Positions 1-64,000 of a stretch of DNA of 64,000 bases are shown here, one piece after another. Within the stretch, counting starts at the first letter, position 1; every line of letters starts with the position of its first letter. The stretch is from Pseudomonas yamanorum (lineage in GTDB: Bacteria; Pseudomonadota; Gammaproteobacteria; Pseudomonadales; Pseudomonadaceae). The notes below the pieces were generated by a model. That model saw only the letters and a list, made by a program, of their open reading frames with translations, did not search any database and had not been told where the DNA came from. Made by a program: the position numbers and the translations under genes. Location of the stretch: positions 496,001-560,000 of the forward strand of contig NZ_LT629793.1 of the NCBI RefSeq assembly GCF_900105735.1, read 5' to 3'.

Positions 1-858
1 GACTGGCAGGATCTGTATTTCTTCACCGTACTGGCGCGCACCCAGTCGCTGTCGGCTGCCGCCCGCGAGCTGCAGGTGGAACACGCCACCGTTGGCCGCC
101 GCGTCGATGCCCTGGAAAAAGCCCTCGGCGTAAAGTTGGTGGATCGCCTGCCCCGCAGCCGACCGTTGACCGAGGAAGGCCTGGCATTGGCGAAGATGGC
201 AGCAGGCATGGGCGAGATGGCCACCGACGTGATGCGCCTGTCCCGCGTGGCCTCCATCGAGGTGGCCGGCACCGTGCGGGTCAGTTGTCCGCCGTCGATT
301 GCCATCCACTGCATCGCGCCCCATGTCGCACGATTCAGGACGCAGTATCCCAAGCTGAATATCGTGTTGATGTCCTCGACAACACTCGCCGCCCTCGACA
401 AAGGCGAAGCCGACATTGCCCTGCGCACGGTGCGTCCCGATGAGGAAGCGCTGGTACGCAGAAAGGTCGGCGCCGTGCGCTTCGGCCTCTATGCCACGCC
501 CGAGCTCAAACAACTGCCTGCTGAACAGTGGGCATTCATTGCCTATGACGCCACCCGCGACCACCTGCCCCAACAGGCGTGGATGCATCAGGTGCGCGGC
601 AACCGCACGATTGCCTTCGCCGCCAGCGACCTGATCACCCAGCAAATGGCCGCCCGCGCCCAGGTGGGTGCAGTGGTGTTGCCCACGCTGGTGGGGGATC
701 ACGACGGGGCATTGGTGCGGTTGGCAACAAACACCGAAGGCCCGGTTCGCGATATCTGGCTGACGGTTTACCCGGATATGCGCCGCTCGCCTTCGGTGAA
801 AGTGGTGATGGAGTTTTTGGTGAGTTGTATTGAAGGCGAGCCGCAGTTGCGGCGCTGA
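1..858 (+). CDS. LysR family transcriptional regulator, 5' truncated by window edge
   Basis: The reading frame is open from base 1, and the visible protein (285 residues) begins a few residues into a LysR winged-helix domain, so only the start codon and perhaps 3-6 residues are missing. A LysR-type HTH (SAAARELQVEHATVGRRVD) is followed by a substrate-binding domain to the end. Such proteins are DNA-binding activators or repressors that respond to a small molecule. The gene is convergent with the cupin/aldo-keto reductase operon, ending 6 bases from it. The effector is unknown. Confidence 0.93.
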   Translation, partial: DWQDLYFFTVLARTQSLSAAARELQVEHATVGRRVDALEKALGVKLVDRLPRSRPLTEEGLALAKMAAGMGEMATDVMRLSRVASIEVAGTVRVSCPPSIAIHCIAPHVARFRTQYPKLNIVLMSSTTLAALDKGEADIALRTVRPDEEALVRRKVGAVRFGLYATPELKQLPAEQWAFIAYDATRDHLPQQAWMHQVRGNRTIAFAASDLITQQMAARAQVGAVVLPTLVGDHDGALVRLATNTEGPVRDIWLTVYPDMRRSPSVKVVMEFLVSCIEGEPQLRR

Positions 859-864
859 AGCGGA

Positions 865-2366
<1,502 letters not shown>

Positions 2367-2432
2367 CTAACAGTTACGAATTGTGATAATTAGCCGCTAG
2401 AATCTGAAAATACTTATGAGGATGACTCACCA

Positions 2433-3326
2433 ATGCTCAGGGAAAACGCCAATGACCTGCTCGCCTTTCTGGCGGTAGCCCGTGAGCGCAGCTTTACCAA
2501 GGCGGCGGCCAAACTCGGGGTTTCCCAATCGGCGCTGAGCCATACCATCCGCGCCCTGGAGGCGCGCCTGGGGCTGCGCCTGCTGACCCGCACCACCCGC
2601 AGCGTGTCACCCACCGAAGCGGGGCAGCACTTGATCGATACGGTCGGGCCGCACTTCGATGAAATCCAGGTGGGGCTTGAAGGCCTGAGTAATTTGCGCG
2701 ACCGGCCGTCCGGCACCATTCGCATCAACGCCATGGACCACGCGCTGGAATTCATCCTGTGGCCGGTGTTGAAACCGTTCCTGGCGCAGTACCCGGACAT
2801 CGCCGTGGAGGTATGTTGCGACTATGGCTTTGTCGACATCGCCGCCCATGGTTTCGACGCCGGTGTACGGCTTGGGGAAGACGTGGCCCAGGGCATGATT
2901 GCCACGCGCATCAGCCCCGACATGCGCATGCTGGTGGTGGGCTCACCGGCCTACTTCGCCCAGCGCCCGATCCCCCGCACGCCCCGGGACTTGACCGATC
3001 ACGCCTGCAACAACTTGCGCCTACCCACCAATGGCGGTCTGTATGTGTGGGAATTCAAGAAAGGCGACGAAAGCCTGAATGTGCGGGTGTCTGGCCAGGT
3101 GACCTTCAATGGCGTGTACCCATTGCTCAAGGCAGCGGTCGACGGCTTGGGCTTGAGTTACGTGCCTGCCGACTTGGTGGCGCCTTATCTGGCGGACGGG
3201 CGACTGGTGCAGGTACTGGATGACTGGTGTGCGCCGTTTGCCGGCTTTCACCTGTACTACCCCAGCCGCCGCCAGACCTCGCCCGCGTTTGCGCTGTTGG
3301 TGGACGCACTGCGTTATCGCGGCTGA
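2433..3326 (+). CDS. LysR family transcriptional regulator
   Basis: 297 residues, normal for LysR. The N-terminal HTH (KAAAKLGVSQSALSHTIRAL) is followed by a substrate-binding domain from about residue 90. It is divergent from the aldo/keto reductase operon with a 99-base AT-rich gap, the classical LysR arrangement, so it most likely controls that operon. Its last 13 bases overlap the end of the convergent LysR gene at 3314. Confidence 0.95.
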   Translation: MLRENANDLLAFLAVARERSFTKAAAKLGVSQSALSHTIRALEARLGLRLLTRTTRSVSPTEAGQHLIDTVGPHFDEIQVGLEGLSNLRDRPSGTIRINAMDHALEFILWPVLKPFLAQYPDIAVEVCCDYGFVDIAAHGFDAGVRLGEDVAQGMIATRISPDMRMLVVGSPAYFAQRPIPRTPRDLTDHACNNLRLPTNGGLYVWEFKKGDESLNVRVSGQVTFNGVYPLLKAAVDGLGLSYVPADLVAPYLADGRLVQVLDDWCAPFAGFHLYYPSRRQTSPAFALLVDALRYRG

Positions 3327-4207
3327 AGGAAATCCGTCAGGGCCGAGCCCAACCCATCGAACACCACGGCGATGCGCGGGACCTTGCGCATGTCCTGGTG
3401 CATGGCGATCCACACGTCAACCTTGAAATCCACCTGCGCGGGCAACACCCGCACCAGCCCGTGACGTTGTGCCACCTGGGCTGAACACACGCCGATCCCC
3501 AGCCCCGCACGCAACGCGGCCAACTGCGCGAGGTGATCGTCGGTGCGAATCACCGTACTGGGCGCCGAACAGTCGAAACCGCGCTCACCCAGAAATTCGA
3601 TCTCCAGCAAGTTGCGGTCCGGCCCGATCAGCGGGTAGCAGTGCAATTGCGCAACGGTGTCCGGCGTGCCCTGCTCTGCCAGCAATTCTGGCGCGGCGTA
3701 CAACCCGACTTGCAGGTCGCCGACCTTGCGCGCGACCACGGTGGATTCGACCGGGCGACGGATGCGTACGGCGACGTCGGCCTCTTGCCGGGCAAGCGCC
3801 TGCAGTCGATTGGATACGCTCAGCTCGATGGCCAATTGCGGATGATCACGGCGCAGGCTGCGCAACATTGGCGGCAGCACTTCAACGCCCAGCAGCTTGC
3901 CGCTGGTGAGCCGCACCGTGCCGCCGGCGAGCGCCGTGTCGGCCGAGGCTGCGCGGTTAAAGGCGTTGGCCGCAACGGCCATCGCTTCAACATGGCTGAT
4001 CAGGTCCTTGGCCGTGTCGGTGGGCAATAGCCCGGCGGGTGAGCGGATAAACAGGCTGACCCCGACGCTCTGCTCCAGCGCCTCGATCCGTCGCCGCGCG
4101 GTGGCCTGGGCGATCCCCAGCAAACGGGCTGCGCCCGACAGGCTGCCGGTGCGCAGCACGGCGAGGAAGGCGCGCTGGGTTTCCCATTGGAGTTGCGGGG
4201 CGTTCAT
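3314..4207 (-). CDS. LysR family transcriptional regulator
   Basis: 297 residues with an N-terminal HTH (GAARLLGIAQATARRRIEAL) and a LysR substrate-binding domain. Its coding end overlaps the convergent LysR gene by 13 bases. It is divergent from the GFA-family gene at 4325, which is a possible target. No effector can be read from the sequence. Confidence 0.94.
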   Translation of the reverse strand: MNAPQLQWETQRAFLAVLRTGSLSGAARLLGIAQATARRRIEALEQSVGVSLFIRSPAGLLPTDTAKDLISHVEAMAVAANAFNRAASADTALAGGTVRLTSGKLLGVEVLPPMLRSLRRDHPQLAIELSVSNRLQALARQEADVAVRIRRPVESTVVARKVGDLQVGLYAAPELLAEQGTPDTVAQLHCYPLIGPDRNLLEIEFLGERGFDCSAPSTVIRTDDHLAQLAALRAGLGIGVCSAQVAQRHGLVRVLPAQVDFKVDVWIAMHQDMRKVPRIAVVFDGLGSALTDFLQPR

Positions 4208-4324
4208 ACATTTCCTGTGAGCCGCTGGGCAGTTTTGGTGGATGTTCTTTGTTCGGGGGCTGCGGCATGCTGGCGAGCATAACCGATGGGGCTTTCGCCC
4301 TCACTTTGCACAGGATCGTTTTTG

Positions 4325-4765
4325 ATGACACTCACCGGCCAATGTCGCTGCGCCCGCGTGACCTACACCCTCGATACCGACGCGCCGCTGGCGGTGTATG
4401 CCTGCCATTGCCGCCACTGCCAGACCTGGAGCGGCAGCGCGTTTGCCCTGCATGCGCTGTTGCCGGCGGATGCGCTGCGGGTTGAAGGTTCGCTGACGGA
4501 ATATGCCTATGACGTCGATGGGCAGCGTTCGGAGCATCGGTTGTGCGGGGTGTGCCATACGCGGATCTGCAACACCACGACGGCCGCGCCGGGGTTGGTT
4601 GTGCTGCGGGTCGGGACACTGGATGAGAGCCCGTCCGTGCAGCCGGTGGCGCACATTTGGCTGCGGCACAAGCAACCGTGGATAACGCTGGCGGAGGGCG
4701 TTCCGACCTGGCCGGAAAGCCCTACGCCCCAGGCGTTTGCGCAGGCGTTGAGCGTTCCCCTGTAG
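4325..4765 (+). CDS. GFA family (glutathione-dependent formaldehyde-activating enzyme-like) zinc protein
   Basis: 146 residues, the family size. The zinc-binding cysteine pattern is complete: Cys7/Cys9 (GQCRC), Cys27/Cys29/Cys32 (CHCRHC) and Cys74/Cys77 (CGVC). The prototype, Gfa, was proposed to speed condensation of formaldehyde with glutathione, but most members have no proven role. The frame is open upstream to 4286, but the family N-terminus MTLTGQCRC starts at 4325. It is convergent with the phosphatase at 4773. Confidence 0.9.
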   Translation: MTLTGQCRCARVTYTLDTDAPLAVYACHCRHCQTWSGSAFALHALLPADALRVEGSLTEYAYDVDGQRSEHRLCGVCHTRICNTTTAAPGLVVLRVGTLDESPSVQPVAHIWLRHKQPWITLAEGVPTWPESPTPQAFAQALSVPL

Positions 4766-4772
4766 ACATGAC

Positions 4773-5333
4773 TCACACAAACCCTGTGGCGATGTCGAGA
4801 CTCAGCACTTCGCCATTGCGCAACTGCCATTCGAAGAAGTCTGAGAAATCATCGCGAACCAATGCGCGAATCGCCTTGGCGACAACCCCATGGGCAACCA
4901 GCACCACCACCTGTTGCCCATGGTTCACCAGCAACTGATTCAATCCGCCCCGGATACGCTCGACGAACTGCGAGATTGACTCACCGTCCGTGGGCGCCCG
5001 CTCCCATTGCCGGGTAATATTCTGCGCCCAAAGGTCGGGATAACGCTGCGCGGCTTCCACCTGGGTCAGTCCCTCAAACACCCCCACGCCGCGCTCACGA
5101 AACGCATCCCGCGTATGCAGTTGCAGCCCATCATCCGTAAACACAATGGCCGCCGTTTGCTGGGCCCTACGCAGCGGCGAGACGATGACAGCGTCGATCT
5201 GCGCCGGCAATTTTTCCCGCAACTCCCGCGCCTGCAGCACGCCCCGTTCGTTGAGATCAATGTCCAGCGAGCCCTGGTAACGCCCCTCGGCATTGGCTTG
5301 AGTTTCGCCGTGACGAACAACATACAACTGCAT
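4773..5333 (-). CDS. Histidine phosphatase family protein (phosphoglycerate mutase-like)
   Basis: 186 residues. The phosphohistidine motif RHGET is at residues 7-11, with the second arginine in SPLRRAQQT and a second histidine in LVAHG. These mark the two-histidine phosphatase core of GpmB/CobC-like enzymes; the substrate is open. The frame extends upstream, but the ATG at 5333 has AAGGAGGG a few bases ahead and starts directly with the family N-terminus MQLYVVRHGET. It lies divergent from the SsuA-like gene. Confidence 0.9.
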   Translation of the reverse strand: MQLYVVRHGETQANAEGRYQGSLDIDLNERGVLQARELREKLPAQIDAVIVSPLRRAQQTAAIVFTDDGLQLHTRDAFRERGVGVFEGLTQVEAAQRYPDLWAQNITRQWERAPTDGESISQFVERIRGGLNQLLVNHGQQVVVLVAHGVVAKAIRALVRDDFSDFFEWQLRNGEVLSLDIATGFV

Positions 5334-5403
5334 ACCGCCCTCCTTCATCCTGACGCTGAAAGGCCGCGAACGGCGCATCCGATAAAGCCCTAAGCTAAGA
5401 CCG

Positions 5404-5428
5404 AAAAATTATTTATCGAATAATTTTT
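5404..5428. promoter_or_regulatory. Perfect A/T inverted repeat, possible operator
   Basis: AAAAATTATT (5404-5413) and its exact reverse complement AATAATTTTT (5419-5428) flank TATCG. The repeat sits in the divergent region between the phosphatase and the SsuA-like gene. The stem has no G or C, so an operator or bent-DNA element is more likely than a terminator. Confidence 0.4.
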
Positions 5429-5471
5429 AGAACAATAAGCTGACCTTAATCCATTAAGAATCGAGCACGCC

Positions 5472-6425
5472 ATGCCCCTGTTTTCGCTCCATCGCCTTTT
5501 CATCACTGGCCTGGCCACGCTGGGCCTCTGCACCACCCTGAGTGCACACGCCCAGGAAACCGTGCGCATCGGTTACCAGAAATCCTCGACCCTGATCACC
5601 TTGCTGAAAACCCAGGGCACCCTGGAAAAAGCCCTCAAGACCGACGGCATCGACGTGACCTGGCACGAGTTCCCCAGCGGCCTGCCGCTGCTGGAAGCGC
5701 TCACCGTCGGTAACGTGGATATCAGCGCTGACGTGGCCGACACCGTGCCGATCTTTGCCCAGGCCGCCCAGGCCAAGCTCACCTACTTCGCCCAGGAAGC
5801 GCCCTCGCCCCAAGCCCAGGCGATCGTGGTGCGCAAGGACTCGCCGATCCAGCAACTGGCGGACTTGAAAGGCAAGAAAATCGCCGTGACCAAGGCCGCC
5901 GGCACTCACTATTTATTGATCGCTGCCTTGAACAAGGCGGGGCTGGCCTTCTCCGATATCGAGCCGGCGTACCTGACGCCCGCCGATGGTCGCGCTGCGT
6001 TTGAAAACAACAAGGTTGATGCCTGGGTCACGTGGGAACCGTTCCTCACCAGCGTGCAGCGCCAACTGCCCACCCGCACCCTTGCGGACGGTACCGGGCT
6101 GGCCAGTTACAAGCGCTATTACCTGACCGGCACGCCCTATGCCAAGGCGCATCCCGAAGTGCTGAAGCTGGTTTACGAGCAGTTGCACCAGGCTGGCGAG
6201 TGGGTGAAGAGTCACCCGCGGGATGCCGCGAAAGTGCTGGGGCCTTTGTGGGGCAACCTGGATGTGGAGACTGTCGAGGCGGCCAATGCTCATCGTAGTT
6301 ATGAGGTGCAGCCGGTGACGCTGGATCAGTTGGGTGAACAGCAGAAGATTGCGGATGCGTTCTTCAAGGCGGGGTTGTTACCCAAGGCGGTGGATGCGCA
6401 GGATGTGCAGGTGTGGAAACCCTGA
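5472..6425 (+). CDS. SsuA-like ABC transporter periplasmic binding protein (sulfonate/taurine/nitrate class)
   Basis: 317 residues with a signal peptide ending near residue 27 (SAHA|QE), then a type-II binding-protein fold starting ETVRIGYQKSSTL, typical of SsuA-family aliphatic sulfonate binding proteins. Motifs include the hinge AYLTPADGRAAFENNKVDAW. No permease or ATPase gene is adjacent, so it is either an orphan using a transporter encoded elsewhere or the remnant of a larger operon. The next feature downstream is a REP palindrome. Confidence 0.88.
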   Translation: MPLFSLHRLFITGLATLGLCTTLSAHAQETVRIGYQKSSTLITLLKTQGTLEKALKTDGIDVTWHEFPSGLPLLEALTVGNVDISADVADTVPIFAQAAQAKLTYFAQEAPSPQAQAIVVRKDSPIQQLADLKGKKIAVTKAAGTHYLLIAALNKAGLAFSDIEPAYLTPADGRAAFENNKVDAWVTWEPFLTSVQRQLPTRTLADGTGLASYKRYYLTGTPYAKAHPEVLKLVYEQLHQAGEWVKSHPRDAAKVLGPLWGNLDVETVEAANAHRSYEVQPVTLDQLGEQQKIADAFFKAGLLPKAVDAQDVQVWKP

Positions 6426-6430
6426 GGCAG

Positions 6431-6505
6431 TCAACTGTGGGAGCCGGGCTTGCCCGCGGTGATGCCATCGCAGCCTCGCCAAGGCTCGACAGCTCCCACA
6501 GTTGA
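6431..6505. repeat. REP-type palindrome
   Basis: A perfect 14-base inverted repeat, TCAACTGTGGGAGC at 6431-6444 and GCTCCCACAGTTGA at 6492-6505, encloses a smaller hairpin (AGCCT/AGGCT). The TGTGGGAGC end is shared with the other REP elements in this window. The inner arms no longer match each other, so this looks like a decayed or composite copy. Confidence 0.75.
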
Positions 6506-6534
6506 TGTTCAGGGCCTGGACTATCGGGGGGGTG

Positions 6535-7515
6535 TCAGCTTTTACGCGTCGCATCATCCAGCGCAAGGATGGTATGAGCATTGGTCACCGTGGTCGCCAG
6601 GGTATTGATCACTCCCGAGCGCAACGCCCCCAGCGTCGCCGCCGCCTTGGTGTTTTCACTGGCAATCGCCACCACGTCCGGAATGCGGAACAGCTCCTGC
6701 ACCGTCAACCCGATCACCCGCCCTTGAATCGCATTGACCGCCGGCTGGCCATGAATGTCGATGAAGTCATAGCCCATCATGTCGCCCACCGTACCGGACA
6801 ACCGCGCCTGGGCGATTTCCTGGGGTGAGAACCAACCCATGCGCACCATGTTGCTGTTTTCACTCATGTCGCCGATGCCGATCAACGCCATGTCGGCACG
6901 GCGGGCACGGTCAAGGGTGGAACGCACCGTATCGTTGCTGATCAACACCCCCCGCAGTTCCGGGTTGGCCACCAGGGCCGGGGCGTACAAGCTTTCACTC
7001 TCGCCGCCAAAGCGCAGGGCCAGGCGCCGGCAGATGTGGTCAGGGTTCATGTATTCGCCCGCCTTGAGCGAACCGCCAATGGCGCACACAAACGTGCAGT
7101 TGCGGGTCACCGGCAGGAACACATTATCAGCCACCGCACCGACGTTACGGCCCATGCCGACCGCGACGATCATGCCGTCGCTCAGGGTTTTGTTCAGGTA
7201 GTTGGCCACGAGGCTGGCAACCGCCGAACGCTGGGTGTCGGGGTCGCTGTGGTCGACTGCGATCAAGGCGCGGTCCAGCTGGAAGCGCTCCACCAGCGCC
7301 TGTTCCAGCTCGTTGTTCATCGCCGGGTGCTGCAACACCCGCACCTCGACAATCCCTTCATCCCGTGCGCGTTTGAGCAGGCGGCTGACTTTTGCCCGGG
7401 ACAGGTCGAAGCGCTTGGCGATGGCTTCCTGAGTGACGTTCTCAAGGTAATAGAGCATCGCCACTTCGGTCATCAGGTCGATGTCGCTGGCGATGCGCTG
7501 GGTACTGTCACTCAT
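6535..7515 (-). CDS. SorC/DeoR-type sugar-binding transcriptional regulator (EryD-like)
   Basis: 326 residues. The N-terminal HTH (EAIAKRFDLSRAKVSRLLKR) is followed by a SorC-type sugar-phosphate binding domain with GMGRNVGAVAD and VCAIGGS. The frame opens at a TTG (7542), but the ATG at 7515 has GGAAG 9 bases ahead and is the better start. It lies 63 bases downstream of the RpiB-like gene on the same strand and is divergent from the importer/dehydrogenase/kinase operon. This position and family fit a local regulator of polyol catabolism; erythritol regulators such as EryD belong to the same family. Confidence 0.9.
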   Translation of the reverse strand: MSDSTQRIASDIDLMTEVAMLYYLENVTQEAIAKRFDLSRAKVSRLLKRARDEGIVEVRVLQHPAMNNELEQALVERFQLDRALIAVDHSDPDTQRSAVASLVANYLNKTLSDGMIVAVGMGRNVGAVADNVFLPVTRNCTFVCAIGGSLKAGEYMNPDHICRRLALRFGGESESLYAPALVANPELRGVLISNDTVRSTLDRARRADMALIGIGDMSENSNMVRMGWFSPQEIAQARLSGTVGDMMGYDFIDIHGQPAVNAIQGRVIGLTVQELFRIPDVVAIASENTKAAATLGALRSGVINTLATTVTNAHTILALDDATRKS

Positions 7516-7578
7516 GGGCACGGGCTTCCGTTTCGGTGTCAAAGGCGCATTCTCCCGACTCTTGCCCCGTTCCGTCCA

Positions 7579-8040
7579 CTACTGATGCCCGTCACGCTCG
7601 ATCGCGTTGATGCGGTCGACCTTGGCCCCGGAACGCGCAGCTTCGAACTCCGACTCCAGGAACGACTTGACGATGCTCTTGGCCAGTTCCGCGCCGATCA
7701 CCCGTGCACCGATGGACAGGATCTGCGCATCGTTGCTCTTGCGCGCCCGCTCCGCCGAATAGGTGTCGTGGGCCTGGGCTGCACGAATCCCCAGGACTTT
7801 GTTGGCCGAGATGGCCATGCCGATGCCGGTGCCGCACACCAGCACCCCCAGCCGCTGTTCACCGGCATTGATCGCCGTGGCCACCGCCAGGGCGATGTCC
7901 GGGTACAGCACCGGCGCCGTGGAGTGGGTGCCAAAGTCGGTCACCGGGTAACCCAGCGCCTCGATATGGCGCTTCAACAGTTCTTTAAGCTCATAACCCG
8001 CTTCATCGCATCCGATAGCCACCGGGAAAGGTGTGTTCAT
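7579..8040 (-). CDS. RpiB/LacA family sugar-phosphate isomerase, probable tetrulose-4-phosphate isomerase
   Basis: 153 residues, the RpiB size. The catalytic loop CGTGIGM holds the conserved cysteine, and HDTYSAERARKSNDAQ and GARVIG complete the family core. The N-terminal motif is GCDEAGYELK where ribose-5-phosphate isomerases carry GSDHAG. The His-to-Glu change and the TYSAERA segment resemble EryI-type isomerases of erythritol loci rather than housekeeping RpiB. With the kinase and dehydrogenase genes next door, conversion of D-erythrulose 4-phosphate to D-erythrose 4-phosphate is the best guess. Confidence 0.85.
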   Translation of the reverse strand: MNTPFPVAIGCDEAGYELKELLKRHIEALGYPVTDFGTHSTAPVLYPDIALAVATAINAGEQRLGVLVCGTGIGMAISANKVLGIRAAQAHDTYSAERARKSNDAQILSIGARVIGAELAKSIVKSFLESEFEAARSGAKVDRINAIERDGHQ

Positions 8041-8077
8041 GGCGTTTGGCTCCGCTGCCGTTTTGGGTACTTTCGAA

Positions 8078-8091
8078 TGATCATATGATCA
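8078..8091. promoter_or_regulatory. Perfect 14-base palindrome, probable SorC-type operator
   Basis: TGATCATATGATCA is a perfect palindrome 38 bases upstream of the RpiB-like start (8040), in the divergent control region. The 10-mer CATATGATCA recurs at 8261-8270. Inference: binding site of the adjacent SorC-type regulator. Confidence 0.55.
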
Positions 8092-8253
8092 ATCAATGAA
8101 TTTTTGCTCAGTCATTTCTCGGATATCCGAAGCGCCCTGTCAAGCAAGATTTAGCTGACCTTGCAGTCAAAGCCCTCTAAACCGGCACACTTTGCGCAAA
8201 TTCGCCCATTTACAACTTTTCAGTGAAAGAGATTGACTGATCAGAATTTCATT

Positions 8254-8270
8254 TGATACACATATGATCA
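8254..8270. promoter_or_regulatory. Second, imperfect copy of the operator
   Basis: TGATACACATATGATCA shares the half-site CATATGATCA with the perfect palindrome about 180 bases away. It is followed 55 bases later by the start of the ABC ATPase gene. Two sites bracketing the divergent region would suit control of both operons, possibly by looping. Confidence 0.45.
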
Positions 8271-8324
8271 CAGCGAAACATGACTGTGCGACCTAATAAG
8301 AATTCACAGCACGAGGACACGCCG

Positions 8325-9812
8325 ATGGCCACGCCATTACTGCTCCAGGCTGAACACGTCGCCAAGGCTTACGCCGGGATCCCTGCCCTGCGTGAGGGGC
8401 GCCTCTCTCTGCGTGCCGGCAGCGTCCACGCCCTGTGCGGCGGCAATGGCGCAGGCAAGTCGACTTTCCTGAGCATCCTGATGGGCATCACCCAACGTGA
8501 CACCGGGACCATCCTGCTCAATGGCTCACCCGTTCAGTTCAACCGCCCCAGCGAAGCATTGGCGGCGGGGATCGCGATGATCACCCAGGAACTGGAACCC
8601 ATCCCCTACATGACCGTCGCCGAAAACATCTGGCTGGGCCGCGAACCGCGCCGCGCCGGCTGCATCGTCGACAGCAAGGAGCTCAACCGGCGCACTCGCG
8701 AGCTGCTGGAAGGCCTGGAGTTCGACGTCGACGCCACCAGCCCCATGCACCGTCTGAGCGTGGCGCAGATCCAGTTGGTGGAGATCGCCAAGGCATTCAG
8801 CCACGACTGCCAGGTGATGATCATGGACGAGCCCACCTCGGCCATCGGCGAGCGTGAGGCCGAAACGCTGTTCAAGGCGATCCGCCGCCTCACCGCCCGT
8901 GGTGCCGGCATCATCTATGTGTCGCACCGCCTCAGTGAACTGGCGCAGATTGCCGACGACTACAGCATCTTTCGTGACGGCGCTTTCGTTGAGACCGGGC
9001 GCATGGCGGATATCGACCGCGCCCACCTGGTGCGCGGCATCGTCGGCCAGGAACTCACCCGCATCGACCACAAGGTCGGCCGCGAATGCGCCGCCGAATG
9101 CTGCCTGGACGTCGACAGCCTGAGCCGCGCCGGCGAGTTCCAGGACATCAGCCTGCAACTGCGCCAAGGTGAAATTCTGGGTATCTACGGGCTGATGGGC
9201 TCAGGCCGCAGCGAATTCCTCAACTGCATCTACGGCCTCACCACCCCGGACTCCGGCAGCGTGACCCTGCAAGGCAAACCGATGCCCATCGGCCTGCCCA
9301 AGGCAACGATCCAGGCCGGCATGTCACTGGTCACCGAAGACCGCAAAGACAGCGGCCTGGTGCTCAGCGGCAGCATCCTCTCGAACATTGCGTTGTCGGC
9401 CTACAAGCAGCTGTCGAGCTGGTCGCTGATCAACGCGCGCAAGGAAAACCAGCTGGCCCAGGACATGGTCAAGCGCCTGCAGATCAAGACCGCCTCCCTG
9501 GACCTGCCGGTGGAATCCATGAGCGGCGGCAACCAGCAAAAAGTGGTGCTCGCCAAATGCCTGTCGACCCAGCCGATCTGCCTGCTGTGCGACGAGCCGA
9601 CCCGGGGCATCGACGAAGGTGCCAAGCAGGAGATCTATCACCTGCTGGACCAGTTCGTGCGCGCCGGTGGTGCAGCAATTGTGGTGTCGTCCGAAGCCCC
9701 TGAATTGCTGCACCTGAGTGACCGTATTGCCGTGTTCAAAGGCGGAAGGCTGGTGACCATCAGCAGCGATACCGCCCTTTCCCAGGAAGCCTTGCTGAGT
9801 CTTGCCTCATGA
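8325..9812 (+). CDS. Sugar ABC transporter ATP-binding protein (RbsA/XylG type)
   Basis: 495 residues with two fused ABC domains. The first has Walker A GGNGAGKST at residues 39-47 and Walker B VMIMDEPTS. The second has the degenerate Walker A GLMGSGRSE usual in this family, and SGGNQQKVVLAKCL as its signature. The frame is open to 8280, but GAGGA lies 7 bases before the ATG at 8325. It overlaps the permease gene by 4 bases. It is the first gene of the importer/catabolic operon and energises uptake of a sugar or polyol. Confidence 0.95.
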   Translation: MATPLLLQAEHVAKAYAGIPALREGRLSLRAGSVHALCGGNGAGKSTFLSILMGITQRDTGTILLNGSPVQFNRPSEALAAGIAMITQELEPIPYMTVAENIWLGREPRRAGCIVDSKELNRRTRELLEGLEFDVDATSPMHRLSVAQIQLVEIAKAFSHDCQVMIMDEPTSAIGEREAETLFKAIRRLTARGAGIIYVSHRLSELAQIADDYSIFRDGAFVETGRMADIDRAHLVRGIVGQELTRIDHKVGRECAAECCLDVDSLSRAGEFQDISLQLRQGEILGIYGLMGSGRSEFLNCIYGLTTPDSGSVTLQGKPMPIGLPKATIQAGMSLVTEDRKDSGLVLSGSILSNIALSAYKQLSSWSLINARKENQLAQDMVKRLQIKTASLDLPVESMSGGNQQKVVLAKCLSTQPICLLCDEPTRGIDEGAKQEIYHLLDQFVRAGGAAIVVSSEAPELLHLSDRIAVFKGGRLVTISSDTALSQEALLSLAS

Positions 9813-10798
9813 ATGCCAAATCACTTTCTACACCTGCAGCCGCCCCCGTCACCACCGCACCCCGCAGCCGCCTGCGCTTGTCCCTCGACCGCTTCGGCCT
9901 GCCGCTGGTGTTTATCCTGCTGTGCCTGGTGATGGCCTTCGCCAGCGAATACTTCATGACCTGGCGCAACTGGATGGACATCCTGCGCCAGACCTCGATC
10001 AACGGAATTCTCGCCGTGGGCATGACCTACGTGATCCTGACCAAGGGCATCGACCTGTCAGTGGGCTCGATCCTGGCGTTTGCCGGGTTGTGCAGTGCCA
10101 TGGTGGCGACCCAGGGGTATGGCGTGCTGGCGGCGGTCAGCGCCGGGATGTTCGCCGGGGCGATGCTCGGGGTGGTGAACGGCTTTATGGTCGCCAACCT
10201 GTCGATCCCACCCTTTGTCGCGACCTTGGGCATGTTGAGCATTGCCCGGGGCATGACCTTCATCCTCAACGACGGCAGCCCGATCACCGACCTGCCCGAC
10301 GCGTACCTGGCGCTGGGCATCGGCAAGATCGGCCCGATTGGCGTGCCCATCGTGATCTTCGCCGTGGTCGCGCTGATCTTCTGGATGGTGCTGCGCTACA
10401 CCACCTACGGCCGCTATGTGTACGCGGTGGGCGGCAACGAGAAGAGCGCGCGCACCTCCGGGATCGGCGTGCGCAAGGTGATGTTTTCGGTGTACGTGGT
10501 CTCGGGGTTGCTCGCCGGGTTGGCCGGTGTGGTGCTGTCGGCGCGCACCACCTCCGCCCTGCCCCAGGCGGGCACTTCTTATGAGCTGGACGCGATTGCC
10601 GCGGTGGTGATCGGCGGCACCAGCCTGTCGGGCGGTACCGGCACGATTGTCGGCACGCTGTTTGGTGCACTGCTGATCGGTGTGATCAACAACGGCCTGA
10701 ACCTGCTCGGCGTGTCCTCCTATTACCAGCAGGTCGCCAAGGGCCTGATCATCGTGTTCGCAGTATTGATTGATGTGTGGCGCAAGAAAAAACGCTAG
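9809..10798 (+). CDS. Sugar ABC transporter permease (RbsC type)
   Basis: 329 residues, a hydrophobic multi-span inner-membrane protein with the family segment GIDLSVGSILAFAGL and the cytoplasmic loop GGNEKSARTSGIGV that contacts the ATPase. Its ATG lies inside the last codons of the ATPase gene (ATGA overlap). It should form the membrane channel with the products of 8325 and 10855. The binding protein gene follows after 56 bases. Confidence 0.95.
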   Translation: MNAKSLSTPAAAPVTTAPRSRLRLSLDRFGLPLVFILLCLVMAFASEYFMTWRNWMDILRQTSINGILAVGMTYVILTKGIDLSVGSILAFAGLCSAMVATQGYGVLAAVSAGMFAGAMLGVVNGFMVANLSIPPFVATLGMLSIARGMTFILNDGSPITDLPDAYLALGIGKIGPIGVPIVIFAVVALIFWMVLRYTTYGRYVYAVGGNEKSARTSGIGVRKVMFSVYVVSGLLAGLAGVVLSARTTSALPQAGTSYELDAIAAVVIGGTSLSGGTGTIVGTLFGALLIGVINNGLNLLGVSSYYQQVAKGLIIVFAVLIDVWRKKKR

Positions 10799-10854
10799 TC
10801 GCTTTTCCTCGAAACCGAACTGAACGACCTACAACAATAAGCGGAGTTCTCATC

Positions 10855-11862
10855 ATGAAAGTTGGTATTTCCCTGGCCGCCGTCGCGGCACTCTCCCTGC
10901 TCGCCAGCAGCATTGCCCTGGCTGCCGATGGCAAGACCTACAAGATCGGCGCCGCAGTGTACGGCCTCAAGGGCCAGTTCATGCAGAACTGGGTGCGCGA
11001 GTTGAAGGAACACCCGGCCGTCAAGGACGGCACCGTGCAACTGACCGTGTTCGACGGCAACTACGACGCCCTGACCCAGAACAACCAGATTGAAAACATG
11101 GTGACCCAGCACTACGACGCGATCCTGTTTGTACCGATCGACACCAAGGCCGGCGTCGGCACCGTGAAGGCCGCCATGAGCAATGACGTGGTGGTGATCG
11201 CCTCCAACACCAAGGTGGCGGACGCCAACGTACCTTATGTCGGCAACGACGACGTGGAAGGCGGCCGGCTCCAGGCCCAGGCCATGGTCGACAAGCTCAA
11301 GGGCAAGGGCAACGTCGTGATCATCCAGGGCCCGATTGGCCAATCGGCACAGATCGACCGGGAAAAGGGTGAGATGGAAGTGCTGGGCAAGCACCCGGAC
11401 ATCAAGATCATCGAGAAGAAAACCGCCAACTGGGACCGCGCCCAGGCCCTGGCCCTGACTGAAGACTGGCTGAACGCCCACCCCAAAGGCATCAACGGGG
11501 TGATCGCGCAAAACGATGACATGGCCCTCGGTGCGGTGCAGGCATTGAAGTCCCATGGGCTGTCGTCCAAGGATGTGCCGGTGACGTCCATCGACGGCAT
11601 GCCGGATGCGATCCAGGCGGCGAAGAAAGATGAAGTGACCACCTTCCTGCAAGACGCCCAGGCCCAGTCTCAAGGCGCGCTGGATGTGGCGCTGCGGGCG
11701 CTGGCCGGCAAGGACTACAAGCCGCAGTCGGTGATCTGGGAACGCTATGGCAAGGATGTGAAATGGGGTGACGGCACCGCCAAGAACTACATCCTGCCGT
11801 GGGTGCCAGTGACCAATGCGAATGCGGATGCGCTGTACCAGCAGGTGAGCGGCACGAAGTAA
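10855..11862 (+). CDS. Periplasmic sugar-binding protein (RbsB type)
   Basis: 335 residues with a clear signal peptide cut near residue 23 (SIALA|AD), then a type-I periplasmic binding fold: GLKGQFMQNW, the hinge INGVIAQNDDMALGAVQAL and a C-terminal lobe. The ATG at 10855 was chosen over the upstream-open frame because it starts the signal peptide. It probably captures the polyol or tetrose substrate for the ATPase/permease pair. A long REPIN palindrome follows its stop. Confidence 0.94.
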   Translation: MKVGISLAAVAALSLLASSIALAADGKTYKIGAAVYGLKGQFMQNWVRELKEHPAVKDGTVQLTVFDGNYDALTQNNQIENMVTQHYDAILFVPIDTKAGVGTVKAAMSNDVVVIASNTKVADANVPYVGNDDVEGGRLQAQAMVDKLKGKGNVVIIQGPIGQSAQIDREKGEMEVLGKHPDIKIIEKKTANWDRAQALALTEDWLNAHPKGINGVIAQNDDMALGAVQALKSHGLSSKDVPVTSIDGMPDAIQAAKKDEVTTFLQDAQAQSQGALDVALRALAGKDYKPQSVIWERYGKDVKWGDGTAKNYILPWVPVTNANADALYQQVSGTK

Positions 11863-11886
11863 GTTTTGACTTGAAACCCGGTCAAG

Positions 11887-11976
11887 TGTGGGAGCGGGCT
11901 TGCTCGCGAAAGCGGTGGATCATTCAACAGATGTGCCACCTGATACACCGCTTTCGCGAGCAAGCCCGCTCCCACA
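11887..11976. repeat. REPIN: 31-base perfect inverted repeat
   Basis: Arms 11887-11917 and 11946-11976 are exact reverse complements starting TGTGGGAGCGGGCTTGC, with a 28-base loop. The same 31-base arm recurs at 21335-21423. The element lies between the binding-protein and SDR genes of one operon, so it would form a strong hairpin in the polycistronic mRNA. Confidence 0.9.
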
Positions 11977-12013
11977 TTGGATCTCCACCGATCTGAAAAA
12001 TGGAGTCATGTTC

Positions 12014-12769
12014 ATGTCTGGATTCTGGAATCAAGCCTTCGACCTCACCGGCCGCTGCGCCGTGATCACCGGCGGGGCCGCCGGGATCGGTCTGGCTTCT
12101 GCCAGCCTGCTGGTGGAACGCGGCGCACGAGTGGCCCTGCTCGACCGCGACCCGGCCGTGGTCGAAGTCGCCGCCAACCTCGGCGCCGGGAATATCGGCA
12201 TCGCCGTGGACCTGCGCCAACTCGACCAGGTGCACAGCACCGTCGACTACGTATTCGATCACTTCAAACGCCTGGATTACCTGGTCAACAGCGCCGGGGT
12301 CGCCCTGCTGGACAAGGCCCTGGACGTCAGCGAAAACGCCTGGGACACCACCCTCGACATCAACCTCAAGGCCAGCTTTTTCGTCGCCCAGGCCTGCGCC
12401 AAACACATGCTTGCCCAGGGCAGCGGGCGCATCGTCAACCTCGCTTCCCAAGCGGCGTTAATAGGCCTGGACCGTCACGTCGCCTACTGCGCCAGCAAGG
12501 CCGCCGTGGTCGGCATGACCAAGGTGCTGGCCATGGAATGGGCGCCCCACATCAACGTCAACGCCATTTCCCCGACCATCGTCGAAACCGCCCTGGGCAA
12601 AAAGGCCTGGGCCGGCGAGCTGGGGGAACGGGCCAAATTGCAGATCCCGGCGGGCCGCTTTGCCCAGCCGGAAGAAATCGCCGGGCTGGCGTTGTACCTG
12701 CTCAGCGACGCCGCGCAGATGATCACCGGCGAGAACGTGGTGATCGACGGCGGCTACAGCATCCAGTAA
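12014..12769 (+). CDS. SDR family oxidoreductase, probable polyol (D-threitol-type) dehydrogenase
   Basis: 251 residues of classical short-chain dehydrogenase: TGGAAGIG cofactor motif, NSAG, and the YCASKAA active site with serine in the preceding strand. GGAG lies 8 bases before the ATG at 12014, which is preferred over the ATG at 12008. In mycobacteria an SDR (DthD) oxidises D-threitol to D-erythrulose, and the surrounding kinase and isomerase genes make the same step plausible here. The identity of the polyol is inference. Confidence 0.82.
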   Translation: MSGFWNQAFDLTGRCAVITGGAAGIGLASASLLVERGARVALLDRDPAVVEVAANLGAGNIGIAVDLRQLDQVHSTVDYVFDHFKRLDYLVNSAGVALLDKALDVSENAWDTTLDINLKASFFVAQACAKHMLAQGSGRIVNLASQAALIGLDRHVAYCASKAAVVGMTKVLAMEWAPHINVNAISPTIVETALGKKAWAGELGERAKLQIPAGRFAQPEEIAGLALYLLSDAAQMITGENVVIDGGYSIQ

Positions 12770-12797
12770 TTGATCTTTTGTCGTGAGGTTTATCGTC

Positions 12798-13913
12798 ATG
12801 TCTACCGTTACCGAACGCACGCCCGAGCAACTGTCACCCGTCATTCCGAAAACCATGCAGGCCGTGGTCTGCCATGGCCCCGAAGACTATCGCCTGGAGA
12901 CCGTCGATGTACCGACGCCCGGGCCCGACGAGATCCTGACCAAGGTCGAGCTGTGCGGCATCTGCATGGGCGACATCAAGACTTATCGCGGTGCTCCATC
13001 GTTCTGGGGCGATGCTGAGCAGCCGCGCTACGTGAAGCCGCCGATGATTCCCGGCCACGAATTCGTGTGCCGCGTGGTCGCCCTCGGCCCAGGCGCAGAA
13101 AAGCGTGGAGTGAAGGTCGGCGACCGGGTGATTTCCGAGCAGATCGTGCCGTGCTGGGGCTGCCGCTTCTGCAACCACGGCCAGTACTGGATGTGCCAGA
13201 AACACGACTTGTACGGTTTCCAGAACAACGTCCAGGGCGCCATGGCCCAGTACATGATCTTCACCAAGGAAGGCATCATCCACAAAGTGCCGGACTCGAT
13301 TGCCCCGGACGAAGCCATCCTGATTGAACCCCTGGCCTGCTCCCTGCACGCAGCGGAGCGGGCCAATGTGGATTTCGACGACATCGTGGTGGTAGCCGGC
13401 GCCGGTACGTTGGGCCTGGGAATCATCGGCGCGGTGCGCATGCGCAACCCGAAAAAACTCATCGTGCTCGACATGAAACCCGAGCGCGCCGCCCTCGCCC
13501 TGCGCATGGGTGCGGACGAAGTGTGGAACCCGGCTGAAGTCGACGTCATGGCGAAGATTCGCGAGATCACCGACGGCTACGGTTGCGACATTTACATTGA
13601 GGCCACCGGGCACCATAAGGCGGTGAACCAGGGCCTGGCGATGCTGCGCAAACTGGGACGTTTTGTGGAGTTCAGCGTGTTCAACGACGAGGCCACGGTG
13701 GACTGGTCGATCATCGGCGACCGCAAGGAACTGGACGTGCTGGGCTCCCACCTGGGTCCGTACATGTACCCGCGCGCCATCGACTTTATCGGCAACCGCA
13801 AGATCGACATGCGCGACGTGGTGACCCACAAATTTGCCTTGGCAGACTTCAAGGAAGCATTTGCGGTGATGGAGCGCGGGGACAAGTCGCTTAAAGTCGT
13901 ATTGGAACCCTGA
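12798..13913 (+). CDS. eltD: Zinc-dependent alcohol dehydrogenase, probable erythritol/L-threitol dehydrogenase
   Basis: 371 residues of medium-chain dehydrogenase. Catalytic zinc ligands are seen in LCGICMGD and PGHEF, the structural zinc site as CWGCRFCNHGQYWMC, and the NAD site as VVAGAGTLGLG. The overall sequence is of the type annotated as erythritol/L-threitol dehydrogenase (EltD), which gives L-erythrulose. The frame starts at GTG 12783, but the ATG at 12798 with GAGG 9 bases ahead is preferred. It lies 28 bases after the SDR gene in the same operon. Confidence 0.78.
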   Translation: MSTVTERTPEQLSPVIPKTMQAVVCHGPEDYRLETVDVPTPGPDEILTKVELCGICMGDIKTYRGAPSFWGDAEQPRYVKPPMIPGHEFVCRVVALGPGAEKRGVKVGDRVISEQIVPCWGCRFCNHGQYWMCQKHDLYGFQNNVQGAMAQYMIFTKEGIIHKVPDSIAPDEAILIEPLACSLHAAERANVDFDDIVVVAGAGTLGLGIIGAVRMRNPKKLIVLDMKPERAALALRMGADEVWNPAEVDVMAKIREITDGYGCDIYIEATGHHKAVNQGLAMLRKLGRFVEFSVFNDEATVDWSIIGDRKELDVLGSHLGPYMYPRAIDFIGNRKIDMRDVVTHKFALADFKEAFAVMERGDKSLKVVLEP

Positions 13914-13935
13914 TTGGCTTAATAACCCAGAACCC

Positions 13936-14063
13936 TGTGGGAGCCGGGCTTTGGCTTTTTGTGGGAGCTGGCTTGCCTGCGATGCGGACGCCTCGGTCTA
14001 TCAGTGACACCGAGCCGATGCAATCGCAGGCAAGCCAGCTCCCACACAAGCCCGGCTCCCACA
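13936..14063. repeat. Nested REPIN: one palindrome inserted in another
   Basis: The outer arms TGTGGGAGCCGGGCTT (13936-13951) and their exact complement (14048-14063) enclose an inner 24-base perfect inverted repeat (13960-13983 and 14023-14046) starting TGTGGGAGCTGGC. The inner element's loop carries a further CTCGGT/ACCGAG stem (13992-13997, 14009-14014). The inner type equals the element at 15758-15840. It occupies the gap between eltD and dhaK. Confidence 0.9.
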
Positions 14064-14092
14064 CCAAGAATAAGAACACAGGAAACCGCGTT

Positions 14093-15094
14093 ATGAATCG
14101 AGTGATAAACGATCCGGACCAAGTGGTCGAGGACATGCTGCGGGGCATTTTGGTCGCGCACCCCGAGCTGCGCCAATACGAAACCAATCCCCGGGTGATC
14201 GGCAAGGCCAAGGCGTCGCCACAGGGCCGCGTGGGCATCGTGACCGGCGGCGGTTCCGGCCATGAGCCGGCCTTCCTCGGCTATGTCGGCCCCGGCCTGT
14301 TAGACGCCGTGGCCGTCGGCGAAATCTTCTCCTCGCCCACCGCCAAAAGCTTCTTCGATGCTTTCCGCGCCGCCGACCAGGGTGCCGGCGTGGCGTGCCT
14401 GTACGGCAACTACGCCGGCGACAACATGAACGTGAAGCTGGCAATGAAAATGGCCGCCAGCAAGGACATGCAAATTCGCACCGTGGTCGCCAACGACGAC
14501 GTGGCCTCGGCGCCCAAGGCCGATATCGCCAAGCGTCGCGGGGTGGCAGGCGAGATCTTCATGTGGAAGGTCGGCGGTGCGGCCGCTGCCCAGCATTACG
14601 ATCTGGACGGGGTGATTCGTGTCGCCCAGAAGGCCGTCGACAACTGCCGCTCCATCGGCATCGGCCTCACCCCCTGCACCATCGCGGCGGTGGGCAAGCC
14701 GAACTTCCAGATTCCCGACGGGCAGATGGAATTGGGCATCGGCCACCACGGCGAGCCGGGCATCGAAGTGATCGCCATCGAATCCGCCGAAGCCATGGCC
14801 GCGCGCATGCTCGCGCCGATCCTCGCCGACCGCGACTTCAGCCAGGATGACAGCGTGGTGGTGCTGGTCTCGGGCCTGGGCGCGACGCCGGTAATGGAAC
14901 TTTACATTTTCTACGCCGAGGTTGAACGTCAACTGCAGGCCAGGGGCTTGAAGATTCATCGCTGCTACGTGGGCAACTACTTCACCTCCCTGGAAATGAT
15001 GGGCGTGACTTTGACCTTGCTGGGCCTGGACGCCGAGCTGAAAACCCTGATCGACCAACCCTGCCGTTCCATCGGCATGACCCAGGCGGACTGA
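14093..15094 (+). CDS. dhaK: DhaK-type kinase subunit, probable erythrulose kinase
   Basis: 333 residues, the DhaK domain length. Visible marks are GRVGIVTGGGSGHEP, the loop YGNYAGDNMNV, and GIGHHGEPG, where the histidine that binds the keto substrate as a hemiaminal lies. The frame is open upstream through the REPIN, but the family N-terminus begins at the ATG 14093. The stop is 3 bases before dhaL. No DhaM or other PTS protein is nearby, so ATP rather than a phosphoprotein is the likely donor. Context points to a tetrulose (erythrulose) rather than dihydroxyacetone; this is inference. Confidence 0.88.
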   Translation: MNRVINDPDQVVEDMLRGILVAHPELRQYETNPRVIGKAKASPQGRVGIVTGGGSGHEPAFLGYVGPGLLDAVAVGEIFSSPTAKSFFDAFRAADQGAGVACLYGNYAGDNMNVKLAMKMAASKDMQIRTVVANDDVASAPKADIAKRRGVAGEIFMWKVGGAAAAQHYDLDGVIRVAQKAVDNCRSIGIGLTPCTIAAVGKPNFQIPDGQMELGIGHHGEPGIEVIAIESAEAMAARMLAPILADRDFSQDDSVVVLVSGLGATPVMELYIFYAEVERQLQARGLKIHRCYVGNYFTSLEMMGVTLTLLGLDAELKTLIDQPCRSIGMTQAD

Positions 15095-15097
15095 ACC

Positions 15098-15742
15098 ATG
15101 AGCCAGCATTTCTCCACCCACGACGGCAGCGCCATCGTCGCCGACCTGGTGAGCGTGATCGTTGCCAACCGCGAATACCTGAGCGAAGTCGACGGCGCCA
15201 TTGGCGATGGCGACCACGGCATCAACATGGCCAAGGGGTTTGCCCATTGCGGGCGCACCATTGAAGGCCGTCAGTTGACCCTGGCCGAAGCGCTGGACGA
15301 GTTGACACTGAGCCTGATGGAAGGCATCGGCGGCTCCATGGGGCCGCTGTATGGCAGCCTGTTTATCGGCATGGCGGATGAGGTGCGCGGCAGCGAAGAG
15401 ATTGACGCGGCAACCTTTGCCCATTTGCTGCGGGGCGGGTTGACCTCGTTGCAGGACATCACCGACGCCGGCGTGGGTGACAAGTGTTTGATGGACACCT
15501 TGATTCCGGCGGTGGAAGCGTTTGAACAGGCCAATGGGTCGGGAGCGTCGTTCAGTGAGGCGCTGGACGCGATGAAAAGTGCCGCGTCGCGGGGGCGGGA
15601 TTCCACCAAGGATCTGGTGGCAAAGATAGGTCGCGCCAGCCGTCTGGGCGAACGCTCGCTGGGTGTGCTGGATGCTGGAGCGGTGTCATGCTGCTTGATA
15701 CTGACGCGATTGGCGGATTCGGTTCAACCGCGGTTGGTGTAG
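15098..15742 (+). CDS. dhaL: DhaL-type ATP-binding kinase subunit
   Basis: 214 residues, the DhaL size. The magnesium-nucleotide motif is clear as IGDGDHGINMAKG, with the glycine-rich GGSMGPLYGSLF and the C-terminal GRASRLGERS segment. It pairs with the upstream dhaK; in many bacteria the two domains are fused, here they are separate genes 3 bases apart. It is the last gene of the operon, and a REPIN follows. Confidence 0.9.
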   Translation: MSQHFSTHDGSAIVADLVSVIVANREYLSEVDGAIGDGDHGINMAKGFAHCGRTIEGRQLTLAEALDELTLSLMEGIGGSMGPLYGSLFIGMADEVRGSEEIDAATFAHLLRGGLTSLQDITDAGVGDKCLMDTLIPAVEAFEQANGSGASFSEALDAMKSAASRGRDSTKDLVAKIGRASRLGERSLGVLDAGAVSCCLILTRLADSVQPRLV

Positions 15743-15757
15743 CGCCTGGTCAGGCCT

Positions 15758-15840
15758 CATCGCAGGCAAGCCAGCTCCCACAGTTGACCGAGTTGCCCGG
15801 GCGTACAAGGTCAGCTGTGGGAGCTGGCTTGCCTGCGATG
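15758..15840. repeat. REPIN: 26-base perfect inverted repeat, inverted orientation
   Basis: Arms 15758-15783 and 15815-15840 are exact complements (CATCGCAGGCAAGCC and its reverse). The arm sequence equals the inner element at 13960-14046, but the arms are turned the other way: the TGTGGGAGC ends face inward. It lies 16 bases after dhaL. Confidence 0.88.
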
Positions 15841-15853
15841 GCCGCGACCCGGC

Positions 15854-16744
15854 TTAACTTTTATCACCAAAACCAGCCGCACTCAGTTTGACTTGCTCGA
15901 TGTACCGCGCCACCGCCGGCGACTTTTCAAAGCGCCGGTGAATCAGCGACAACCACGACGACGCCTCACTGCCGTCAATCGTGCGGTACACCACGTTCGG
16001 CAAGCTCACATGCCCCAACACCGACTCTGGCACCACCGCCACGCCCTGCCCCAGTGACACGAGGGCAATCACCGCCACCAACCCGCCCGGCTGCGGCCCC
16101 AGCCGAGGCGCATAACCACCCTGCGCGGCCACCTGCAGCGTGCCGCTGATTTGCTCAGGCAAGATAAAGGTCTCGTTTTGCAGGTGCTCGCAACTGATCG
16201 CCTTTAATCCCAGCAGCCAGGAATCCTGGGGCAACGCCAGCACAAACCCTTCGCTGTTCAAACGCACCGCCTCCACGCCCTCGGGCAATGTCATCGGAGA
16301 GCGGATATAGCCAATATCGAAGCGCCCATCCGCGACCAGCCCCGGCAACATCGCCATCGGGCTTTCGCGCACGCTCATGCTCACGTCAGGGAAGTCCCCA
16401 CAGAACGACTGCACCTGACGCTGCAACAGGCCTGAATAGACCGCCGACGCAACGTACCCCAACTCTATGTGACCAATCTCACCGCGCCCGGCGCGCTGGG
16501 CATTGCGCTGGGCGAATTCGAACTGACGCACCGTGACCTCAGCCTCGATCAACAGCGCCGCTCCCGCTTCGGTGAGGCTGACTTCGCGCTGCTGGCGGAT
16601 AAACAAGCGCGTACCGAGGGTGTTTTCCATGTCCTGGATCTGCCGGCTCAGGGTCGGTGGGGCGATGCCTAGCTGCTCGGCGGCCCGAGTGAAATTGCGT
16701 TGCCGGGCAACCGCCAGGAAGTAGCGGAAATGACGTATTTCCAT
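15854..16744 (-). CDS. LysR family transcriptional regulator
   Basis: 296 residues. The HTH (RAAEQLGIAPPTLSRQIQDM) and N-terminus MEIRHFRYFLAVA resemble the CatM/BenM branch. The substrate-binding domain spans about 90-290. It is divergent from the GlcG-like/MFS operon across 103 bases and probably regulates it. Confidence 0.94.
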   Translation of the reverse strand: MEIRHFRYFLAVARQRNFTRAAEQLGIAPPTLSRQIQDMENTLGTRLFIRQQREVSLTEAGAALLIEAEVTVRQFEFAQRNAQRAGRGEIGHIELGYVASAVYSGLLQRQVQSFCGDFPDVSMSVRESPMAMLPGLVADGRFDIGYIRSPMTLPEGVEAVRLNSEGFVLALPQDSWLLGLKAISCEHLQNETFILPEQISGTLQVAAQGGYAPRLGPQPGGLVAVIALVSLGQGVAVVPESVLGHVSLPNVVYRTIDGSEASSWLSLIHRRFEKSPAVARYIEQVKLSAAGFGDKS

Positions 16745-16847
16745 CGCAGTATTAGCTCAAAGGTAATGAAGTTCACTGTCACGCCTAATAAAGCCAAGAC
16801 TCGGCGGGACTAAGCTGGGCGCACGCTCACAGTAGAGAGGCACTCCC

Positions 16848-17333
16848 ATGTTAGTCAAATCTCTGATACTGACACTCGCAGGTCTGGCCGCCCTGCCCTC
16901 GGCCATGGCCGCCGAACCACCTGCCACCATTGCTCACAAGGCAATACTGACCCTGGCCACTGCCCAGCAGATCGCCGCGCAGGCCCGTAAAGTCGCCGCT
17001 GAAAAAGGCTGGCCCTGCGCGCTGGCGATTGTCGACGATGGCGGCTGGCCGATCCTCACCACCCGCATGGACGGCGCTCCGGTGGTCGCCGGGATTGAGT
17101 TGGCCCAAGGCAAGGCTCGCACGTCGGCGCTGTTCAAACGGCCGTCCGCCGATCTGGAAAACGCCATCAACGGCGGGCGCCAGGCAGCCGTCACCGCCGG
17201 CCTGCTGATGATGAAAGGCGCCCAGCCCATCATCCTCGAAGGCCAGGTAGTGGGCGCCATCGGCATCAGCGCAGACACCCCGGCCCACGATGATGAGATC
17301 GCCCTGGCGGCGGTGGCTTCGGTGCAGCCATGA
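16848..17333 (+). CDS. Exported GlcG/HbpS-like protein
   Basis: 161 residues with a signal peptide (cut near residue 21, SAMA|EP) and one GlcG/HbpS domain: LTLATAQQIAAQA, ALAIVDDGG and GAIGISADTP. Family members include heme-binding HbpS and the glycolate-locus protein GlcG; many have no known role. Its stop overlaps the start of the MFS gene by 4 bases, so it is coupled to an exporter. Confidence 0.86.
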   Translation: MLVKSLILTLAGLAALPSAMAAEPPATIAHKAILTLATAQQIAAQARKVAAEKGWPCALAIVDDGGWPILTTRMDGAPVVAGIELAQGKARTSALFKRPSADLENAINGGRQAAVTAGLLMMKGAQPIILEGQVVGAIGISADTPAHDDEIALAAVASVQP

Positions 17334-18859
17334 GCAAGGTCAGCCCACGCCTCACGCTGCTGACCGCCTCCGGGGTCTGCTCACTGATCGTGCTCGACAC
17401 CAATATCGTCGCCGTGACCCTGCCGAGCATCGCCCGGGATCTCGGGGCGAATTTTGCCGATATCGAATGGGTGGTCAGCGCCTACATGCTGGCCTTCGCC
17501 GCCCTGTTATTGCCGGCCGGGAGTATTGCCGACCGCTTTGGGCGCAAGAAGACCCTGATCTGGGGCCTGAGTATTTTCATCCTCGCGTCCATTGGCTGCG
17601 GCGCGGCGCCGAATGCGTTGTTCCTGGATATCGCCCGCGCCGTCAAAGGTGTCGGTGCGGCGCTGCTGCTGACCTCGGCCCTGGCTTCCATCGGCCATAC
17701 GTTTCACGACGAAGTGGAGCGCGCCAAGGCCTGGGCCTTCTGGGGCGCGTGCATGGGTGTGGCGATGACCGCTGCGCCGACCCTCGGCGGCTTGATCACC
17801 CAGTACCTGGGCTGGCGTTGGATTTTCTATCTCAATTTGCCGGTTGGCCTGGTGTTGATGGGCTTGGTGTTGCGCGCGATTCCGGAGTCTCGGGACGCCC
17901 AGTCCGCCAGGCTCGATCCCTGGGGTAGCCTGACCTTCAGCGCCAGCCTGCTGTGTTTGATCTGGGGCCTGATCGAAGCCAACCGCATCGGCTGGGACAA
18001 CCCGCTGACCTACGCGCGGCTGCTGGGCGGTGCGGCGTTGCTGGGTGTGTTTGTACTCGCCGAACGCTTGCAACAGCGACCCATGGTGGACCTGCAGTTG
18101 TTCAAGCACCCGCGCTTTATCGGTGCGCTGCTGGGGATGTTCGCCTACGCCGGCTGCGCCCAGGTGATGATGACGTTGCTGCCGTTCTACCTGCAAAACG
18201 GCCTGGGATTCTCCGCGATCGCCTCGGGGCTGGGCATGTTGCCGTTTGCCTTGACCATGTTGATCTGCCCGCGAATTGGCGCCCGCCTGGCCAGCCGTTT
18301 TGCCCCGGCAACGATGATGGCGACGGGGCTGGCGTTGGTGGGGTGCGGCAACCTGCTGAGTGCCTGGGCGGTGAATGTCGGCGGTTATCTGCCGTTCGCC
18401 CTGGCCATAGCGGTCACGGGGGCCGGCGCCGGGTTGCTCAATGGGGACACCCAGAAAAACATCATGGCCTGCGTGCCACGGGATCGCGCGGGAATGGCAT
18501 CGGGTATGAGCACTACCATGCGCTTCAGCGCGATCATGTTGGCGATTGGGGTGTATGGGGCGTTGTTGAGCAGCCATAGCGAACAGTTGCTGCACACGAG
18601 CATCGGCTCCCAGTGGCAGGAACAAGTGGCAGGGATTGCTTCACGGGTAGTGGCAGGCGATATGCCGGCGGCCGTGGCGTTGCTGCCTGAAACGGCACGA
18701 GGGATGGTGCAGCCACTGGCGCGGCAGGCGTTTGTCGGCGGGTTCAGCGTGGTGTTGTGGGTGGCGGGGTTGTTGGGTTTGCTGGGGGCGCTGGTGGTGG
18801 GGTTGTTGATGCGGCACCCCATACCGGCGGTGCCGCAGGTCTCTTTACTGACTCGATAA
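17330..18859 (+). CDS. MFS transporter, DHA2 (EmrB/QacA-like) family
   Basis: 509 residues with about 14 hydrophobic spans, the DHA2 size. The family motif around DTNIVAVTLPSIARDL in span 1 and GSIADRFGRKKTL in the first cytoplasmic loop are visible. No membrane-fusion partner is adjacent; instead it is coupled to the exported GlcG-like gene. Likely a proton-driven exporter, substrate unknown, probably under the divergent LysR gene. Confidence 0.92.
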   Translation: MSKVSPRLTLLTASGVCSLIVLDTNIVAVTLPSIARDLGANFADIEWVVSAYMLAFAALLLPAGSIADRFGRKKTLIWGLSIFILASIGCGAAPNALFLDIARAVKGVGAALLLTSALASIGHTFHDEVERAKAWAFWGACMGVAMTAAPTLGGLITQYLGWRWIFYLNLPVGLVLMGLVLRAIPESRDAQSARLDPWGSLTFSASLLCLIWGLIEANRIGWDNPLTYARLLGGAALLGVFVLAERLQQRPMVDLQLFKHPRFIGALLGMFAYAGCAQVMMTLLPFYLQNGLGFSAIASGLGMLPFALTMLICPRIGARLASRFAPATMMATGLALVGCGNLLSAWAVNVGGYLPFALAIAVTGAGAGLLNGDTQKNIMACVPRDRAGMASGMSTTMRFSAIMLAIGVYGALLSSHSEQLLHTSIGSQWQEQVAGIASRVVAGDMPAAVALLPETARGMVQPLARQAFVGGFSVVLWVAGLLGLLGALVVGLLMRHPIPAVPQVSLLTR

Positions 18860-18878
18860 TGCGACCACCACGACCCAA

Positions 18879-18982
18879 TGTGGGAGCGGGCTTGCTCGCG
18901 AATGCGGTGGATCAATCAATACATCTGTGACTGATCCACCGCCTTCGCGAGCAAGTCGAATCGTCGCACCGCCGCTCCCACA
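18879..18982. repeat. Asymmetric REPIN with an enlarged right arm
   Basis: The left arm TGTGGGAGCGGGCTTGCTCGCGAA (18879-18902) and following bases pair with TGATCCACCGC...TTCGCGAGCAAG (18932-18955). About 16 unmatched bases (18956-18971) then come before the terminal CCGCTCCCACA (18972-18982). It lies between convergent genes. Confidence 0.85.
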
Positions 18983-19009
18983 TTTCGATCTTCGACCGTC
19001 AGTGAAGGG

Positions 19010-20035
19010 TTACCAGAAACGCTGCTGGGTCAGGCGGCTCCACCAGGTAAGCAGCACCCGGTCTACCGAACCGCTGGCCGCCAGGCCCACCCGCTCTTGC
19101 AGGCTTTTACGCTCGGCATAATGCAGGTGGAACACCTCGGCAGTCTTGGCCTTGGTCGCCAGGTATTCGTCGCTGGTTTGCAACTGGTCTACCAGTTGCT
19201 TGTCCAGCGCCGCGACACCCAGCCAGACTTCACCGGTGGCCACGTCATCAATGGCCAACTGCGGGCGGTAGCGCGACACGAAGTTCTTGAACAGTTGATG
19301 GGTGATGTCCAGGTCTTCCTGGAACTTCTCGCGGCCCTTCTCGGTGTTTTCGCCAAACACCGTCAGGGTGCGTTTGTATTCACCGGCGGTCAGCACTTCG
19401 AAGTCGATATCGTGCTTCTTCAGCAAGCGGTTGACGTTAGGCAACTGCGCCACCACGCCAATCGAACCGAGGATGGCAAACGGTGCGCTGATGATCTTCT
19501 CGCCGATGCACGCCATCATGTAGCCGCCGCTGGCCGCGACCTTGTCGATGCACACGGTCAACGGCACGCCCGCCTCGCGGATACGCGCCAGTTGCGACGA
19601 AGCGAGGCCGTAGCTGTGAACCATGCCGCCGCCGCTTTCGAGGCGCAGTACCACTTCGTCCTTGGGCGTGGCCAGGCTCAGCAGTGCGGTGATTTCATGG
19701 CGCAGGTTTTCAGTGGCCGAGGCCTTGATGTCGCCGTCGAAATCCAGCACGAACACCCGAGGCTTGGCTTCGGGTTTCTTCTTGCCTTTTTTCTTTTCGG
19801 TTTTGCTTTCGGACTTGCGCAGGGCCTTGAGCTGATCCTTGTCGAGCAGGGTCTGCTCCAGGCGCTCACGCAGGCCTTTGTAGAAATCATTGAGCTTGCT
19901 GACCTGCAACTGGCCGGCGGCTTTACGGCGGCCCTTGCTGCGCAGCGCGGCAAAACTGATCAGCACCACCAGGATGGCGACGACCAGGGTGACGGTTTTA
20001 GCCAGGAAAGTAGCGTACTCGGCCAGAAAATCCAT
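19010..20035 (-). CDS. sohB: SohB-type inner-membrane S49 peptidase
   Basis: 341 residues. One N-terminal membrane span (about 15-32) is followed by a charged lysine-rich linker (about 70-92) and an S49 domain. The catalytic dyad is visible as Ser169 (AASGGYMM) and Lys221 (AGEYKRTLT). Size and single domain fit SohB rather than SppA or a short SppA. It is an envelope protease related to signal-peptide peptidases. It is divergent from the phosphatase at 20229 by 193 bases. Confidence 0.93.
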   Translation of the reverse strand: MDFLAEYATFLAKTVTLVVAILVVLISFAALRSKGRRKAAGQLQVSKLNDFYKGLRERLEQTLLDKDQLKALRKSESKTEKKKGKKKPEAKPRVFVLDFDGDIKASATENLRHEITALLSLATPKDEVVLRLESGGGMVHSYGLASSQLARIREAGVPLTVCIDKVAASGGYMMACIGEKIISAPFAILGSIGVVAQLPNVNRLLKKHDIDFEVLTAGEYKRTLTVFGENTEKGREKFQEDLDITHQLFKNFVSRYRPQLAIDDVATGEVWLGVAALDKQLVDQLQTSDEYLATKAKTAEVFHLHYAERKSLQERVGLAASGSVDRVLLTWWSRLTQQRFW

Positions 20036-20167
20036 GTGACTCCTTACAAGTGCAGTGCGCCAGGCGCGGATTGCCCAAGCATACCGGCGCCACCGTCATG
20101 GGGCCAGTGATCAAACCGCCAGCAACGGGCCTCTAACGACCTTTTAAAACAAGCGTATGTTTTTTCA

Positions 20168-20196
20168 TTGACAGCTTCCCGGCATCCTCATAACCT
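20168..20196 (+). promoter_or_regulatory. Sigma70-type promoter
   Basis: TTGACA (20168-20173), a 17-base spacer and TAACCT (20191-20196) make a good -35/-10 pair. It sits 33 bases upstream of the GTG start at 20229 and likely drives the phosphatase gene. Confidence 0.6.
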
Positions 20197-20228
20197 CGCC
20201 AGACTTTCAACGTACCGGGAAAACGGAC

Positions 20229-20939
20229 GTGGGCAGCATCTACCTGATTCGACATGGCCAGGCCTCCTTCGGTGCAGACGACTACGACGTGCTGTCGCCC
20301 ATCGGCGTGCAACAGGCGCAAGTGCTGGGCCGCCACCTGGCGGAACTGGGCCTGAGCTTCGACCGTTGCGTGTCGGGCGACCTGCGCCGGCAGCAGCACA
20401 CCGCCACCGCCGCCTTCGAACAATACAGCGCCCTCGGCTTGCCGGTACCCACGCTGGAAATCGACAGCGCGTTCAACGAGTTCGACGCCGAGGCGATCAT
20501 CCGCGCCCTGCTCCCGGACCTGCTGCACAGCGAACCCGAAGCCCTGCACATCCTGCGCAACGCCGCGCAAAACCGCGGCGAGTTCCAGCGCATCTTTTCC
20601 CTGATTGTCGAACGCTGGCTGGCCGGCACCTACGACCCGCCCGGCCTGGAAAGCTGGCTGGGGTTTGTCGAGCGCGTCCAGGGCGGCCTGCAACGCCTCC
20701 TCGAAGCCGCCGACAACAGTGACAAAATCGCCGTGTTTACCTCCGGCGGCACCATCACGGCCCTGCTCCACCTGATTACCCGGATGCCTGCTGCACAGGC
20801 CTTCGAACTGAACTGGCAAATTGTTAACACCTCGCTCAACCAGCTGAAATTCCGTGGTCGCGAGGTGGCACTGGCTTCCTTCAACAGCCATACCCACTTG
20901 CAACTGTTGAAGGCGCCGCAGCTCATCACCTTCCGATGA
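20229..20939 (+). CDS. Histidine phosphatase family protein
   Basis: 236 residues starting at GTG. RHGQ lies at residues 8-11 and the second catalytic region is SGGTITALLHLI, where the usual SHG is replaced. The protein is longer than GpmB-like members and carries an inserted helical segment (about 75-150). The substrate is unknown. It is followed 56 bases later by an SCP2-domain gene on the same strand, probably in one transcript from the promoter at 20168. Confidence 0.88.
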   Translation: MGSIYLIRHGQASFGADDYDVLSPIGVQQAQVLGRHLAELGLSFDRCVSGDLRRQQHTATAAFEQYSALGLPVPTLEIDSAFNEFDAEAIIRALLPDLLHSEPEALHILRNAAQNRGEFQRIFSLIVERWLAGTYDPPGLESWLGFVERVQGGLQRLLEAADNSDKIAVFTSGGTITALLHLITRMPAAQAFELNWQIVNTSLNQLKFRGREVALASFNSHTHLQLLKAPQLITFR

Positions 20940-20995
20940 GCTGCGGCCAACCGTGACCCCAAGGTCACTGGACTCACCATAAAAGGATCGAAACC

Positions 20996-21310
20996 ATGAC
21001 TGACGTAGCTAAAGCCGTAGAAGCAATGAAAGCCAAATTCAACCCAGCCGCTGCCGACGGCCTGGACCTGGTGTTCGGTTTCCGTATCGACGACACCCAG
21101 AACTTCTCGCTGGTCGTGAAAAACAAAACCTGCGAACTGCTGGAAGGTGAAAACCCAGACGCCCAAGTCACTCTGGTGATGGACGGCGAAACCATGAAAG
21201 GCATCGTCGACGGCTCCACCGACGGCATGCAGGCATTCATGGGCGGCAAACTGCGCACTGAAGGCGACATGATGCTGGCCATGAAATTGAGCGAGCTGTT
21301 CCCGGCCTGA
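20996..21310 (+). CDS. SCP2 sterol-binding domain protein
   Basis: 104 residues, a single SCP2 domain (GLDLVFGFRIDDTQNFSLVV ... MDGETMKGIVDG). AAAGGAT precedes the ATG. These small cytosolic proteins bind hydrophobic ligands such as acyl chains; the bacterial ligand is generally unknown. Confidence 0.9.
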   Translation: MTDVAKAVEAMKAKFNPAAADGLDLVFGFRIDDTQNFSLVVKNKTCELLEGENPDAQVTLVMDGETMKGIVDGSTDGMQAFMGGKLRTEGDMMLAMKLSELFPA

Positions 21311-21334
21311 TCAGGGCAACCCTGGCCAGACCAG

Positions 21335-21423
21335 TGTGGGAGCGGGCTTGCTCGCGAAAGCGGTGTATCAGCGCAGGATTTGTTGGCTGACCCACCGCTT
21401 TCGCGAGCAAGCCCGCTCCCACA
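21335..21423. repeat. REPIN: 31-base perfect inverted repeat
   Basis: Arms 21335-21365 and 21393-21423 are exact complements and identical in sequence to the arms at 11887-11976; only the loops differ. It separates the convergent SCP2 and glucosidase genes. Confidence 0.92.
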
Positions 21424-21440
21424 TTTTGATTGTGCTGTTT

Positions 21441-24077
<2,637 letters not shown>

Positions 24078-24272
24078 CGAGTCTTCCGTCGCGTTCAGAG
24101 GTGACGGCCAGTGTAGAACCCATCGGTGGTGAGATGCACGTGAAGCTAATAACATCCAGCTCATTCATTTGCAGAATGAAGTCCAGAGGAATCTTCGTTT
24201 GCAAGGCCATGGCGGGCCCAACAAAATCAGGCAACCGTGTAGTTCACCTCGACAGCCGCCAGGAATTTTTCT

Positions 24273-25640
24273 ATGCCCACCGTCCGCCATGTCAGCCCTG
24301 ACGACATTCGCAAAGGCTTCTCCAAAGCCATGTCCGACATGTACCGCGATGAAGTGCCGCTGTACGGCGCCCTGATGGAACTGGTGGCCGAGACTAACGC
24401 CCGCGTGCTCAACACCGACGCCGGGCTGGCTCACCAACTGCAGCGCACCGGGGAGATCCAGCGCCTGGACATGGAGCGCCACGGCGCCATCCGCCTGGGC
24501 ACCGCCGAAGAACTGGCGACCATCAGCCGCCTGTTTGCGGTGATGGGCATGCAGCCGGTGGGCTATTACGACCTCACGCCAGCCGGGGTACCGGTGCACT
24601 CCACGGCCTTTCGCGCCGTGCATGAAAGCGCCCTGCAAACCAGCCCGTTCCGGGTATTCACTTCCCTGCTGCGCCTGGAACTGATCGAAAATCCTGAGCT
24701 GCGCGCATTCGCCGAGTCAGCCCTGGCCAAACGCTCGATCTTCACGCCGCGCGCCCTTGAGCTGATCCAACAGGCGGAAGCCGACGGCGGCCTCGACGCC
24801 ACCCACGCCGAAGAGTTTATCCAGCAAGCCCTGGAAACCTTCCGCTGGCACCACACCGCCACCGTCACCGCCGCGCAATACCAGCAACTGAGCGACCAGC
24901 ACCGGCTGATCGCCGACGTGGTGGCATTCAAGGGCCCGCACATCAACCACCTGACGCCGCGCACCCTGGACATCGACCAGGTACAGGCCGCGATGCCCGG
25001 CAAAGGCATCACCCCCAAGGCCGTGATCGAAGGCCCTCCCCGCCGCCAGTGCCCGATCCTGCTGCGCCAGACCAGCTTCAAGGCCCTCGACGAGGCAATC
25101 GCCTTTACCGATGCCAAGGGCAGCCACAGCGCGCGCTTCGGTGAGATCGAACAACGCGGCGTGGCGCTGACCCCCAAGGGCCGTGCGCTGTATGACCAAC
25201 TGCTGAATGCTGCACGGGATGAATTGGGCGCGTTTCCGAATGAGGCCAATGCCGGGCGCTACACCGAATTGATGGAGCAGCACTTCCAGAGGTTTCCCGA
25301 TAATCACCGCGAGATGCGCGAGCAGGAGCTGGCGTACTTCCGCTACTTCGTGACCGAGAAAGGCTTGGCCGCGCAGGACAAGGCCGCCACCCTGGACGAA
25401 CTGATCGCCGCCGGCCACGTGGATGTGGAGCCATTGGTGTACGAAGATTTTCTGCCCGTGAGTGCGGCGGGGATTTTCCAGTCGAACCTGGGGGATGCGG
25501 CGCAAAGTCACTACGCGGCCAACTCCAACCAGGCCGAGTTTGAAAAGGCCCTGGGCCGTCAGACGATTGATGAGCTGAAGTTGTACGGGGAAACCCAGCA
25601 GCGCTCGATTGACGAATGCAAACGCGCGCTGCTGGCTTGA
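24273..25640 (+). CDS. hglS: 2-oxoadipate dioxygenase/decarboxylase (DUF1338/YdcJ family)
   Basis: 455 residues. His70 and Arg74 fall in RHGAIR exactly where HglS of P. putida has its metal ligand and substrate-gripping arginine. His226 lies in GPHINHLTPR and the third ligand is probably Glu293. HglS converts 2-oxoadipate with O2 to D-2-hydroxyglutarate and CO2 in lysine breakdown. The gene stands alone; no lysine-pathway gene is nearby. Confidence 0.9.
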   Translation: MPTVRHVSPDDIRKGFSKAMSDMYRDEVPLYGALMELVAETNARVLNTDAGLAHQLQRTGEIQRLDMERHGAIRLGTAEELATISRLFAVMGMQPVGYYDLTPAGVPVHSTAFRAVHESALQTSPFRVFTSLLRLELIENPELRAFAESALAKRSIFTPRALELIQQAEADGGLDATHAEEFIQQALETFRWHHTATVTAAQYQQLSDQHRLIADVVAFKGPHINHLTPRTLDIDQVQAAMPGKGITPKAVIEGPPRRQCPILLRQTSFKALDEAIAFTDAKGSHSARFGEIEQRGVALTPKGRALYDQLLNAARDELGAFPNEANAGRYTELMEQHFQRFPDNHREMREQELAYFRYFVTEKGLAAQDKAATLDELIAAGHVDVEPLVYEDFLPVSAAGIFQSNLGDAAQSHYAANSNQAEFEKALGRQTIDELKLYGETQQRSIDECKRALLA

Positions 25641-25648
25641 AAGAGAGA

Positions 25649-25706
25649 GTTCGCCCGGCCACAGCGCATTCCATGCGCCGTCTAAGAGCCCCAGTGCCGG
25701 GCGAAC
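25649..25706. repeat. Hairpin within a hairpin between convergent genes
   Basis: Outer arms GTTCGCCCGGC (25649-25659) and GCCGGGCGAAC (25696-25706) are exact complements. Inside, GCGCAT (25664-25669) and ATGCGC (25673-25678) form a 6-base stem with a 3-base loop. There is no T-run after either side. It is unlike the REP elements in sequence. It may end transcription of hglS and of the DUF465 gene, or be a separate repeat family. Confidence 0.55.
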
Positions 25707-25765
25707 GATTGGCATGATAGGCAGCGGCGGTGCCGCTGTCTTTCAGGCAATTCTGAACAAATATT

Positions 25766-26005
25766 TTACTTGGCTGTAGCTTTCTCCAACTGCTCGACGA
25801 TCTTATCTTTGATCAACAGGCGTTTTTTCTTCAGCTTCTCCAGCTCCTCGTCGCCGCCACTGGAGGACTCAAGCTCCAAAACCTCCTTGTCGGCGCTGTC
25901 GTACTGGTGGAGCAGCGAATCCAGGTAGTTGTCGCCCGCCCTGCGCTGTTGAATGTCTTCCTTGGTGAAAGTCAGGTCCTGATACAGGTCGTGTTTCACT
26001 GGCAT
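25766..26005 (-). CDS. YdcH-like DUF465 small coiled-coil protein
   Basis: 79 residues, almost wholly helical, with a charged C-terminal coiled coil (ELEKLKKKRLLIKDKIVEQL) typical of DUF465. The family function is unknown. GGAGG lies 6 bases before the ATG at 26005, so the long upstream-open frame to 26161 is not used. It is divergent from transketolase. Confidence 0.88.
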   Translation of the reverse strand: MPVKHDLYQDLTFTKEDIQQRRAGDNYLDSLLHQYDSADKEVLELESSSGGDEELEKLKKKRLLIKDKIVEQLEKATAK

Positions 26006-26193
26006 GGAGTACCTCCGCAAGTTGATCAATGACTGAATGCCCCTTGAAGCTAGCCCATCCGATGGGCTCTTGTCATGTTTGAGATGAACCTGTCGCGTTT
26101 GCGCCCCGTTCGTCGCGGGGCAGACGATTTCATAAAACCTTTGGCGCAGGCTGCCCTCCACTGTAGATCGTCACCCGATGGAGAACAGGTTCC

Positions 26194-28254
26194 ATGAATC
26201 ACGCTGCCAACGCTGTCGACACCCAGTGCATCAACACTATTCGTACCCTCGCCATGGACGCTGTGCAGAAGGCCAACTCCGGCCACCCCGGCACGCCCAT
26301 GGGCCTGGCGCCCGTCGGTTACACCTTGTGGAGCCGCTTCCTGCGCTATCACCCCGTGCATCCCGACTGGCCCAACCGTGACCGTTTTGTATTATCCGTG
26401 GGCCATGCCTCGATGCTGTTGTATTCACTGTTGCACCTGGCGGGCGTGGTGGAGATTGACGCCCACGGCAAGCGCTCCGGCCAGCCGGCCATCAGCCTGG
26501 ACGACATCAAGCAGTTCCGGCAGATGAGCTCGAAAACCCCCGGCCACCCCGAATACCGCATGACCACTGGCGTGGAAACCACCACCGGGCCTCTCGGCCA
26601 GGGGTGCGCCAACAGCGTCGGCATGGCGATGGCCGAGCGTTGGCTGGCCAAGCGTTTCAACCGCGACGGCCAGGTGCTGTTCGACTACAACGTCTACACC
26701 CTGTGTGGCGACGGCGACATGATGGAGGGCATCAGCAGCGAAGCTGCGTCCATTGCCGGGCACTTGAAGCTGGATAACCTGTGCTGGATCTACGACAACA
26801 ACACCATCAGCATCGAAGGTCACACCGAACTGGCCTTCAGCGAAGACGTGATCAAGCGTTTCCAGGCCTATGGCTGGCACACGTTGCACGTCACCGATGC
26901 AAACAACCTGCTGGCCCTGAGCGACGCCCTGAGCACCTTCCAGAAAAACACCGGGGCTCCGACGCTGATCGTCGTCGACAGCGTGATCGGCTATGGCTCG
27001 CCTCACAAACACAACACCGCGTCGGCCCATGGCGAGCCCTTGGGTGAAGAGGAAATCCGCCTGACCAAAGCGGCTTACGGCTGGCCCGAAGACTCAAGCT
27101 TCCTGGTACCGGAGGAAGCGCGTACGGTCCTGCGGGATGCGCTGCTTAAGCGCAGCAAGCCGCTGTATGAGCAATGGACCGAAACCCTGTCCCACCTCGA
27201 ACAGTACGAGCCGGAACTGGCCGATGAGCTGCGCCGCATGCGTGCGGGCGAGATGCCCGAGCATTGGCAGGAGCAACTGCCGAGCTTTGCCGCGGATGCC
27301 AAGGGCGTCGCCAGCCGTGCCGCCGGTGGCGAGGTGTTGAATGCGTTTGCCAAGCAAATCCCGTGGCTGCTGGGGGGCTCGGCAGACTTGTCGCCGTCCA
27401 CCAAGACCAACCTGACGTTCGACGACGCCGGGCGCTTCAGTGCCGAGAACTACGGCGGGCGCAACCTGCACTTCGGTATTCGTGAACATGCCATGGGCGC
27501 GATTGCCAACGGCATGGCGCTGTCGTACCTGCGGCCGTATACCTCGACCTTCCTCGTGTTCAGCGATTACATGAAGCCGCCGATTCGCCTCGCGGCGATC
27601 ATGGAGCTGCCGGTGGTGTTCGTGTTTACCCATGACTCGATTGGTGTCGGCGAAGACGGCCCCACCCACCAGCCCATCGAACACCTGACCCAACTACGGG
27701 CCACGCCGGGCTTGCTGACCCTGCGCCCAGGCGACGCAAATGAAACCCTGGAAGCCTGGAAGATCGCCCTGGCCCAGACCCACCGGCCGACCTGCGTGGT
27801 GCTGTCGCGGCAGAATCTGCCGACCCTGGATCGCACGAAATACGCCGCAGCCTCGGGCACGTCCCGTGGTGCTTATGTGCTGGCCGCCGCCGATAAGCCC
27901 CAGGTGATCCTGATGGCCACCGGCAGTGAAGTCAGCCTGGCGGTGGAGGCCTATGAGCAACTGAAGTCTGAAGGCGTGGCGGCGCAAGTGGTGTCGATGC
28001 CGAGCTGGGAACTGTTCGAAGAACAGGACCAGGCCTACCGCGACAGCGTGCTGCCGCCAACAGTGAAGGCACGGCTGGTGGTGGAACAGGCGGGCCCGCT
28101 GGGTTGGGATCGCTACGTAGGGCAGACCGGGGCCAAGGTGGTGATGAACAGCTTTGGCGCCTCGGCACCCTTGGTCAAGTTGCAGGCCAAGTTCGGCTTT
28201 ACCCTGGAGAATGTGGTGAAGCTGGCGAAAGAGCAGATCAAGCTCAACAGCTGA
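26194..28254 (+). CDS. tkt: Transketolase
   Basis: 686 residues, slightly longer than the usual 660-670. The thiamine-diphosphate motif CGDGDMMEG followed by a downstream Asn (YDNN), the histidines of KANSGHPG and VGHASM, and the GIREHAMG and DYMKPPIR segments of the pyrimidine and C-terminal domains are present. The enzyme moves two-carbon units in the pentose phosphate pathway and consumes or makes erythrose 4-phosphate. It is not next to epd/pgk or metK as main pseudomonad copies often are, so it may be a second copy. Confidence 0.94.
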   Translation: MNHAANAVDTQCINTIRTLAMDAVQKANSGHPGTPMGLAPVGYTLWSRFLRYHPVHPDWPNRDRFVLSVGHASMLLYSLLHLAGVVEIDAHGKRSGQPAISLDDIKQFRQMSSKTPGHPEYRMTTGVETTTGPLGQGCANSVGMAMAERWLAKRFNRDGQVLFDYNVYTLCGDGDMMEGISSEAASIAGHLKLDNLCWIYDNNTISIEGHTELAFSEDVIKRFQAYGWHTLHVTDANNLLALSDALSTFQKNTGAPTLIVVDSVIGYGSPHKHNTASAHGEPLGEEEIRLTKAAYGWPEDSSFLVPEEARTVLRDALLKRSKPLYEQWTETLSHLEQYEPELADELRRMRAGEMPEHWQEQLPSFAADAKGVASRAAGGEVLNAFAKQIPWLLGGSADLSPSTKTNLTFDDAGRFSAENYGGRNLHFGIREHAMGAIANGMALSYLRPYTSTFLVFSDYMKPPIRLAAIMELPVVFVFTHDSIGVGEDGPTHQPIEHLTQLRATPGLLTLRPGDANETLEAWKIALAQTHRPTCVVLSRQNLPTLDRTKYAAASGTSRGAYVLAAADKPQVILMATGSEVSLAVEAYEQLKSEGVAAQVVSMPSWELFEEQDQAYRDSVLPPTVKARLVVEQAGPLGWDRYVGQTGAKVVMNSFGASAPLVKLQAKFGFTLENVVKLAKEQIKLNS

Positions 28255-28272
28255 CCCGGCGCAAGCATGCCT

Positions 28273-28308
28273 GGCGTGGCCTACCGGGGGGAGCCTCGGT
28301 GCCACGCC
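28273..28308. terminator. Hairpin between convergent genes
   Basis: GGCGTGGC (28273-28280) pairs with GCCACGCC (28301-28308), extended by ACCG/CGGT (28283-28286, 28297-28300) after a two-base bulge. It lies between the stops of transketolase and the SDR gene. No T-run follows, so it may be a weak or Rho-aided terminator. Confidence 0.4.
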
Positions 28309-28315
28309 CTGCTGC

Positions 28316-29077
28316 TCATTTACCGCCGGTGACATCCAGGAACGTACCCGTGATGAAGGACGCCTCGGCGCCTGCCAGCCACAGGATCGCCCTGGCCACT
28401 TCTTCAGGCTGACCGCCCCGGCCCATGGGGATCGAGTCTTTAACGCGATCAACCCGCCCCGGCTCTCCGCCGCTGGCGTGAATGTCGGTGTAGATATGCC
28501 CGGGGCGGATGCAGTTGACGCGTATTCCCTCCCTTGCAACTTCCTTGGCAAACCCGATGGTGAAGGTCTCAAGCGCGCCTTTCGATGCGGCGTAGTCGAC
28601 GTATTCGTTGGGGCTGCCCAGCCGGGCGGAGGCCGACGAGATATTGATCACAGAACCGCCCCGCCCCTGGTGACGAAACGACATGCGCTTCACCGCTTGC
28701 TGGGCGCACAGCATCGGCCCGATCGCATTGACCGCGAAAATCCGCTGCATGCGCTCGAACGCCAGGTCCTCGACCCGGGATTGCAACGCGTTGATCCCGG
28801 CGTTGTTAACCAGTACATCGATGCGCCCGAACGCCCGATCTATCGCGGCAAATAACTGAACGACCTGCTCCGGGTTTGCGCTGTCTGCACGCACGGCCAA
28901 GGCCCGGCGCCCCGCCGCTTCTACATCCGCCACTACCGCGAGGGCAGCAGATTCGTCGGAAACGAAGCTGATCGCCACGTCATAACCTTGTGCGGCAGCC
29001 AGCCGCGCGGTGGCGGCGCCAACGCCACGGCTTCCACCCGTGATCAGAATCAGCGGTGCCTGCGGGACGGTATCCAT
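28316..29077 (-). CDS. SDR family oxidoreductase
   Basis: 253 residues. TGGSRGVGAATARL is the cofactor motif (arginine after GS suggests NADP), NNAG follows, and YAASKGAL holds the active site. I prefer the ATG at 29077 over 29092 because AAGG lies ahead. It is in line with, and 43 bases downstream of, the DMT exporter gene. Confidence 0.9.
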   Translation of the reverse strand: MDTVPQAPLILITGGSRGVGAATARLAAAQGYDVAISFVSDESAALAVVADVEAAGRRALAVRADSANPEQVVQLFAAIDRAFGRIDVLVNNAGINALQSRVEDLAFERMQRIFAVNAIGPMLCAQQAVKRMSFRHQGRGGSVINISSASARLGSPNEYVDYAASKGALETFTIGFAKEVAREGIRVNCIRPGHIYTDIHASGGEPGRVDRVKDSIPMGRGGQPEEVARAILWLAGAEASFITGTFLDVTGGK

Positions 29078-29120
29078 TGAGCGAACCTTCATGTGGTGGT
29101 GGGAAATGCGTTATCTGTCC

Positions 29121-29948
29121 TCAGCCGATGAGGAGGGTGCCGGTGGCGATCACCACGCACGCCAATACCTTGCGCACCGTCAGTGTCTCGCCGAGAAAGA
29201 AATAGCCAATCAGCGCCGCAAACAACACGCTGGTCTCGCGCAACGCCGACACCGCGCCCATGGGCGCACCGGCCATGGCGTAGATGATGATTCCGTAGGC
29301 CAGGAGCGACACCAGCCCGCCGGCGAACGCCGTGAAGAATCCGGGCCGCACGCTGAACAAACTCTTGGCCCCGCGCAGGCCGATGTACACCGCCGGCATC
29401 AGCACACCCCACAGGGCGCACATCCATACGGTGTAGGCCACGGGAGCGCCGGAAAGGCGTGCGCCGATGCCGTCTGTCACGCTGTAAGCGGCAATGAAAC
29501 AGCCGGTGCCCAGGGCATATGGCAGGCTGGGCACGGCCAGGCGACGGCCCCTGAACGCCAGTGAAATAATCCCGCCAGACACCAGAGCAATGCCCAGCAG
29601 CGCGCTGGCCGACACGCTCTCCCCGGCAAACACTGCGGCGCCAAGGGTGATCAGGACCGGCGAGGAGCCCCGTGAAATCGGATAGGTTTGCCCCAGGTCG
29701 CCCACCTTGTAGCTGCGCACCAGGAACAGGTTGTAGCCCACATGCAGTACCGCTGACAGCACCACATAGAACCAACTGGCTGGCGCCGGCACTTCCAGGA
29801 ACAAGGCAGCGGCGCCACTGGCAATAGCGACCGCCAGGCACATCACCGTCATCGACCAGAGCCGGTCGGCGCCGCCACGCAGCAGCGCATTCCAACTGGC
29901 GTGCAGTAAGGCGGCGAACAGGACCAAGAGAATGATGTGATAAGGCAT
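29121..29948 (-). CDS. DMT superfamily (EamA) transporter
   Basis: 275 residues with about ten hydrophobic spans in two repeated EamA halves. The second half ends GETLTVRKVLACVVIATGTLLIG, a common EamA ending. Probably exports a metabolite. It likely forms an operon with the SDR gene downstream, and the LysR gene at 30024 follows the same strand upstream. Confidence 0.9.
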   Translation of the reverse strand: MPYHIILLVLFAALLHASWNALLRGGADRLWSMTVMCLAVAIASGAAALFLEVPAPASWFYVVLSAVLHVGYNLFLVRSYKVGDLGQTYPISRGSSPVLITLGAAVFAGESVSASALLGIALVSGGIISLAFRGRRLAVPSLPYALGTGCFIAAYSVTDGIGARLSGAPVAYTVWMCALWGVLMPAVYIGLRGAKSLFSVRPGFFTAFAGGLVSLLAYGIIIYAMAGAPMGAVSALRETSVLFAALIGYFFLGETLTVRKVLACVVIATGTLLIG

Positions 29949-30023
29949 GCGCTAATCCTAAGCAAACCGGCGCGTTAACTGAAACGAAGTCTCCTCATTG
30001 AAGAATGAGCAAATCCTCATGCT

Positions 30024-30929
30024 TTATTCGTAGGCGAGTCCGGCGTTTACCGCTTCCTGCATCAACCAATCACGAAAGCTGACGATGTGAGGCTGGGATT
30101 CGAGCCCTTTGGGGCACACAAAATAATAGGCGACCGGGGATGGGAACGGCACATCGAACAGCTTGACCAGGCTGCCGTCGCTCAGCTCTGACTCCACATG
30201 CCCACTGCGCGCCAATGCGATGCCCTGGCCGAGCAAGGCGGCCTCGATCGTCATGTTGGTATCCGGAAACCTGACACTCTCATTGAGTGGCGAAATCGCC
30301 AGCCCGACGTGCTGGAACCACACTTCCCACTTCGGCACCAGGTCGGCGCCGTCGCGCATCAGCAAGGGATAGCGCAGCAATTCGGCTGGCGTGTTTGGCC
30401 GGCCAAAGCGCTTCAACAGATCGGGACTGGCCACTGGGAAAATCTGCTCGCGGAACAGGAACTCCGAGTAAAGCGCCGGGTAATTCCCGTTGCCCAAGCG
30501 GATCGCAACATCAGCCTCCACGCTGGAGAAGTTGATGATCTTGTCGCTGGAGTCCAGCGTGACCAGTATTTCCGGATGCCGCTGGGCCAGGCTCGGCAAA
30601 CGTGGCAGCAGCCATTTCAGCGCGAAGGAATAGGTGGTGCTGACCTTGAGCCGCACCCTGCCCTTTTGCTCCCGCAGGTCCGCGAGTGTGGCCTCAAGGT
30701 TCATGAAGAACTCGCGCACGATGGGCGCAAGGGCTGCGCCGGCAGGTGTCAGGCTGAGTGACTTGCCCCGCTGGAACAGCTGCAATCCCCAGAGTTCTTC
30801 GAGGTGCTTGAGTTGATGGCTGACGGCACTTTGGGTGACGTGCAGCTCTTGCGAAGCAGAGGTGAACGTGGTGTGCCGAGTCGCAACCTCAAAGGCGCGC
30901 AATGTCGAGGTGGGTGGCAGGTCTCTCAT
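30024..30929 (-). CDS. LysR family transcriptional regulator (GcvA-like)
   Basis: 301 residues. The N-terminus (LPPTSTLRAFEVATRH) and HTH (SASQELHVTQSAVSHQLKHL) are of the GcvA/AmpR branch. A palindrome (30959-30974) lies 30 bases upstream. It is followed 75 bases later by the DMT exporter/SDR pair on the same strand, likely targets. Confidence 0.94.
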   Translation of the reverse strand: MRDLPPTSTLRAFEVATRHTTFTSASQELHVTQSAVSHQLKHLEELWGLQLFQRGKSLSLTPAGAALAPIVREFFMNLEATLADLREQKGRVRLKVSTTYSFALKWLLPRLPSLAQRHPEILVTLDSSDKIINFSSVEADVAIRLGNGNYPALYSEFLFREQIFPVASPDLLKRFGRPNTPAELLRYPLLMRDGADLVPKWEVWFQHVGLAISPLNESVRFPDTNMTIEAALLGQGIALARSGHVESELSDGSLVKLFDVPFPSPVAYYFVCPKGLESQPHIVSFRDWLMQEAVNAGLAYE

Positions 30930-30958
30930 GGCATTGCTTCCCGGGCGGGCAATCGTTT

Positions 30959-30974
30959 ATGAGTTAACACTCAT
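30959..30974. promoter_or_regulatory. Palindromic LysR-type operator
   Basis: ATGAGT-TAAC-ACTCAT has perfect 6-base arms and fits the LysR T-N11-A pattern. It lies 30 bases before the start of the LysR gene at 30929, in place for autoregulation. Confidence 0.5.
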
Positions 30975-31011
30975 GATAGAGCATTCCATTCACTCGTCGA
31001 AAGCTGCCCGC

Positions 31012-31380
31012 TTATTCACATGCCACACACACCTGCTGGAACCACGCCGAAAAATTCGGCCAGCGCTCATTCGTCGGGCCATTGTGCGACCAATACCGAA
31101 CCTGCCCTGTCTGCGACACGCAGAAGTAGTCGCCGTTTTCTTCAATGAACGGCAGCCACTCCTTTGGCACCCCCATTTGGTTCCAGGCAACCTGAGCGAT
31201 TTCGAACAAGTCCAGATGGCTCGTGCCCGGCAGGATCACGGCCGGCTCGAACGTCGCATTGGCCACATCGCTGCCGCCCTTGAGGAACTCGATATACGCC
31301 GCAGGGAACGGGAAGTTCAGGTTGCTCGCGGCCTTCTCGATTTCAGCATCGGTTGGAATACGGAACGGATCGGAGGTCAT
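31012..31380 (-). CDS. SMI1/KNR4 family protein
   Basis: 122 residues with the SMI1/KNR4 pattern: an N-terminal acidic helix, FPAAYIEFLKGGSDV, a central FEIAQVAWNQMG, and an acidic GDYFCVS strand. In bacteria many such proteins are immunity proteins of polymorphic toxins, though no toxin gene is seen within this window. It lies 46 bases downstream of the SUFU-like gene on the same strand. Function is open. Confidence 0.8.
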   Translation of the reverse strand: MTSDPFRIPTDAEIEKAASNLNFPFPAAYIEFLKGGSDVANATFEPAVILPGTSHLDLFEIAQVAWNQMGVPKEWLPFIEENGDYFCVSQTGQVRYWSHNGPTNERWPNFSAWFQQVCVACE

Positions 31381-31426
31381 TGAAAAGGTCTCTGGCTCGT
31401 CGAACGGGAGAGCGCTTCTACCGGCC

Positions 31427-32260
31427 TCATACCACGCTGGCCCGACGAAGGCTGCTGGTGTGCCCGATGCCAGCAGCCTTCAGGCGGCTGACCAGATCTT
31501 CCCGTGCTTCGCGCCCGCCGGTGCGCACGTATTCCAGCTCGGACGCGGTGATCAATACCACGGGAACCAGCCTGACCGGGGACAGCGGCATGTCGTCCAG
31601 GCGGGTCGGGAAGTCCGGATCAGGGCCGCCCAACAGCACGCCCGTGGCATCGTCCTCGGTGACGAACAGAGGCGGCAGCTGATCGCTCATGTGGTGCGAC
31701 TGGCTGAACCCGGGCAGCTCCAGGGACAACACACCGTGGCGGTCCAGTTGATGGGTAATGCCGCCGGCGTTCGCCACGGTTTTTGCGACGTGCTCGATCA
31801 GCTCAAACGCCCAGCTCTGCTTTAAAGGATCAATCTCCCCTAACACACCCCGGGCATGTTCGGGGATATCGGACGTCTCCAGGAACAGCTCCATTTCGAA
31901 GCCATTGCCCAACCCCTCGGCGTCATCGAAAGGGTCTGACAGGCCGTCCGTGGCGAGCACGATGGCATGGTCCCGGCGAACCACCCGGTACGCCTGGCGG
32001 GTCGACGGCCAATCAGGCCCACCGCTGAAACTCGGGCTGATGATGTACGAGAGCACGTCCCGCTCAACAGTACCTACCGTTTGCCAATGGCGATCCAGGC
32101 ATTGCGCGCTGGCCATGCAAGCGGCGTGGTTCGCCGCCTCTGCTTCGGTCAGGTCGTCGTAATTGAGCTTTTGCGCGGCGGTTTCGGGTGATGCCACGGG
32201 CTCGGGCGACTGGGGCTCAGGCGTGTTCCGTGCCCCGAAGAGCTTCTTGAAGAAATTCAT
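31427..32260 (-). CDS. Suppressor-of-fused (SUFU)-like domain protein
   Basis: 277 residues. A proline-rich N-terminal stretch (about 12-30) is followed by a region resembling the bacterial SUFU domain: VLATDGLSDPF, GFEMELFLETSD, WAFELIEHVAKTVAN, and an LLGGPDPDFP segment. SUFU-like proteins are another recurrent immunity-protein fold. I assign the family by pattern only. It forms a tandem with the SMI1/KNR4 gene. Confidence 0.65.
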   Translation of the reverse strand: MNFFKKLFGARNTPEPQSPEPVASPETAAQKLNYDDLTEAEAANHAACMASAQCLDRHWQTVGTVERDVLSYIISPSFSGGPDWPSTRQAYRVVRRDHAIVLATDGLSDPFDDAEGLGNGFEMELFLETSDIPEHARGVLGEIDPLKQSWAFELIEHVAKTVANAGGITHQLDRHGVLSLELPGFSQSHHMSDQLPPLFVTEDDATGVLLGGPDPDFPTRLDDMPLSPVRLVPVVLITASELEYVRTGGREAREDLVSRLKAAGIGHTSSLRRASVV

Positions 32261-32320
32261 CTGCGTTCCTTGCTGGGCTGTAGGGAGCTGAATACCACAG
32301 TTTGCCCCGCCAACACACCC

Positions 32321-34378
32321 TCAACCCAGCTGGAACCGCGCCGTGTTATCGCTCAATGCCCGACTGCCCTTGCTCAACATATCCGCCGCCTGATTCACCG
32401 CCCGCGCGCCATCGAGCAAGCGCCCGGCGGCCTGGTCAACCTGCTGGATATTGCCGCTCACTTCATCCGCCGTCGCCGCCTGCTCTTCAACCGCCGTGGC
32501 GATCTGCGCCAGGGTGTCAGTGACGCTCTGCACCGCGCTAGCGATCTCGCCCAACCGATGGCCCAAGCCCGTGACGGACTCGGCATCGGTCACCGCCTGC
32601 TCACAGGCCGCGCCCATCAGGGTGACCGCCTGGCTCACCGTCGCGCGCAAGCTGTCGACCGTCCCGGCGATCTGCGCCGTGGAGGCCTGGGTGCGTTGGG
32701 ACAGGCTGCGCACCTCATCGGCCACCACCGCAAAACCCCGCCCCTGCTCACCGGCCCGCGCCGCCTCGATGGCGGCGTTCAGCGCCAGCAGGTTGGTCTG
32801 CTCGGCGATACCGCGAATGGTGTCGACCACCGACTGGATCTGCTGGCCCTGCTGGCTGACGCGTTCCAATGCATCGGAGGTGTCGGTCAGGCGCTGGTTG
32901 AGTTGCTGGATACTGGCGGTGGTGCGTTGGCTGTCGCGGCTGCTGTCTTCGGCAATCTGCCGGGTTTTCTGCGCACTGCCGGAGGCCTGCTCGCAGCTCT
33001 TGGCGACCCCCATGGAGGTCGCGGCCAACTGTGTGGCGGCCGCTGCAATCTGGCTGATCTGCTGTTGCTGGTCTTCCACTTCGGTCAGCGTGCTGCCTGA
33101 TTGTGAATTGAGGGTCAGCACCGCAGAGCCCAACTGCTGCGTCTCGTGATTGACCCCCAGCAAGCTGGTGCGCAACTGCACCACGGCGACGTTGAGCGCG
33201 GTGCTGATGGCCGCCAGTTCATCACGCCCTTCCACCGCCACTTCCACGCACAGATTGCCGTCACGCAGGGATTCGGCCAGGGTGGTGATGCCGCTGGCGC
33301 TGCGGCGGATCGATGCCTGCAAGCACACGAACAGGTACAGCGCTGCCAGCGCCAGCACGCTGAATGTCACCGCCACTGGGATGAATTGCTTGAGCGAGCT
33401 GTCGCGGTAGTAACCCAGCCGCGCGTCCAGCGAGGTCAGCGACTGTTTACGCAACGCGCCGAGGGTGCCGAGCATGCCATCCACACTGCGTTCGAAGCCG
33501 GTGGTATCGAGCTTAATGGTGCCGCCGAACACGCCTTCGTCCAGGGTCTTCAGTTCGTTGTCCAGCAGTTGCAAGCTGTCGTCGTATTGCGCGATCCAGG
33601 TTTGCAGCCCCGGGTATTGCTTGGCCTTGAGAGATGCGGCGGCCTTGACCAACTGGTCCCTTGCATCGCCGATGCGGCCGCGCAAGTCACGCATCTGCAA
33701 ACGGCTTTGCAGGGTGAACTGCCCCGATGCGATGGACGACTGCCCGACGCTCGCCATGCGCCCGATACGCTCGATCAGGTCAGGTGTTTGCTGGGTGGAA
33801 ATCTGCATCAGCAAATAGGTTTCAAGCCACGGGTCGAGGATCAAACCGGTGTCCATGGTGATCTGCTCGCGCAGGGTTTGCATCGCGCTCAATGCGGAAG
33901 TGAAGCGGTCGTAGCCGTCCGGCCACCAACCCACGGTGCGCAGGGATTGGGAGTCCATGCCGGTGACCGAAGCCTTTAGGGCTTCGAAGCGAGCGAGGGT
34001 ATCAGCGCTGGCGTTCTGGGCTTTCAGGGCCTCGCCCAGGGCCTGCACGCTTTGCAGGATCAGCGGAAAATTGGTGTCCACGGCCGTCATTGCGGCTTTG
34101 GCGGCGGGTGTCTGGTCGTGGAGGATGTCGGCGGCTTTCCAGCGTGCGGCCAGGTTGCGCTGGGCGGTCAGCTGGGCGTCCAGGGCATCCAGGGCCAACA
34201 GTTCGCGCACGCCGGATTGCTCATTGGAAATCACCGTCTGCTTGGTGCGGTACTCCTGCGCGATCATCCACAAGCTGCCCGCCAGGGGCAGCATGAACAG
34301 AAAAAACAGGATCTGGAACTTGCGCGCGAATCCAAAACGTCCGAGCAGGCGGATTCCTGGCGACAAAAGGCTTTGCAT
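32321..34378 (-). CDS. Methyl-accepting chemotaxis protein with large helical sensor
   Basis: 685 residues. Membrane spans at about 22-40 and 340-365 flank a roughly 300-residue, mostly helical periplasmic domain. A HAMP-like region follows, then the signalling domain with the hairpin tip [25 protein letters not shown] lies 9 bases before the ATG at 34378. The ligand is unknown. Upstream I see only a poor FliA-type match (TCAA, 14 bases, GCCGTCAG). Confidence 0.93.
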
Positions 34379-35049
34379 GTCCGACGACTCCTAGAACCAC
34401 TCGCCTGTGCGGCGAATCAAGCTTTGAAATGACTGACGGCAAAATGCCATGTCATTGATTAAGCTGGCTCAAGCAAGAAACGGACCGCTGGTGGTAAGCC
34501 CGCAGATACGCGGGCCGTCGTTCAAAAAACGCGGTGCCGTGCGCGAAAATGGGGCGAAAGCACTCAGCGCCGGTGGCAGAACGGTAACCGTCTGACGTGA
34601 GGGCAGACGACAACCTGTGGCGAGGGAGCTTGCTGAATCAGGATTGCCGACTGGCAATCACCAACACCCTCTCCAGCATCCGGTCACAGGGCTCAGGCTG
34701 CGCAACGCTGATGAACTCGTCAGGCTTGTGCCCTTGGTCCGGCGCCAGGTTCGATTCGCGGCTGGTGGTGTCGATGCTGACCAGTTGCGCCAGCAGGTCA
34801 CGACTGCGGCTCATCGATCATCTAACGGCACCGCGTAGCCCGGCGCGCTTTGCGGGTTGATGGCGCGCTCGTAGTGAAAACTCCTCCAAGCGACAACTGC
34901 AGGAAGACTCTCGCAGATGTACGGCTCTCCTCCCCTCATACGCCCATAAAAACCGCAAATCCCAACAATCCGCAGGGTGCCGCCCGGCATTTCGCCAACC
35001 CATAATGAACCCACAACAATAAAGGGGCTCACCCCGGGGCGCGTAAGCC
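34379..35049. other. Intergenic stretch holding an argE fossil and a half REP
   Basis: 671 bases separate the chemoreceptor start from the amino-acid permease. Apart from the argE remnant (34638-34814) and a single unpaired CCTGTGGCGAGGGAGCTTGCT-like half REP near 34614-34634, I see no gene. The remainder presumably holds the chemoreceptor promoter and the importer promoter. Confidence 0.5.
34638..34814 (-). pseudogene. argE: argE (acetylornithine deacetylase) remnant with in-frame internal deletion
   Basis: A 58-codon frame reads like the two ends of ArgE joined together. Residues 1-23 (SRDLLAQLVSIDTTSRESNL) match the N-terminus of M20-family acetylornithine deacetylases. Residues 26-50 (DQGHKPDEFISVAQ ... 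CDRMLERVL) match their last residues. The whole catalytic core, about 300 residues and all zinc ligands, is missing, yet the frame is intact from ATG 34814 to TGA 34638. It cannot be an active deacetylase. Confidence 0.75.
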
Positions 35050-36015
35050 ATGTACAAAGACCATATCGTCAAGACCCGCATGACGGACAGCGCCGTATTC
35101 ATGGGCGTGGTCGCCGTGGTGATTTTCGTCATCACGCTGGCGTGCGGCGTGGGCGAAGGCCGCCTTGCCCACTTGATGGGCCCCATCGTTCTCGACCTGT
35201 CGGCCCCGCTGGCGCGTGACATTGCGGTGGGCGGCACGTTTACCCTCACGGTGGTGCTCAACCTGTTCATCCTTGGCCGGTTTCCCTTGCGCGCACAGAT
35301 CATTACGGTGTGGTGCGAGTTGCTGGTGCTGTTCCTGTTGTTCTTCGACACCTTCAACCTTTCCTACAGTTTCATCGCGACCAAAATCGGCTTCATGATT
35401 ACCCAGGGGGTGTTCACCACCGTCTACGTGTCGGCAATTTCCATTGCGATTGCGTTCGTGCTGGCCTTGCTGGGCGCCACCGCGCGCTTGTCTTCCAACG
35501 GCTTCGCGATTGCGATTGCCAGCTTCTACACCTCGTTTTTTCGCGGTGTCCCGCTGCTGATCCAGATCTACCTGATTTACCTCGGCATCCCTCAACTCGG
35601 TTATGTCGTCGGGGCTGTTCCGGCAGGGATCCTGGCGCTTTCGCTGTGTTATGGCGCCTACATGACGGAGATCTTCCGTGCAGGGATCAGCAGTATCTCG
35701 CGGGGTCAGTGGGAAGCTTCGCGGGCGATTGGCCTGAATCCGTTCCAGACCATGACTCGGGTGATTCTGCCGCAGTCCATGCGCCTGATCATTCCGCCGA
35801 CGGGCAATCAGTTCATCTCGATGCTCAAGGACAGTTCGCTGGTGTCGGTGATCGGGGTCTGGGAGCTGATGTTCCTGGCGCGAACCCAGGGACGCGCCGA
35901 GTTCCGTCACCTGGAAATGCTGATCACCGCCGCCGTGCTGTATTGGCTGCTGTCGATCGTGCTGGAAACCGTTCAGGCCCGCCTGGAAAAGCACTTCAAC
36001 CGCGCCCATCGCTGA
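35050..36015 (+). CDS. Amino-acid ABC transporter permease (HisM/GlnP type)
   Basis: 321 residues, longer than the usual 220-240 because of about 100 extra N-terminal residues holding three further hydrophobic spans. The core has the family segments TVYVSAISIAIAFVLALLG, RGVPLLIQIYLIY, and the EAA loop SRGQWEASRAIGLNPFQTM. It is the only permease in the locus, so it probably works as a homodimer. The ATPase gene follows after 15 bases. Confidence 0.93.
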   Translation: MYKDHIVKTRMTDSAVFMGVVAVVIFVITLACGVGEGRLAHLMGPIVLDLSAPLARDIAVGGTFTLTVVLNLFILGRFPLRAQIITVWCELLVLFLLFFDTFNLSYSFIATKIGFMITQGVFTTVYVSAISIAIAFVLALLGATARLSSNGFAIAIASFYTSFFRGVPLLIQIYLIYLGIPQLGYVVGAVPAGILALSLCYGAYMTEIFRAGISSISRGQWEASRAIGLNPFQTMTRVILPQSMRLIIPPTGNQFISMLKDSSLVSVIGVWELMFLARTQGRAEFRHLEMLITAAVLYWLLSIVLETVQARLEKHFNRAHR

Positions 36016-36030
36016 ATCAGGAGCATGACG

Positions 36031-36795
36031 ATGAATCAGCCCTCCGTAGTCCCTGCTCCATACCCTGCGATATCGATCCAGGACATGCACAAATGGTATG
36101 GCGATTTTTATGTGCTAAAGGGCATCGACCTGCACATTGCCAGCGGTGAAATCGTGGTGGTGTGCGGGCCGTCGGGTTCCGGCAAATCCACGTTGATTCG
36201 CTGCCTGAATCTGCTGGAAGACTTTCAGAAAGGCCACGTGTTCATTGAGGGTACCGAGCTGACCCGTGATGCCGCCTGTGTGGCTGGCATACGCCGCCAG
36301 GTCGGCATGGTGTTTCAACAGTTCAACCTGTTCCCGCACATGACGGTGCTGGAAAACCTGATGGTGGGGCCGCGCCTGGTGAGCAAGCTCAGCGAGCCCC
36401 AGGCGCGCGAACTGGCCCATGAATACCTGCACCGGGTGCGCATCGGGGACCTGGCCGACAAATACCCCAGCCAACTCTCGGGCGGCCAGCAGCAGCGCGT
36501 CGCCATCGCCCGCGCCCTGTGCATGCGCCCGCGCATCATGCTGTTCGACGAGCCCACGTCCGCCCTTGACCCGGAGATGGTCAAGGAGGTGCTGGACGTG
36601 ATGGGCGAACTGGCCCAGGACGGCATCACCATGGTCTGCGTCACCCACGAGATGGGGTTTGCCCGGCGAGTTGCCGACCGGATCATCTTCATGGACCAGG
36701 GTTGCATCATCGAGCAAGCCAAACCCACCGAGTTTTTTGACAACCCGCAGCACGAGCGTGCCCGGAAGTTTCTGTCGCAGATTCTCAGCCACTGA
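36031..36795 (+). CDS. Amino-acid ABC transporter ATP-binding protein (GlnQ/HisP type)
   Basis: 254 residues. Walker [10 protein letters not shown], signature [15 protein letters not shown] and Walker [16 protein letters not shown] are all present. AGGAG lies 7 bases before the ATG at 36031, so that start is preferred over 36025. It energises the permease at 35050 and is followed by the binding-protein gene. Confidence 0.95.
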
Positions 36796-36860
36796 GAAGC
36801 ATCGTCGGACATCGACCAAAACAACAAAAATCCGCATTCACGATATCTGGAGGCTTACCC

Positions 36861-37691
36861 ATGATCTCGCTCACTCGCTTCGTCGCAGCAGCCGCTGTCG
36901 CCACCGCTCTCACAAGCACCGCCTGGGCGGGTTCAACCCTCGACCGTATCCATGAAACCAAGGTGCTCAAGGTAGCCACCTCGGCCAACTGGCCACCGCA
37001 ATCGTTCCTGGGCCCGGACAATCAGCTGCAAGGCTTTGATATCGATGTCGCCAGCGAAATCGGCAAGCGCCTGGGCAGCAAAGTCGACTTCGTGACGCCC
37101 GAGTACGGGATCATCACTGCCGGGCGCTGGTCGAATCGCTGGGACTTGTCGGTGGGCTCCATGACGCCGACCACCGAGCGCACCCGAGTGCTCGACTTTC
37201 CCGCGATCTACTACTACACGCCGTATGTATTCGCCGTGCACAAGGACGCTGCGGGGACGAAGTTGGCCGACCTGAACGGCAAGATTATTGGCGTCGAAGC
37301 CGGTACAACGTCGGAGGACTATATCAATCGTCGCCTCAAGATCGACGCCGCCGACGTGCCGCCATTTACCTATGACGTAACACCCGGTGAGGTTCGCACC
37401 TACGGCGACAGCATGGGCCCGCTGGATGATCTGCGCATGGGTAACGGGGTTCGCCTGGACGCTACCTTGTCTGCGCTTCCCACCATCGTCGCGGCCATCA
37501 AGAATGGCTATCCCGTCGTCAAAGTGGAAGGCAAGCCTGCCTACTACGAACCCCTGGCCATCGCCGTGGACAAGGGTGATGAGGCGTTCAACAGTGCGCT
37601 GACCAAGATCGTCACCGACATGAAAGCCGACGGCACGCTGAAGCAGCTGTCTGAAAAGTGGTACGGCGCCGACCTCACCCAAGTGCAATAA
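36861..37691 (+). CDS. Amino-acid ABC transporter periplasmic binding protein
   Basis: 276 residues with a signal peptide cut near residue 23 (TAWA|GS) and a type-II binding domain of the GlnH/HisJ class: VLKVATSANWPPQSF, GFDIDVASEIGKRLG, TERTRVLDFPAIYYYTPYV. The gene lies 65 bases after the ATPase gene. The adjoining FAD oxidase suggests an amino acid or amine as ligand. Confidence 0.93.
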   Translation: MISLTRFVAAAAVATALTSTAWAGSTLDRIHETKVLKVATSANWPPQSFLGPDNQLQGFDIDVASEIGKRLGSKVDFVTPEYGIITAGRWSNRWDLSVGSMTPTTERTRVLDFPAIYYYTPYVFAVHKDAAGTKLADLNGKIIGVEAGTTSEDYINRRLKIDAADVPPFTYDVTPGEVRTYGDSMGPLDDLRMGNGVRLDATLSALPTIVAAIKNGYPVVKVEGKPAYYEPLAIAVDKGDEAFNSALTKIVTDMKADGTLKQLSEKWYGADLTQVQ

Positions 37692-37772
37692 AACAAGCAT
37701 TGGCCTACCAGGCGCCCGTCCTCGACGTGGCGCGCTGTACGCCTGCGCCGCGAAAAAAGGACGACGGACTTC

Positions 37773-39080
37773 ATGTACACCTATAACAACAATTACTACA
37801 CCGCCACGATGCGCGAGACGACTGAACGTGGGGCGCTGTGTGGCAATGCCCAGGCCGATGTCTGCATCATCGGCGCGGGGCTGGCGGGGTTGAGCACCGC
37901 GTGGGAGCTGGTCTCACGCGGGCAGTCCGTGGTGCTGCTGGATGCCGGGCGTGTGGCCTGGGGCGCCTCGGGACGTAACGGGGGCTTTGTGCTTCAGGGC
38001 TGGTCGGAAGGGTTGTCCTCCATCGAGCGGCGCTGCGGTAAACCCACCGCTGCCGCGCTGTTCAAACTGTCGCTTGAAGGTGTCGATATTGTTCGAGACA
38101 TGATCACCCATCATCAATTCCCAGGCTGTACGCCAACCCCTGGAAAACTGAGCGTGGTTCGCTACGAAGACGGCGATAACCTCCAGCGCATGCGCGACAA
38201 AATGGCGGCGGATTTCGACTTTCACCTCGAGTACCTGGATCGCCAGGCGGTGCGTGAAAAGCTCAAGACCGAGCGGTATTTCCAGGCCCTGCGCGACAGC
38301 CATGGCTTTCACTTCCACCCGTTGAACTATTGCCTTGGCCTGGCCCTGCTGATCGAAGGCAGCGGCGGTAAAATTCATGAACGGTCGCCCATGATCAGCG
38401 TGGAGAGCCGCAACGGGCGACACCGGGTCATCACTGACCAGGGCACTGTCGATTGTGCCCATGTGGTGTACTGCTGCGGCGGCTATGGCGGGCCGGAGTT
38501 CGGCAAGTTACGCCGCGCCTTCCTGCCGATCGCGACCTATGCGGTGCTGACCGAGCATCTGGGTGATCGCCTGGTAGAGGCGGTGCGTACCACCGATGCC
38601 GTGGGTGATAACCGCCGGGCCTCGGATTATTACCGCGTCGTCGAGGGCGACCGCCTGCTCTGGGGCGGGCGTATCACCACCCGGAACCTGCAGGATGAAA
38701 AACGCCTGGGGCAGTTGCTGACCCAAGACATCCTCGACGTTTATCCGCAATTGCGCGGCATCAAGATCGACAAAGCCTGGTCCGGGCTGATGGGCTATGC
38801 GCGGCACAAAATGCCGCACATTGGCCCGCTCGGGCAGGGATTGTGGACATGTACATCATTTGGTGGCCATGGTATGAACACCGCGCCGATTGGTGGACGC
38901 GTCATCGCTGAAGCGATCTGCGGCGAAACCGATCGCTACCGCCTGTTCGATGCTTATGGCCTGGAATGGAACGGCGGCCCGCTGGGCCCGGCGGCCGCAC
39001 AAACGGTTTACGCCGGCCTGAAGATGATGGACATGTTTCAGGAAAGGCGTTCGCAACACAGGGCAACTCATAAGAACTAA
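37773..39080 (+). CDS. FAD-dependent amino-acid/amine oxidase (PuuB/OrdL-like DAO family)
   Basis: 435 residues. The FAD motif ADVCIIGAGLAGLSTAWEL lies at about residues 27-45, then GASGRNGGFV, as in gamma-glutamylputrescine oxidase and related DAO-family enzymes. GGHGMNTAPIGGRVIAEAI is the C-terminal FAD contact. It probably oxidises the compound brought in by the adjacent ABC transporter, releasing ammonia or an amine and hydrogen peroxide. Substrate not determined. Confidence 0.9.
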   Translation: MYTYNNNYYTATMRETTERGALCGNAQADVCIIGAGLAGLSTAWELVSRGQSVVLLDAGRVAWGASGRNGGFVLQGWSEGLSSIERRCGKPTAAALFKLSLEGVDIVRDMITHHQFPGCTPTPGKLSVVRYEDGDNLQRMRDKMAADFDFHLEYLDRQAVREKLKTERYFQALRDSHGFHFHPLNYCLGLALLIEGSGGKIHERSPMISVESRNGRHRVITDQGTVDCAHVVYCCGGYGGPEFGKLRRAFLPIATYAVLTEHLGDRLVEAVRTTDAVGDNRRASDYYRVVEGDRLLWGGRITTRNLQDEKRLGQLLTQDILDVYPQLRGIKIDKAWSGLMGYARHKMPHIGPLGQGLWTCTSFGGHGMNTAPIGGRVIAEAICGETDRYRLFDAYGLEWNGGPLGPAAAQTVYAGLKMMDMFQERRSQHRATHKN

Positions 39081-39100
39081 AACCCAGCGAGGTCAAGGAC

Positions 39101-39577
39101 ATGTCCATGGATACGCACAATCCCGGTCCACTGTTTAACCTCACCGACAAGGACCGGCAATTGCTGGGCCTCCTGCAAGCCAACGCCCGCGAACCCACCG
39201 CGTCATTGGCCCGCAAGCTCGGCGTCTCGCGCTCTGCGGTGCAGGAACGGATTACCCGCCTGGAAAAGGCGGGTGTCATCACCGGGTACAGCGTGCGCAT
39301 CGACCAGGACCGGCTGCAGCAGACGGTTACCTGCTTCACCATGACCTCCTGCACCAACAAGAGTTACACCGATGTCATGACGTCCCTGCGCAAGATGGAC
39401 GCCGTGCAGGCCGTGTATGCGGTCTCAGGCGAGTCCGACTTCATCATCCATCTCGCCACCTCCACCTTGAGCGAGCTCAACGCCGAGCTCACCCGGATCA
39501 ACATGATCAAAGGCGTGGCGCACACCGCGTCTCATATCGTGATGGAAACCAAGTTCAGCCGGAAATTGACGGTGTGA
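39101..39577 (+). CDS. Lrp/AsnC family transcriptional regulator
   Basis: 158 residues: HTH in the first 60 (SLARKLGVSRSAVQERITRL) and an AsnC C-terminal ligand domain with GESDFIIHL. The start could be 39101 or the ATG at 39107, which has AAGG 8 bases ahead. Family members sense amino acids. It ends the importer/oxidase cluster and likely controls it. Confidence 0.93.
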   Translation: MSMDTHNPGPLFNLTDKDRQLLGLLQANAREPTASLARKLGVSRSAVQERITRLEKAGVITGYSVRIDQDRLQQTVTCFTMTSCTNKSYTDVMTSLRKMDAVQAVYAVSGESDFIIHLATSTLSELNAELTRINMIKGVAHTASHIVMETKFSRKLTV

Positions 39578-39677
39578 GCCTTGGGAAACGCTTCGTCTCC
39601 ACGAACGGCTTCAACGCCTGACACGTCACTTCTTGCAAAATATTTCGCCTCGCCTCAATATTCAAAGCTAAAACTTG

Positions 39678-39687
39678 GTTAATTAAC
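39678..39687. promoter_or_regulatory. Short palindrome upstream of MFS gene
   Basis: GTTAATTAAC is a perfect 10-base palindrome in the AT-rich gap between the Lrp-type gene and the MFS gene, 63 bases before the latter. It may be an operator or promoter element; its regulator is not evident. Confidence 0.25.
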
Positions 39688-39750
39688 GCCAAGCCTGACA
39701 CCCATGCCATCCGCCGGGCTCTACCGCGAATGCAGTTCAAGGAATCGTTG

Positions 39751-41181
39751 ATGCAAACCCAAGACAGCAGTTGGGGCGAGTTGCTCCGGGGCAAAAACGC
39801 CACCCGCTCCATCGCGCTTTCAGGCGGCATTGCGCTGTATGCCACCAACACCTACATCGCCACCACCATCCTGCCGTCGGTGGTCGCAGAAATCGGTGGC
39901 CTGGAGCTCTATGCGTGGAGTACCACCTTGTATGTGGTGGCCTCGATCCTGGGTTCGGCCCTCACCTCCAAGCTGTTGCAGCGTACCGGTCCACGGCAGG
40001 CGTATGCCGTGGCCACCCTGGTGTTCATGGCTGGTGTGCTGATCTGCGCATTGGCGCCGAGCATGCCGGTGATGCTGGCGGGACGCTTTATCCAGGGCTT
40101 GGGCGGCGGGGTTCTGTTGGCGCTGTGTTACTCCATGATCCAGCTGGTGTTCGAAGAACGTCTGTGGCCTCGGGCAATGGCCTTGGTATCGGGCATGTGG
40201 GGCGTGGCGACGCTCGTCGGGCCAGCGGTGGGTGGTGTGTTTGCGGAAATGGACGCCTGGCGTTTCGCCTTCGGCTCGATGGTCCCGGTGAGCCTGGCGT
40301 ACATGGTGCTCACCAGCCGTGCGCTGCCCCCACGGGACACCACCGTGACTGCCACCGCTCGTTTACCGGTGCCGCAGTTGGTGCTGTTGGCCGGCGCGGT
40401 GTTGGCGGTGTGTGCGGGCAGCGTCTCGTCGCTGCCAAGTTGGAACCTGCTGGGCATCGCGACCTGTGCGGTGCTGGTGTGGCTGCTGATCCGCAAGGAA
40501 TCCAAAGCCACAGTGCGTCTTTTGCCCCGAGATGCGCTGAAATTCAGCACCCCGCTCTGCGCGCTGTACGCGACCACGTGTTTGTTGGTGATCGGCATGA
40601 GCAGCGAGATTTTCATGCCGTATTTTCTACAGCACCTGCATGGCCAGTCACCATTGGTCGCCGGTTACATGGCGGCGTTGATGGCGGCCGGTTGGACCGT
40701 CTCGGAAATCCTCAGCTCTGGCTGGACCGGCCGCGGTCCACACCGCGCCATTATCGCGGGGCCGCTGTTTATCGTGGCCGGGCTGGTGATGCTGGCAATC
40801 ACTACACCAATCGCCGGTCACGGGGACTGGGCACTGTTGGCACCTATTTGCCTCGGGCTGTTCCTGGTGGGTTTCGGCATCGGCCTGGGCTGGCCGCATC
40901 TGCTGACGCGCATTCTGCAAGTGGCGTCGGAGCAGGATAAGGACACGGCGGCATCGTCGATCACCACCCTGCAACTGTTCGCCATGGCCATGGGCGCAGC
41001 ATTGGCGGGGGTGATCTCGAACATGGCGGGCATCAATGACGTGGCGAGTGATGCCGGCGTCGCCAATGCGGCACGCTGGTTGTTCGCCGTGTTTACCCTG
41101 GCACCGATGTTGGCGTTGGTCATGGCGCTGCGGGCAACACGGACGAAGGCCTGCGTAGGGGAAGAACTGACGGTGCTTTGA
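39751..41181 (+). CDS. MFS transporter
   Basis: 476 residues with 12-14 hydrophobic spans. Its opening GGIALYATNTYIATTILPSVV and the following GSALTSKLLQRTGPRQ resemble drug-exporter MFS members. AAGGA lies 7 bases before the ATG at 39751; the alternative at 39730 lacks a site. A strong terminator follows at 41210. Substrate unknown; a link with the upstream Lrp-controlled cluster is possible but not shown. Confidence 0.9.
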   Translation: MQTQDSSWGELLRGKNATRSIALSGGIALYATNTYIATTILPSVVAEIGGLELYAWSTTLYVVASILGSALTSKLLQRTGPRQAYAVATLVFMAGVLICALAPSMPVMLAGRFIQGLGGGVLLALCYSMIQLVFEERLWPRAMALVSGMWGVATLVGPAVGGVFAEMDAWRFAFGSMVPVSLAYMVLTSRALPPRDTTVTATARLPVPQLVLLAGAVLAVCAGSVSSLPSWNLLGIATCAVLVWLLIRKESKATVRLLPRDALKFSTPLCALYATTCLLVIGMSSEIFMPYFLQHLHGQSPLVAGYMAALMAAGWTVSEILSSGWTGRGPHRAIIAGPLFIVAGLVMLAITTPIAGHGDWALLAPICLGLFLVGFGIGLGWPHLLTRILQVASEQDKDTAASSITTLQLFAMAMGAALAGVISNMAGINDVASDAGVANAARWLFAVFTLAPMLALVMALRATRTKACVGEELTVL

Positions 41182-41209
41182 GACTGAAAATCCGCTGACG
41201 CCTCCTTTG

Positions 41210-41237
41210 AAAAAGCCCTGCCTGTCAGGGCTTTTTT
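41210..41237 (+). terminator. Rho-independent terminator
   Basis: AAAGCCCTG (41212-41220), loop CCTGT, CAGGGCTTT (41226-41234), then a T-run. It lies 31 bases after the MFS stop and separates it from the HxlR/efflux operon. Confidence 0.9.
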
Positions 41238-41289
41238 GTGCGCGTAAAAATTTTTCACCGAGTTACTTTCATTATGAAATCCACTGTGC

Positions 41290-41309
41290 AATATTACTAA
41301 CGTAATATT
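41290..41309. promoter_or_regulatory. Palindromic HxlR operator
   Basis: AATATTAC-TAAC-GTAATATT has perfect 8-base arms. It lies 24 bases before the HxlR start at 41334, in place for autoregulation of the regulator/efflux operon. Confidence 0.55.
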
Positions 41310-41333
41310 TAGCAACAGATCCCGGAGCCCCTC

Positions 41334-41855
41334 ATGAAGAAAGCCAGCTTCCAGCCCATGCCCTGCCCGGTCGCCCGTGCCCTGGAGCACATCGGCGATG
41401 GCTGGAGCCTGTTGATCCTGCGTGATGCGTTCTACGGGCTGCGCCGTTTCGACGAGTTTCTCCAGAGCCTCGGGATTGCCTCGAACACCCTGACCCGCCG
41501 CCTCAACGCGTTGGTGGCCGGTGGCTTGCTGGAACGGCGACCGTATCAGGACAACCCGCCGCGCCACGAGTACCACCTTACCGAAGCCGGTCGGGACTTA
41601 CGCCAGGTCATCCTCACCCTGATGGCCTGGGGTGCGCGGCATGCGGAAGGCTCGACCAAGGTGTTTCTCGCCGATGAAGCCACCGGACGGCCCGTGACCT
41701 TGGCCTTGATGGACGCCAACACCGGTAAACCCATCACCCGCGAGGGCCACCGCGTACATGTCACCGCCGATGCCGAACCGCTGACCCTGTGGCGCGCACG
41801 AACCGGCCGGGCCTACGCGGAAAAAGACCAACTGGTCAGCCCCTTCCCCCACTAA
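41334..41855 (+). CDS. HxlR family transcriptional regulator
   Basis: 173 residues. The HxlR winged helix begins with the family's conserved cysteine, Cys11 (PMPCPVARALEHIGDGWSL), which in relatives senses quinones or oxidants, then GIASNTLTRRLNALVAGGLL. An extra C-terminal segment of about 50 residues is present. GGAG lies before the ATG. It is 22 bases upstream of the EmrA/EmrB-type pair. Confidence 0.93.
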   Translation: MKKASFQPMPCPVARALEHIGDGWSLLILRDAFYGLRRFDEFLQSLGIASNTLTRRLNALVAGGLLERRPYQDNPPRHEYHLTEAGRDLRQVILTLMAWGARHAEGSTKVFLADEATGRPVTLALMDANTGKPITREGHRVHVTADAEPLTLWRARTGRAYAEKDQLVSPFPH

Positions 41856-41877
41856 TACTCAACGAGGTCATTTCGCC

Positions 41878-42987
41878 ATGGACGCTCAAGTCAGCGCTGT
41901 GCCCGAACCCACGAAAACTTCCCGGCGCAAACAGGCCCTGCGCCTTGGGCTGCTGACCCTGGCCGTGGTGGGCGGCGTCTGGTACGCCAACCACTGGTGG
42001 CTGGTCAGCCGGTTTATCGAAGACACCGATGACGCCTATGTGGGTGCAGACGTAACGGTAATCAGCGCTAAAGTGCCGGGCTATATCAGCGAAGTGGCCG
42101 TGCAGGACAACCAGTTCGTACGCGCCGGCGACGTACTGGCCCGCATCGATGTCCGCGACTACCGCACCGCCCTGGCCAAAGCCGACGGCGCCGTGGCCGC
42201 GCAACAGGCGACGCTCGCCAACCTGGACGCCACCGAACAACTGCAACTGGCGGTGATCAACCAGGCCAAGGCGCAGATCGACGCCACCGATGCCGAAGCG
42301 CAACGGGCCAGCGACGATCAGACCCGTTACCAGAACCTGGTGCGCAGCCAGGCCGTGTCGGTGGAAAGCGCACAACGGGTCAGCGCCGTGTGGAAAACCG
42401 CTCGCGCCGATCATTCCCGGGCACAGGCCGGGCTTCAGGCGGCCAACCGGCAAATCGACGTGATTGAAACCCAGCGCGGCCAGGCACGCGCAGCGCTGCA
42501 ACAGGCCCAAGCCGAACGCGACCAGGCGCAGTTGAACATCAGCTATACCGAACTGCGGGCTCCGGTGGACGGCTACGTGGGCAACCGCCGCGCCCGGGTC
42601 GGTGCCTACGCCGCGGCGGGCAGCCAACTGATCTCGGTGGTGCCGGCGAAGGGATTGTGGGTGGATGCCAACTTCAAGGAAGACCAACTGGGCCGCCTGC
42701 AGATTGGGCAAAGCGTGAGCATCCGCGCCGACATCCTCCCGGGCCGTGAATTCCACGGCCACATCGAGAGCCTGGCCCCCGCCACCGGGGCGCAATTCAG
42801 TGTGTTGCCGCCGGAAAACGCCACCGGCAACTTCACCAAGATCGTGCAGCGTGTGCCGGTGCGCGTGCGGCTTGACAGCAACGACGCCGACTTCGGCGCC
42901 CTGCGCCCAGGCCTGTCGGTGATGGCGAAGGTCAATACCGATGAAGCGTTCGAGGACCAGGCCAGCGCCCTCAAGGCCCAGCTATGA
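41878..42987 (+). CDS. EmrA/HlyD-type membrane fusion protein
   Basis: 369 residues. One N-terminal span (about 22-42) is followed by a lipoyl-like motif (DDAYVGADVTVISAKVPGYI), a long coiled coil (about 90-200) and a beta-barrel domain. It bridges an inner-membrane exporter to an outer-membrane channel. It overlaps the MFS gene by 4 bases. No outer-membrane factor gene is adjacent. Confidence 0.94.
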   Translation: MDAQVSAVPEPTKTSRRKQALRLGLLTLAVVGGVWYANHWWLVSRFIEDTDDAYVGADVTVISAKVPGYISEVAVQDNQFVRAGDVLARIDVRDYRTALAKADGAVAAQQATLANLDATEQLQLAVINQAKAQIDATDAEAQRASDDQTRYQNLVRSQAVSVESAQRVSAVWKTARADHSRAQAGLQAANRQIDVIETQRGQARAALQQAQAERDQAQLNISYTELRAPVDGYVGNRRARVGAYAAAGSQLISVVPAKGLWVDANFKEDQLGRLQIGQSVSIRADILPGREFHGHIESLAPATGAQFSVLPPENATGNFTKIVQRVPVRVRLDSNDADFGALRPGLSVMAKVNTDEAFEDQASALKAQL

Positions 42988-44549
42988 ACAGCCCGTTGCC
43001 CGCCCTCAGCACCGCGCAAAAGGTCGCGGCCTTCGCCACCATGTGCGTGGGCATGTTTATCGCCTTGATCGATATCCAGATCGTCTCCGCCTCCCTCAAG
43101 GACATCGGCGGCGGGCTATCTGCCGGTGCGGACGATACGGCGTGGGTGCAGACCGCCTACCTGATCGCGGAAATCATCGTGATCCCCATGTCAGGCTGGC
43201 TCTCGCGGGTGATGAGCACACGCTGGCTGTTCGCGGCCTCAGCGGCCGGTTTTACCTTGACCAGCCTGTTGTGCGCGATGGCCTGGAACATCCAGAGCAT
43301 GATCGCGTTTCGCGCCTTGCAGGGGTTCCTGGGGGGCTCGATGATCCCGTTGGTGTTCACCACCGCGTTCATGTACTTCAACGGCAAGCAACGGGTGATC
43401 GCGGCCTCTACCATCGGCGCCATTGCATCCCTTGCGCCCACATTGGGCCCGGCAGTGGGCGGCTGGATCACCGACATTTCTTCCTGGCACTGGCTGTTCT
43501 ACATCAACCTGGTGCCCGGCCTGTTCGTGACCTTTGCGGTGCCGATGCTGGTCAAGGTCGACCGCCCCAACCCGTCGCTGCTCAAGGGCGCGGACTATAC
43601 CGGCATGGCGTTGATGGCGGTGTTTCTCGGCTGCCTGGAATACACCCTGGAAGAAGGCCCACGCTGGAACTGGTTCAGCGACAGCACCATCTCCACCACC
43701 GCCTGGATCGCCGCCATCAGCGGCGGGCTGTTTATCTGGCGCTGCCTGGAGATCAAGGAGCCGATCGTCGACCTGCGCGCGCTTCGGGATAGAAACTTCG
43801 CCCTGGGCTGCCTGTTTTCGTTCATCACTGGCATCGGCATTTTCGCCACCATCTACCTCACGCCGCTGTTTCTCGGGCGAGTGCGCGGGTACGGCTCACT
43901 GGATATCGGCCTGGCGGTGTTTTCCACGGGGGTGTTCCAGCTGCTGGCGATCCCGGTGTACGCGTTGCTGGCCAACCGCTTCGACCTGCGCTGGATTTTG
44001 ATGTTCGGGTTGTCATTATTCGCCCTGTCGATGTGGGACTTCTCCCCCATCACCCACGACTGGGGCGCCAAGGAGCTGCTGCTGCCCCAGGCCATACGGG
44101 GTTTTGCCCAACAAATGGCAGTGCCGCCGGTGGTCACCCTGACCCTCGGCGCACTGGCCCCCGACCGACTGAAACTCGCCTCGGGGCTGTTCAACCTGAT
44201 GCGCAACCTCGGCGGCGCCATCGGCATCGCCGCCTGCGCCACGGTGCTCAACGACCGTACCAACCTGCACTTCCTGCGCCTGGCCGAGCACCTGAACATC
44301 CGGAACGAGTCGATGAATGTGTGGCTTGACCAGCTTTCGGGAAATGCGCAGTTGCTCGGGCAAAACAGCCTGGACGCGAGCCAGTTTGCGCTGCATCAGC
44401 TGTGGGCGCTGACCTGGCGCGAGGCGCAGACGCTGACCTATGCGGATGCGTTCCTGATGATCATGGTGTGCTTTGTTGTCGCGGTGTTGCTGGTGCCGTT
44501 GATGCGCAAGGTGCAACCGCCGAAGCAGCCGTCTGCGGATGCGCATTGA
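42984..44549 (+). CDS. EmrB-type DHA2 MFS exporter
   Basis: 521 residues with about 14 spans. LIDIQIVSASLKDIGGGL in span 1 and GWLSRVMSTRWLF in the first loop are EmrB family marks. With the fusion protein it should form a drug or aromatic-compound exporter, induced through the HxlR regulator two genes upstream. Convergent with the SDR at 44559. Confidence 0.95.
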   Translation: MNSPLPALSTAQKVAAFATMCVGMFIALIDIQIVSASLKDIGGGLSAGADDTAWVQTAYLIAEIIVIPMSGWLSRVMSTRWLFAASAAGFTLTSLLCAMAWNIQSMIAFRALQGFLGGSMIPLVFTTAFMYFNGKQRVIAASTIGAIASLAPTLGPAVGGWITDISSWHWLFYINLVPGLFVTFAVPMLVKVDRPNPSLLKGADYTGMALMAVFLGCLEYTLEEGPRWNWFSDSTISTTAWIAAISGGLFIWRCLEIKEPIVDLRALRDRNFALGCLFSFITGIGIFATIYLTPLFLGRVRGYGSLDIGLAVFSTGVFQLLAIPVYALLANRFDLRWILMFGLSLFALSMWDFSPITHDWGAKELLLPQAIRGFAQQMAVPPVVTLTLGALAPDRLKLASGLFNLMRNLGGAIGIAACATVLNDRTNLHFLRLAEHLNIRNESMNVWLDQLSGNAQLLGQNSLDASQFALHQLWALTWREAQTLTYADAFLMIMVCFVVAVLLVPLMRKVQPPKQPSADAH

Positions 44550-44558
44550 ATCGTCCAA

Positions 44559-45338
44559 TCATGTTGAAGGCGGCAACGGCGCCAACCGGCTGAGCTTGGT
44601 CATCTGTTTGAATATCAGGCCAGGCGCAACCCGGCTGGCCACCTTCAGCACCTTGCTCAGCCCCGGGCATATTTCCAGTTGGCCGGCTTCAATTTGCCGA
44701 ATGCACTGCTGCACCATCAGCACTGGGTCCATACCTTTTTCATTCTTCATTTCTTCCGCGAACTCGGCCCTGAGCAGCGGTGTTTCGGTGCCGGGTGGGG
44801 CAAGCTCCACCACGGTGACGGCGCTGTGCTGAAGCTGTGCCCGCAGGCATTGGGTGTAAGCGTGCAATGCCGACTTGGACGCACTGTAGACAGGCGCCGC
44901 CGGAAACGGCACAAACGCCAGCCCGGACGAGACGTTAACAATCAAGCCGCGCGGTTGTTTGAGTAGAGCGGGAAGAAACTGCTGGATCATCCGGACCGGC
45001 CCGTTCAGGTTGATCTCGATCTCTTCAGTCACGTCCTCCAGCGCCCGCTCCCCGGCCAGCTTGATGTTGCGCATCACGCCCGCGTTATTCACCAGCGTAT
45101 CGAGCCCAGGGAACTGACCGGTGACTGCCGCAAACAGCGTTTGGATGCTGGCGGGGTCGCGCACGTCGCTTTGAAACGTGTGCAGACTCGGCAGCAGTTG
45201 CCGCGCCTCGTCCAGCCTGTGCTGATCGCGGCCCGTCACGATCACGGTATTGCCTCGTGCCACAAGCTGGCGGGCAAGCTCAAGCCCGATACCACTCGAA
45301 CCTCCCGTCACTAGCACTGTTCGTCCGGTCATCTTCAT
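44559..45338 (-). CDS. SDR family oxidoreductase (DltE-like)
   Basis: 259 residues: TGGSSGIGLELARQL, NNAG and YSASKSALHAYT. GGAG lies 7 bases before the ATG at 45338; the open frame reaches 45407. It is divergent from an HxlR regulator across 109 bases and is its likely target. Confidence 0.9.
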   Translation of the reverse strand: MKMTGRTVLVTGGSSGIGLELARQLVARGNTVIVTGRDQHRLDEARQLLPSLHTFQSDVRDPASIQTLFAAVTGQFPGLDTLVNNAGVMRNIKLAGERALEDVTEEIEINLNGPVRMIQQFLPALLKQPRGLIVNVSSGLAFVPFPAAPVYSASKSALHAYTQCLRAQLQHSAVTVVELAPPGTETPLLRAEFAEEMKNEKGMDPVLMVQQCIRQIEAGQLEICPGLSKVLKVASRVAPGLIFKQMTKLSRLAPLPPST

Positions 45339-45447
45339 CGAAACTCTCCACTGGTGGGTCACACGCAAGAAGCTTGAGGGATACACTGGCCTTAAGTAAG
45401 TAGGCACCCAAAAGATCTATACGCACCTGAAAGAGAGTGTCCAACGA

Positions 45448-45888
45448 ATGAACAAACACCCTGGCTTTACCGACGAGCAGATTGCCGCCGCCCAGTTTTA
45501 TGCCCGGCAAACGCCCCCGAAGGACCTGGACCCACGGATCGCGCCCCTGGTGACCGACCTGATAGGTCGCGTTGCGGACAAATGGACCATGCTGATTCTT
45601 GAAGCCTTGATCGAAACGACGCCTCTGCGCTTCACGCGCTTGAGTGAGCGAGTCGGCGGCATCAGCCAGAAGATGCTGACGCAGACCTTGCGAGGAATGG
45701 AGAGGGACGGCCTGGTGGTGCGCAAGGTCTACCCCGTCGTACCGCCGAAGGTCGAATACAGCCTGACAACCCTCGGCTTTACGCTGGGTTCCGCCTTTTG
45801 TGGCGTGTGGGTCTGGGCGGCTAACAATCTGGAGGAGATTGAACAGGCACGGGCGGATTTCGATCTACGGTGCAACACCGAGTCATAA
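45448..45888 (+). CDS. HxlR family transcriptional regulator lacking the N-terminal cysteine
   Basis: 146 residues with the HxlR winged helix (GRVADKWTMLILEAL ... GGISQKMLTQTLRGMERDGL). Where other HxlR proteins have a conserved cysteine just before this domain, this one reads DPRIAPLVTDLIG, so thiol sensing at that site is not possible. Divergent from the SDR at 44559. Its last 6 bases overlap the convergent NTF2-like gene. Confidence 0.92.
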   Translation: MNKHPGFTDEQIAAAQFYARQTPPKDLDPRIAPLVTDLIGRVADKWTMLILEALIETTPLRFTRLSERVGGISQKMLTQTLRGMERDGLVVRKVYPVVPPKVEYSLTTLGFTLGSAFCGVWVWAANNLEEIEQARADFDLRCNTES

Positions 45889-46416
45889 GGCCGCAAAGTA
45901 CTGGAGCACCTCTCCAATCCCGTCAATATCAGGAGCCTCGCTCACGGCGGCTTGCGGGCTGCACCATGGGTAACTCAGGCGGGACACCCAGCTCATCACG
46001 CTCCCCAGGTCTGACGCCGGCAGCGTCTTCATATGCTCTATGGTAATCGTCAGCCTTTCGACCAGCCCCGCTTCGGCATTGAACTGCCATTCATACACCC
46101 CACACCCAACACGGACTTCGCCGGAGTTCTTATCGGACATCCCCACCAGCCATTTGCACAGATAGGTGTCGGCCCCCTCTTCAGGCGGCTGCCCCAGGCA
46201 AAACGTATAGACGTTTTCAAAGGTCTGCCCGAATCGCCGTACCAGCACGTCGCCGATGCCGGCAACCCCTTCAACGTGGGGCGGGAACGAGATGGAACCG
46301 GTGCGCACTACCATGTCCAGGGTCGCCTCCGGAACAAACGCCCGGCTGAGCAAATGCGGACGGTTGCCGTCCTTGGCGAGTATGTAGTGCTGAATCGCAA
46401 GTTGAGCAGTGTTCAT
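45883..46416 (-). CDS. NTF2/SnoaL-like domain protein
   Basis: 177 residues. The overall pattern (N-terminal helix, FVPEATLDMVV, GVAGIGDVLVRRFGQTF, YLCKWLVGMSD, then a C-terminal strand pair) suggests an NTF2-like cone fold used by SnoaL-type enzymes and binding proteins. No catalytic motif can be named with confidence. It lies upstream of, and convergent with, the HxlR gene. Confidence 0.6.
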   Translation of the reverse strand: MNTAQLAIQHYILAKDGNRPHLLSRAFVPEATLDMVVRTGSISFPPHVEGVAGIGDVLVRRFGQTFENVYTFCLGQPPEEGADTYLCKWLVGMSDKNSGEVRVGCGVYEWQFNAEAGLVERLTITIEHMKTLPASDLGSVMSWVSRLSYPWCSPQAAVSEAPDIDGIGEVLQYFAAL

Positions 46417-46462
46417 GGTTTTTCCGTCGATTCCCTATCGGATGATGCTTAGGCCTTCTGGA

Positions 46463-46624
46463 TCAACTCTCAGAAGAAACAGCTGGCTCATCAGCGGATT
46501 CAGCAGCCAGTTTCAATCGGTCTGCTTTACTGATGTACTTGTCCTTGCGGGCGGGTGCCAATTTGGCGCTGGCCTTTTTGGCCTTGGCCTTGAACAGCTG
46601 CTGTAGTTTCTTTTGACGATTCAT
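46463..46624 (-). CDS. Small basic DUF2986 family protein
   Basis: 53 residues starting MNRQKKLQQLFKAKAKKASA and continuing KDKYISKADRLKLA, the DUF2986 pattern. Highly basic at the N-terminus and acidic at the end. Function unknown. It lies 46 bases upstream of the NTF2-like gene on the same strand. Below the size usually called automatically. Confidence 0.8.
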   Translation of the reverse strand: MNRQKKLQQLFKAKAKKASAKLAPARKDKYISKADRLKLAAESADEPAVSSES

Positions 46625-46769
46625 GTGGTTTATCCGGTTTGTAATCAGTGCTTGCCGCGGTGATTATCCATCTTTCATGCCTTTATCGAAGCACATTTAA
46701 TTCACGGCACTCCACAGCGCCACAGCGGTCTGTCCCTATACGCCCCTATTCTCGCCCAGCGGAGCCACC

Positions 46770-47396
46770 ATGATCATTGTCCACCACCTCAACAACTCCC
46801 GTTCGCAACGCATCCTGTGGCTGCTCGAAGAACTCGGCCTGCCTTACGAGCTCAAGCGCTACCAGCGCGACCCGAAAACCAACCTCGCGCCACCGGAACT
46901 CAAGGCCATCAATGCCCTGGGCAAATCACCGGTGATTCAAGACGGCCCCCACGTAGTGATCGAGTCCGGCGCGATCATCGACTACCTGATTCGCCGCCAC
47001 GGCCACGGCCGCCTGCAACCCGATCCCGCCACGGCCACCTATGACGAATACGTGCAGTGGCTGCACTTCGCCGAAGGGTCGGCCATGCTGCCGCTGATGC
47101 TCAACCTCTACGTTGGCCGCTTGGGTGATGCGGGTGCGCCCTTGCATCCACGTATCGAATCCGAGGTCGCGAACTACCTGGGTTATCTGGACAACGCATT
47201 GGGGCTGACGCCGTACCTGGTGGGTGACGAATTGACTGGCGCGGATATACAGATGAGCTTCATCGGCGAAATCGCCAGGGCCCAGGGTAAGTTGCAGGCG
47301 TACCCGAATGTGGCGGCGTGGGTGCAACGCTTTCAGGCAAGACCCGCGTATCAAAAGGCCCTGGAACAGGGTGGCGAATACGCGTTCGCGAAGTAA
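46770..47396 (+). CDS. Glutathione S-transferase
   Basis: 208 residues. The thioredoxin-like N-terminal domain carries a probable active-site serine in HHLNNSRSQR, the cis-proline motif GKSPVIQD and the glutathione-gamma-glutamyl contact ESGAIIDYL. An all-helical C-terminal domain follows. Cytosolic conjugating or peroxidase activity is expected; the substrate is unknown. Confidence 0.92.
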   Translation: MIIVHHLNNSRSQRILWLLEELGLPYELKRYQRDPKTNLAPPELKAINALGKSPVIQDGPHVVIESGAIIDYLIRRHGHGRLQPDPATATYDEYVQWLHFAEGSAMLPLMLNLYVGRLGDAGAPLHPRIESEVANYLGYLDNALGLTPYLVGDELTGADIQMSFIGEIARAQGKLQAYPNVAAWVQRFQARPAYQKALEQGGEYAFAK

Positions 47397-47491
47397 AAGG
47401 CCAGGCGGTTCCGGCGGGTGCCCATCTGTATTGCGTTAATCCCCGGGATAAGGATTACTGTAGGACGCATCCGGCTTTGAGATAACACAGC

Positions 47492-48118
47492 ATGTTCGAA
47501 CTCGCCCCCATCCTGACGTATGTCGCCGTGGTCATCGGCCTTTTCCTGATCCCAGGCCCAGCCGTGCTATTGGTGATCACCCGCACCCTCCAGGGTGGCC
47601 GCAAGGTCGGCATTGCCACCGGACTGGGGGTGGCCTCGGGCGACCTTATCCATACGCTGTGTGCGGCGTTGGGCCTGTCTGCCATCCTGATGACCTCGGC
47701 CGTGGCGTTCAACGTGGTCAAAATCGTCGGCGCCTGTTACCTGATCTACCTGGGCATACGCGCGTTTATGGCCAAGCCTGGCGCAACCACGCGCAAAGAC
47801 CTGCCCACGGTGACTTCGACCCAGGCGTATTTCCAGGCGGTGGTTGCCGAAGTGCTGAACCCGAAAACCGCGATTTTCTTCCTGGCCTTCCTGCCGCAAT
47901 TCATCCACCCGGAATCCGGTTCTTCCCTGGCGCAGTTCGCGGTGCTGGGGTTGATCTTTTCGGGGCTCAGTGCGGTGTACACCACGCTCATCTCGGTCTC
48001 TATTCGTCCGTTGAGCAAATGGATGGTGGGCCTTTCAAGGCTGCGCCGCTGGGAGGGAAAGATCATCGGTACTCTGTTTTTGGGGCTGGGGCTGAAAATA
48101 GCGCTTCAGCAGCGCTAA
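47492..48118 (+). CDS. LysE family translocator (RhtB-like)
   Basis: 208 residues with about six spans. The family motif IGLFLIPGPAVLLVITRTLQ is at the N-terminus and EVLNPKTAIFFLAFLPQFI in the middle. Expected to export amino acids or similar metabolites. The small kinase-like gene follows after 15 bases. Confidence 0.92.
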   Translation: MFELAPILTYVAVVIGLFLIPGPAVLLVITRTLQGGRKVGIATGLGVASGDLIHTLCAALGLSAILMTSAVAFNVVKIVGACYLIYLGIRAFMAKPGATTRKDLPTVTSTQAYFQAVVAEVLNPKTAIFFLAFLPQFIHPESGSSLAQFAVLGLIFSGLSAVYTTLISVSIRPLSKWMVGLSRLRRWEGKIIGTLFLGLGLKIALQQR

Positions 48119-48133
48119 GACCGGCGGATACTC

Positions 48134-48700
48134 ATGCGGATCTACATCACAGGCGCCTCATGTGCAGGCGTGACCACGCTGGGCCGTACCCTCGCCTCTT
48201 TGCTCAGCCTTCGCCATCTTGATGTCGATGACTTCTATTGGCTGCCCACCAACCCTCCTTTTACAACCAAGCGCCCGCCCGATGAGCGCGTGGCCCTGAT
48301 TCAGCAATGCTTCGGTGATGACGGTTGGATACTCACCGGTTCTTGTATGGGTTGGGGAGATGCACTGATCAACGACGCCGACCTGATTGTGTTTGTCGCA
48401 ACGCCTACCTCGGTTCGTCTTGAACGCTTGGCTGCACGTGAAAAGGCGCTCTTCGGAGATCGAATCGCGCCAGGCGGCGACATGTATGAAATACATGTGG
48501 CCTTCCGGAAATGGGCATCCCAGTACGACGACCCGACCTTTGCCGGACGCAACAGGGCGTGGCACGAGCGCTGGATGTCGCAGCAAACAGTACCGATTGT
48601 CAGAGTGGACGGGTTGAACAGTACTGAGGAAATGGCGGCGGATGTCATGCATGCATTGTCGCAAGGCATCGCAATAGCTCGAAACCAGGAAGGTGACTGA
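48134..48700 (+). CDS. Adenylate-kinase-like P-loop NTPase
   Basis: 188 residues. Walker A is GASCAGVTTLG near the N-terminus, followed by HLDVDDFYWLPTNPP and a lid-like LERLAAREKALFG. The pattern fits small nucleotide or metabolite kinases related to adenylate kinase and FlaR-type proteins. The phosphate acceptor is unknown. Confidence 0.8.
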   Translation: MRIYITGASCAGVTTLGRTLASLLSLRHLDVDDFYWLPTNPPFTTKRPPDERVALIQQCFGDDGWILTGSCMGWGDALINDADLIVFVATPTSVRLERLAAREKALFGDRIAPGGDMYEIHVAFRKWASQYDDPTFAGRNRAWHERWMSQQTVPIVRVDGLNSTEEMAADVMHALSQGIAIARNQEGD

Positions 48701-48850
48701 GCTGCGAGGCAAATAGCCCAACGCGGGGCTGGGCTGTTCCAAATGCCACTTTCGCCATTAGCTGCCATTCGTGACGTGCCGCAATCGGACGAGAGCAGCC
48801 GTTCATGAACGACTGCCTGCGAACTCAAGCATGCCATCCATCCGAACGGC

Positions 48851-49585
48851 TCAGTGAGGGCTGGCGGTCGGACGAACCACAATCTCACTCACATCCACAT
48901 CGTCGGGCTGTTCAATGGCATAGGCGAGTGCTCGCGCAATGGCGTCTGCGTTGATAGCCACGCGCCGGTAGGCTTTCATTACCTCGCGGGCCCCCTCATC
49001 GGAAATCATATCGGCCAGTTCGGACTCGACGACGCCCGGGCACACCACGGTGACCCGGATCTTGTCCGTTTCCTGTCGCAGGCCATCCGAGATTGCCCTG
49101 ACTGCGAATTTGGTCGCGCAGTACACCGCAGCTGTCGGAGAGACCGCAAGACCGCCGATCGATGAAATATTGATGACCTGGCCGAACCCTTGCGCCTCCA
49201 TGCCCGGCAAGACGGCGGCAATACCGTGCAGCACCCCGCGAACGTTCACATCGAGCATCTGGTTCCACTCGTTGACCTTCAACGAAGCCAAGGGAGACAA
49301 AGGCATCACGCCCGCGTTGTTGATGATCACATCGACCTTTCCATGCTGCGCCTTGGCGAACGCCACGAACGCCTGCATGGACTCCAGATTCGTAACGTCC
49401 AGTGTGCTGGCACTTGCCGAGCCGCCCTCGGCCTGGATCTCGCGCACCAGTTTGTCCAGCCGCTCGGTACGGCGGGCACCGAGTACCACCTGAGCGCCTT
49501 TGGCGGCGATCAACCTGGCGGCCGCTTCGCCAATACCGCTGCTTGCACCGGTAATCAGGACGACTTTGTTTTGAATGTTCGACAT
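48851..49585 (-). CDS. SDR family oxidoreductase
   Basis: 244 residues: TGASSGIGEAAARL, NNAGVMPLS and YCATKFAVRAI. AGGAG lies 8 bases before the ATG at 49585. It is divergent from an AraC-family gene across about 215 bases. Such pairs are common in pseudomonads, and the AraC protein is the likely activator. Confidence 0.92.
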   Translation of the reverse strand: MSNIQNKVVLITGASSGIGEAAARLIAAKGAQVVLGARRTERLDKLVREIQAEGGSASASTLDVTNLESMQAFVAFAKAQHGKVDVIINNAGVMPLSPLASLKVNEWNQMLDVNVRGVLHGIAAVLPGMEAQGFGQVINISSIGGLAVSPTAAVYCATKFAVRAISDGLRQETDKIRVTVVCPGVVESELADMISDEGAREVMKAYRRVAINADAIARALAYAIEQPDDVDVSEIVVRPTASPH

Positions 49586-49801
49586 ATCCGTAGCTCCTGC
49601 TGTATGCATTGAAGTTCAGCATCGACCGCCGATGGCGCGGGCGTTGCTGCGGGGTACGTCGAAAAGATTAAGGGTACGGGCCTGATCGACGCGTGCCAAA
49701 ACCTGCGCAACTTTTGCCTATTCGTGTCTGTGCACGCGACTGGGCGTTACGACGGGCTCGTGGTAAAAACAAGAGTGCCTGGAACCCCCGGGCAGACGCT
49801 C

Positions 49802-50743
49802 ATGAATACGTGTGAGAGCCTTGAAATGGAACAGCACGATGCTTTCATCCTTCAAAACACAGCCATCTACCGTGATGAGCTGATTCGCCTGCTGACGCAA
49901 CGGTTTACGGCGCCCGGGATCTATGAAACCGCGATAGCGCCCCTGCAGGTCATTCGCCTGGACGCACCCTCGGAAATTATCCATACGGTCCATAAGCCGG
50001 CACTTTGCCTGATTGTGCAGGGGCAAAAAGAAGTCGGCCTGAGTGACGACCGTTATCTGTACGACCCGCTCAATTACCTCGTGGTATCGGTGACACTTCC
50101 GGTTTCCGGTCGCGTGCTGATGGCCAGTCCGGAGGCGCCCTACCTGTGTATCCGTTTTGATTTCGAGGCCACGGAAATCGCTCAGGTCATCGCCGATGCT
50201 CCCCCTACGGGCGTGCCGGACGAGCCGGAGCTTGGCCTTTTCCTCGAAAAAGTCGACGTGCCGCTGCTGGAAACAATACTTCGCCTGGTACGGCTGCTGG
50301 AGACGCCGAAGGACATCGGCATGCTGGCTCCGCTCGCCCTGCGAGAGCTGTATTACCGCCTCCTGCGGGGCGTGCACGGACGCCGCCTGTATGAGCTTGC
50401 CCTCGGTGATTCGCAAACGCGTCGGGTAACCCGGGCAATCGATTGGTTGAATAACCATTACACCCAACCCTTACGCATCGAAGAACTCGCCCGGGTAGCC
50501 AATTTGGGCAGCTCTACATTGCATCATCGCTTTAAGGCGGTGACAGCCATGAGTCCGTTGCAGTATCAGAAACAACTCCGTCTGCAAGAAGCCCGCCGTC
50601 TGATGCTCGTCGAAGGACTGGATGTGGCGAGTGCCTGTTATCGAGTGGGCTACGAAAGCCCATCGCAATTCAGCCGCGAGTACAGTCGCCAGTTTGGGTG
50701 TCCGCCCTCCCGAGACACCAACCGAGTTTGCCGCCCTGCGTGA
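49802..50743 (+). CDS. AraC family transcriptional regulator
   Basis: 313 residues from the ATG at 49802; the frame is open back to 49724 and another ATG is at 49826, so the start is uncertain. The N-terminal arm (KPALCLIVQGQKEVGL) is the AraC_N cupin-like domain, and the C-terminal 100 residues carry the paired HTH (IEELARVANLGSSTLHHRF). Divergent from the SDR at 48851. Confidence 0.9.
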   Translation: MNTCESLEMEQHDAFILQNTAIYRDELIRLLTQRFTAPGIYETAIAPLQVIRLDAPSEIIHTVHKPALCLIVQGQKEVGLSDDRYLYDPLNYLVVSVTLPVSGRVLMASPEAPYLCIRFDFEATEIAQVIADAPPTGVPDEPELGLFLEKVDVPLLETILRLVRLLETPKDIGMLAPLALRELYYRLLRGVHGRRLYELALGDSQTRRVTRAIDWLNNHYTQPLRIEELARVANLGSSTLHHRFKAVTAMSPLQYQKQLRLQEARRLMLVEGLDVASACYRVGYESPSQFSREYSRQFGCPPSRDTNRVCRPA

Positions 50744-50792
50744 AAGTCTGACGGGCTGCCTGCGGCTGCAACGATACCCGCTCTCAGCCGGC

Positions 50793-51245
50793 TCATTCGT
50801 TACCCGCTGGAAAGATGCATCCGCCCTCACGCAATAGCGCTTTCACCTCTTCGATCACCTGTGCGGGGTTTTGGCTCAACTGCTCAAAGAGCGTTGAGTC
50901 CGGGCGCACGTACGATTGCGAATCGTGCTTCGCGCTCCACAAGACGATGTTCAGCAGGATCGGAATGAGGTCTATGCCTTTCTCCGTCAATCCATAAAAA
51001 TCCTTGCGCCGGTCATCGGGGTTGGGCGCCTTCGAGAGAATGCCCTGCTCCTCAAGAAAGGCAAGGCGAGAAGCCAGGACGTTGGTTGCGATTCCCTCTT
51101 CCGATTTAAGGAATTGGCCGTAGGTCTTTTTCCCAGTAAAGACGATGTCGCGGATGATCAGCAGCGACCACCGATCGCCAAATACCTCCACGCCGTAATT
51201 CACTGCGCAGTGAGACCGAAAGGTCTCTTTTCGTGTGGTTTTCAT
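50793..51245 (-). CDS. HxlR family transcriptional regulator
   Basis: 150 residues with a cysteine just before the winged helix (SHCAVNYGVEVFGDRWSL), then EEGIATNVLASRLAFLEEQG. Divergent from the NmrA-like/F420-reductase-like operon, with two palindromes sharing ACTTG-N7-CAAGT in between. It is the likely repressor of both sides. Confidence 0.93.
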   Translation of the reverse strand: MKTTRKETFRSHCAVNYGVEVFGDRWSLLIIRDIVFTGKKTYGQFLKSEEGIATNVLASRLAFLEEQGILSKAPNPDDRRKDFYGLTEKGIDLIPILLNIVLWSAKHDSQSYVRPDSTLFEQLSQNPAQVIEEVKALLREGGCIFPAGNE

Positions 51246-51260
51246 TGCCGAACTTTAGCA

Positions 51261-51281
51261 TTACTTGCACATCACAAGTAA
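51261..51281. promoter_or_regulatory. HxlR operator 1
   Basis: TTACTTG-CACATCA-CAAGTAA, perfect 7-base arms with a 7-base spacer, lies 16 bases before the HxlR start at 51245. Confidence 0.6.
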
Positions 51282-51288
51282 AATTTCA

Positions 51289-51319
51289 GCTTTTCACTTG
51301 CTTTATACAAGTGAAAAGC
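51289..51319. promoter_or_regulatory. HxlR operator 2
   Basis: GCTTTTCACTTG-CTTTATA-CAAGTGAAAAGC has perfect 12-base arms. It shares the core ACTTG-N7-CAAGT with operator 1; centres are 33 bases apart, about three helical turns. It lies upstream of the gene at 51387. Confidence 0.65.
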
Positions 51320-51386
51320 CCAGCATGATTTCCACACCTGATGCAGTCGCCGAATCGTTCGACGCGCTGCCCATGAGAGAACGCAT

Positions 51387-52337
51387 ATGCACGTTTTTGT
51401 TACCGGCGGCACCGGCCATTCCGGTCCGTACGTCATCTCCGACCTTATCGCCGCCGGCCATGAGGTCACTGCCCTGGCGCGGTCCGACAAGGCCGCGGCG
51501 CAGGCTGCTGCGCTCGGTGCCAAGGTACGTCGCGGCAATCTCGAGGACCTCGACGGGCTCAAGGAGGCGGCCGCTGCCTCGGACGGCGTGATTCACCTCG
51601 CGCATCGGCAGGACCTGATTCCAACCGGCGGGATCAACGCCGTTGCGGCCGCAGAGCTTGAGATCATGCTTGCCTATGGCGAAGCACTGGCCGGAAGCGC
51701 AAAGCCGTTGGTCGTGTCTGGAAGCGTCGGCTCACCCGGGTGGGCGGGCCTGGGCCGGCCGGCCACCGAGGAGGATCCACCCCTTCCCGGCGGCGATCCG
51801 TACAAAAACACCCTGCGGGTTCGGAACATCGTGGAAACCACGGTGATCGGTCTGGCCGAAAAAGGCATACGGTCTTCGATCGTGCGGATCCCTGAGATCA
51901 TGCATAGCGCCACCGATAACGCGGGCTTCCTTCCGTTGTTGATCGGGCTGGCCAAGGAAAAGGGGGTTGTCGGTTACCCCGCAGAGGGTGCCAACCGTTG
52001 GGGGGCCGTGCACGCACGTGACCTCGCCACTGTGTTTCGCCTGGCGCTGGAAAAAGGCGCGCCGGGCAGAAGCTGGCATGCAATCGCCGAGGTGGCTATC
52101 CCGTACCGTCAGATCGCCGAAGCCATTGCCAGCCGGTTGAACCTGCCGGCCGTGTCTATTCCCGCAGACGTGCTGATGTTGCCTGGCTACTTCGGGTTCC
52201 TTGCGAATCTGGTCACGCTGGACACGCCGACGTCGAACGCCATCACGCGTCAGGTGCTTGGCTGGGAACCGACCCAACCCGGCCTCTTCGCCGATCTGGA
52301 TAGCGGCCATTACTTCCCGGCCGGAGACCGCACATGA
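51387..52337 (+). CDS. NAD(P)-dependent epimerase/NmrA-like oxidoreductase (extended SDR)
   Basis: 316 residues. The Rossmann motif GGTGHSG is at residues 7-13; a segment DGVIHLAHRQDL and a later DPYKNTLRVRN fit extended or atypical SDRs. Overlaps the next gene by 4 bases. Probably regulated by the divergent HxlR protein and thus likely part of a response to reactive electrophiles; this last point is inference. Confidence 0.88.
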   Translation: MHVFVTGGTGHSGPYVISDLIAAGHEVTALARSDKAAAQAAALGAKVRRGNLEDLDGLKEAAAASDGVIHLAHRQDLIPTGGINAVAAAELEIMLAYGEALAGSAKPLVVSGSVGSPGWAGLGRPATEEDPPLPGGDPYKNTLRVRNIVETTVIGLAEKGIRSSIVRIPEIMHSATDNAGFLPLLIGLAKEKGVVGYPAEGANRWGAVHARDLATVFRLALEKGAPGRSWHAIAEVAIPYRQIAEAIASRLNLPAVSIPADVLMLPGYFGFLANLVTLDTPTSNAITRQVLGWEPTQPGLFADLDSGHYFPAGDRT

Positions 52338-52954
52338 GCACTATCAGCATCATCGGTTCGGGAGGCATGGCCACGGCGATCGCCGGCCGTATCGCCAAGG
52401 CCGGACACACCGTCGAGGTGGTCAGCCGCGATCCCGCCAAGGCACGGGCGCTTGCCGACAAGCTCGCTTGCGAAGCGGTCACGGGGACTTACGGCGCCAT
52501 TCCGGCGGGCGACATCGTCATTCTCGCCGTTCCCTACACCCATGCGGTGGCGGTCCTGGCCGACTTCGGGAAAGCGCTCGACGGCAAGGTAATCATCGAC
52601 ATCACCAACCCGGTCGCTTCCGATCTTACTGGCCTCGTTACCCCCCACGGCAGTTCCGGCGCGCAGGAAATCGCCAAGCTCGCCCCGGCCAGCGCGCAGG
52701 TCGTCAAGGCGTTCAATACCCTTTTCGGTCACGTACTGGCCAAGGATAAACGCCTCGATGCGTTCATCGCGGCGGACGATGCAGACGCCAAGGCGCGCGT
52801 CTCGACCTTCCTCGAAAGTCTCGGGCTGCGTCCGCTGGATGTCGGCGACCTGCAGATGGCCCAGTCGCTCGAGTGGCTCGGCCTGATGATGATCGGTCTG
52901 GCTAAAAACGGTGCCGGCACCTGGGACATATCCATGAAGGTCGATATCGGCTGA
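52334..52954 (+). CDS. NADPH-dependent F420 reductase-like (NpdG) oxidoreductase
   Basis: 206 residues. SIIGSGGMATAIAGRIAKAG is the Rossmann motif, then VVSRDPAKARALA, and the C-terminal SLEWLGLMMIGLAKNG is typical of the family often annotated F420-dependent NADP reductase. Pseudomonads are not known to make F420, so the true partner is probably another reductant or flavin. Coupled to the upstream gene by ATGA overlap. Confidence 0.85.
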   Translation: MSTISIIGSGGMATAIAGRIAKAGHTVEVVSRDPAKARALADKLACEAVTGTYGAIPAGDIVILAVPYTHAVAVLADFGKALDGKVIIDITNPVASDLTGLVTPHGSSGAQEIAKLAPASAQVVKAFNTLFGHVLAKDKRLDAFIAADDADAKARVSTFLESLGLRPLDVGDLQMAQSLEWLGLMMIGLAKNGAGTWDISMKVDIG

Positions 52955-52996
52955 ATCTGTTGTCCGATAAGTACCGCTTTTGACCGTTATCCCCTC

Positions 52997-53023
52997 TAAA
53001 GCCCCTCCCACCCATGCCGATAA
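52997..53023 (+). promoter_or_regulatory. FliA (sigma28) promoter
   Basis: TAAA (52997-53000), exactly 15 bases, then GCCGATAA (53016-53023) is an exact match to the class IV flagellar promoter consensus. It lies 115 bases upstream of the chemoreceptor start at 53138. Confidence 0.85.
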
Positions 53024-53084
53024 CCTCCTGGCATCAATCAATCCGAGTTCCCTTACAGCTGATTCGCTCCCCCGCATGCGCGTG

Positions 53085-53100
53085 TGGCACGTCGCATGCT
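53085..53100 (+). promoter_or_regulatory. Possible sigma54-type -24/-12 element
   Basis: TGGCACGTCGCATGCT carries GG, a 10-base spacer and GC, near the RpoN consensus except for A in place of T before TGC. It lies downstream of the FliA promoter and 38 bases before the chemoreceptor start. It may be coincidental. Confidence 0.25.
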
Positions 53101-53137
53101 TGCCTGATCCTGGCCAGACCACATGGAGTACGAGTGA

Positions 53138-54634
53138 ATGCCCGCGCAAGCCCGTTTCATCGAGCACTACCGCAAAGCCGACCGCATCATGCTCGCCCTG
53201 ATCTGGCTGATGGCCCTGTTTTCCCTGGGCCTGGCGTTCTGGCACGACACGCTGCTGCAAGCGCTCATCATCGGGGGCGGCACCAGCGTGGTGCTGACCC
53301 TGGCCTATCGCGTCATAGGCGGCACTCGCCTGATGCGCTGCGCGCTGGGCGTTGGCCTGATGATCATGGCGGCATTGCACATCAACCAGGCCGAGGGTGT
53401 CATCGAATCGCACTTCGGTATCTTCGCGCTGCTGGCGGTGCTGACCTTCTACCGCGACTGGCTGCCCATCCTGGTGGCCGCCGCCACCATCGCGGTGCAC
53501 CACGTGGTGTTCCATGCCTTGCAACACCAGGGTTTCCCGGTGTTTGTGATGGAGCATCACGGCGGCTGGAGCATGATTTTCGTCCACGCGTTCTACGTGG
53601 TGATGGAGACGGTCGCCCTGCTCTACCTCGCGGTTCACAGCCAGAAAGAGGCGGTAGAAAGCCAGGAAATGCTCGAAAAGATGCTCGCCGTCACCACCCA
53701 GTTCAGCGGTGAGGCCGCCAAGGGCAGCCCGGAAAAAGTCCACGTTTCACTCGCTACACGCTTCGACCACTTTCTGACCCAGATCACCGGCCTGATAGAC
53801 GGCGTCGCCCGCGACTCCCATGGCCTCGGCCAACTCGGCCAGGAACTGGCCCACGCCAGCGGCACCCTGGAAAAAGGCGCGCGCCATCAACTGGCGGAAA
53901 TCGCGCAAATGACCGATTCCATGCAGCGCATGGAAGACGCCATGGGCCACATCGCCGTGCACGTCGAACAGGCCGTCGACCACGCGGGTCAAGCCAGCCA
54001 GCAAATCATCCGTGGCCAGGAAAGCGTCGGTCGCGCCCAGCAGGAAATCACCCAGCTCGCCACCCGCCTCCACGACACTAACCAGACGGTCGAAGGGCTG
54101 GCCGTGCAAGCCGAGCAGATCGGCTCGGTGCTGGAAGTCATCAGCAGCATCGCCAACCAGACCAACCTGCTGGCCCTCAACGCCGCCATCGAAGCCGCCC
54201 GCGCCGGTGAGCAAGGACGCGGGTTTGCCGTGGTCGCCGATGAGGTACGCAGCCTGGCGCAGCGCACGGCGGTGTCGACCCAGGAGATCAAGACGATTAT
54301 TGAAGGCTTGCAACACGGCAGCCGGCAAGCGGTTGAAGCCATGCACGATAGCCGCCAAGGGGTGGAACGCTGCGTGGAAGACAGCCAACTCGCGGTGGAG
54401 ATGCTGCGGGCGGTGGGCAATGATATTTCGCAGATTGATCAGCTCAATGGGCGGATTGTGTCGACCACCCGTGAGCAATCCACGGCAAATGTGGAGATTG
54501 TGGGACGGCTGCAATCAGTGCAGAGCATTGCCCAGAACACCGCGCAGGATGTGGAGACGCTGGCCAGGAGCAGTGAGCGATTGCCGCCGATTGCGGTGCG
54601 GCTGGATGCACTGGGGCGCAGGTTTCATCAGTAG
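53138..54634 (+). CDS. Methyl-accepting chemotaxis protein with multi-span membrane sensor
   Basis: 498 residues. About six spans fill residues 15-165 with almost no periplasmic loop, and histidines cluster in [15 protein letters not shown]. The cytoplasmic signalling domain follows, with the tip [20 protein letters not shown]. Such a layout suggests sensing within or near the membrane. Transcription from the FliA promoter upstream ties it to the flagellar regulon. Confidence 0.93.
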
Positions 54635-54648
54635 AGGCCTGACTCAGG

Positions 54649-55512
54649 TCACTCACCTGCAAACCGATTTCTTTTTACCCGGTACATCTCGCCGTCCGCA
54701 TGGCTGAGCAGCGTGTCGGCGTCTTTCCCGTCCGCGGGATAAAACGCCACGCCAATACTGCAGGACGGCATTTTCACCGCGCCAAACTCAGCGCTCAGCG
54801 GCTCGGCCATGACGGCGAGTATCTGCGTGACTTTTGCGGAAACGGCGTCTTCCGACTGGATGTCCGTCAGCAGCACCGTAAACTCATCGCCGCCCATTCG
54901 CGCCACCAGGTCGCTGCCACGCACACAGCCTTCCAGCCGCCGTGCAATCACGCAGAGCACGCGGTCGCCGATGGCATGGCCATGCACATCGTTGATGCAC
55001 TTGAAGTCATTGACGTCCAGAAACAGCAGCGCCAGCTTGCTGTTGTGCCGCAGGGCCCCTTGCAGGGCTGTGTCCAGTCGATCATTGAACAGCGATCGAT
55101 TGGTGAGGGCCGTCAGCGAGTCATGATGGGCAAGGAAACGTAGCTCTTCCTCTGCTTGTGTCAGGGCCGTGATGTCCCGCGCGACACCAATCCGCGCGCC
55201 CACTTCTTCAGACCAGAAGGCCGCCCACAAAATGTGCACCACGCTGCCATCCTTGCGCAGGTAACGGTTGCGGAAGTCGACGTGGGGCTTGCCATTCATG
55301 ACCCGGACAATGGAGGCGCGGGTGCGTGCCAGGTCTTCGGGGTGCATATAGTCGGTGATCAGCGTGCCGGTCAGTTCGTCGGCGCGGTAACCGAGCAGCG
55401 CTTCGCAGGCATCACTTACGAAGACAATCAGATTGTCACTGTCGACCACAAACACCGTATCCAGCATGAGGTGGATCAGTTTGGGATAGAGGGCTTGCAG
55501 GTCAACGGCCAT
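54649..55512 (-). CDS. PAS-GGDEF diguanylate cyclase
   Basis: 287 residues: PAS domain about 12-118 and GGDEF domain about 125-285. The active-site loop GGDEF is at 207-211, and RGSD at 198-201 is a product-inhibition I-site at the standard five-residue distance. So it should make c-di-GMP and be feedback-inhibited. No membrane span. It is convergent with the chemoreceptor, only 14 bases apart. Confidence 0.94.
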   Translation of the reverse strand: MAVDLQALYPKLIHLMLDTVFVVDSDNLIVFVSDACEALLGYRADELTGTLITDYMHPEDLARTRASIVRVMNGKPHVDFRNRYLRKDGSVVHILWAAFWSEEVGARIGVARDITALTQAEEELRFLAHHDSLTALTNRSLFNDRLDTALQGALRHNSKLALLFLDVNDFKCINDVHGHAIGDRVLCVIARRLEGCVRGSDLVARMGGDEFTVLLTDIQSEDAVSAKVTQILAVMAEPLSAEFGAVKMPSCSIGVAFYPADGKDADTLLSHADGEMYRVKRNRFAGE

Positions 55513-55545
55513 AGGTGATGGAGCGTCTGGTTCATATGGCTCCGA

Positions 55546-55717
55546 TCATAGCCCGATCACCATGGATGGCAAAAAGGAATCATAGCGGCCCGCAAAATAG
55601 CCCCAGGCAATGTTGTTGAACCAGATGCGTCGCCACCAGCAGGCTGCGCCACCCTTTGAGGTCGTAGGACAGCGCCTGCCAAAGCAGCCACGGCCAATAG
55701 CATACAAACCAGATCAT
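55546..55717 (-). pseudogene. Possible frameshifted membrane-protein fragment
   Basis: From the ATG at 55717 a tryptophan-rich frame reads MIWFVCYWPWLLWQALSYDL and on to KGWRSLLVAT. After one frameshift the other frame continues IWFNNIAWGYFAGRY and FLPSMVIGL to a TGA at 55546. Unshifted, the frame ends at 55580 (45 residues). The match of hydrophobic, Trp-rich composition on both sides suggests decay of one small protein. I do not recognise the family. Confidence 0.3.
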
Positions 55718-55810
55718 TCGGCGACTCGGATTTTATAATGAACGAATGATTGCTATGCTGAACAACGAATACCTAGGCGTCAACCTGATTAAGGATGATT
55801 TAGAGAACAA

Positions 55811-56392
55811 ATGACCGACATAACGAACAATTCATTTAACAACAACACGAGTCGAATCGACCTCTTGGCCCTGTCGATCAAACGCGAGCGCCAGTTAGCC
55901 GGGCTTTCATTGACCGAATTGGCGAAACGCGCCGGAGTGGCGAAGTCCACCTTGTCGCAACTGGAGTCCGGGATCGGTAACCCCAGCATTGAAACCCTGT
56001 GGTCGCTGGCCACGGCGATGGGGTTACAGGTGACCCGGTTCTTCGAACAACCCCAGCAGCACCTGCGGGTGATTCGTGCCAACGAGGGTCTGACCACCTA
56101 TGCCGAAACCGCCCACTACGCGGCAACACTGCTTGCGGATTGCCCGGCAGGCATGCGGCGCGACATCTACCGCCTCAAGGTCCAGCCCGGTGAAGTGCGC
56201 CTGTCACAGCCGCACCCGGCCGGCACCGTCGAGCACGTGGTGCTGTGCAGCGGCAGCGCGAATATCGGCCCGGCCAATGAGCCCGTGCTGCTATACGCCG
56301 GCGACTACATCAGCTACCTGGCGAATGCGCCCCATGTGTTTGAGGCACTTGAGGCGGATACCACGGCGGTGATGGTGATCGAGCACCCTTGA
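55811..56392 (+). CDS. XRE-cupin transcriptional regulator
   Basis: 193 residues: XRE-type HTH about 15-72 (LTELAKRAGVAKSTLSQLES) and a C-terminal cupin about 120-190. Family members such as PuuR sense small metabolites through the cupin. Convergent with the LysE-type exporter at 56411. The AT-rich upstream region is a likely autoregulatory site. Confidence 0.93.
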   Translation: MTDITNNSFNNNTSRIDLLALSIKRERQLAGLSLTELAKRAGVAKSTLSQLESGIGNPSIETLWSLATAMGLQVTRFFEQPQQHLRVIRANEGLTTYAETAHYAATLLADCPAGMRRDIYRLKVQPGEVRLSQPHPAGTVEHVVLCSGSANIGPANEPVLLYAGDYISYLANAPHVFEALEADTTAVMVIEHP

Positions 56393-56410
56393 CGGGATGG
56401 GTATGTACCC

Positions 56411-57019
56411 TCAGGCATGGATAGGCAGGGCCAACCCGAACAGCACAAAAAACCCACCACAGACTTTATTGAACCGGCGCCCGGTTCGAGCCAGCCAAGG
56501 CCGGACCCGGTGCGCAGCGCTCGCCACCAGGTATTCCACGATGAACTCCACCACGGCGTAGGTCAGCGCGATGGTGATCGTCTGCGCGATGATGCTGCGG
56601 TGGGAATCCAGGAAAGGTGGAATAAACGCCGTAAACAGCAGCAAGGCCTTGGGGTTTGAAATCGCTGATACCAGCCCCTGACGGAACAGCGACCAGCTCC
56701 GCGAGCTGGTTGCACCGGTCGCCTCAAGGCTGACCGGTGCCGCCCGCCACAGCCCGAAGCCCAGCCAGATCAGATACAGCCCGCCGGCCACCTTCAACGC
56801 AAAAAACCAACTGGCCGACGCCTGGATCAGCGCCCCCAACCCCAATGCGCAAAGCGACAGCACGATGGCAAAACCGAGCACGCCACCGGTGATGGTGAAC
56901 AGCGTCTTCCGATTGCCGTGAAGCGCGCCATGGGTCAGCGCCAACAACGCATTGGGCCCCGGCACCACCGCGATGCCGAAGCAGGTAGCCAGGTAAAGCA
57001 GCCAGGTATCAAAGGGCAT
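56411..57019 (-). CDS. LysE family translocator
   Basis: 202 residues, about six spans: FGIAVVPGPNALLALTHGAL at the N-terminus and SAISNPKALLLFTAFIPPF in the middle. The open frame runs to 57094, but the family N-terminus starts at the ATG 57019. Divergent from a LysR gene that probably activates it, as LysG does for LysE. Confidence 0.9.
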   Translation of the reverse strand: MPFDTWLLYLATCFGIAVVPGPNALLALTHGALHGNRKTLFTITGGVLGFAIVLSLCALGLGALIQASASWFFALKVAGGLYLIWLGFGLWRAAPVSLEATGATSSRSWSLFRQGLVSAISNPKALLLFTAFIPPFLDSHRSIIAQTITIALTYAVVEFIVEYLVASAAHRVRPWLARTGRRFNKVCGGFFVLFGLALPIHA

Positions 57020-57103
57020 GATCCGATCCAGTAGGTGTGAGCCAGGCCAGAATCTTGCGGGTGAACAAACAGTCATGAAAAGCGCATAATTCACGTCACA
57101 GCC

Positions 57104-57118
57104 ATTCGATTAACGAAT
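57104..57118. promoter_or_regulatory. LysR-type operator
   Basis: ATTCG-ATTAA-CGAAT is a perfect palindrome with T-N11-A, 13 bases before the LysR start and 85 bases from the divergent LysE-type gene. Confidence 0.5.
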
Positions 57119-57131
57119 AGAGGTAAGCGCG

Positions 57132-57995
57132 ATGCCGGCCAGTGACTTGCAACTCGATTGGCTCAAATGCTTTGTGGCCGTGGTGGATGCCGGCTCGTTG
57201 TCGGGCGCCGCCCATGAGGTCAACCGCTCGCAGTCCGCCGTCAGCATGCAGATGAAAAAACTCGAGGCTGCCCTTGGACGGCAATTGTTGAGTCGAGGCC
57301 CCCGGCACCTGCAACTGACCGCCGACGGCCAGACACTGCTGGGCTACGCCCGCCGCATGCTCGCCCTGCACGCTGAAACCCAGGCGGCGTTCCACGGTGA
57401 AGAGCTGACCGGGCGCATCCGCCTTGGCGTTGCGGAAGACTACGCGGCCAGGTACCTCACACCGCTGCTCAAGCGTTACTCGCCGCGCTACGCAGGCGTG
57501 GAAATCGAACTGACCTGTGAACAGTCGACCACGCTGATCCCGCAGTTGCGCAGCGGCGACCTTGACCTGGCGCTGGTATCCAGGGACTCGCCCCAAAGCG
57601 GCACCTTTCTGTTCAAGGAACCCATGGTCTGGGTCGGCTCACCCCAATTCGAACTGTGGCGACGCGACCCGCTCCCCATCGCCGTCTATGAAAGCGCAAG
57701 CCTGGCGCGGCGGTATGCGGTGAACTCACTGACCCAACAGGGCCGCGAATTTAAGGTGGTCTACAACAGCTCCAGCCTTGCCGGCCAAGTGGCCGCCGTC
57801 GAGGGCGGGCTCGCGATTGCCGCGATCACCCAATGCACCGTACAGCCATCGCTACAGGTCTTGGGTGAGGAGCACGGCTTGGCAGCCATTGAACCCATGG
57901 ACGTATCGATTCTACGTAGTCGGGCCTCTCGCAGCTCCAAAGCGGTGAACAGCCTGCATGCGTTCATCATCCGGGCGCTAAGGGTTCAGCCTTAG
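57132..57995 (+). CDS. LysR family transcriptional regulator
   Basis: 287 residues. HTH GAAHEVNRSQSAVSMQMKKL and a LysR effector domain from about 90. GAGGT precedes the ATG. Its position next to the divergent exporter and the palindrome at 57104 make it the exporter's probable regulator. Confidence 0.94.
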   Translation: MPASDLQLDWLKCFVAVVDAGSLSGAAHEVNRSQSAVSMQMKKLEAALGRQLLSRGPRHLQLTADGQTLLGYARRMLALHAETQAAFHGEELTGRIRLGVAEDYAARYLTPLLKRYSPRYAGVEIELTCEQSTTLIPQLRSGDLDLALVSRDSPQSGTFLFKEPMVWVGSPQFELWRRDPLPIAVYESASLARRYAVNSLTQQGREFKVVYNSSSLAGQVAAVEGGLAIAAITQCTVQPSLQVLGEEHGLAAIEPMDVSILRSRASRSSKAVNSLHAFIIRALRVQP

Positions 57996-58096
57996 TGGAG
58001 AGAGCATTTCGGCACAATCATCGAGCGCTTCGGCGCAGTCCTGCGTCCCGGTGATGTTTAGGCTTAACGCTAAATCCACGCCTGGACACCACCACG

Positions 58097-58636
58097 ATGA
58101 AACTCAAAGCACTTGCACCAGCGATTACCCTGATCATGGCCGCCAGCGGACACGCCGCCAGCTTCTCACTCAGCAGCCCGGACATTGCCGACCAACGCCC
58201 GCTGACACGCCTGCAAGAATTCAACGGCTTCGGCTGCAACGGCGGCAACACCTCCCCGGCCCTGTCCTGGGCCAACGCCCCGGCGGGCACCAAAAGCTTT
58301 GCCATCACCGTCTACGATCCCGACGCCCCTACCGGCAGCGGCTGGTGGCACTGGACGGTGGTCAACCTGCCCGCCGCCGTCTCCAGCCTGCCGAGCAATG
58401 TCGGCACCCACCTGCCAGCCGGGGCGGTGCAAGGCCGCACGGATTACGGCCAACCGGGCTTCGGCGGCGCCTGCCCGCCAGTGGGTGATAAACCCCATCG
58501 CTATCAATTCACGGTGTGGGCGTTGAAAGTCGACACGCTGCCGATCGACAATCAATCCAGCGGCGCCCTGGTCGGCTACATGCTCAATGCCAACAGCCTG
58601 GCCAAGGCCACAATCACGGCCCCTTACGGACGCTAG
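58097..58636 (+). CDS. Exported YbhB/YbcL (PEBP, Raf kinase inhibitor-like) protein
   Basis: 179 residues with a signal peptide cut near residue 20 (GHA|AS). PEBP marks are ALSWANAPAGTKSFAITVYD, DPDAPTGSGWWHW and GFGGACPPVGDKPHRY. Bacterial members are periplasmic or cytosolic, with no clear role. The AraC-type gene starts 5 bases after its stop. Confidence 0.92.
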   Translation: MKLKALAPAITLIMAASGHAASFSLSSPDIADQRPLTRLQEFNGFGCNGGNTSPALSWANAPAGTKSFAITVYDPDAPTGSGWWHWTVVNLPAAVSSLPSNVGTHLPAGAVQGRTDYGQPGFGGACPPVGDKPHRYQFTVWALKVDTLPIDNQSSGALVGYMLNANSLAKATITAPYGR

Positions 58637-58641
58637 TCACG

Positions 58642-59451
58642 ATGGATGTTCACGAAGGTGTGCGGCACAGGGAAAGCATCATCGAAAGCTGCGTGATCAG
58701 GGCCCGGCAACACCACACCCTGCAACGCGTGCCGATCTTCATGACCGCCCTGTGCCGCGTGCGCCAGGGGCATAAACTGATGCAGTGGGATGAGCGCGAA
58801 ATGCGCGCCGGCCCCCAGCACCTGATTTTACTGCCGGCGGGCCGCGAGCTTGGGGTGACCAATTTTCCCGGTGCCCAGGGTGACTACATCGCTGACGTGG
58901 TGTCGTTTCCGGTGCCGGTGTTGCGTAACTTCGTTGCCCGGTATGGCGCGCAGTTCAAGGGCAGCATGCATGCAGACCTGTGCGTACGCCTGGACAAACA
59001 GACCCGACAAGCCTGGGACCAACTACTGACCGCACTGAGCACCGGCGCCCCGGCGGCGTTGTGCACCCACTATGGCGAGGCCGTGTTGCTCTGCCTGTGC
59101 CTGGCCGGCCAGGCGGGACCGTTGCTGATGGATCGCAACGACCCCTTGAGTGAGCGCGTGCAGCGGTTGATCGGCAGCAACCTGTCCAGGGACTGGACCG
59201 TTGCCACGGTTGCGCAGCAGTTGAATCTGGGGGAGTCGACGTTGCGTCGGCAGCTGGCCAATGAGGACGCGAGCTTCAGGGCCATCCTGGAAAATGTTCG
59301 GCTGGGGGCGGCGTTGCAACAGCTGCAAACCTCCAAGGATTCCATTGGGGAGATTTCCAGTGCGTGTGGCTATGCGTCGGCGTCGCGGTTTGCGGTGAGG
59401 TTCAAGTCACATTATGGGCTTTCACCGCGGTCGTTGCGGGCGGCGATGTGA
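58642..59451 (+). CDS. AraC family transcriptional regulator
   Basis: 269 residues from the ATG at 58642; the long upstream-open frame overlaps the PEBP gene and is rejected. A cupin-like N-terminal domain is followed by the AraC HTH pair (TVATVAQQLNLGESTLRRQL and ISSACGYASASRFAVRFKSH). The ribosome site is weak, and translation may be coupled to the PEBP gene just upstream. Confidence 0.9.
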   Translation: MDVHEGVRHRESIIESCVIRARQHHTLQRVPIFMTALCRVRQGHKLMQWDEREMRAGPQHLILLPAGRELGVTNFPGAQGDYIADVVSFPVPVLRNFVARYGAQFKGSMHADLCVRLDKQTRQAWDQLLTALSTGAPAALCTHYGEAVLLCLCLAGQAGPLLMDRNDPLSERVQRLIGSNLSRDWTVATVAQQLNLGESTLRRQLANEDASFRAILENVRLGAALQQLQTSKDSIGEISSACGYASASRFAVRFKSHYGLSPRSLRAAM

Positions 59452-59550
59452 GGTTATTGGGTATACGACAAAACAGGACGAACTCACTTTTAACAAGATA
59501 ATCCGTCTGCTTTATATAGGACAAAAGGCACCAGCAACGCGTGCTTTTTA

Positions 59551-60699
59551 TTATTGCGACTTTCCAAACGCCTTTAACATAGCCATATACTCTACGACAC
59601 GCCCATGAACTTCACGCCTAAAAGTATCACTATATTCGAAAACTATGTGCTCCGCTATAGGAAGCGGGAAGAACCCCTTATTAACAAAGTCTTCAAATGA
59701 GCTATATTTCCTGATAAAGGGAATAGTAATATTATGATATTTCGAGACCTTCACTTTAATAATGAAACACAGAAATTCCCCTAGAAAATTAACTTCCTGA
59801 CTCTCTGCTTCTACATTAACTTCTTGAAACCGCGTTATTGGCGGAATGGTAAACGTCCTATCATGCTGCCTTTTGTGATAACCGTCCGCAGGATCAACCT
59901 CGTTTACGACACTACGAATTATTAGATTATCACCTTTGTACATTGACTTCATAATGAAATTTGGCGGTTCGATCTGCAACAACATCTCGTCGTCAAATTC
60001 AGCCTCCGCAAATGCATAAACTATGTCGGAAACTTTATTTATCTTGCCATCATAAAACGCGGCTATCTCGTAGCCCCCACCGAAGCGCTCGCCAATAGTG
60101 CTGGCGAATTCCTGATTATCTATCTCATCAATTATGTGATTGGCAAATTGCTCTAGCGCCATACAAGTCCCCTGCACTGCGATATTTTCGTCAGCGACTT
60201 CAAACGCTTCCAGGGGATATTGCGAAAAATGTTCAATCGCCTGCTTCGAACCACTTCCAGCGGCCACCATATCAAAATTGATAGTAGAAAAGCCCTCGGC
60301 GGCATTGTAATGAGTGATGCTAATTCCGTCACTGTCAGCAGCGAGAAGGATCGCACACAAATTCCCGTCCGAGAGTTCCGGATCTGACTCCAGTGCGCTC
60401 AAGTATCGGCTGCTGGTAAGCTCATGATTATCCAGCGTAAGCTTTTTTATGAGGTGTACGGCACTTTGAATTCGATCTACGCAACCAGCGAATGCAATTG
60501 CGAAGCTATCGTTAATGATTAATGTCTTCTGTGACAGGCCACTTACTCGATCCTCGGGGAGAGGAAATCCCCCATTTTCGTAGTTGTGATATGTAGGAAG
60601 CTCAATATCATCATGCCCCGAACCTTTCGGGCTGGTCAAAAGGATATCGGACTGTAGAAAAAGCCCATGCCTTAAGCGAAACCCAGTTATCATTGTCAT
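59551..60699 (-). CDS. Proteasome/HslV-like Ntn-hydrolase domain protein with unknown C-terminal domain
   Basis: 382 residues, AT-rich and unlike its neighbours in codon use. AGGAGG lies 7 bases before the ATG. The first 230 residues resemble HslV: Thr2 right after the initiator Met, Ser17-Asp18 where HslV has its GD, a conserved Lys region before the FAIAFAG strand (residues 67-72), and AAGSGS at 146-151 matching the GSG of HslV/proteasome beta. ERFGGGYEIAAFYDGK (204-219) fits the last sandwich strands. If Met is removed, Thr2 would be the nucleophile. Residues 233-382 match nothing I know. Function unproven. Confidence 0.6.
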   Translation of the reverse strand: MTMITGFRLRHGLFLQSDILLTSPKGSGHDDIELPTYHNYENGGFPLPEDRVSGLSQKTLIINDSFAIAFAGCVDRIQSAVHLIKKLTLDNHELTSSRYLSALESDPELSDGNLCAILLAADSDGISITHYNAAEGFSTINFDMVAAGSGSKQAIEHFSQYPLEAFEVADENIAVQGTCMALEQFANHIIDEIDNQEFASTIGERFGGGYEIAAFYDGKINKVSDIVYAFAEAEFDDEMLLQIEPPNFIMKSMYKGDNLIIRSVVNEVDPADGYHKRQHDRTFTIPPITRFQEVNVEAESQEVNFLGEFLCFIIKVKVSKYHNITIPFIRKYSSFEDFVNKGFFPLPIAEHIVFEYSDTFRREVHGRVVEYMAMLKAFGKSQ

Positions 60700-60777
60700 T
60701 GCTTTGCCTCCTATGCAAGTTAGTAATATTTACTGACTACCCATTCATATCCGCAACCAGCGATTAATCACCGGGAT

Positions 60778-61128
60778 CTATTCGACGCACACAACAAAGG
60801 CCTCTGCGCTGGGGAACTTATGCCCGGTCACATAAAGCTGCCCGTTCAAGGCCATGTGGTTTGTTTTTTCTTTGATATAAGGGCGAACCTCTGCCTGGGC
60901 CTTAAGCGGCTGGCACAATTCATCTGCCCTTTTTTTGACAAAGCCTACCACTTGGTCTTGCTTGTTATAGCCATTGCCTTCGAACGTAACGGTGTAAGTA
61001 TTAGGGCCTGTCTTTACATCACTATAGCCGCCTTCATACATTGTCGAGCCTTTGGGGGCATATGGAATACCCGAACAGGCTGGCAAAGTTACGCATAGGG
61101 CCATGAGTAAAAATTTGGATTTTTGCAT
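60778..61128 (-). CDS. Small outer-envelope lipoprotein of unknown function
   Basis: 116 residues from the ATG at 61128; the frame is open back to 61266. A lipoprotein signal ends in LPAC, with the acylated Cys18. The mature part (YTVTFEGNGYNKQDQVV ... KKRADELCQPL) resembles small CC0125/CC1285-type lipoproteins. It lies 79 bases upstream of the proteasome-like gene on the same strand and shares its AT-rich composition, so they may have arrived together. Confidence 0.75.
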   Translation of the reverse strand: MQKSKFLLMALCVTLPACSGIPYAPKGSTMYEGGYSDVKTGPNTYTVTFEGNGYNKQDQVVGFVKKRADELCQPLKAQAEVRPYIKEKTNHMALNGQLYVTGHKFPSAEAFVVCVE

Positions 61129-61661
61129 CTTGGAGAAACCTGAAATGGGGATAAAGGACGAGCATTGACGCGCCTTGATGAGCGAAGCGAGCGAAGCATA
61201 GGCACAAAGGCGGGCATCGCAGAGATTGCGGACGGATTGAGCGACTTGTTTGCGGTAGTAAAACACTCATCCAATTCCGTTTGATGATGACAGTACTTAC
61301 TTGCGTGATGTTTTCGATCAGGAAGGAGCATGACAAAGCTGACGGCTCCCCTGCTGCCGTGAAAGCAGGCCCAACAATGCTACTATTTTGCCATCATCGT
61401 GTCCACGAACAAGCAGAGGTCAAGCCGGTTACTGAAGAGCGCTGGCGACCCCGTAAAAGGCAACCATCTCGTCACTCACTTCACTTCCCGTAGATTTCGT
61501 GTGAGCGTGCGACCGCTCTAAGCAGGCAGTCTTATCAACGAGACTGATGATTACTATCGAACCGGTCGCCTATTGGCTTACCAAAACCCATTCCTATAAT
61601 CGCCTCCACTTTCCCCCTCCCGTCTGTCCTCAGGCGAAATATCCTCCCGGAACCCGACACC
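61129..61661. other. 533-base stretch without a convincing gene
   Basis: It holds the probable promoter of the lipoprotein, a tandem 9-mer GAGCGAAGC twice at 61180-61197, and the upstream region of the MFS gene. Short frames on both strands show no recognisable family and no ribosome site. The right edge marks the return to GC-rich sequence. Confidence 0.4.
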
Positions 61662-62888
61662 ATGCCAAGCGCAAGCCGGGCCCCTAGCGGCCTCCCCGAA
61701 CATAATCAACAAACCGTCCTGCAGCAGTGGCTGGCGATTCTCTCGGTTGCCGTGGGCGCCTTCGCCCTGGTCACCAGCGAATTCCTGCCAGTAGGCGTAC
61801 TCAACGACGTCGCCGCCGACCTCGGCATCAGCGCCGGCCACGCCGGCCTGATGGTCACCCTGCCCGGCATCATGGCCGCCCTCGCCGCCCCGCTGCTGTC
61901 GGTGGGCATTGGCGCCATGGACCGTCGCTACCTGCTGATCGGCCTGACCCTGATCATGATCATCGCCAACATGGTGGTGGCCTACGCCAGCGACTTCAGC
62001 CTGCTGCTGTTCGGCCGCGTATTGCTGGGCATCAGCATCGGCGGCTTCTGGGCCACGGCCATCGCCCTCAGCGGCCGCCTGGCGCCCAAGGGCGTGGGCG
62101 TAGCGAAAGCCACCTCGATCATCATGATGGGCGTGACCCTGGCCACCGTCCTCGGCGTGCCCGTCGGCACCTGGCTGAGCGGCCTGATGGGCTGGCGCAT
62201 GACCTTCCTCGTCACCGCGCTGGTGGGCATCCCGGTACTGCTGGCGCAGATGTTCCTGCTGCCGCGCCTCGAACCGGAAAAAGCCATCCGCATCGCCGAC
62301 CTGCCGGCCCTGTTCATCAACCCACAAGCCCGGGTCGGCTTGATCGCCGTGCTGCTGATCGGCCTGGCGCACTTTGCCGCGTACACCTACGTCGCCCCGT
62401 TCTTCAAAAACAGCTCCGGCTTCGACGGCCCGACCATTGGCTCGCTGCTGCTGCTCTACGGCGTGGCCGGCGTAATGGGCAACGTCTTCGCCGGCTTCGC
62501 CGCCAACCGCAGCGTGCGCCACACCTTGTTGCTGGTGGCCCTGATGATCGGCACCAGCACCGCCCTGTTCCCCTACTTCGCCACCGGCATGAGCGGCGCC
62601 GTGATGCTGATCGCACTGTGGGGCTTCGCCTTCGGCGCCTTCCCGGCCTGCGCAAGCATCTGGATGTTCGTGGTGGCGCCCAAGGATGTTGAACGTGGCA
62701 TGCCGCTGTTCGTGGCGTTGTTCCAGGTGATCATTGCCGTGGGCTCGTTCTTTGGCGGGCAGATCGTCGACAAGATGGGGACGTCGGTGCTGTTGAGTTT
62801 GGCGACTGCGTTGGTGGGCGCTGGGTTTGTGACGGTGCTGGTGTTGGGGCGCAAGGTGAGTAATAGCCTGGCGGCTCAGCCTGCCTGA
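61662..62888 (+). CDS. MFS transporter, DHA1 family (AraJ/NepI/YdhP-like)
   Basis: 408 residues with 12 spans. AFALVTSEFLPVGVLNDVAADL in span 1 and LSVGIGAMDRRYLL in the first loop are typical of the sugar/nucleoside exporter branch. No strong ribosome site precedes the ATG. Substrate unknown. Followed by a 10-base-stem hairpin. Confidence 0.92.
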   Translation: MPSASRAPSGLPEHNQQTVLQQWLAILSVAVGAFALVTSEFLPVGVLNDVAADLGISAGHAGLMVTLPGIMAALAAPLLSVGIGAMDRRYLLIGLTLIMIIANMVVAYASDFSLLLFGRVLLGISIGGFWATAIALSGRLAPKGVGVAKATSIIMMGVTLATVLGVPVGTWLSGLMGWRMTFLVTALVGIPVLLAQMFLLPRLEPEKAIRIADLPALFINPQARVGLIAVLLIGLAHFAAYTYVAPFFKNSSGFDGPTIGSLLLLYGVAGVMGNVFAGFAANRSVRHTLLLVALMIGTSTALFPYFATGMSGAVMLIALWGFAFGAFPACASIWMFVVAPKDVERGMPLFVALFQVIIAVGSFFGGQIVDKMGTSVLLSLATALVGAGFVTVLVLGRKVSNSLAAQPA

Positions 62889-62897
62889 GAAAGGAAA

Positions 62898-62923
62898 ACG
62901 GGACTGATTGATTTCAGTCCCGT
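62898..62923 (-). terminator. Hairpin after MFS gene
   Basis: ACGGGACTGA (62898-62907), loop TTGATT, TCAGTCCCGT (62914-62923). The T-run lies on the minus-strand side (TTTTCC), so it would stop minus-strand transcripts best; on the plus strand it is a hairpin without a tail. Confidence 0.5.
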
Positions 62924-63020
62924 GGCTTGAGGCAGTGAGCACGGCGCCTTGCTCCATTGCCTACAGTTGCGTCAGAATCCGCCGGCTTGTGCACCTGGGT
63001 GGGCGTCTCTAAGGTTGCTC

Positions 63021-63056
63021 GGTCGCTGAAAACTCAGTGATCGGGTTTAGTAGCCC
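63021..63056 (+). promoter_or_regulatory. Two abutting RNA hairpins ahead of the C4-like RNA
   Basis: GGTCGCTGA (63021-63029) pairs with TCAGTGATC (63034-63042) with two G-U pairs. It is followed at once by GGG-TTTAGTAG-CCC (63043-63056). The loop TTTAGTAG is repeated in the hairpin at 63201-63216 and is complementary to CTACTAA at 63172-63178. Confidence 0.5.
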
Positions 63057-63116
63057 TAGATTATCCGAGCAATGTGCATGAGCTTCATCAATCAGACTTC
63101 TCTGTCTGTGCTTGAT

Positions 63117-63197
63117 GGTGGCTGTGCGCAGGGCGCCTTCGGGCGCGCCGGTCTTTGTTTGGATTCCCGGTCTACTAACCTGTGCACAGCTGCCACC
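63117..63197 (+). ncRNA. C4-antisense-RNA-like structured element
   Basis: A closing stem pairs GGTGGC-TGTGC (63117-63127) with GCACA-gct-GCCACC (63184-63197, 3-base bulge). Inside are a UUCG-capped hairpin GCGCC/GGCGC (63133-63146), a hairpin CCGG/CCGG (63148-63170) whose loop holds TGTTTGGATTC, and unpaired CTACTAA (63172-63178). The loop segment is an exact 11-base complement of 63237-63247, the bases just before the DUF6124 ATG, and CTACTAA matches TTAGTAG at 63206-63212. Order and layout equal those of phage C4 RNAs with segments a' and b'. Confidence 0.65.
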
Positions 63198-63200
63198 CCA

Positions 63201-63247
63201 TTCGTTTAGTAGCGAGAAGGTGGCGGCCCACATAGAGAATCCAAACA
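63201..63247 (+). promoter_or_regulatory. Target region for the C4-like RNA over the DUF6124 ribosome site
   Basis: A small hairpin TTCG-TTTAGTAG-CGAG (63201-63216) shows the b-type target in its loop. GAATCCAAACA (63237-63247) is the a-type target directly before the ATG. No strong Shine-Dalgarno is seen (AGAGAA near 63234), so pairing here should block initiation. Confidence 0.6.
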
Positions 63248-63577
63248 ATGTTCAAGGTAACGCCGAATCCTCCGGGAACTCCCGATTTGAAACTCAACCA
63301 AGCCGCGCACCGTGCCTTGGATCACTATCTCAATCCCTCCTCCGCCAAAACCGCCCCGCCGTCGGGTGCGTTGTTCAGTGTGGCAGCTGATGCCAGCAGT
63401 GAGAGCCTGATTACCAATAGCTATGAAACGTTCGCCTCGATCAGCGCGTTGCTGCTTGATCTGTCGGAAGATATGAGCGGGAAAGACCGTGATGTGGCGT
63501 TGGCGATTCACCAACTGAGTGAGTTGGGGGTGCTGTTGATGGGGAAACTGATGGATCGGGAGATTCCTTGTAGCTAG
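63248..63577 (+). CDS. DUF6124 family protein
   Basis: 109 residues starting MFKVTPNPPGTPD, the N-terminus of a Pseudomonas-restricted family usually found in several copies per genome. It has a central Ala/Ser-rich part and a helical C-terminal half (ALAIHQLSELGVLLMGKLMD). Function unknown. The leader carries the C4-like RNA, which points to tight translational control. Confidence 0.85.
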   Translation: MFKVTPNPPGTPDLKLNQAAHRALDHYLNPSSAKTAPPSGALFSVAADASSESLITNSYETFASISALLLDLSEDMSGKDRDVALAIHQLSELGVLLMGKLMDREIPCS

Positions 63578-64000
63578 AGACGGTCGTCTACGCCATTCAG
63601 ATCACGGAATCGATCAGTCGCCGGTGAGTTGCGCGAATGTGCAACGACTCGGCGACGTTGACTGTCGAGCCTTTACTTTCGGCTAACGGTTTCAGCCATT
63701 AAGTGCCATTTGGCTTTGGTCATAAGGTGCTAATCGCTGTCGACAAAACAGGGCCGACTCAGGCGATGCTCAAACTTTCACTACCTAGAGCCATCGAAGG
63801 TACGAGGTCGACTTCCCCTTTGTTCACTAGATTGGATAGCCTACTCATACGAACTGGCTGGGTCAGGGTTAGCATCAACGACCATTCAAAAATTCGAAAG
63901 ATGTTTGAAGACTTCCGCTTCGACCGGTTCGATATTAGCTTCATAACACCAATCATCGGAGCGTGAAGGAGTAATCGACGAGAAGCTAGTCATTACCAGT
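63578..64000. other. No clear gene to the window end
   Basis: Two frames of 65-87 codons overlap each other on opposite strands (63703-63966 plus, 63759-63956 minus). The plus frame needs a GTG start, neither has a ribosome site, and neither resembles a family I know. A gene may begin beyond the window. Confidence 0.3.

Follow-up and report, generated by a model that had tools for sequence, protein, structure and literature searches.

A C4-type antisense RNA and its target sites precede a DUF6124 gene in Pseudomonas yamanorum: a probable regulatory cassette of the phage P1 kind

The question raised by this locus is whether a small-protein gene on the chromosome of Pseudomonas yamanorum is likely to be governed by the antisense RNA that precedes it, which is of a type known from phages P1 and P7, and if so by what route. 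In the window, by which is meant the whole stretch of 64,000 nucleotides that was analysed, an MFS transporter gene is followed by a C4 antisense RNA and then by a gene of the DUF6124 family. The c4 antisense RNA and the c4-a1b1 motif were both listed by Weinberg 2010 (PMC2864571), and processing of the P1/P7 C4 by RNase P to an RNA of ~77 nt is reported in PMC5320573. We consider it probable that the locus is a regulatory unit complete in itself, like c4-icd of P1, in which C4 would block translation of its own DUF6124 message. The features on which the argument depends are listed here; their naming follows P1, with a for the C4-proximal and b for the RBS-proximal site.

62941..63010, plus strand: upstream edge of the cassette, a promoter region of ~70 bases that recurs in this genome and related ones (DNA search; alignment of the 16 loci of this genome).
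62987..62992, plus strand: putative -35 box TTGTGC (CTTGtGC consensus across the 16 C4 loci of this genome, not invariant).
63010..63015, plus strand: putative -10 box TAAGGT, 17 bases past the -35 box (consensus CTA across the same 16 loci).
63009..63061, plus strand: leader of c4-a1b1 type (RF03163), below threshold (38.4 bits, cut-off 46.7).
63046..63053, plus strand: a1 site TTTAGTAG, complementary to the 7-nt C4 junction segment (-8.0 kcal/mol; cognate above permuted, 0/20,000).
63063..63072, plus strand: b1 site, complementary to the C4 loop in 10 pairs, G-U pairs included (-11.8 kcal/mol; cognate above permuted, 0/20,000).
63111..63200, plus strand: C4 antisense RNA (RF01695, 76.7 bits; stem covariation across the 16 loci of this genome).
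63152..63166, plus strand: b', the P3 loop of C4, whose complement lies in the start region, 63156-63166 being the part that matches b2.
63172..63178, plus strand: a' segment CTACTAA of C4, at the junction of P3 and the closing stem.
63206..63212, plus strand: a2 target TTAGTAG, 7/7 complementary to a' (-6.5 kcal/mol).
63237..63247, plus strand: b2 target GAATCCAAACA, which reaches to the ATG and overlaps AGAGA, a weak Shine-Dalgarno-like sequence, 11/11 complementary to b' (-16.4 kcal/mol).
63248..63577, plus strand: DUF6124 gene, 109 aa (PF19619, 81 bits, cut-off 27; structure model pLDDT 83.0).

The segment 63111-63200 is a C4 antisense RNA: it matches RF01695 on the plus strand at 76.7 bits against a cut-off of 45, over model positions 1-87 of 87, and this is the sole Rfam 15 match above the gathering score that cmscan returned across the whole window. 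An earlier note, made from the sequence letters, had described a C4-like antisense RNA folded into a three-way junction and had proposed an Rfam scan as a check; the match confirms the assignment, and its full-length span confirms the junction. The UUCG hairpin and the second hairpin described there correspond to 63133-63146 and 63147-63171. A closing stem is present as well, but not the bulged one of 11 bases that had been drawn, since the 90 nt folded in isolation are closed, at their energy minimum of -48.9 kcal/mol, by 17 unbulged pairs, 63116-63132 with 63179-63195. Covariation of the stems, which had also been suggested as a check, was found among the 16 C4s of the genome: pairing holds in 95.4% of cells, both partners change in 11 of 27 pairs, and the 35 double-change cells compare with 9.9 in shuffles and were matched in 0 of 500 of them.

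The loop of this RNA at 63156-63166 is complementary to the bases before the DUF6124 start codon (63237-63247) at 11 of 11 positions, as the earlier note had claimed, or at 12 if the A of the ATG is counted, and 12 complementary bases were attained by 0 of 20,000 shuffles of the target stretch; the second contact that it proposed, CTACTAA at 63172-63178 with TTAGTAG at 63206-63212, holds at 7 of 7 positions. Its account of the targets was right for a2 and b2 but missed their upstream copies at 63046-63053 and 63063-63072. These a1 and b1 sites co-vary with C4 although the c4-a1b1 score of the window leader lies below the gathering score; c4-a1b1 matches stand upstream of 15 of the 16 C4 loci of the genome, where 3 of its 16 such matches attain the cut-off. 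When 62800-64000 was scanned at a lowered threshold, two leader models appeared upstream of C4, c4-a1b1 and isrK (RF01394, 63022-63088, 23.8 bits, cut-off 50), both below their gathering scores. Further upstream, a DNA query of 62300-63010 showed that, besides the MFS gene, it is mostly query bases ~641-711 that recur, often immediately 5' of C4 loci, and the consensus boxes point to a promoter at 62987-63015. The MFS gene is kept at 84-87% without the promoter stretch after it in 7 of the 38 genomes searched, and since no right flank is in common, no clean empty insertion site can be defined.

Whether such complementarity is specific to each locus was assessed by comparing cognate with permuted pairings within five genomes, namely that of P. 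yamanorum (16 loci), G010 (35, after one partial sub-threshold match among 36 C4 matches was left out), G131 (24), G057 (22) and G139 (15). All four contacts surpassed the permutations in all five genomes (0/20,000 each) in this test, which leaves shared ancestry in. In P. yamanorum the cognate and permuted means were -12.0 and -7.0 kcal/mol for b'-b2, -11.5 and -7.1 for b'-b1, -7.9 and -4.2 for a'-a2, and -9.8 and -6.8 for a'-a1. The contacts covary likewise in 77 distinct loci from named records, which were retained from 82 C4 matches after the removal of duplicates and cut ends and carry 40 distinct loops; a further 49 miscellaneous loci carry 30. The complementary segments of homologous leaders therefore covary, as the earlier note had asked to be checked. 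Insulation between the cassettes of one genome is imperfect: in P. yamanorum 13 of 16 RNAs pair best with their own RBS, and 7 of 16 RBSs pair best with their own RNA, which suggests cassettes that are largely, not perfectly, insulated from each other.

These results bear on two rival explanations. That the complementarity is due to chance, or that the locus is a functionless prophage remnant, is extremely improbable, being contradicted by the Rfam score, the stem covariation and the pairing tests, and also by the orthologues L211 and L212 considered below, in which the frame is open and cognate pairing exceeds mixed pairing. What speaks for decay is the state of three of the five DUF6124 matches of the genome that are without a C4: L033 is a partial match with an internal stop, and L025 and L032 have no in-frame ATG (only ATG starts were considered; L032 retains a c4-a1b1 leader match of 35.9 bits). 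The other two, L019 (97 aa) and L027 (120 aa), are open frames from an ATG. It is also very unlikely that chromosomal C4s mainly regulate unlinked genes in trans, with DUF6124 as a passenger. The model for this reading is provided by the Group 1 sRNAs of A. baumannii, which resemble the present set in that many C4-type RNAs occur in one bacterial genome, and for which PMC5320573 proposes retargeting to bacterial transcripts. The targets proposed there are phage or unlinked bacterial transcripts, whereas here each tested C4 matches its own start region, the loops fitting the start regions downstream of them far better than permuted ones in all five genomes. DUF6124 is moreover linked to C4 at 78 of 79 loci in named Pseudomonas records (the exception is L266), a proportion which is not a genus-wide rate because these loci were picked by similarity to the window protein.

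The closest known counterpart is the c4-icd-ant region of P1. In both, the order is promoter, a1, b1, C4, a2, b2 and small frame, the P1 arrangement that the earlier note had proposed, and each closing stem ends 53 nt ahead of the ATG (3418 to 3471 in the P1 record L431, 63195 to 63248 in the window). The contact energies are also comparable, at -15.1 kcal/mol in P1 and -16.4 in the window for b'-b2, -8.4 and -6.5 for a'-a2, -11.6 and -11.8 for b'-b1, and -9.3 and -8.0 for a'-a1; and a model built from the 16 C4s of this genome (R1) finds the P1 C4 at 53.0 bits. The annotated P1 record lists C4 as a separate RNA whose binding at a2/b2 represses icd-ant translation. Because the anatomy of the window locus is that of P1, C4 should here cover the DUF6124 start region. 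The two systems differ in the target, which is icd and ant in P1 and DUF6124 in the window; in number, there being 16 C4 loci in this genome; in the part that varies, which is the RBS-pairing loop b' here, whereas PMC5320573 reports a' to be variable among its RNAs and P1/P7; and in the fold of the whole leader, which keeps C4 in P1 but not in the window (63021-63260).

This last difference counts against a simple copy of P1, and it keeps under consideration a second reading, in which the leader acts only in cis, the same pairings within one mRNA switching it between closed and open forms with no trans-acting C4. When 63021-63260 is folded whole, none of the 17 pairs of the C4 closing stem is formed at the energy minimum, b' pairs with b2 in cis and the start site is closed, at -103.3 kcal/mol compared to -94.6 kcal/mol when the C4 fold is imposed; a single transcript presumably carries both C4 and its targets; and the IsrK RNA of Gifsy-1 is described in PMC4825925 as belonging to its own inactive mRNA. 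The outcome of such folds varies with the stretch chosen, those of ~240 nt being rough and a real transcript folding during its synthesis. With a shorter stretch, which takes in 100 nt upstream and 65 nt downstream, 54 of 112 leaders from the five genomes retain the C4 stem (6 of 16 in P. yamanorum), cis pairing of loop and RBS replaces it in just 3, and 55, the window locus among them, refold otherwise, without such pairing at that locus. The C4 core is in addition conserved as a compact domain with covarying stems, its counterpart in P1 is annotated as a separate RNA, and a cis switch needs no second, upstream copy of the targets. We therefore regard control in cis alone as unlikely.

A third reading places the control in the transcription of the leader, as for CI of P4 or IsrK of Gifsy-1: termination would depend on the pairing of C4 with a1/b1, and the short leader RNA would act as an activator. 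The isrK-orf45-anrP region of Gifsy-1 and the CI/seqA region of P4 share with the present loci a leader RNA, a complementary RNA downstream and a translationally controlled small frame, and P4 SeqA is a structural homologue of IsrK (PMC4825925). Many relatives of the window locus also have a terminator after the leader: terminator-like T-run hairpins lie between leader and C4 in 25 of the 49 miscellaneous loci (0.2 expected from shuffles), in 2 of 16 loci in P. yamanorum (0.0), and in 4 of 35 (1.0), 3 of 24 (0.2), 3 of 22 (0.2) and 1 of 15 (0.0) in the other four genomes. The weak isrK match at 63022-63088 points in the same direction. The window locus itself, however, is below the isrK cut-off and is not one of the 2 loci of its genome with a terminator, and the strongest contact of its C4 is with the start region, so that this reading is doubtful for it; given the lack of a leader terminator, translational control is the likelier main step.

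In the P1-like reading, which we prefer, one promoter would give rise to a transcript that carries a1/b1, C4, a2/b2 and the DUF6124 frame in that order, and C4 would be excised from it, as RNase P does in P1. The excised C4 would pair through b' and a' with the b2 and a2 sites on its own message or on a sister message and cover the start region, turning DUF6124 translation off, while in an uncut transcript the start site could be closed in cis by the C4 loop. The a1/b1 copies further up may compete for C4 or provide a point of transcriptional control. With a b'/b pair of its own, each cassette would be largely insulated from the many others in the genome, and the DUF6124 product would most likely be a small modulator of growth or of the phage cycle that is wanted only once C4 is gone. 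The structure model, the covariation, the specificity, the linkage and the occurrence on viral contigs are shown by the analysis; the promoter, the processing of C4, repression in trans and any role of the protein are inferred, the silencing of DUF6124 from what is known of P1.

The arrangement is not confined to the window. The proposal that a chromosomal DUF6124 gene stands under a C4-type leader was borne out, but it overlooked that there are 16 C4 loci in the genome, and cassettes on viral contigs besides. The P. yamanorum genome (7.09 Mb) has 16 C4 matches, all above the cut-off, 17 DUF6124 matches, 16 of them above the cut-off, and 4 DUF3077 matches. Judged by position, C4 is followed by a DUF6124 gene at 12 of the 16 loci, by a DUF3077 gene at one and by an 89-aa frame at two (one was scanned and has no Pfam family above the cut-off); the last lacks a frame of at least 35 aa where one is expected, and a 178-aa frame lies beyond. 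Among 149 genomes of the genus, C4 occurs in 138 (137 above the cut-off) and DUF6124 in 120 (119 above the cut-off), with both in 120, C4 alone in 18, DUF6124 alone in none and neither in 11; the C4 of one genome with both (G037) is a sub-threshold match with an E of 1.4e-4. Seven of the 149 genomes have at least 38 DUF6124 matches each, and the numbers of C4 and DUF6124 per genome are correlated at a Spearman coefficient of 0.87, which is a rough value because relatedness is ignored and because the highest counts are lower bounds (at least 27 C4 and at least 38 DUF6124). In a sample of 276 genomes of the class, DUF6124 was found in one, that of P. yamanorum itself, and C4 in 20, this one included. 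When the best DUF6124 locus per genome was taken from 29 genomes, 20 had a C4 and 9 had none within reach. The plasmids searched gave no DUF6124 match. In a genome of another family (G379, contig C9, 1700-3092), four C4 matches lie in a row, a few hundred bases apart.

C4 also precedes genes of other families. After the removal of identical stretches, 81 and 94 matches gave 161 distinct C4 loci, for each of which the longest ATG frame beginning 36-75 nt past C4, or else the longest frame, was taken as the gene. One single-linkage cluster, which comprises DUF6124, DUF3077 and an 80-aa family, accounts for 104 of the frames; 13 others are of 52-57 aa, 8 of 88-94 aa and 6 are Bro-N-like (172-175 aa; one member of this cluster was scanned, at 41.2 bits), and the remainder consists of 13 single cases and 17 loci without a frame of at least 35 aa. 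By the same rule, the 112 C4 loci of the five genomes divide into 48 that are DUF6124-like, 20 of the 80-aa family, 6 others with a PxPP start, 27 other frames and 11 without a frame of at least 35 aa just downstream. The Bro-N anti-repressor-like genes lie directly 3' of C4 (L071, L072, L075, L078), near to the c4-ant logic of P1 without icd. The proteins of 52-57 aa follow C4 at 13 loci of other genomes (L057, L069, L076, L079 and others; one was scanned and has no Pfam family), and a similar frame is present in L293, from a genome of another family. Outside the genus, 19 C4 loci (one misplaced) are followed by small proteins and by frames that resemble Ant, Rha or Bro-N by eye.

A link to phages rests mainly on IMG/VR contigs, which are taken to include predicted prophages with possible host flanks, since named phage records gave little. 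On these contigs C4 is found at 32 of 36 DUF3077 loci and, 100-220 nt upstream, at 49 of 55 relatives of DUF6124; one of the remaining six runs into the contig end, and for five the closest C4 is ~620-680 nt upstream. In one contig (L346) the cassette lies amid frames that resemble tail genes by eye. Among 50,697 named phage records, DUF6124 matched one, at the end of the record of Pseudomonas phage DVM-2008 beside prtR, and the DUF3077 protein of the P. yamanorum genome (L003) matched none. C4 is also carried by phage phiAH14b, which is a satellite according to PMC4936722.

Rapid change of the specificity sites is seen in L211 and L212, syntenic orthologues of the window locus with the same MFS gene upstream. 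Between L211 and the window locus, identity is 98% in the MFS gene DNA, 100% in the promoter, 95% and 88% in the 5' and 3' sides of C4, 100% in the a2 region, 72% in the spacer, 100% in codons 1-9 and 92-94% in codons 10-109, compared to 56% in the loop and 35% in b2. L212 shows 71% in the loop, 47% in b2, 61% in the spacer and 86-87% in the frame after codon 9. The loop-RBS duplex of L211 is worth -8.8 kcal/mol and the two mixed pairs with the window locus -5.6 and -4.5 kcal/mol; that of L212 is worth -15.8 kcal/mol, the window loop on the L212 RBS -14.9 and the reverse combination -7.5. In 22 close pairs of loci (each used once, some from one genome), loop identity is at least 0.93 in 11 and at most 0.71 in the other 11, a bimodal change that looks like the exchange of blocks; in 4 of the 11 pairs with a replaced loop, backbone identity is low as well, at 0.72-0.83, as would be expected if the leader had been exchanged as a whole. 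At a backbone identity of 70-80%, loop identity is 0.53 (0.51 when shuffled). Positive selection on the loop was considered and is not established, because a control stretch is also poorly conserved (0.60).

These patterns invite the idea that Pseudomonas C4 cassettes are exchangeable RNA immunity groups, which would silence incoming phages or cassettes with the same b/a sites; a new cassette would then survive only if its specificity were novel, and specificities would be swapped as blocks. The near-random identity of paralogue loops, the even split of the close pairs, and the presence of cassettes on viral contigs, one of them amid tail-like genes, speak for it. On the other side, shared loops are not clearly rarer between loci of one genome than between loci of different genomes, the control stretch diverges similarly, and the L212 RBS fits the window loop. 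The idea is accordingly offered as a tentative one, and we think it unlikely to be right.

Listings of open-licence PubMed Central papers showed none that links C4 with DUF6124, and one paper that names DUF6124 or DUF3077. The novelty lies in a set of C4 switches on small proteins that extends across the genus and is for the most part self-matched. A widespread family, DUF6124, thereby gains a likely regulator, and C4 passes from a curiosity of phage immunity to a system of the chromosome in which every cell has many distinct pairs of antisense and target, which provides natural material for the study of RNA specificity and possibly a record of phage-host conflict.

The role of the DUF6124 protein can be approached only indirectly. 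Structure models of it and of the 80-aa family show a two-helix hairpin that is predicted with confidence and an N-terminus that is not (mean pLDDT 83.0 and 83.5); Foldseek gave no match at E up to 0.001 in PDB or BFVD, VIA-align returned generic helical hairpins, Rop included, and a PDB sequence search gave one match (E 0.21). A resemblance to Rop or to the encapsulated-ferritin fold was not clearly set apart from that to unrelated structures. The window protein had no match in an NCBIfam scan, and none of four scanned proteins, the window protein included, matched defence-system models. The suggestion of the earlier note that DUF6124 may be a relative of anti-repressors (Ant, Bro-N) was not upheld, Pfam giving DUF6124 only and PHROGs nothing for the window protein. 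Relationship to P1 Icd was also considered, and no sequence relation was found by hhalign (A5 against a single Icd sequence: probability 0.1, E 0.81), one sequence being a weak test. The P1 gene in the place of DUF6124, icd, inhibits FtsZ (PMC11897509), which is a lead only for the role of DUF6124. In furfural-evolved P. putida, a one-base insertion was found in a DUF3077 pseudogene, from which, its authors say, a normal protein results (PMC9630843).

A harmful product is the other possibility that had been raised. The fact that L019 and L027 are open without a C4 speaks against strong toxicity. Type I toxin-antitoxin modules consist of a small protein and an antisense RNA, as the present cassettes do; they differ in that C4 is on the same strand and presumed transcript as its target, and in that open DUF6124 copies exist without it.

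Three observations concern the surroundings of these genes. L027 (genome 5814292-5817474) adjoins a PrrF sRNA (RF00444, 163.3 bits). The frame downstream of the DUF6124 gene of the window, 64085-65245, has no Pfam family. Beyond the window end, at 65613-67534 in window coordinates (L290), the minus strand has two frames side by side, of 273 and 366 aa, downstream of the cassette; the second looks DUF262-like by eye, which would suit a defence locus.
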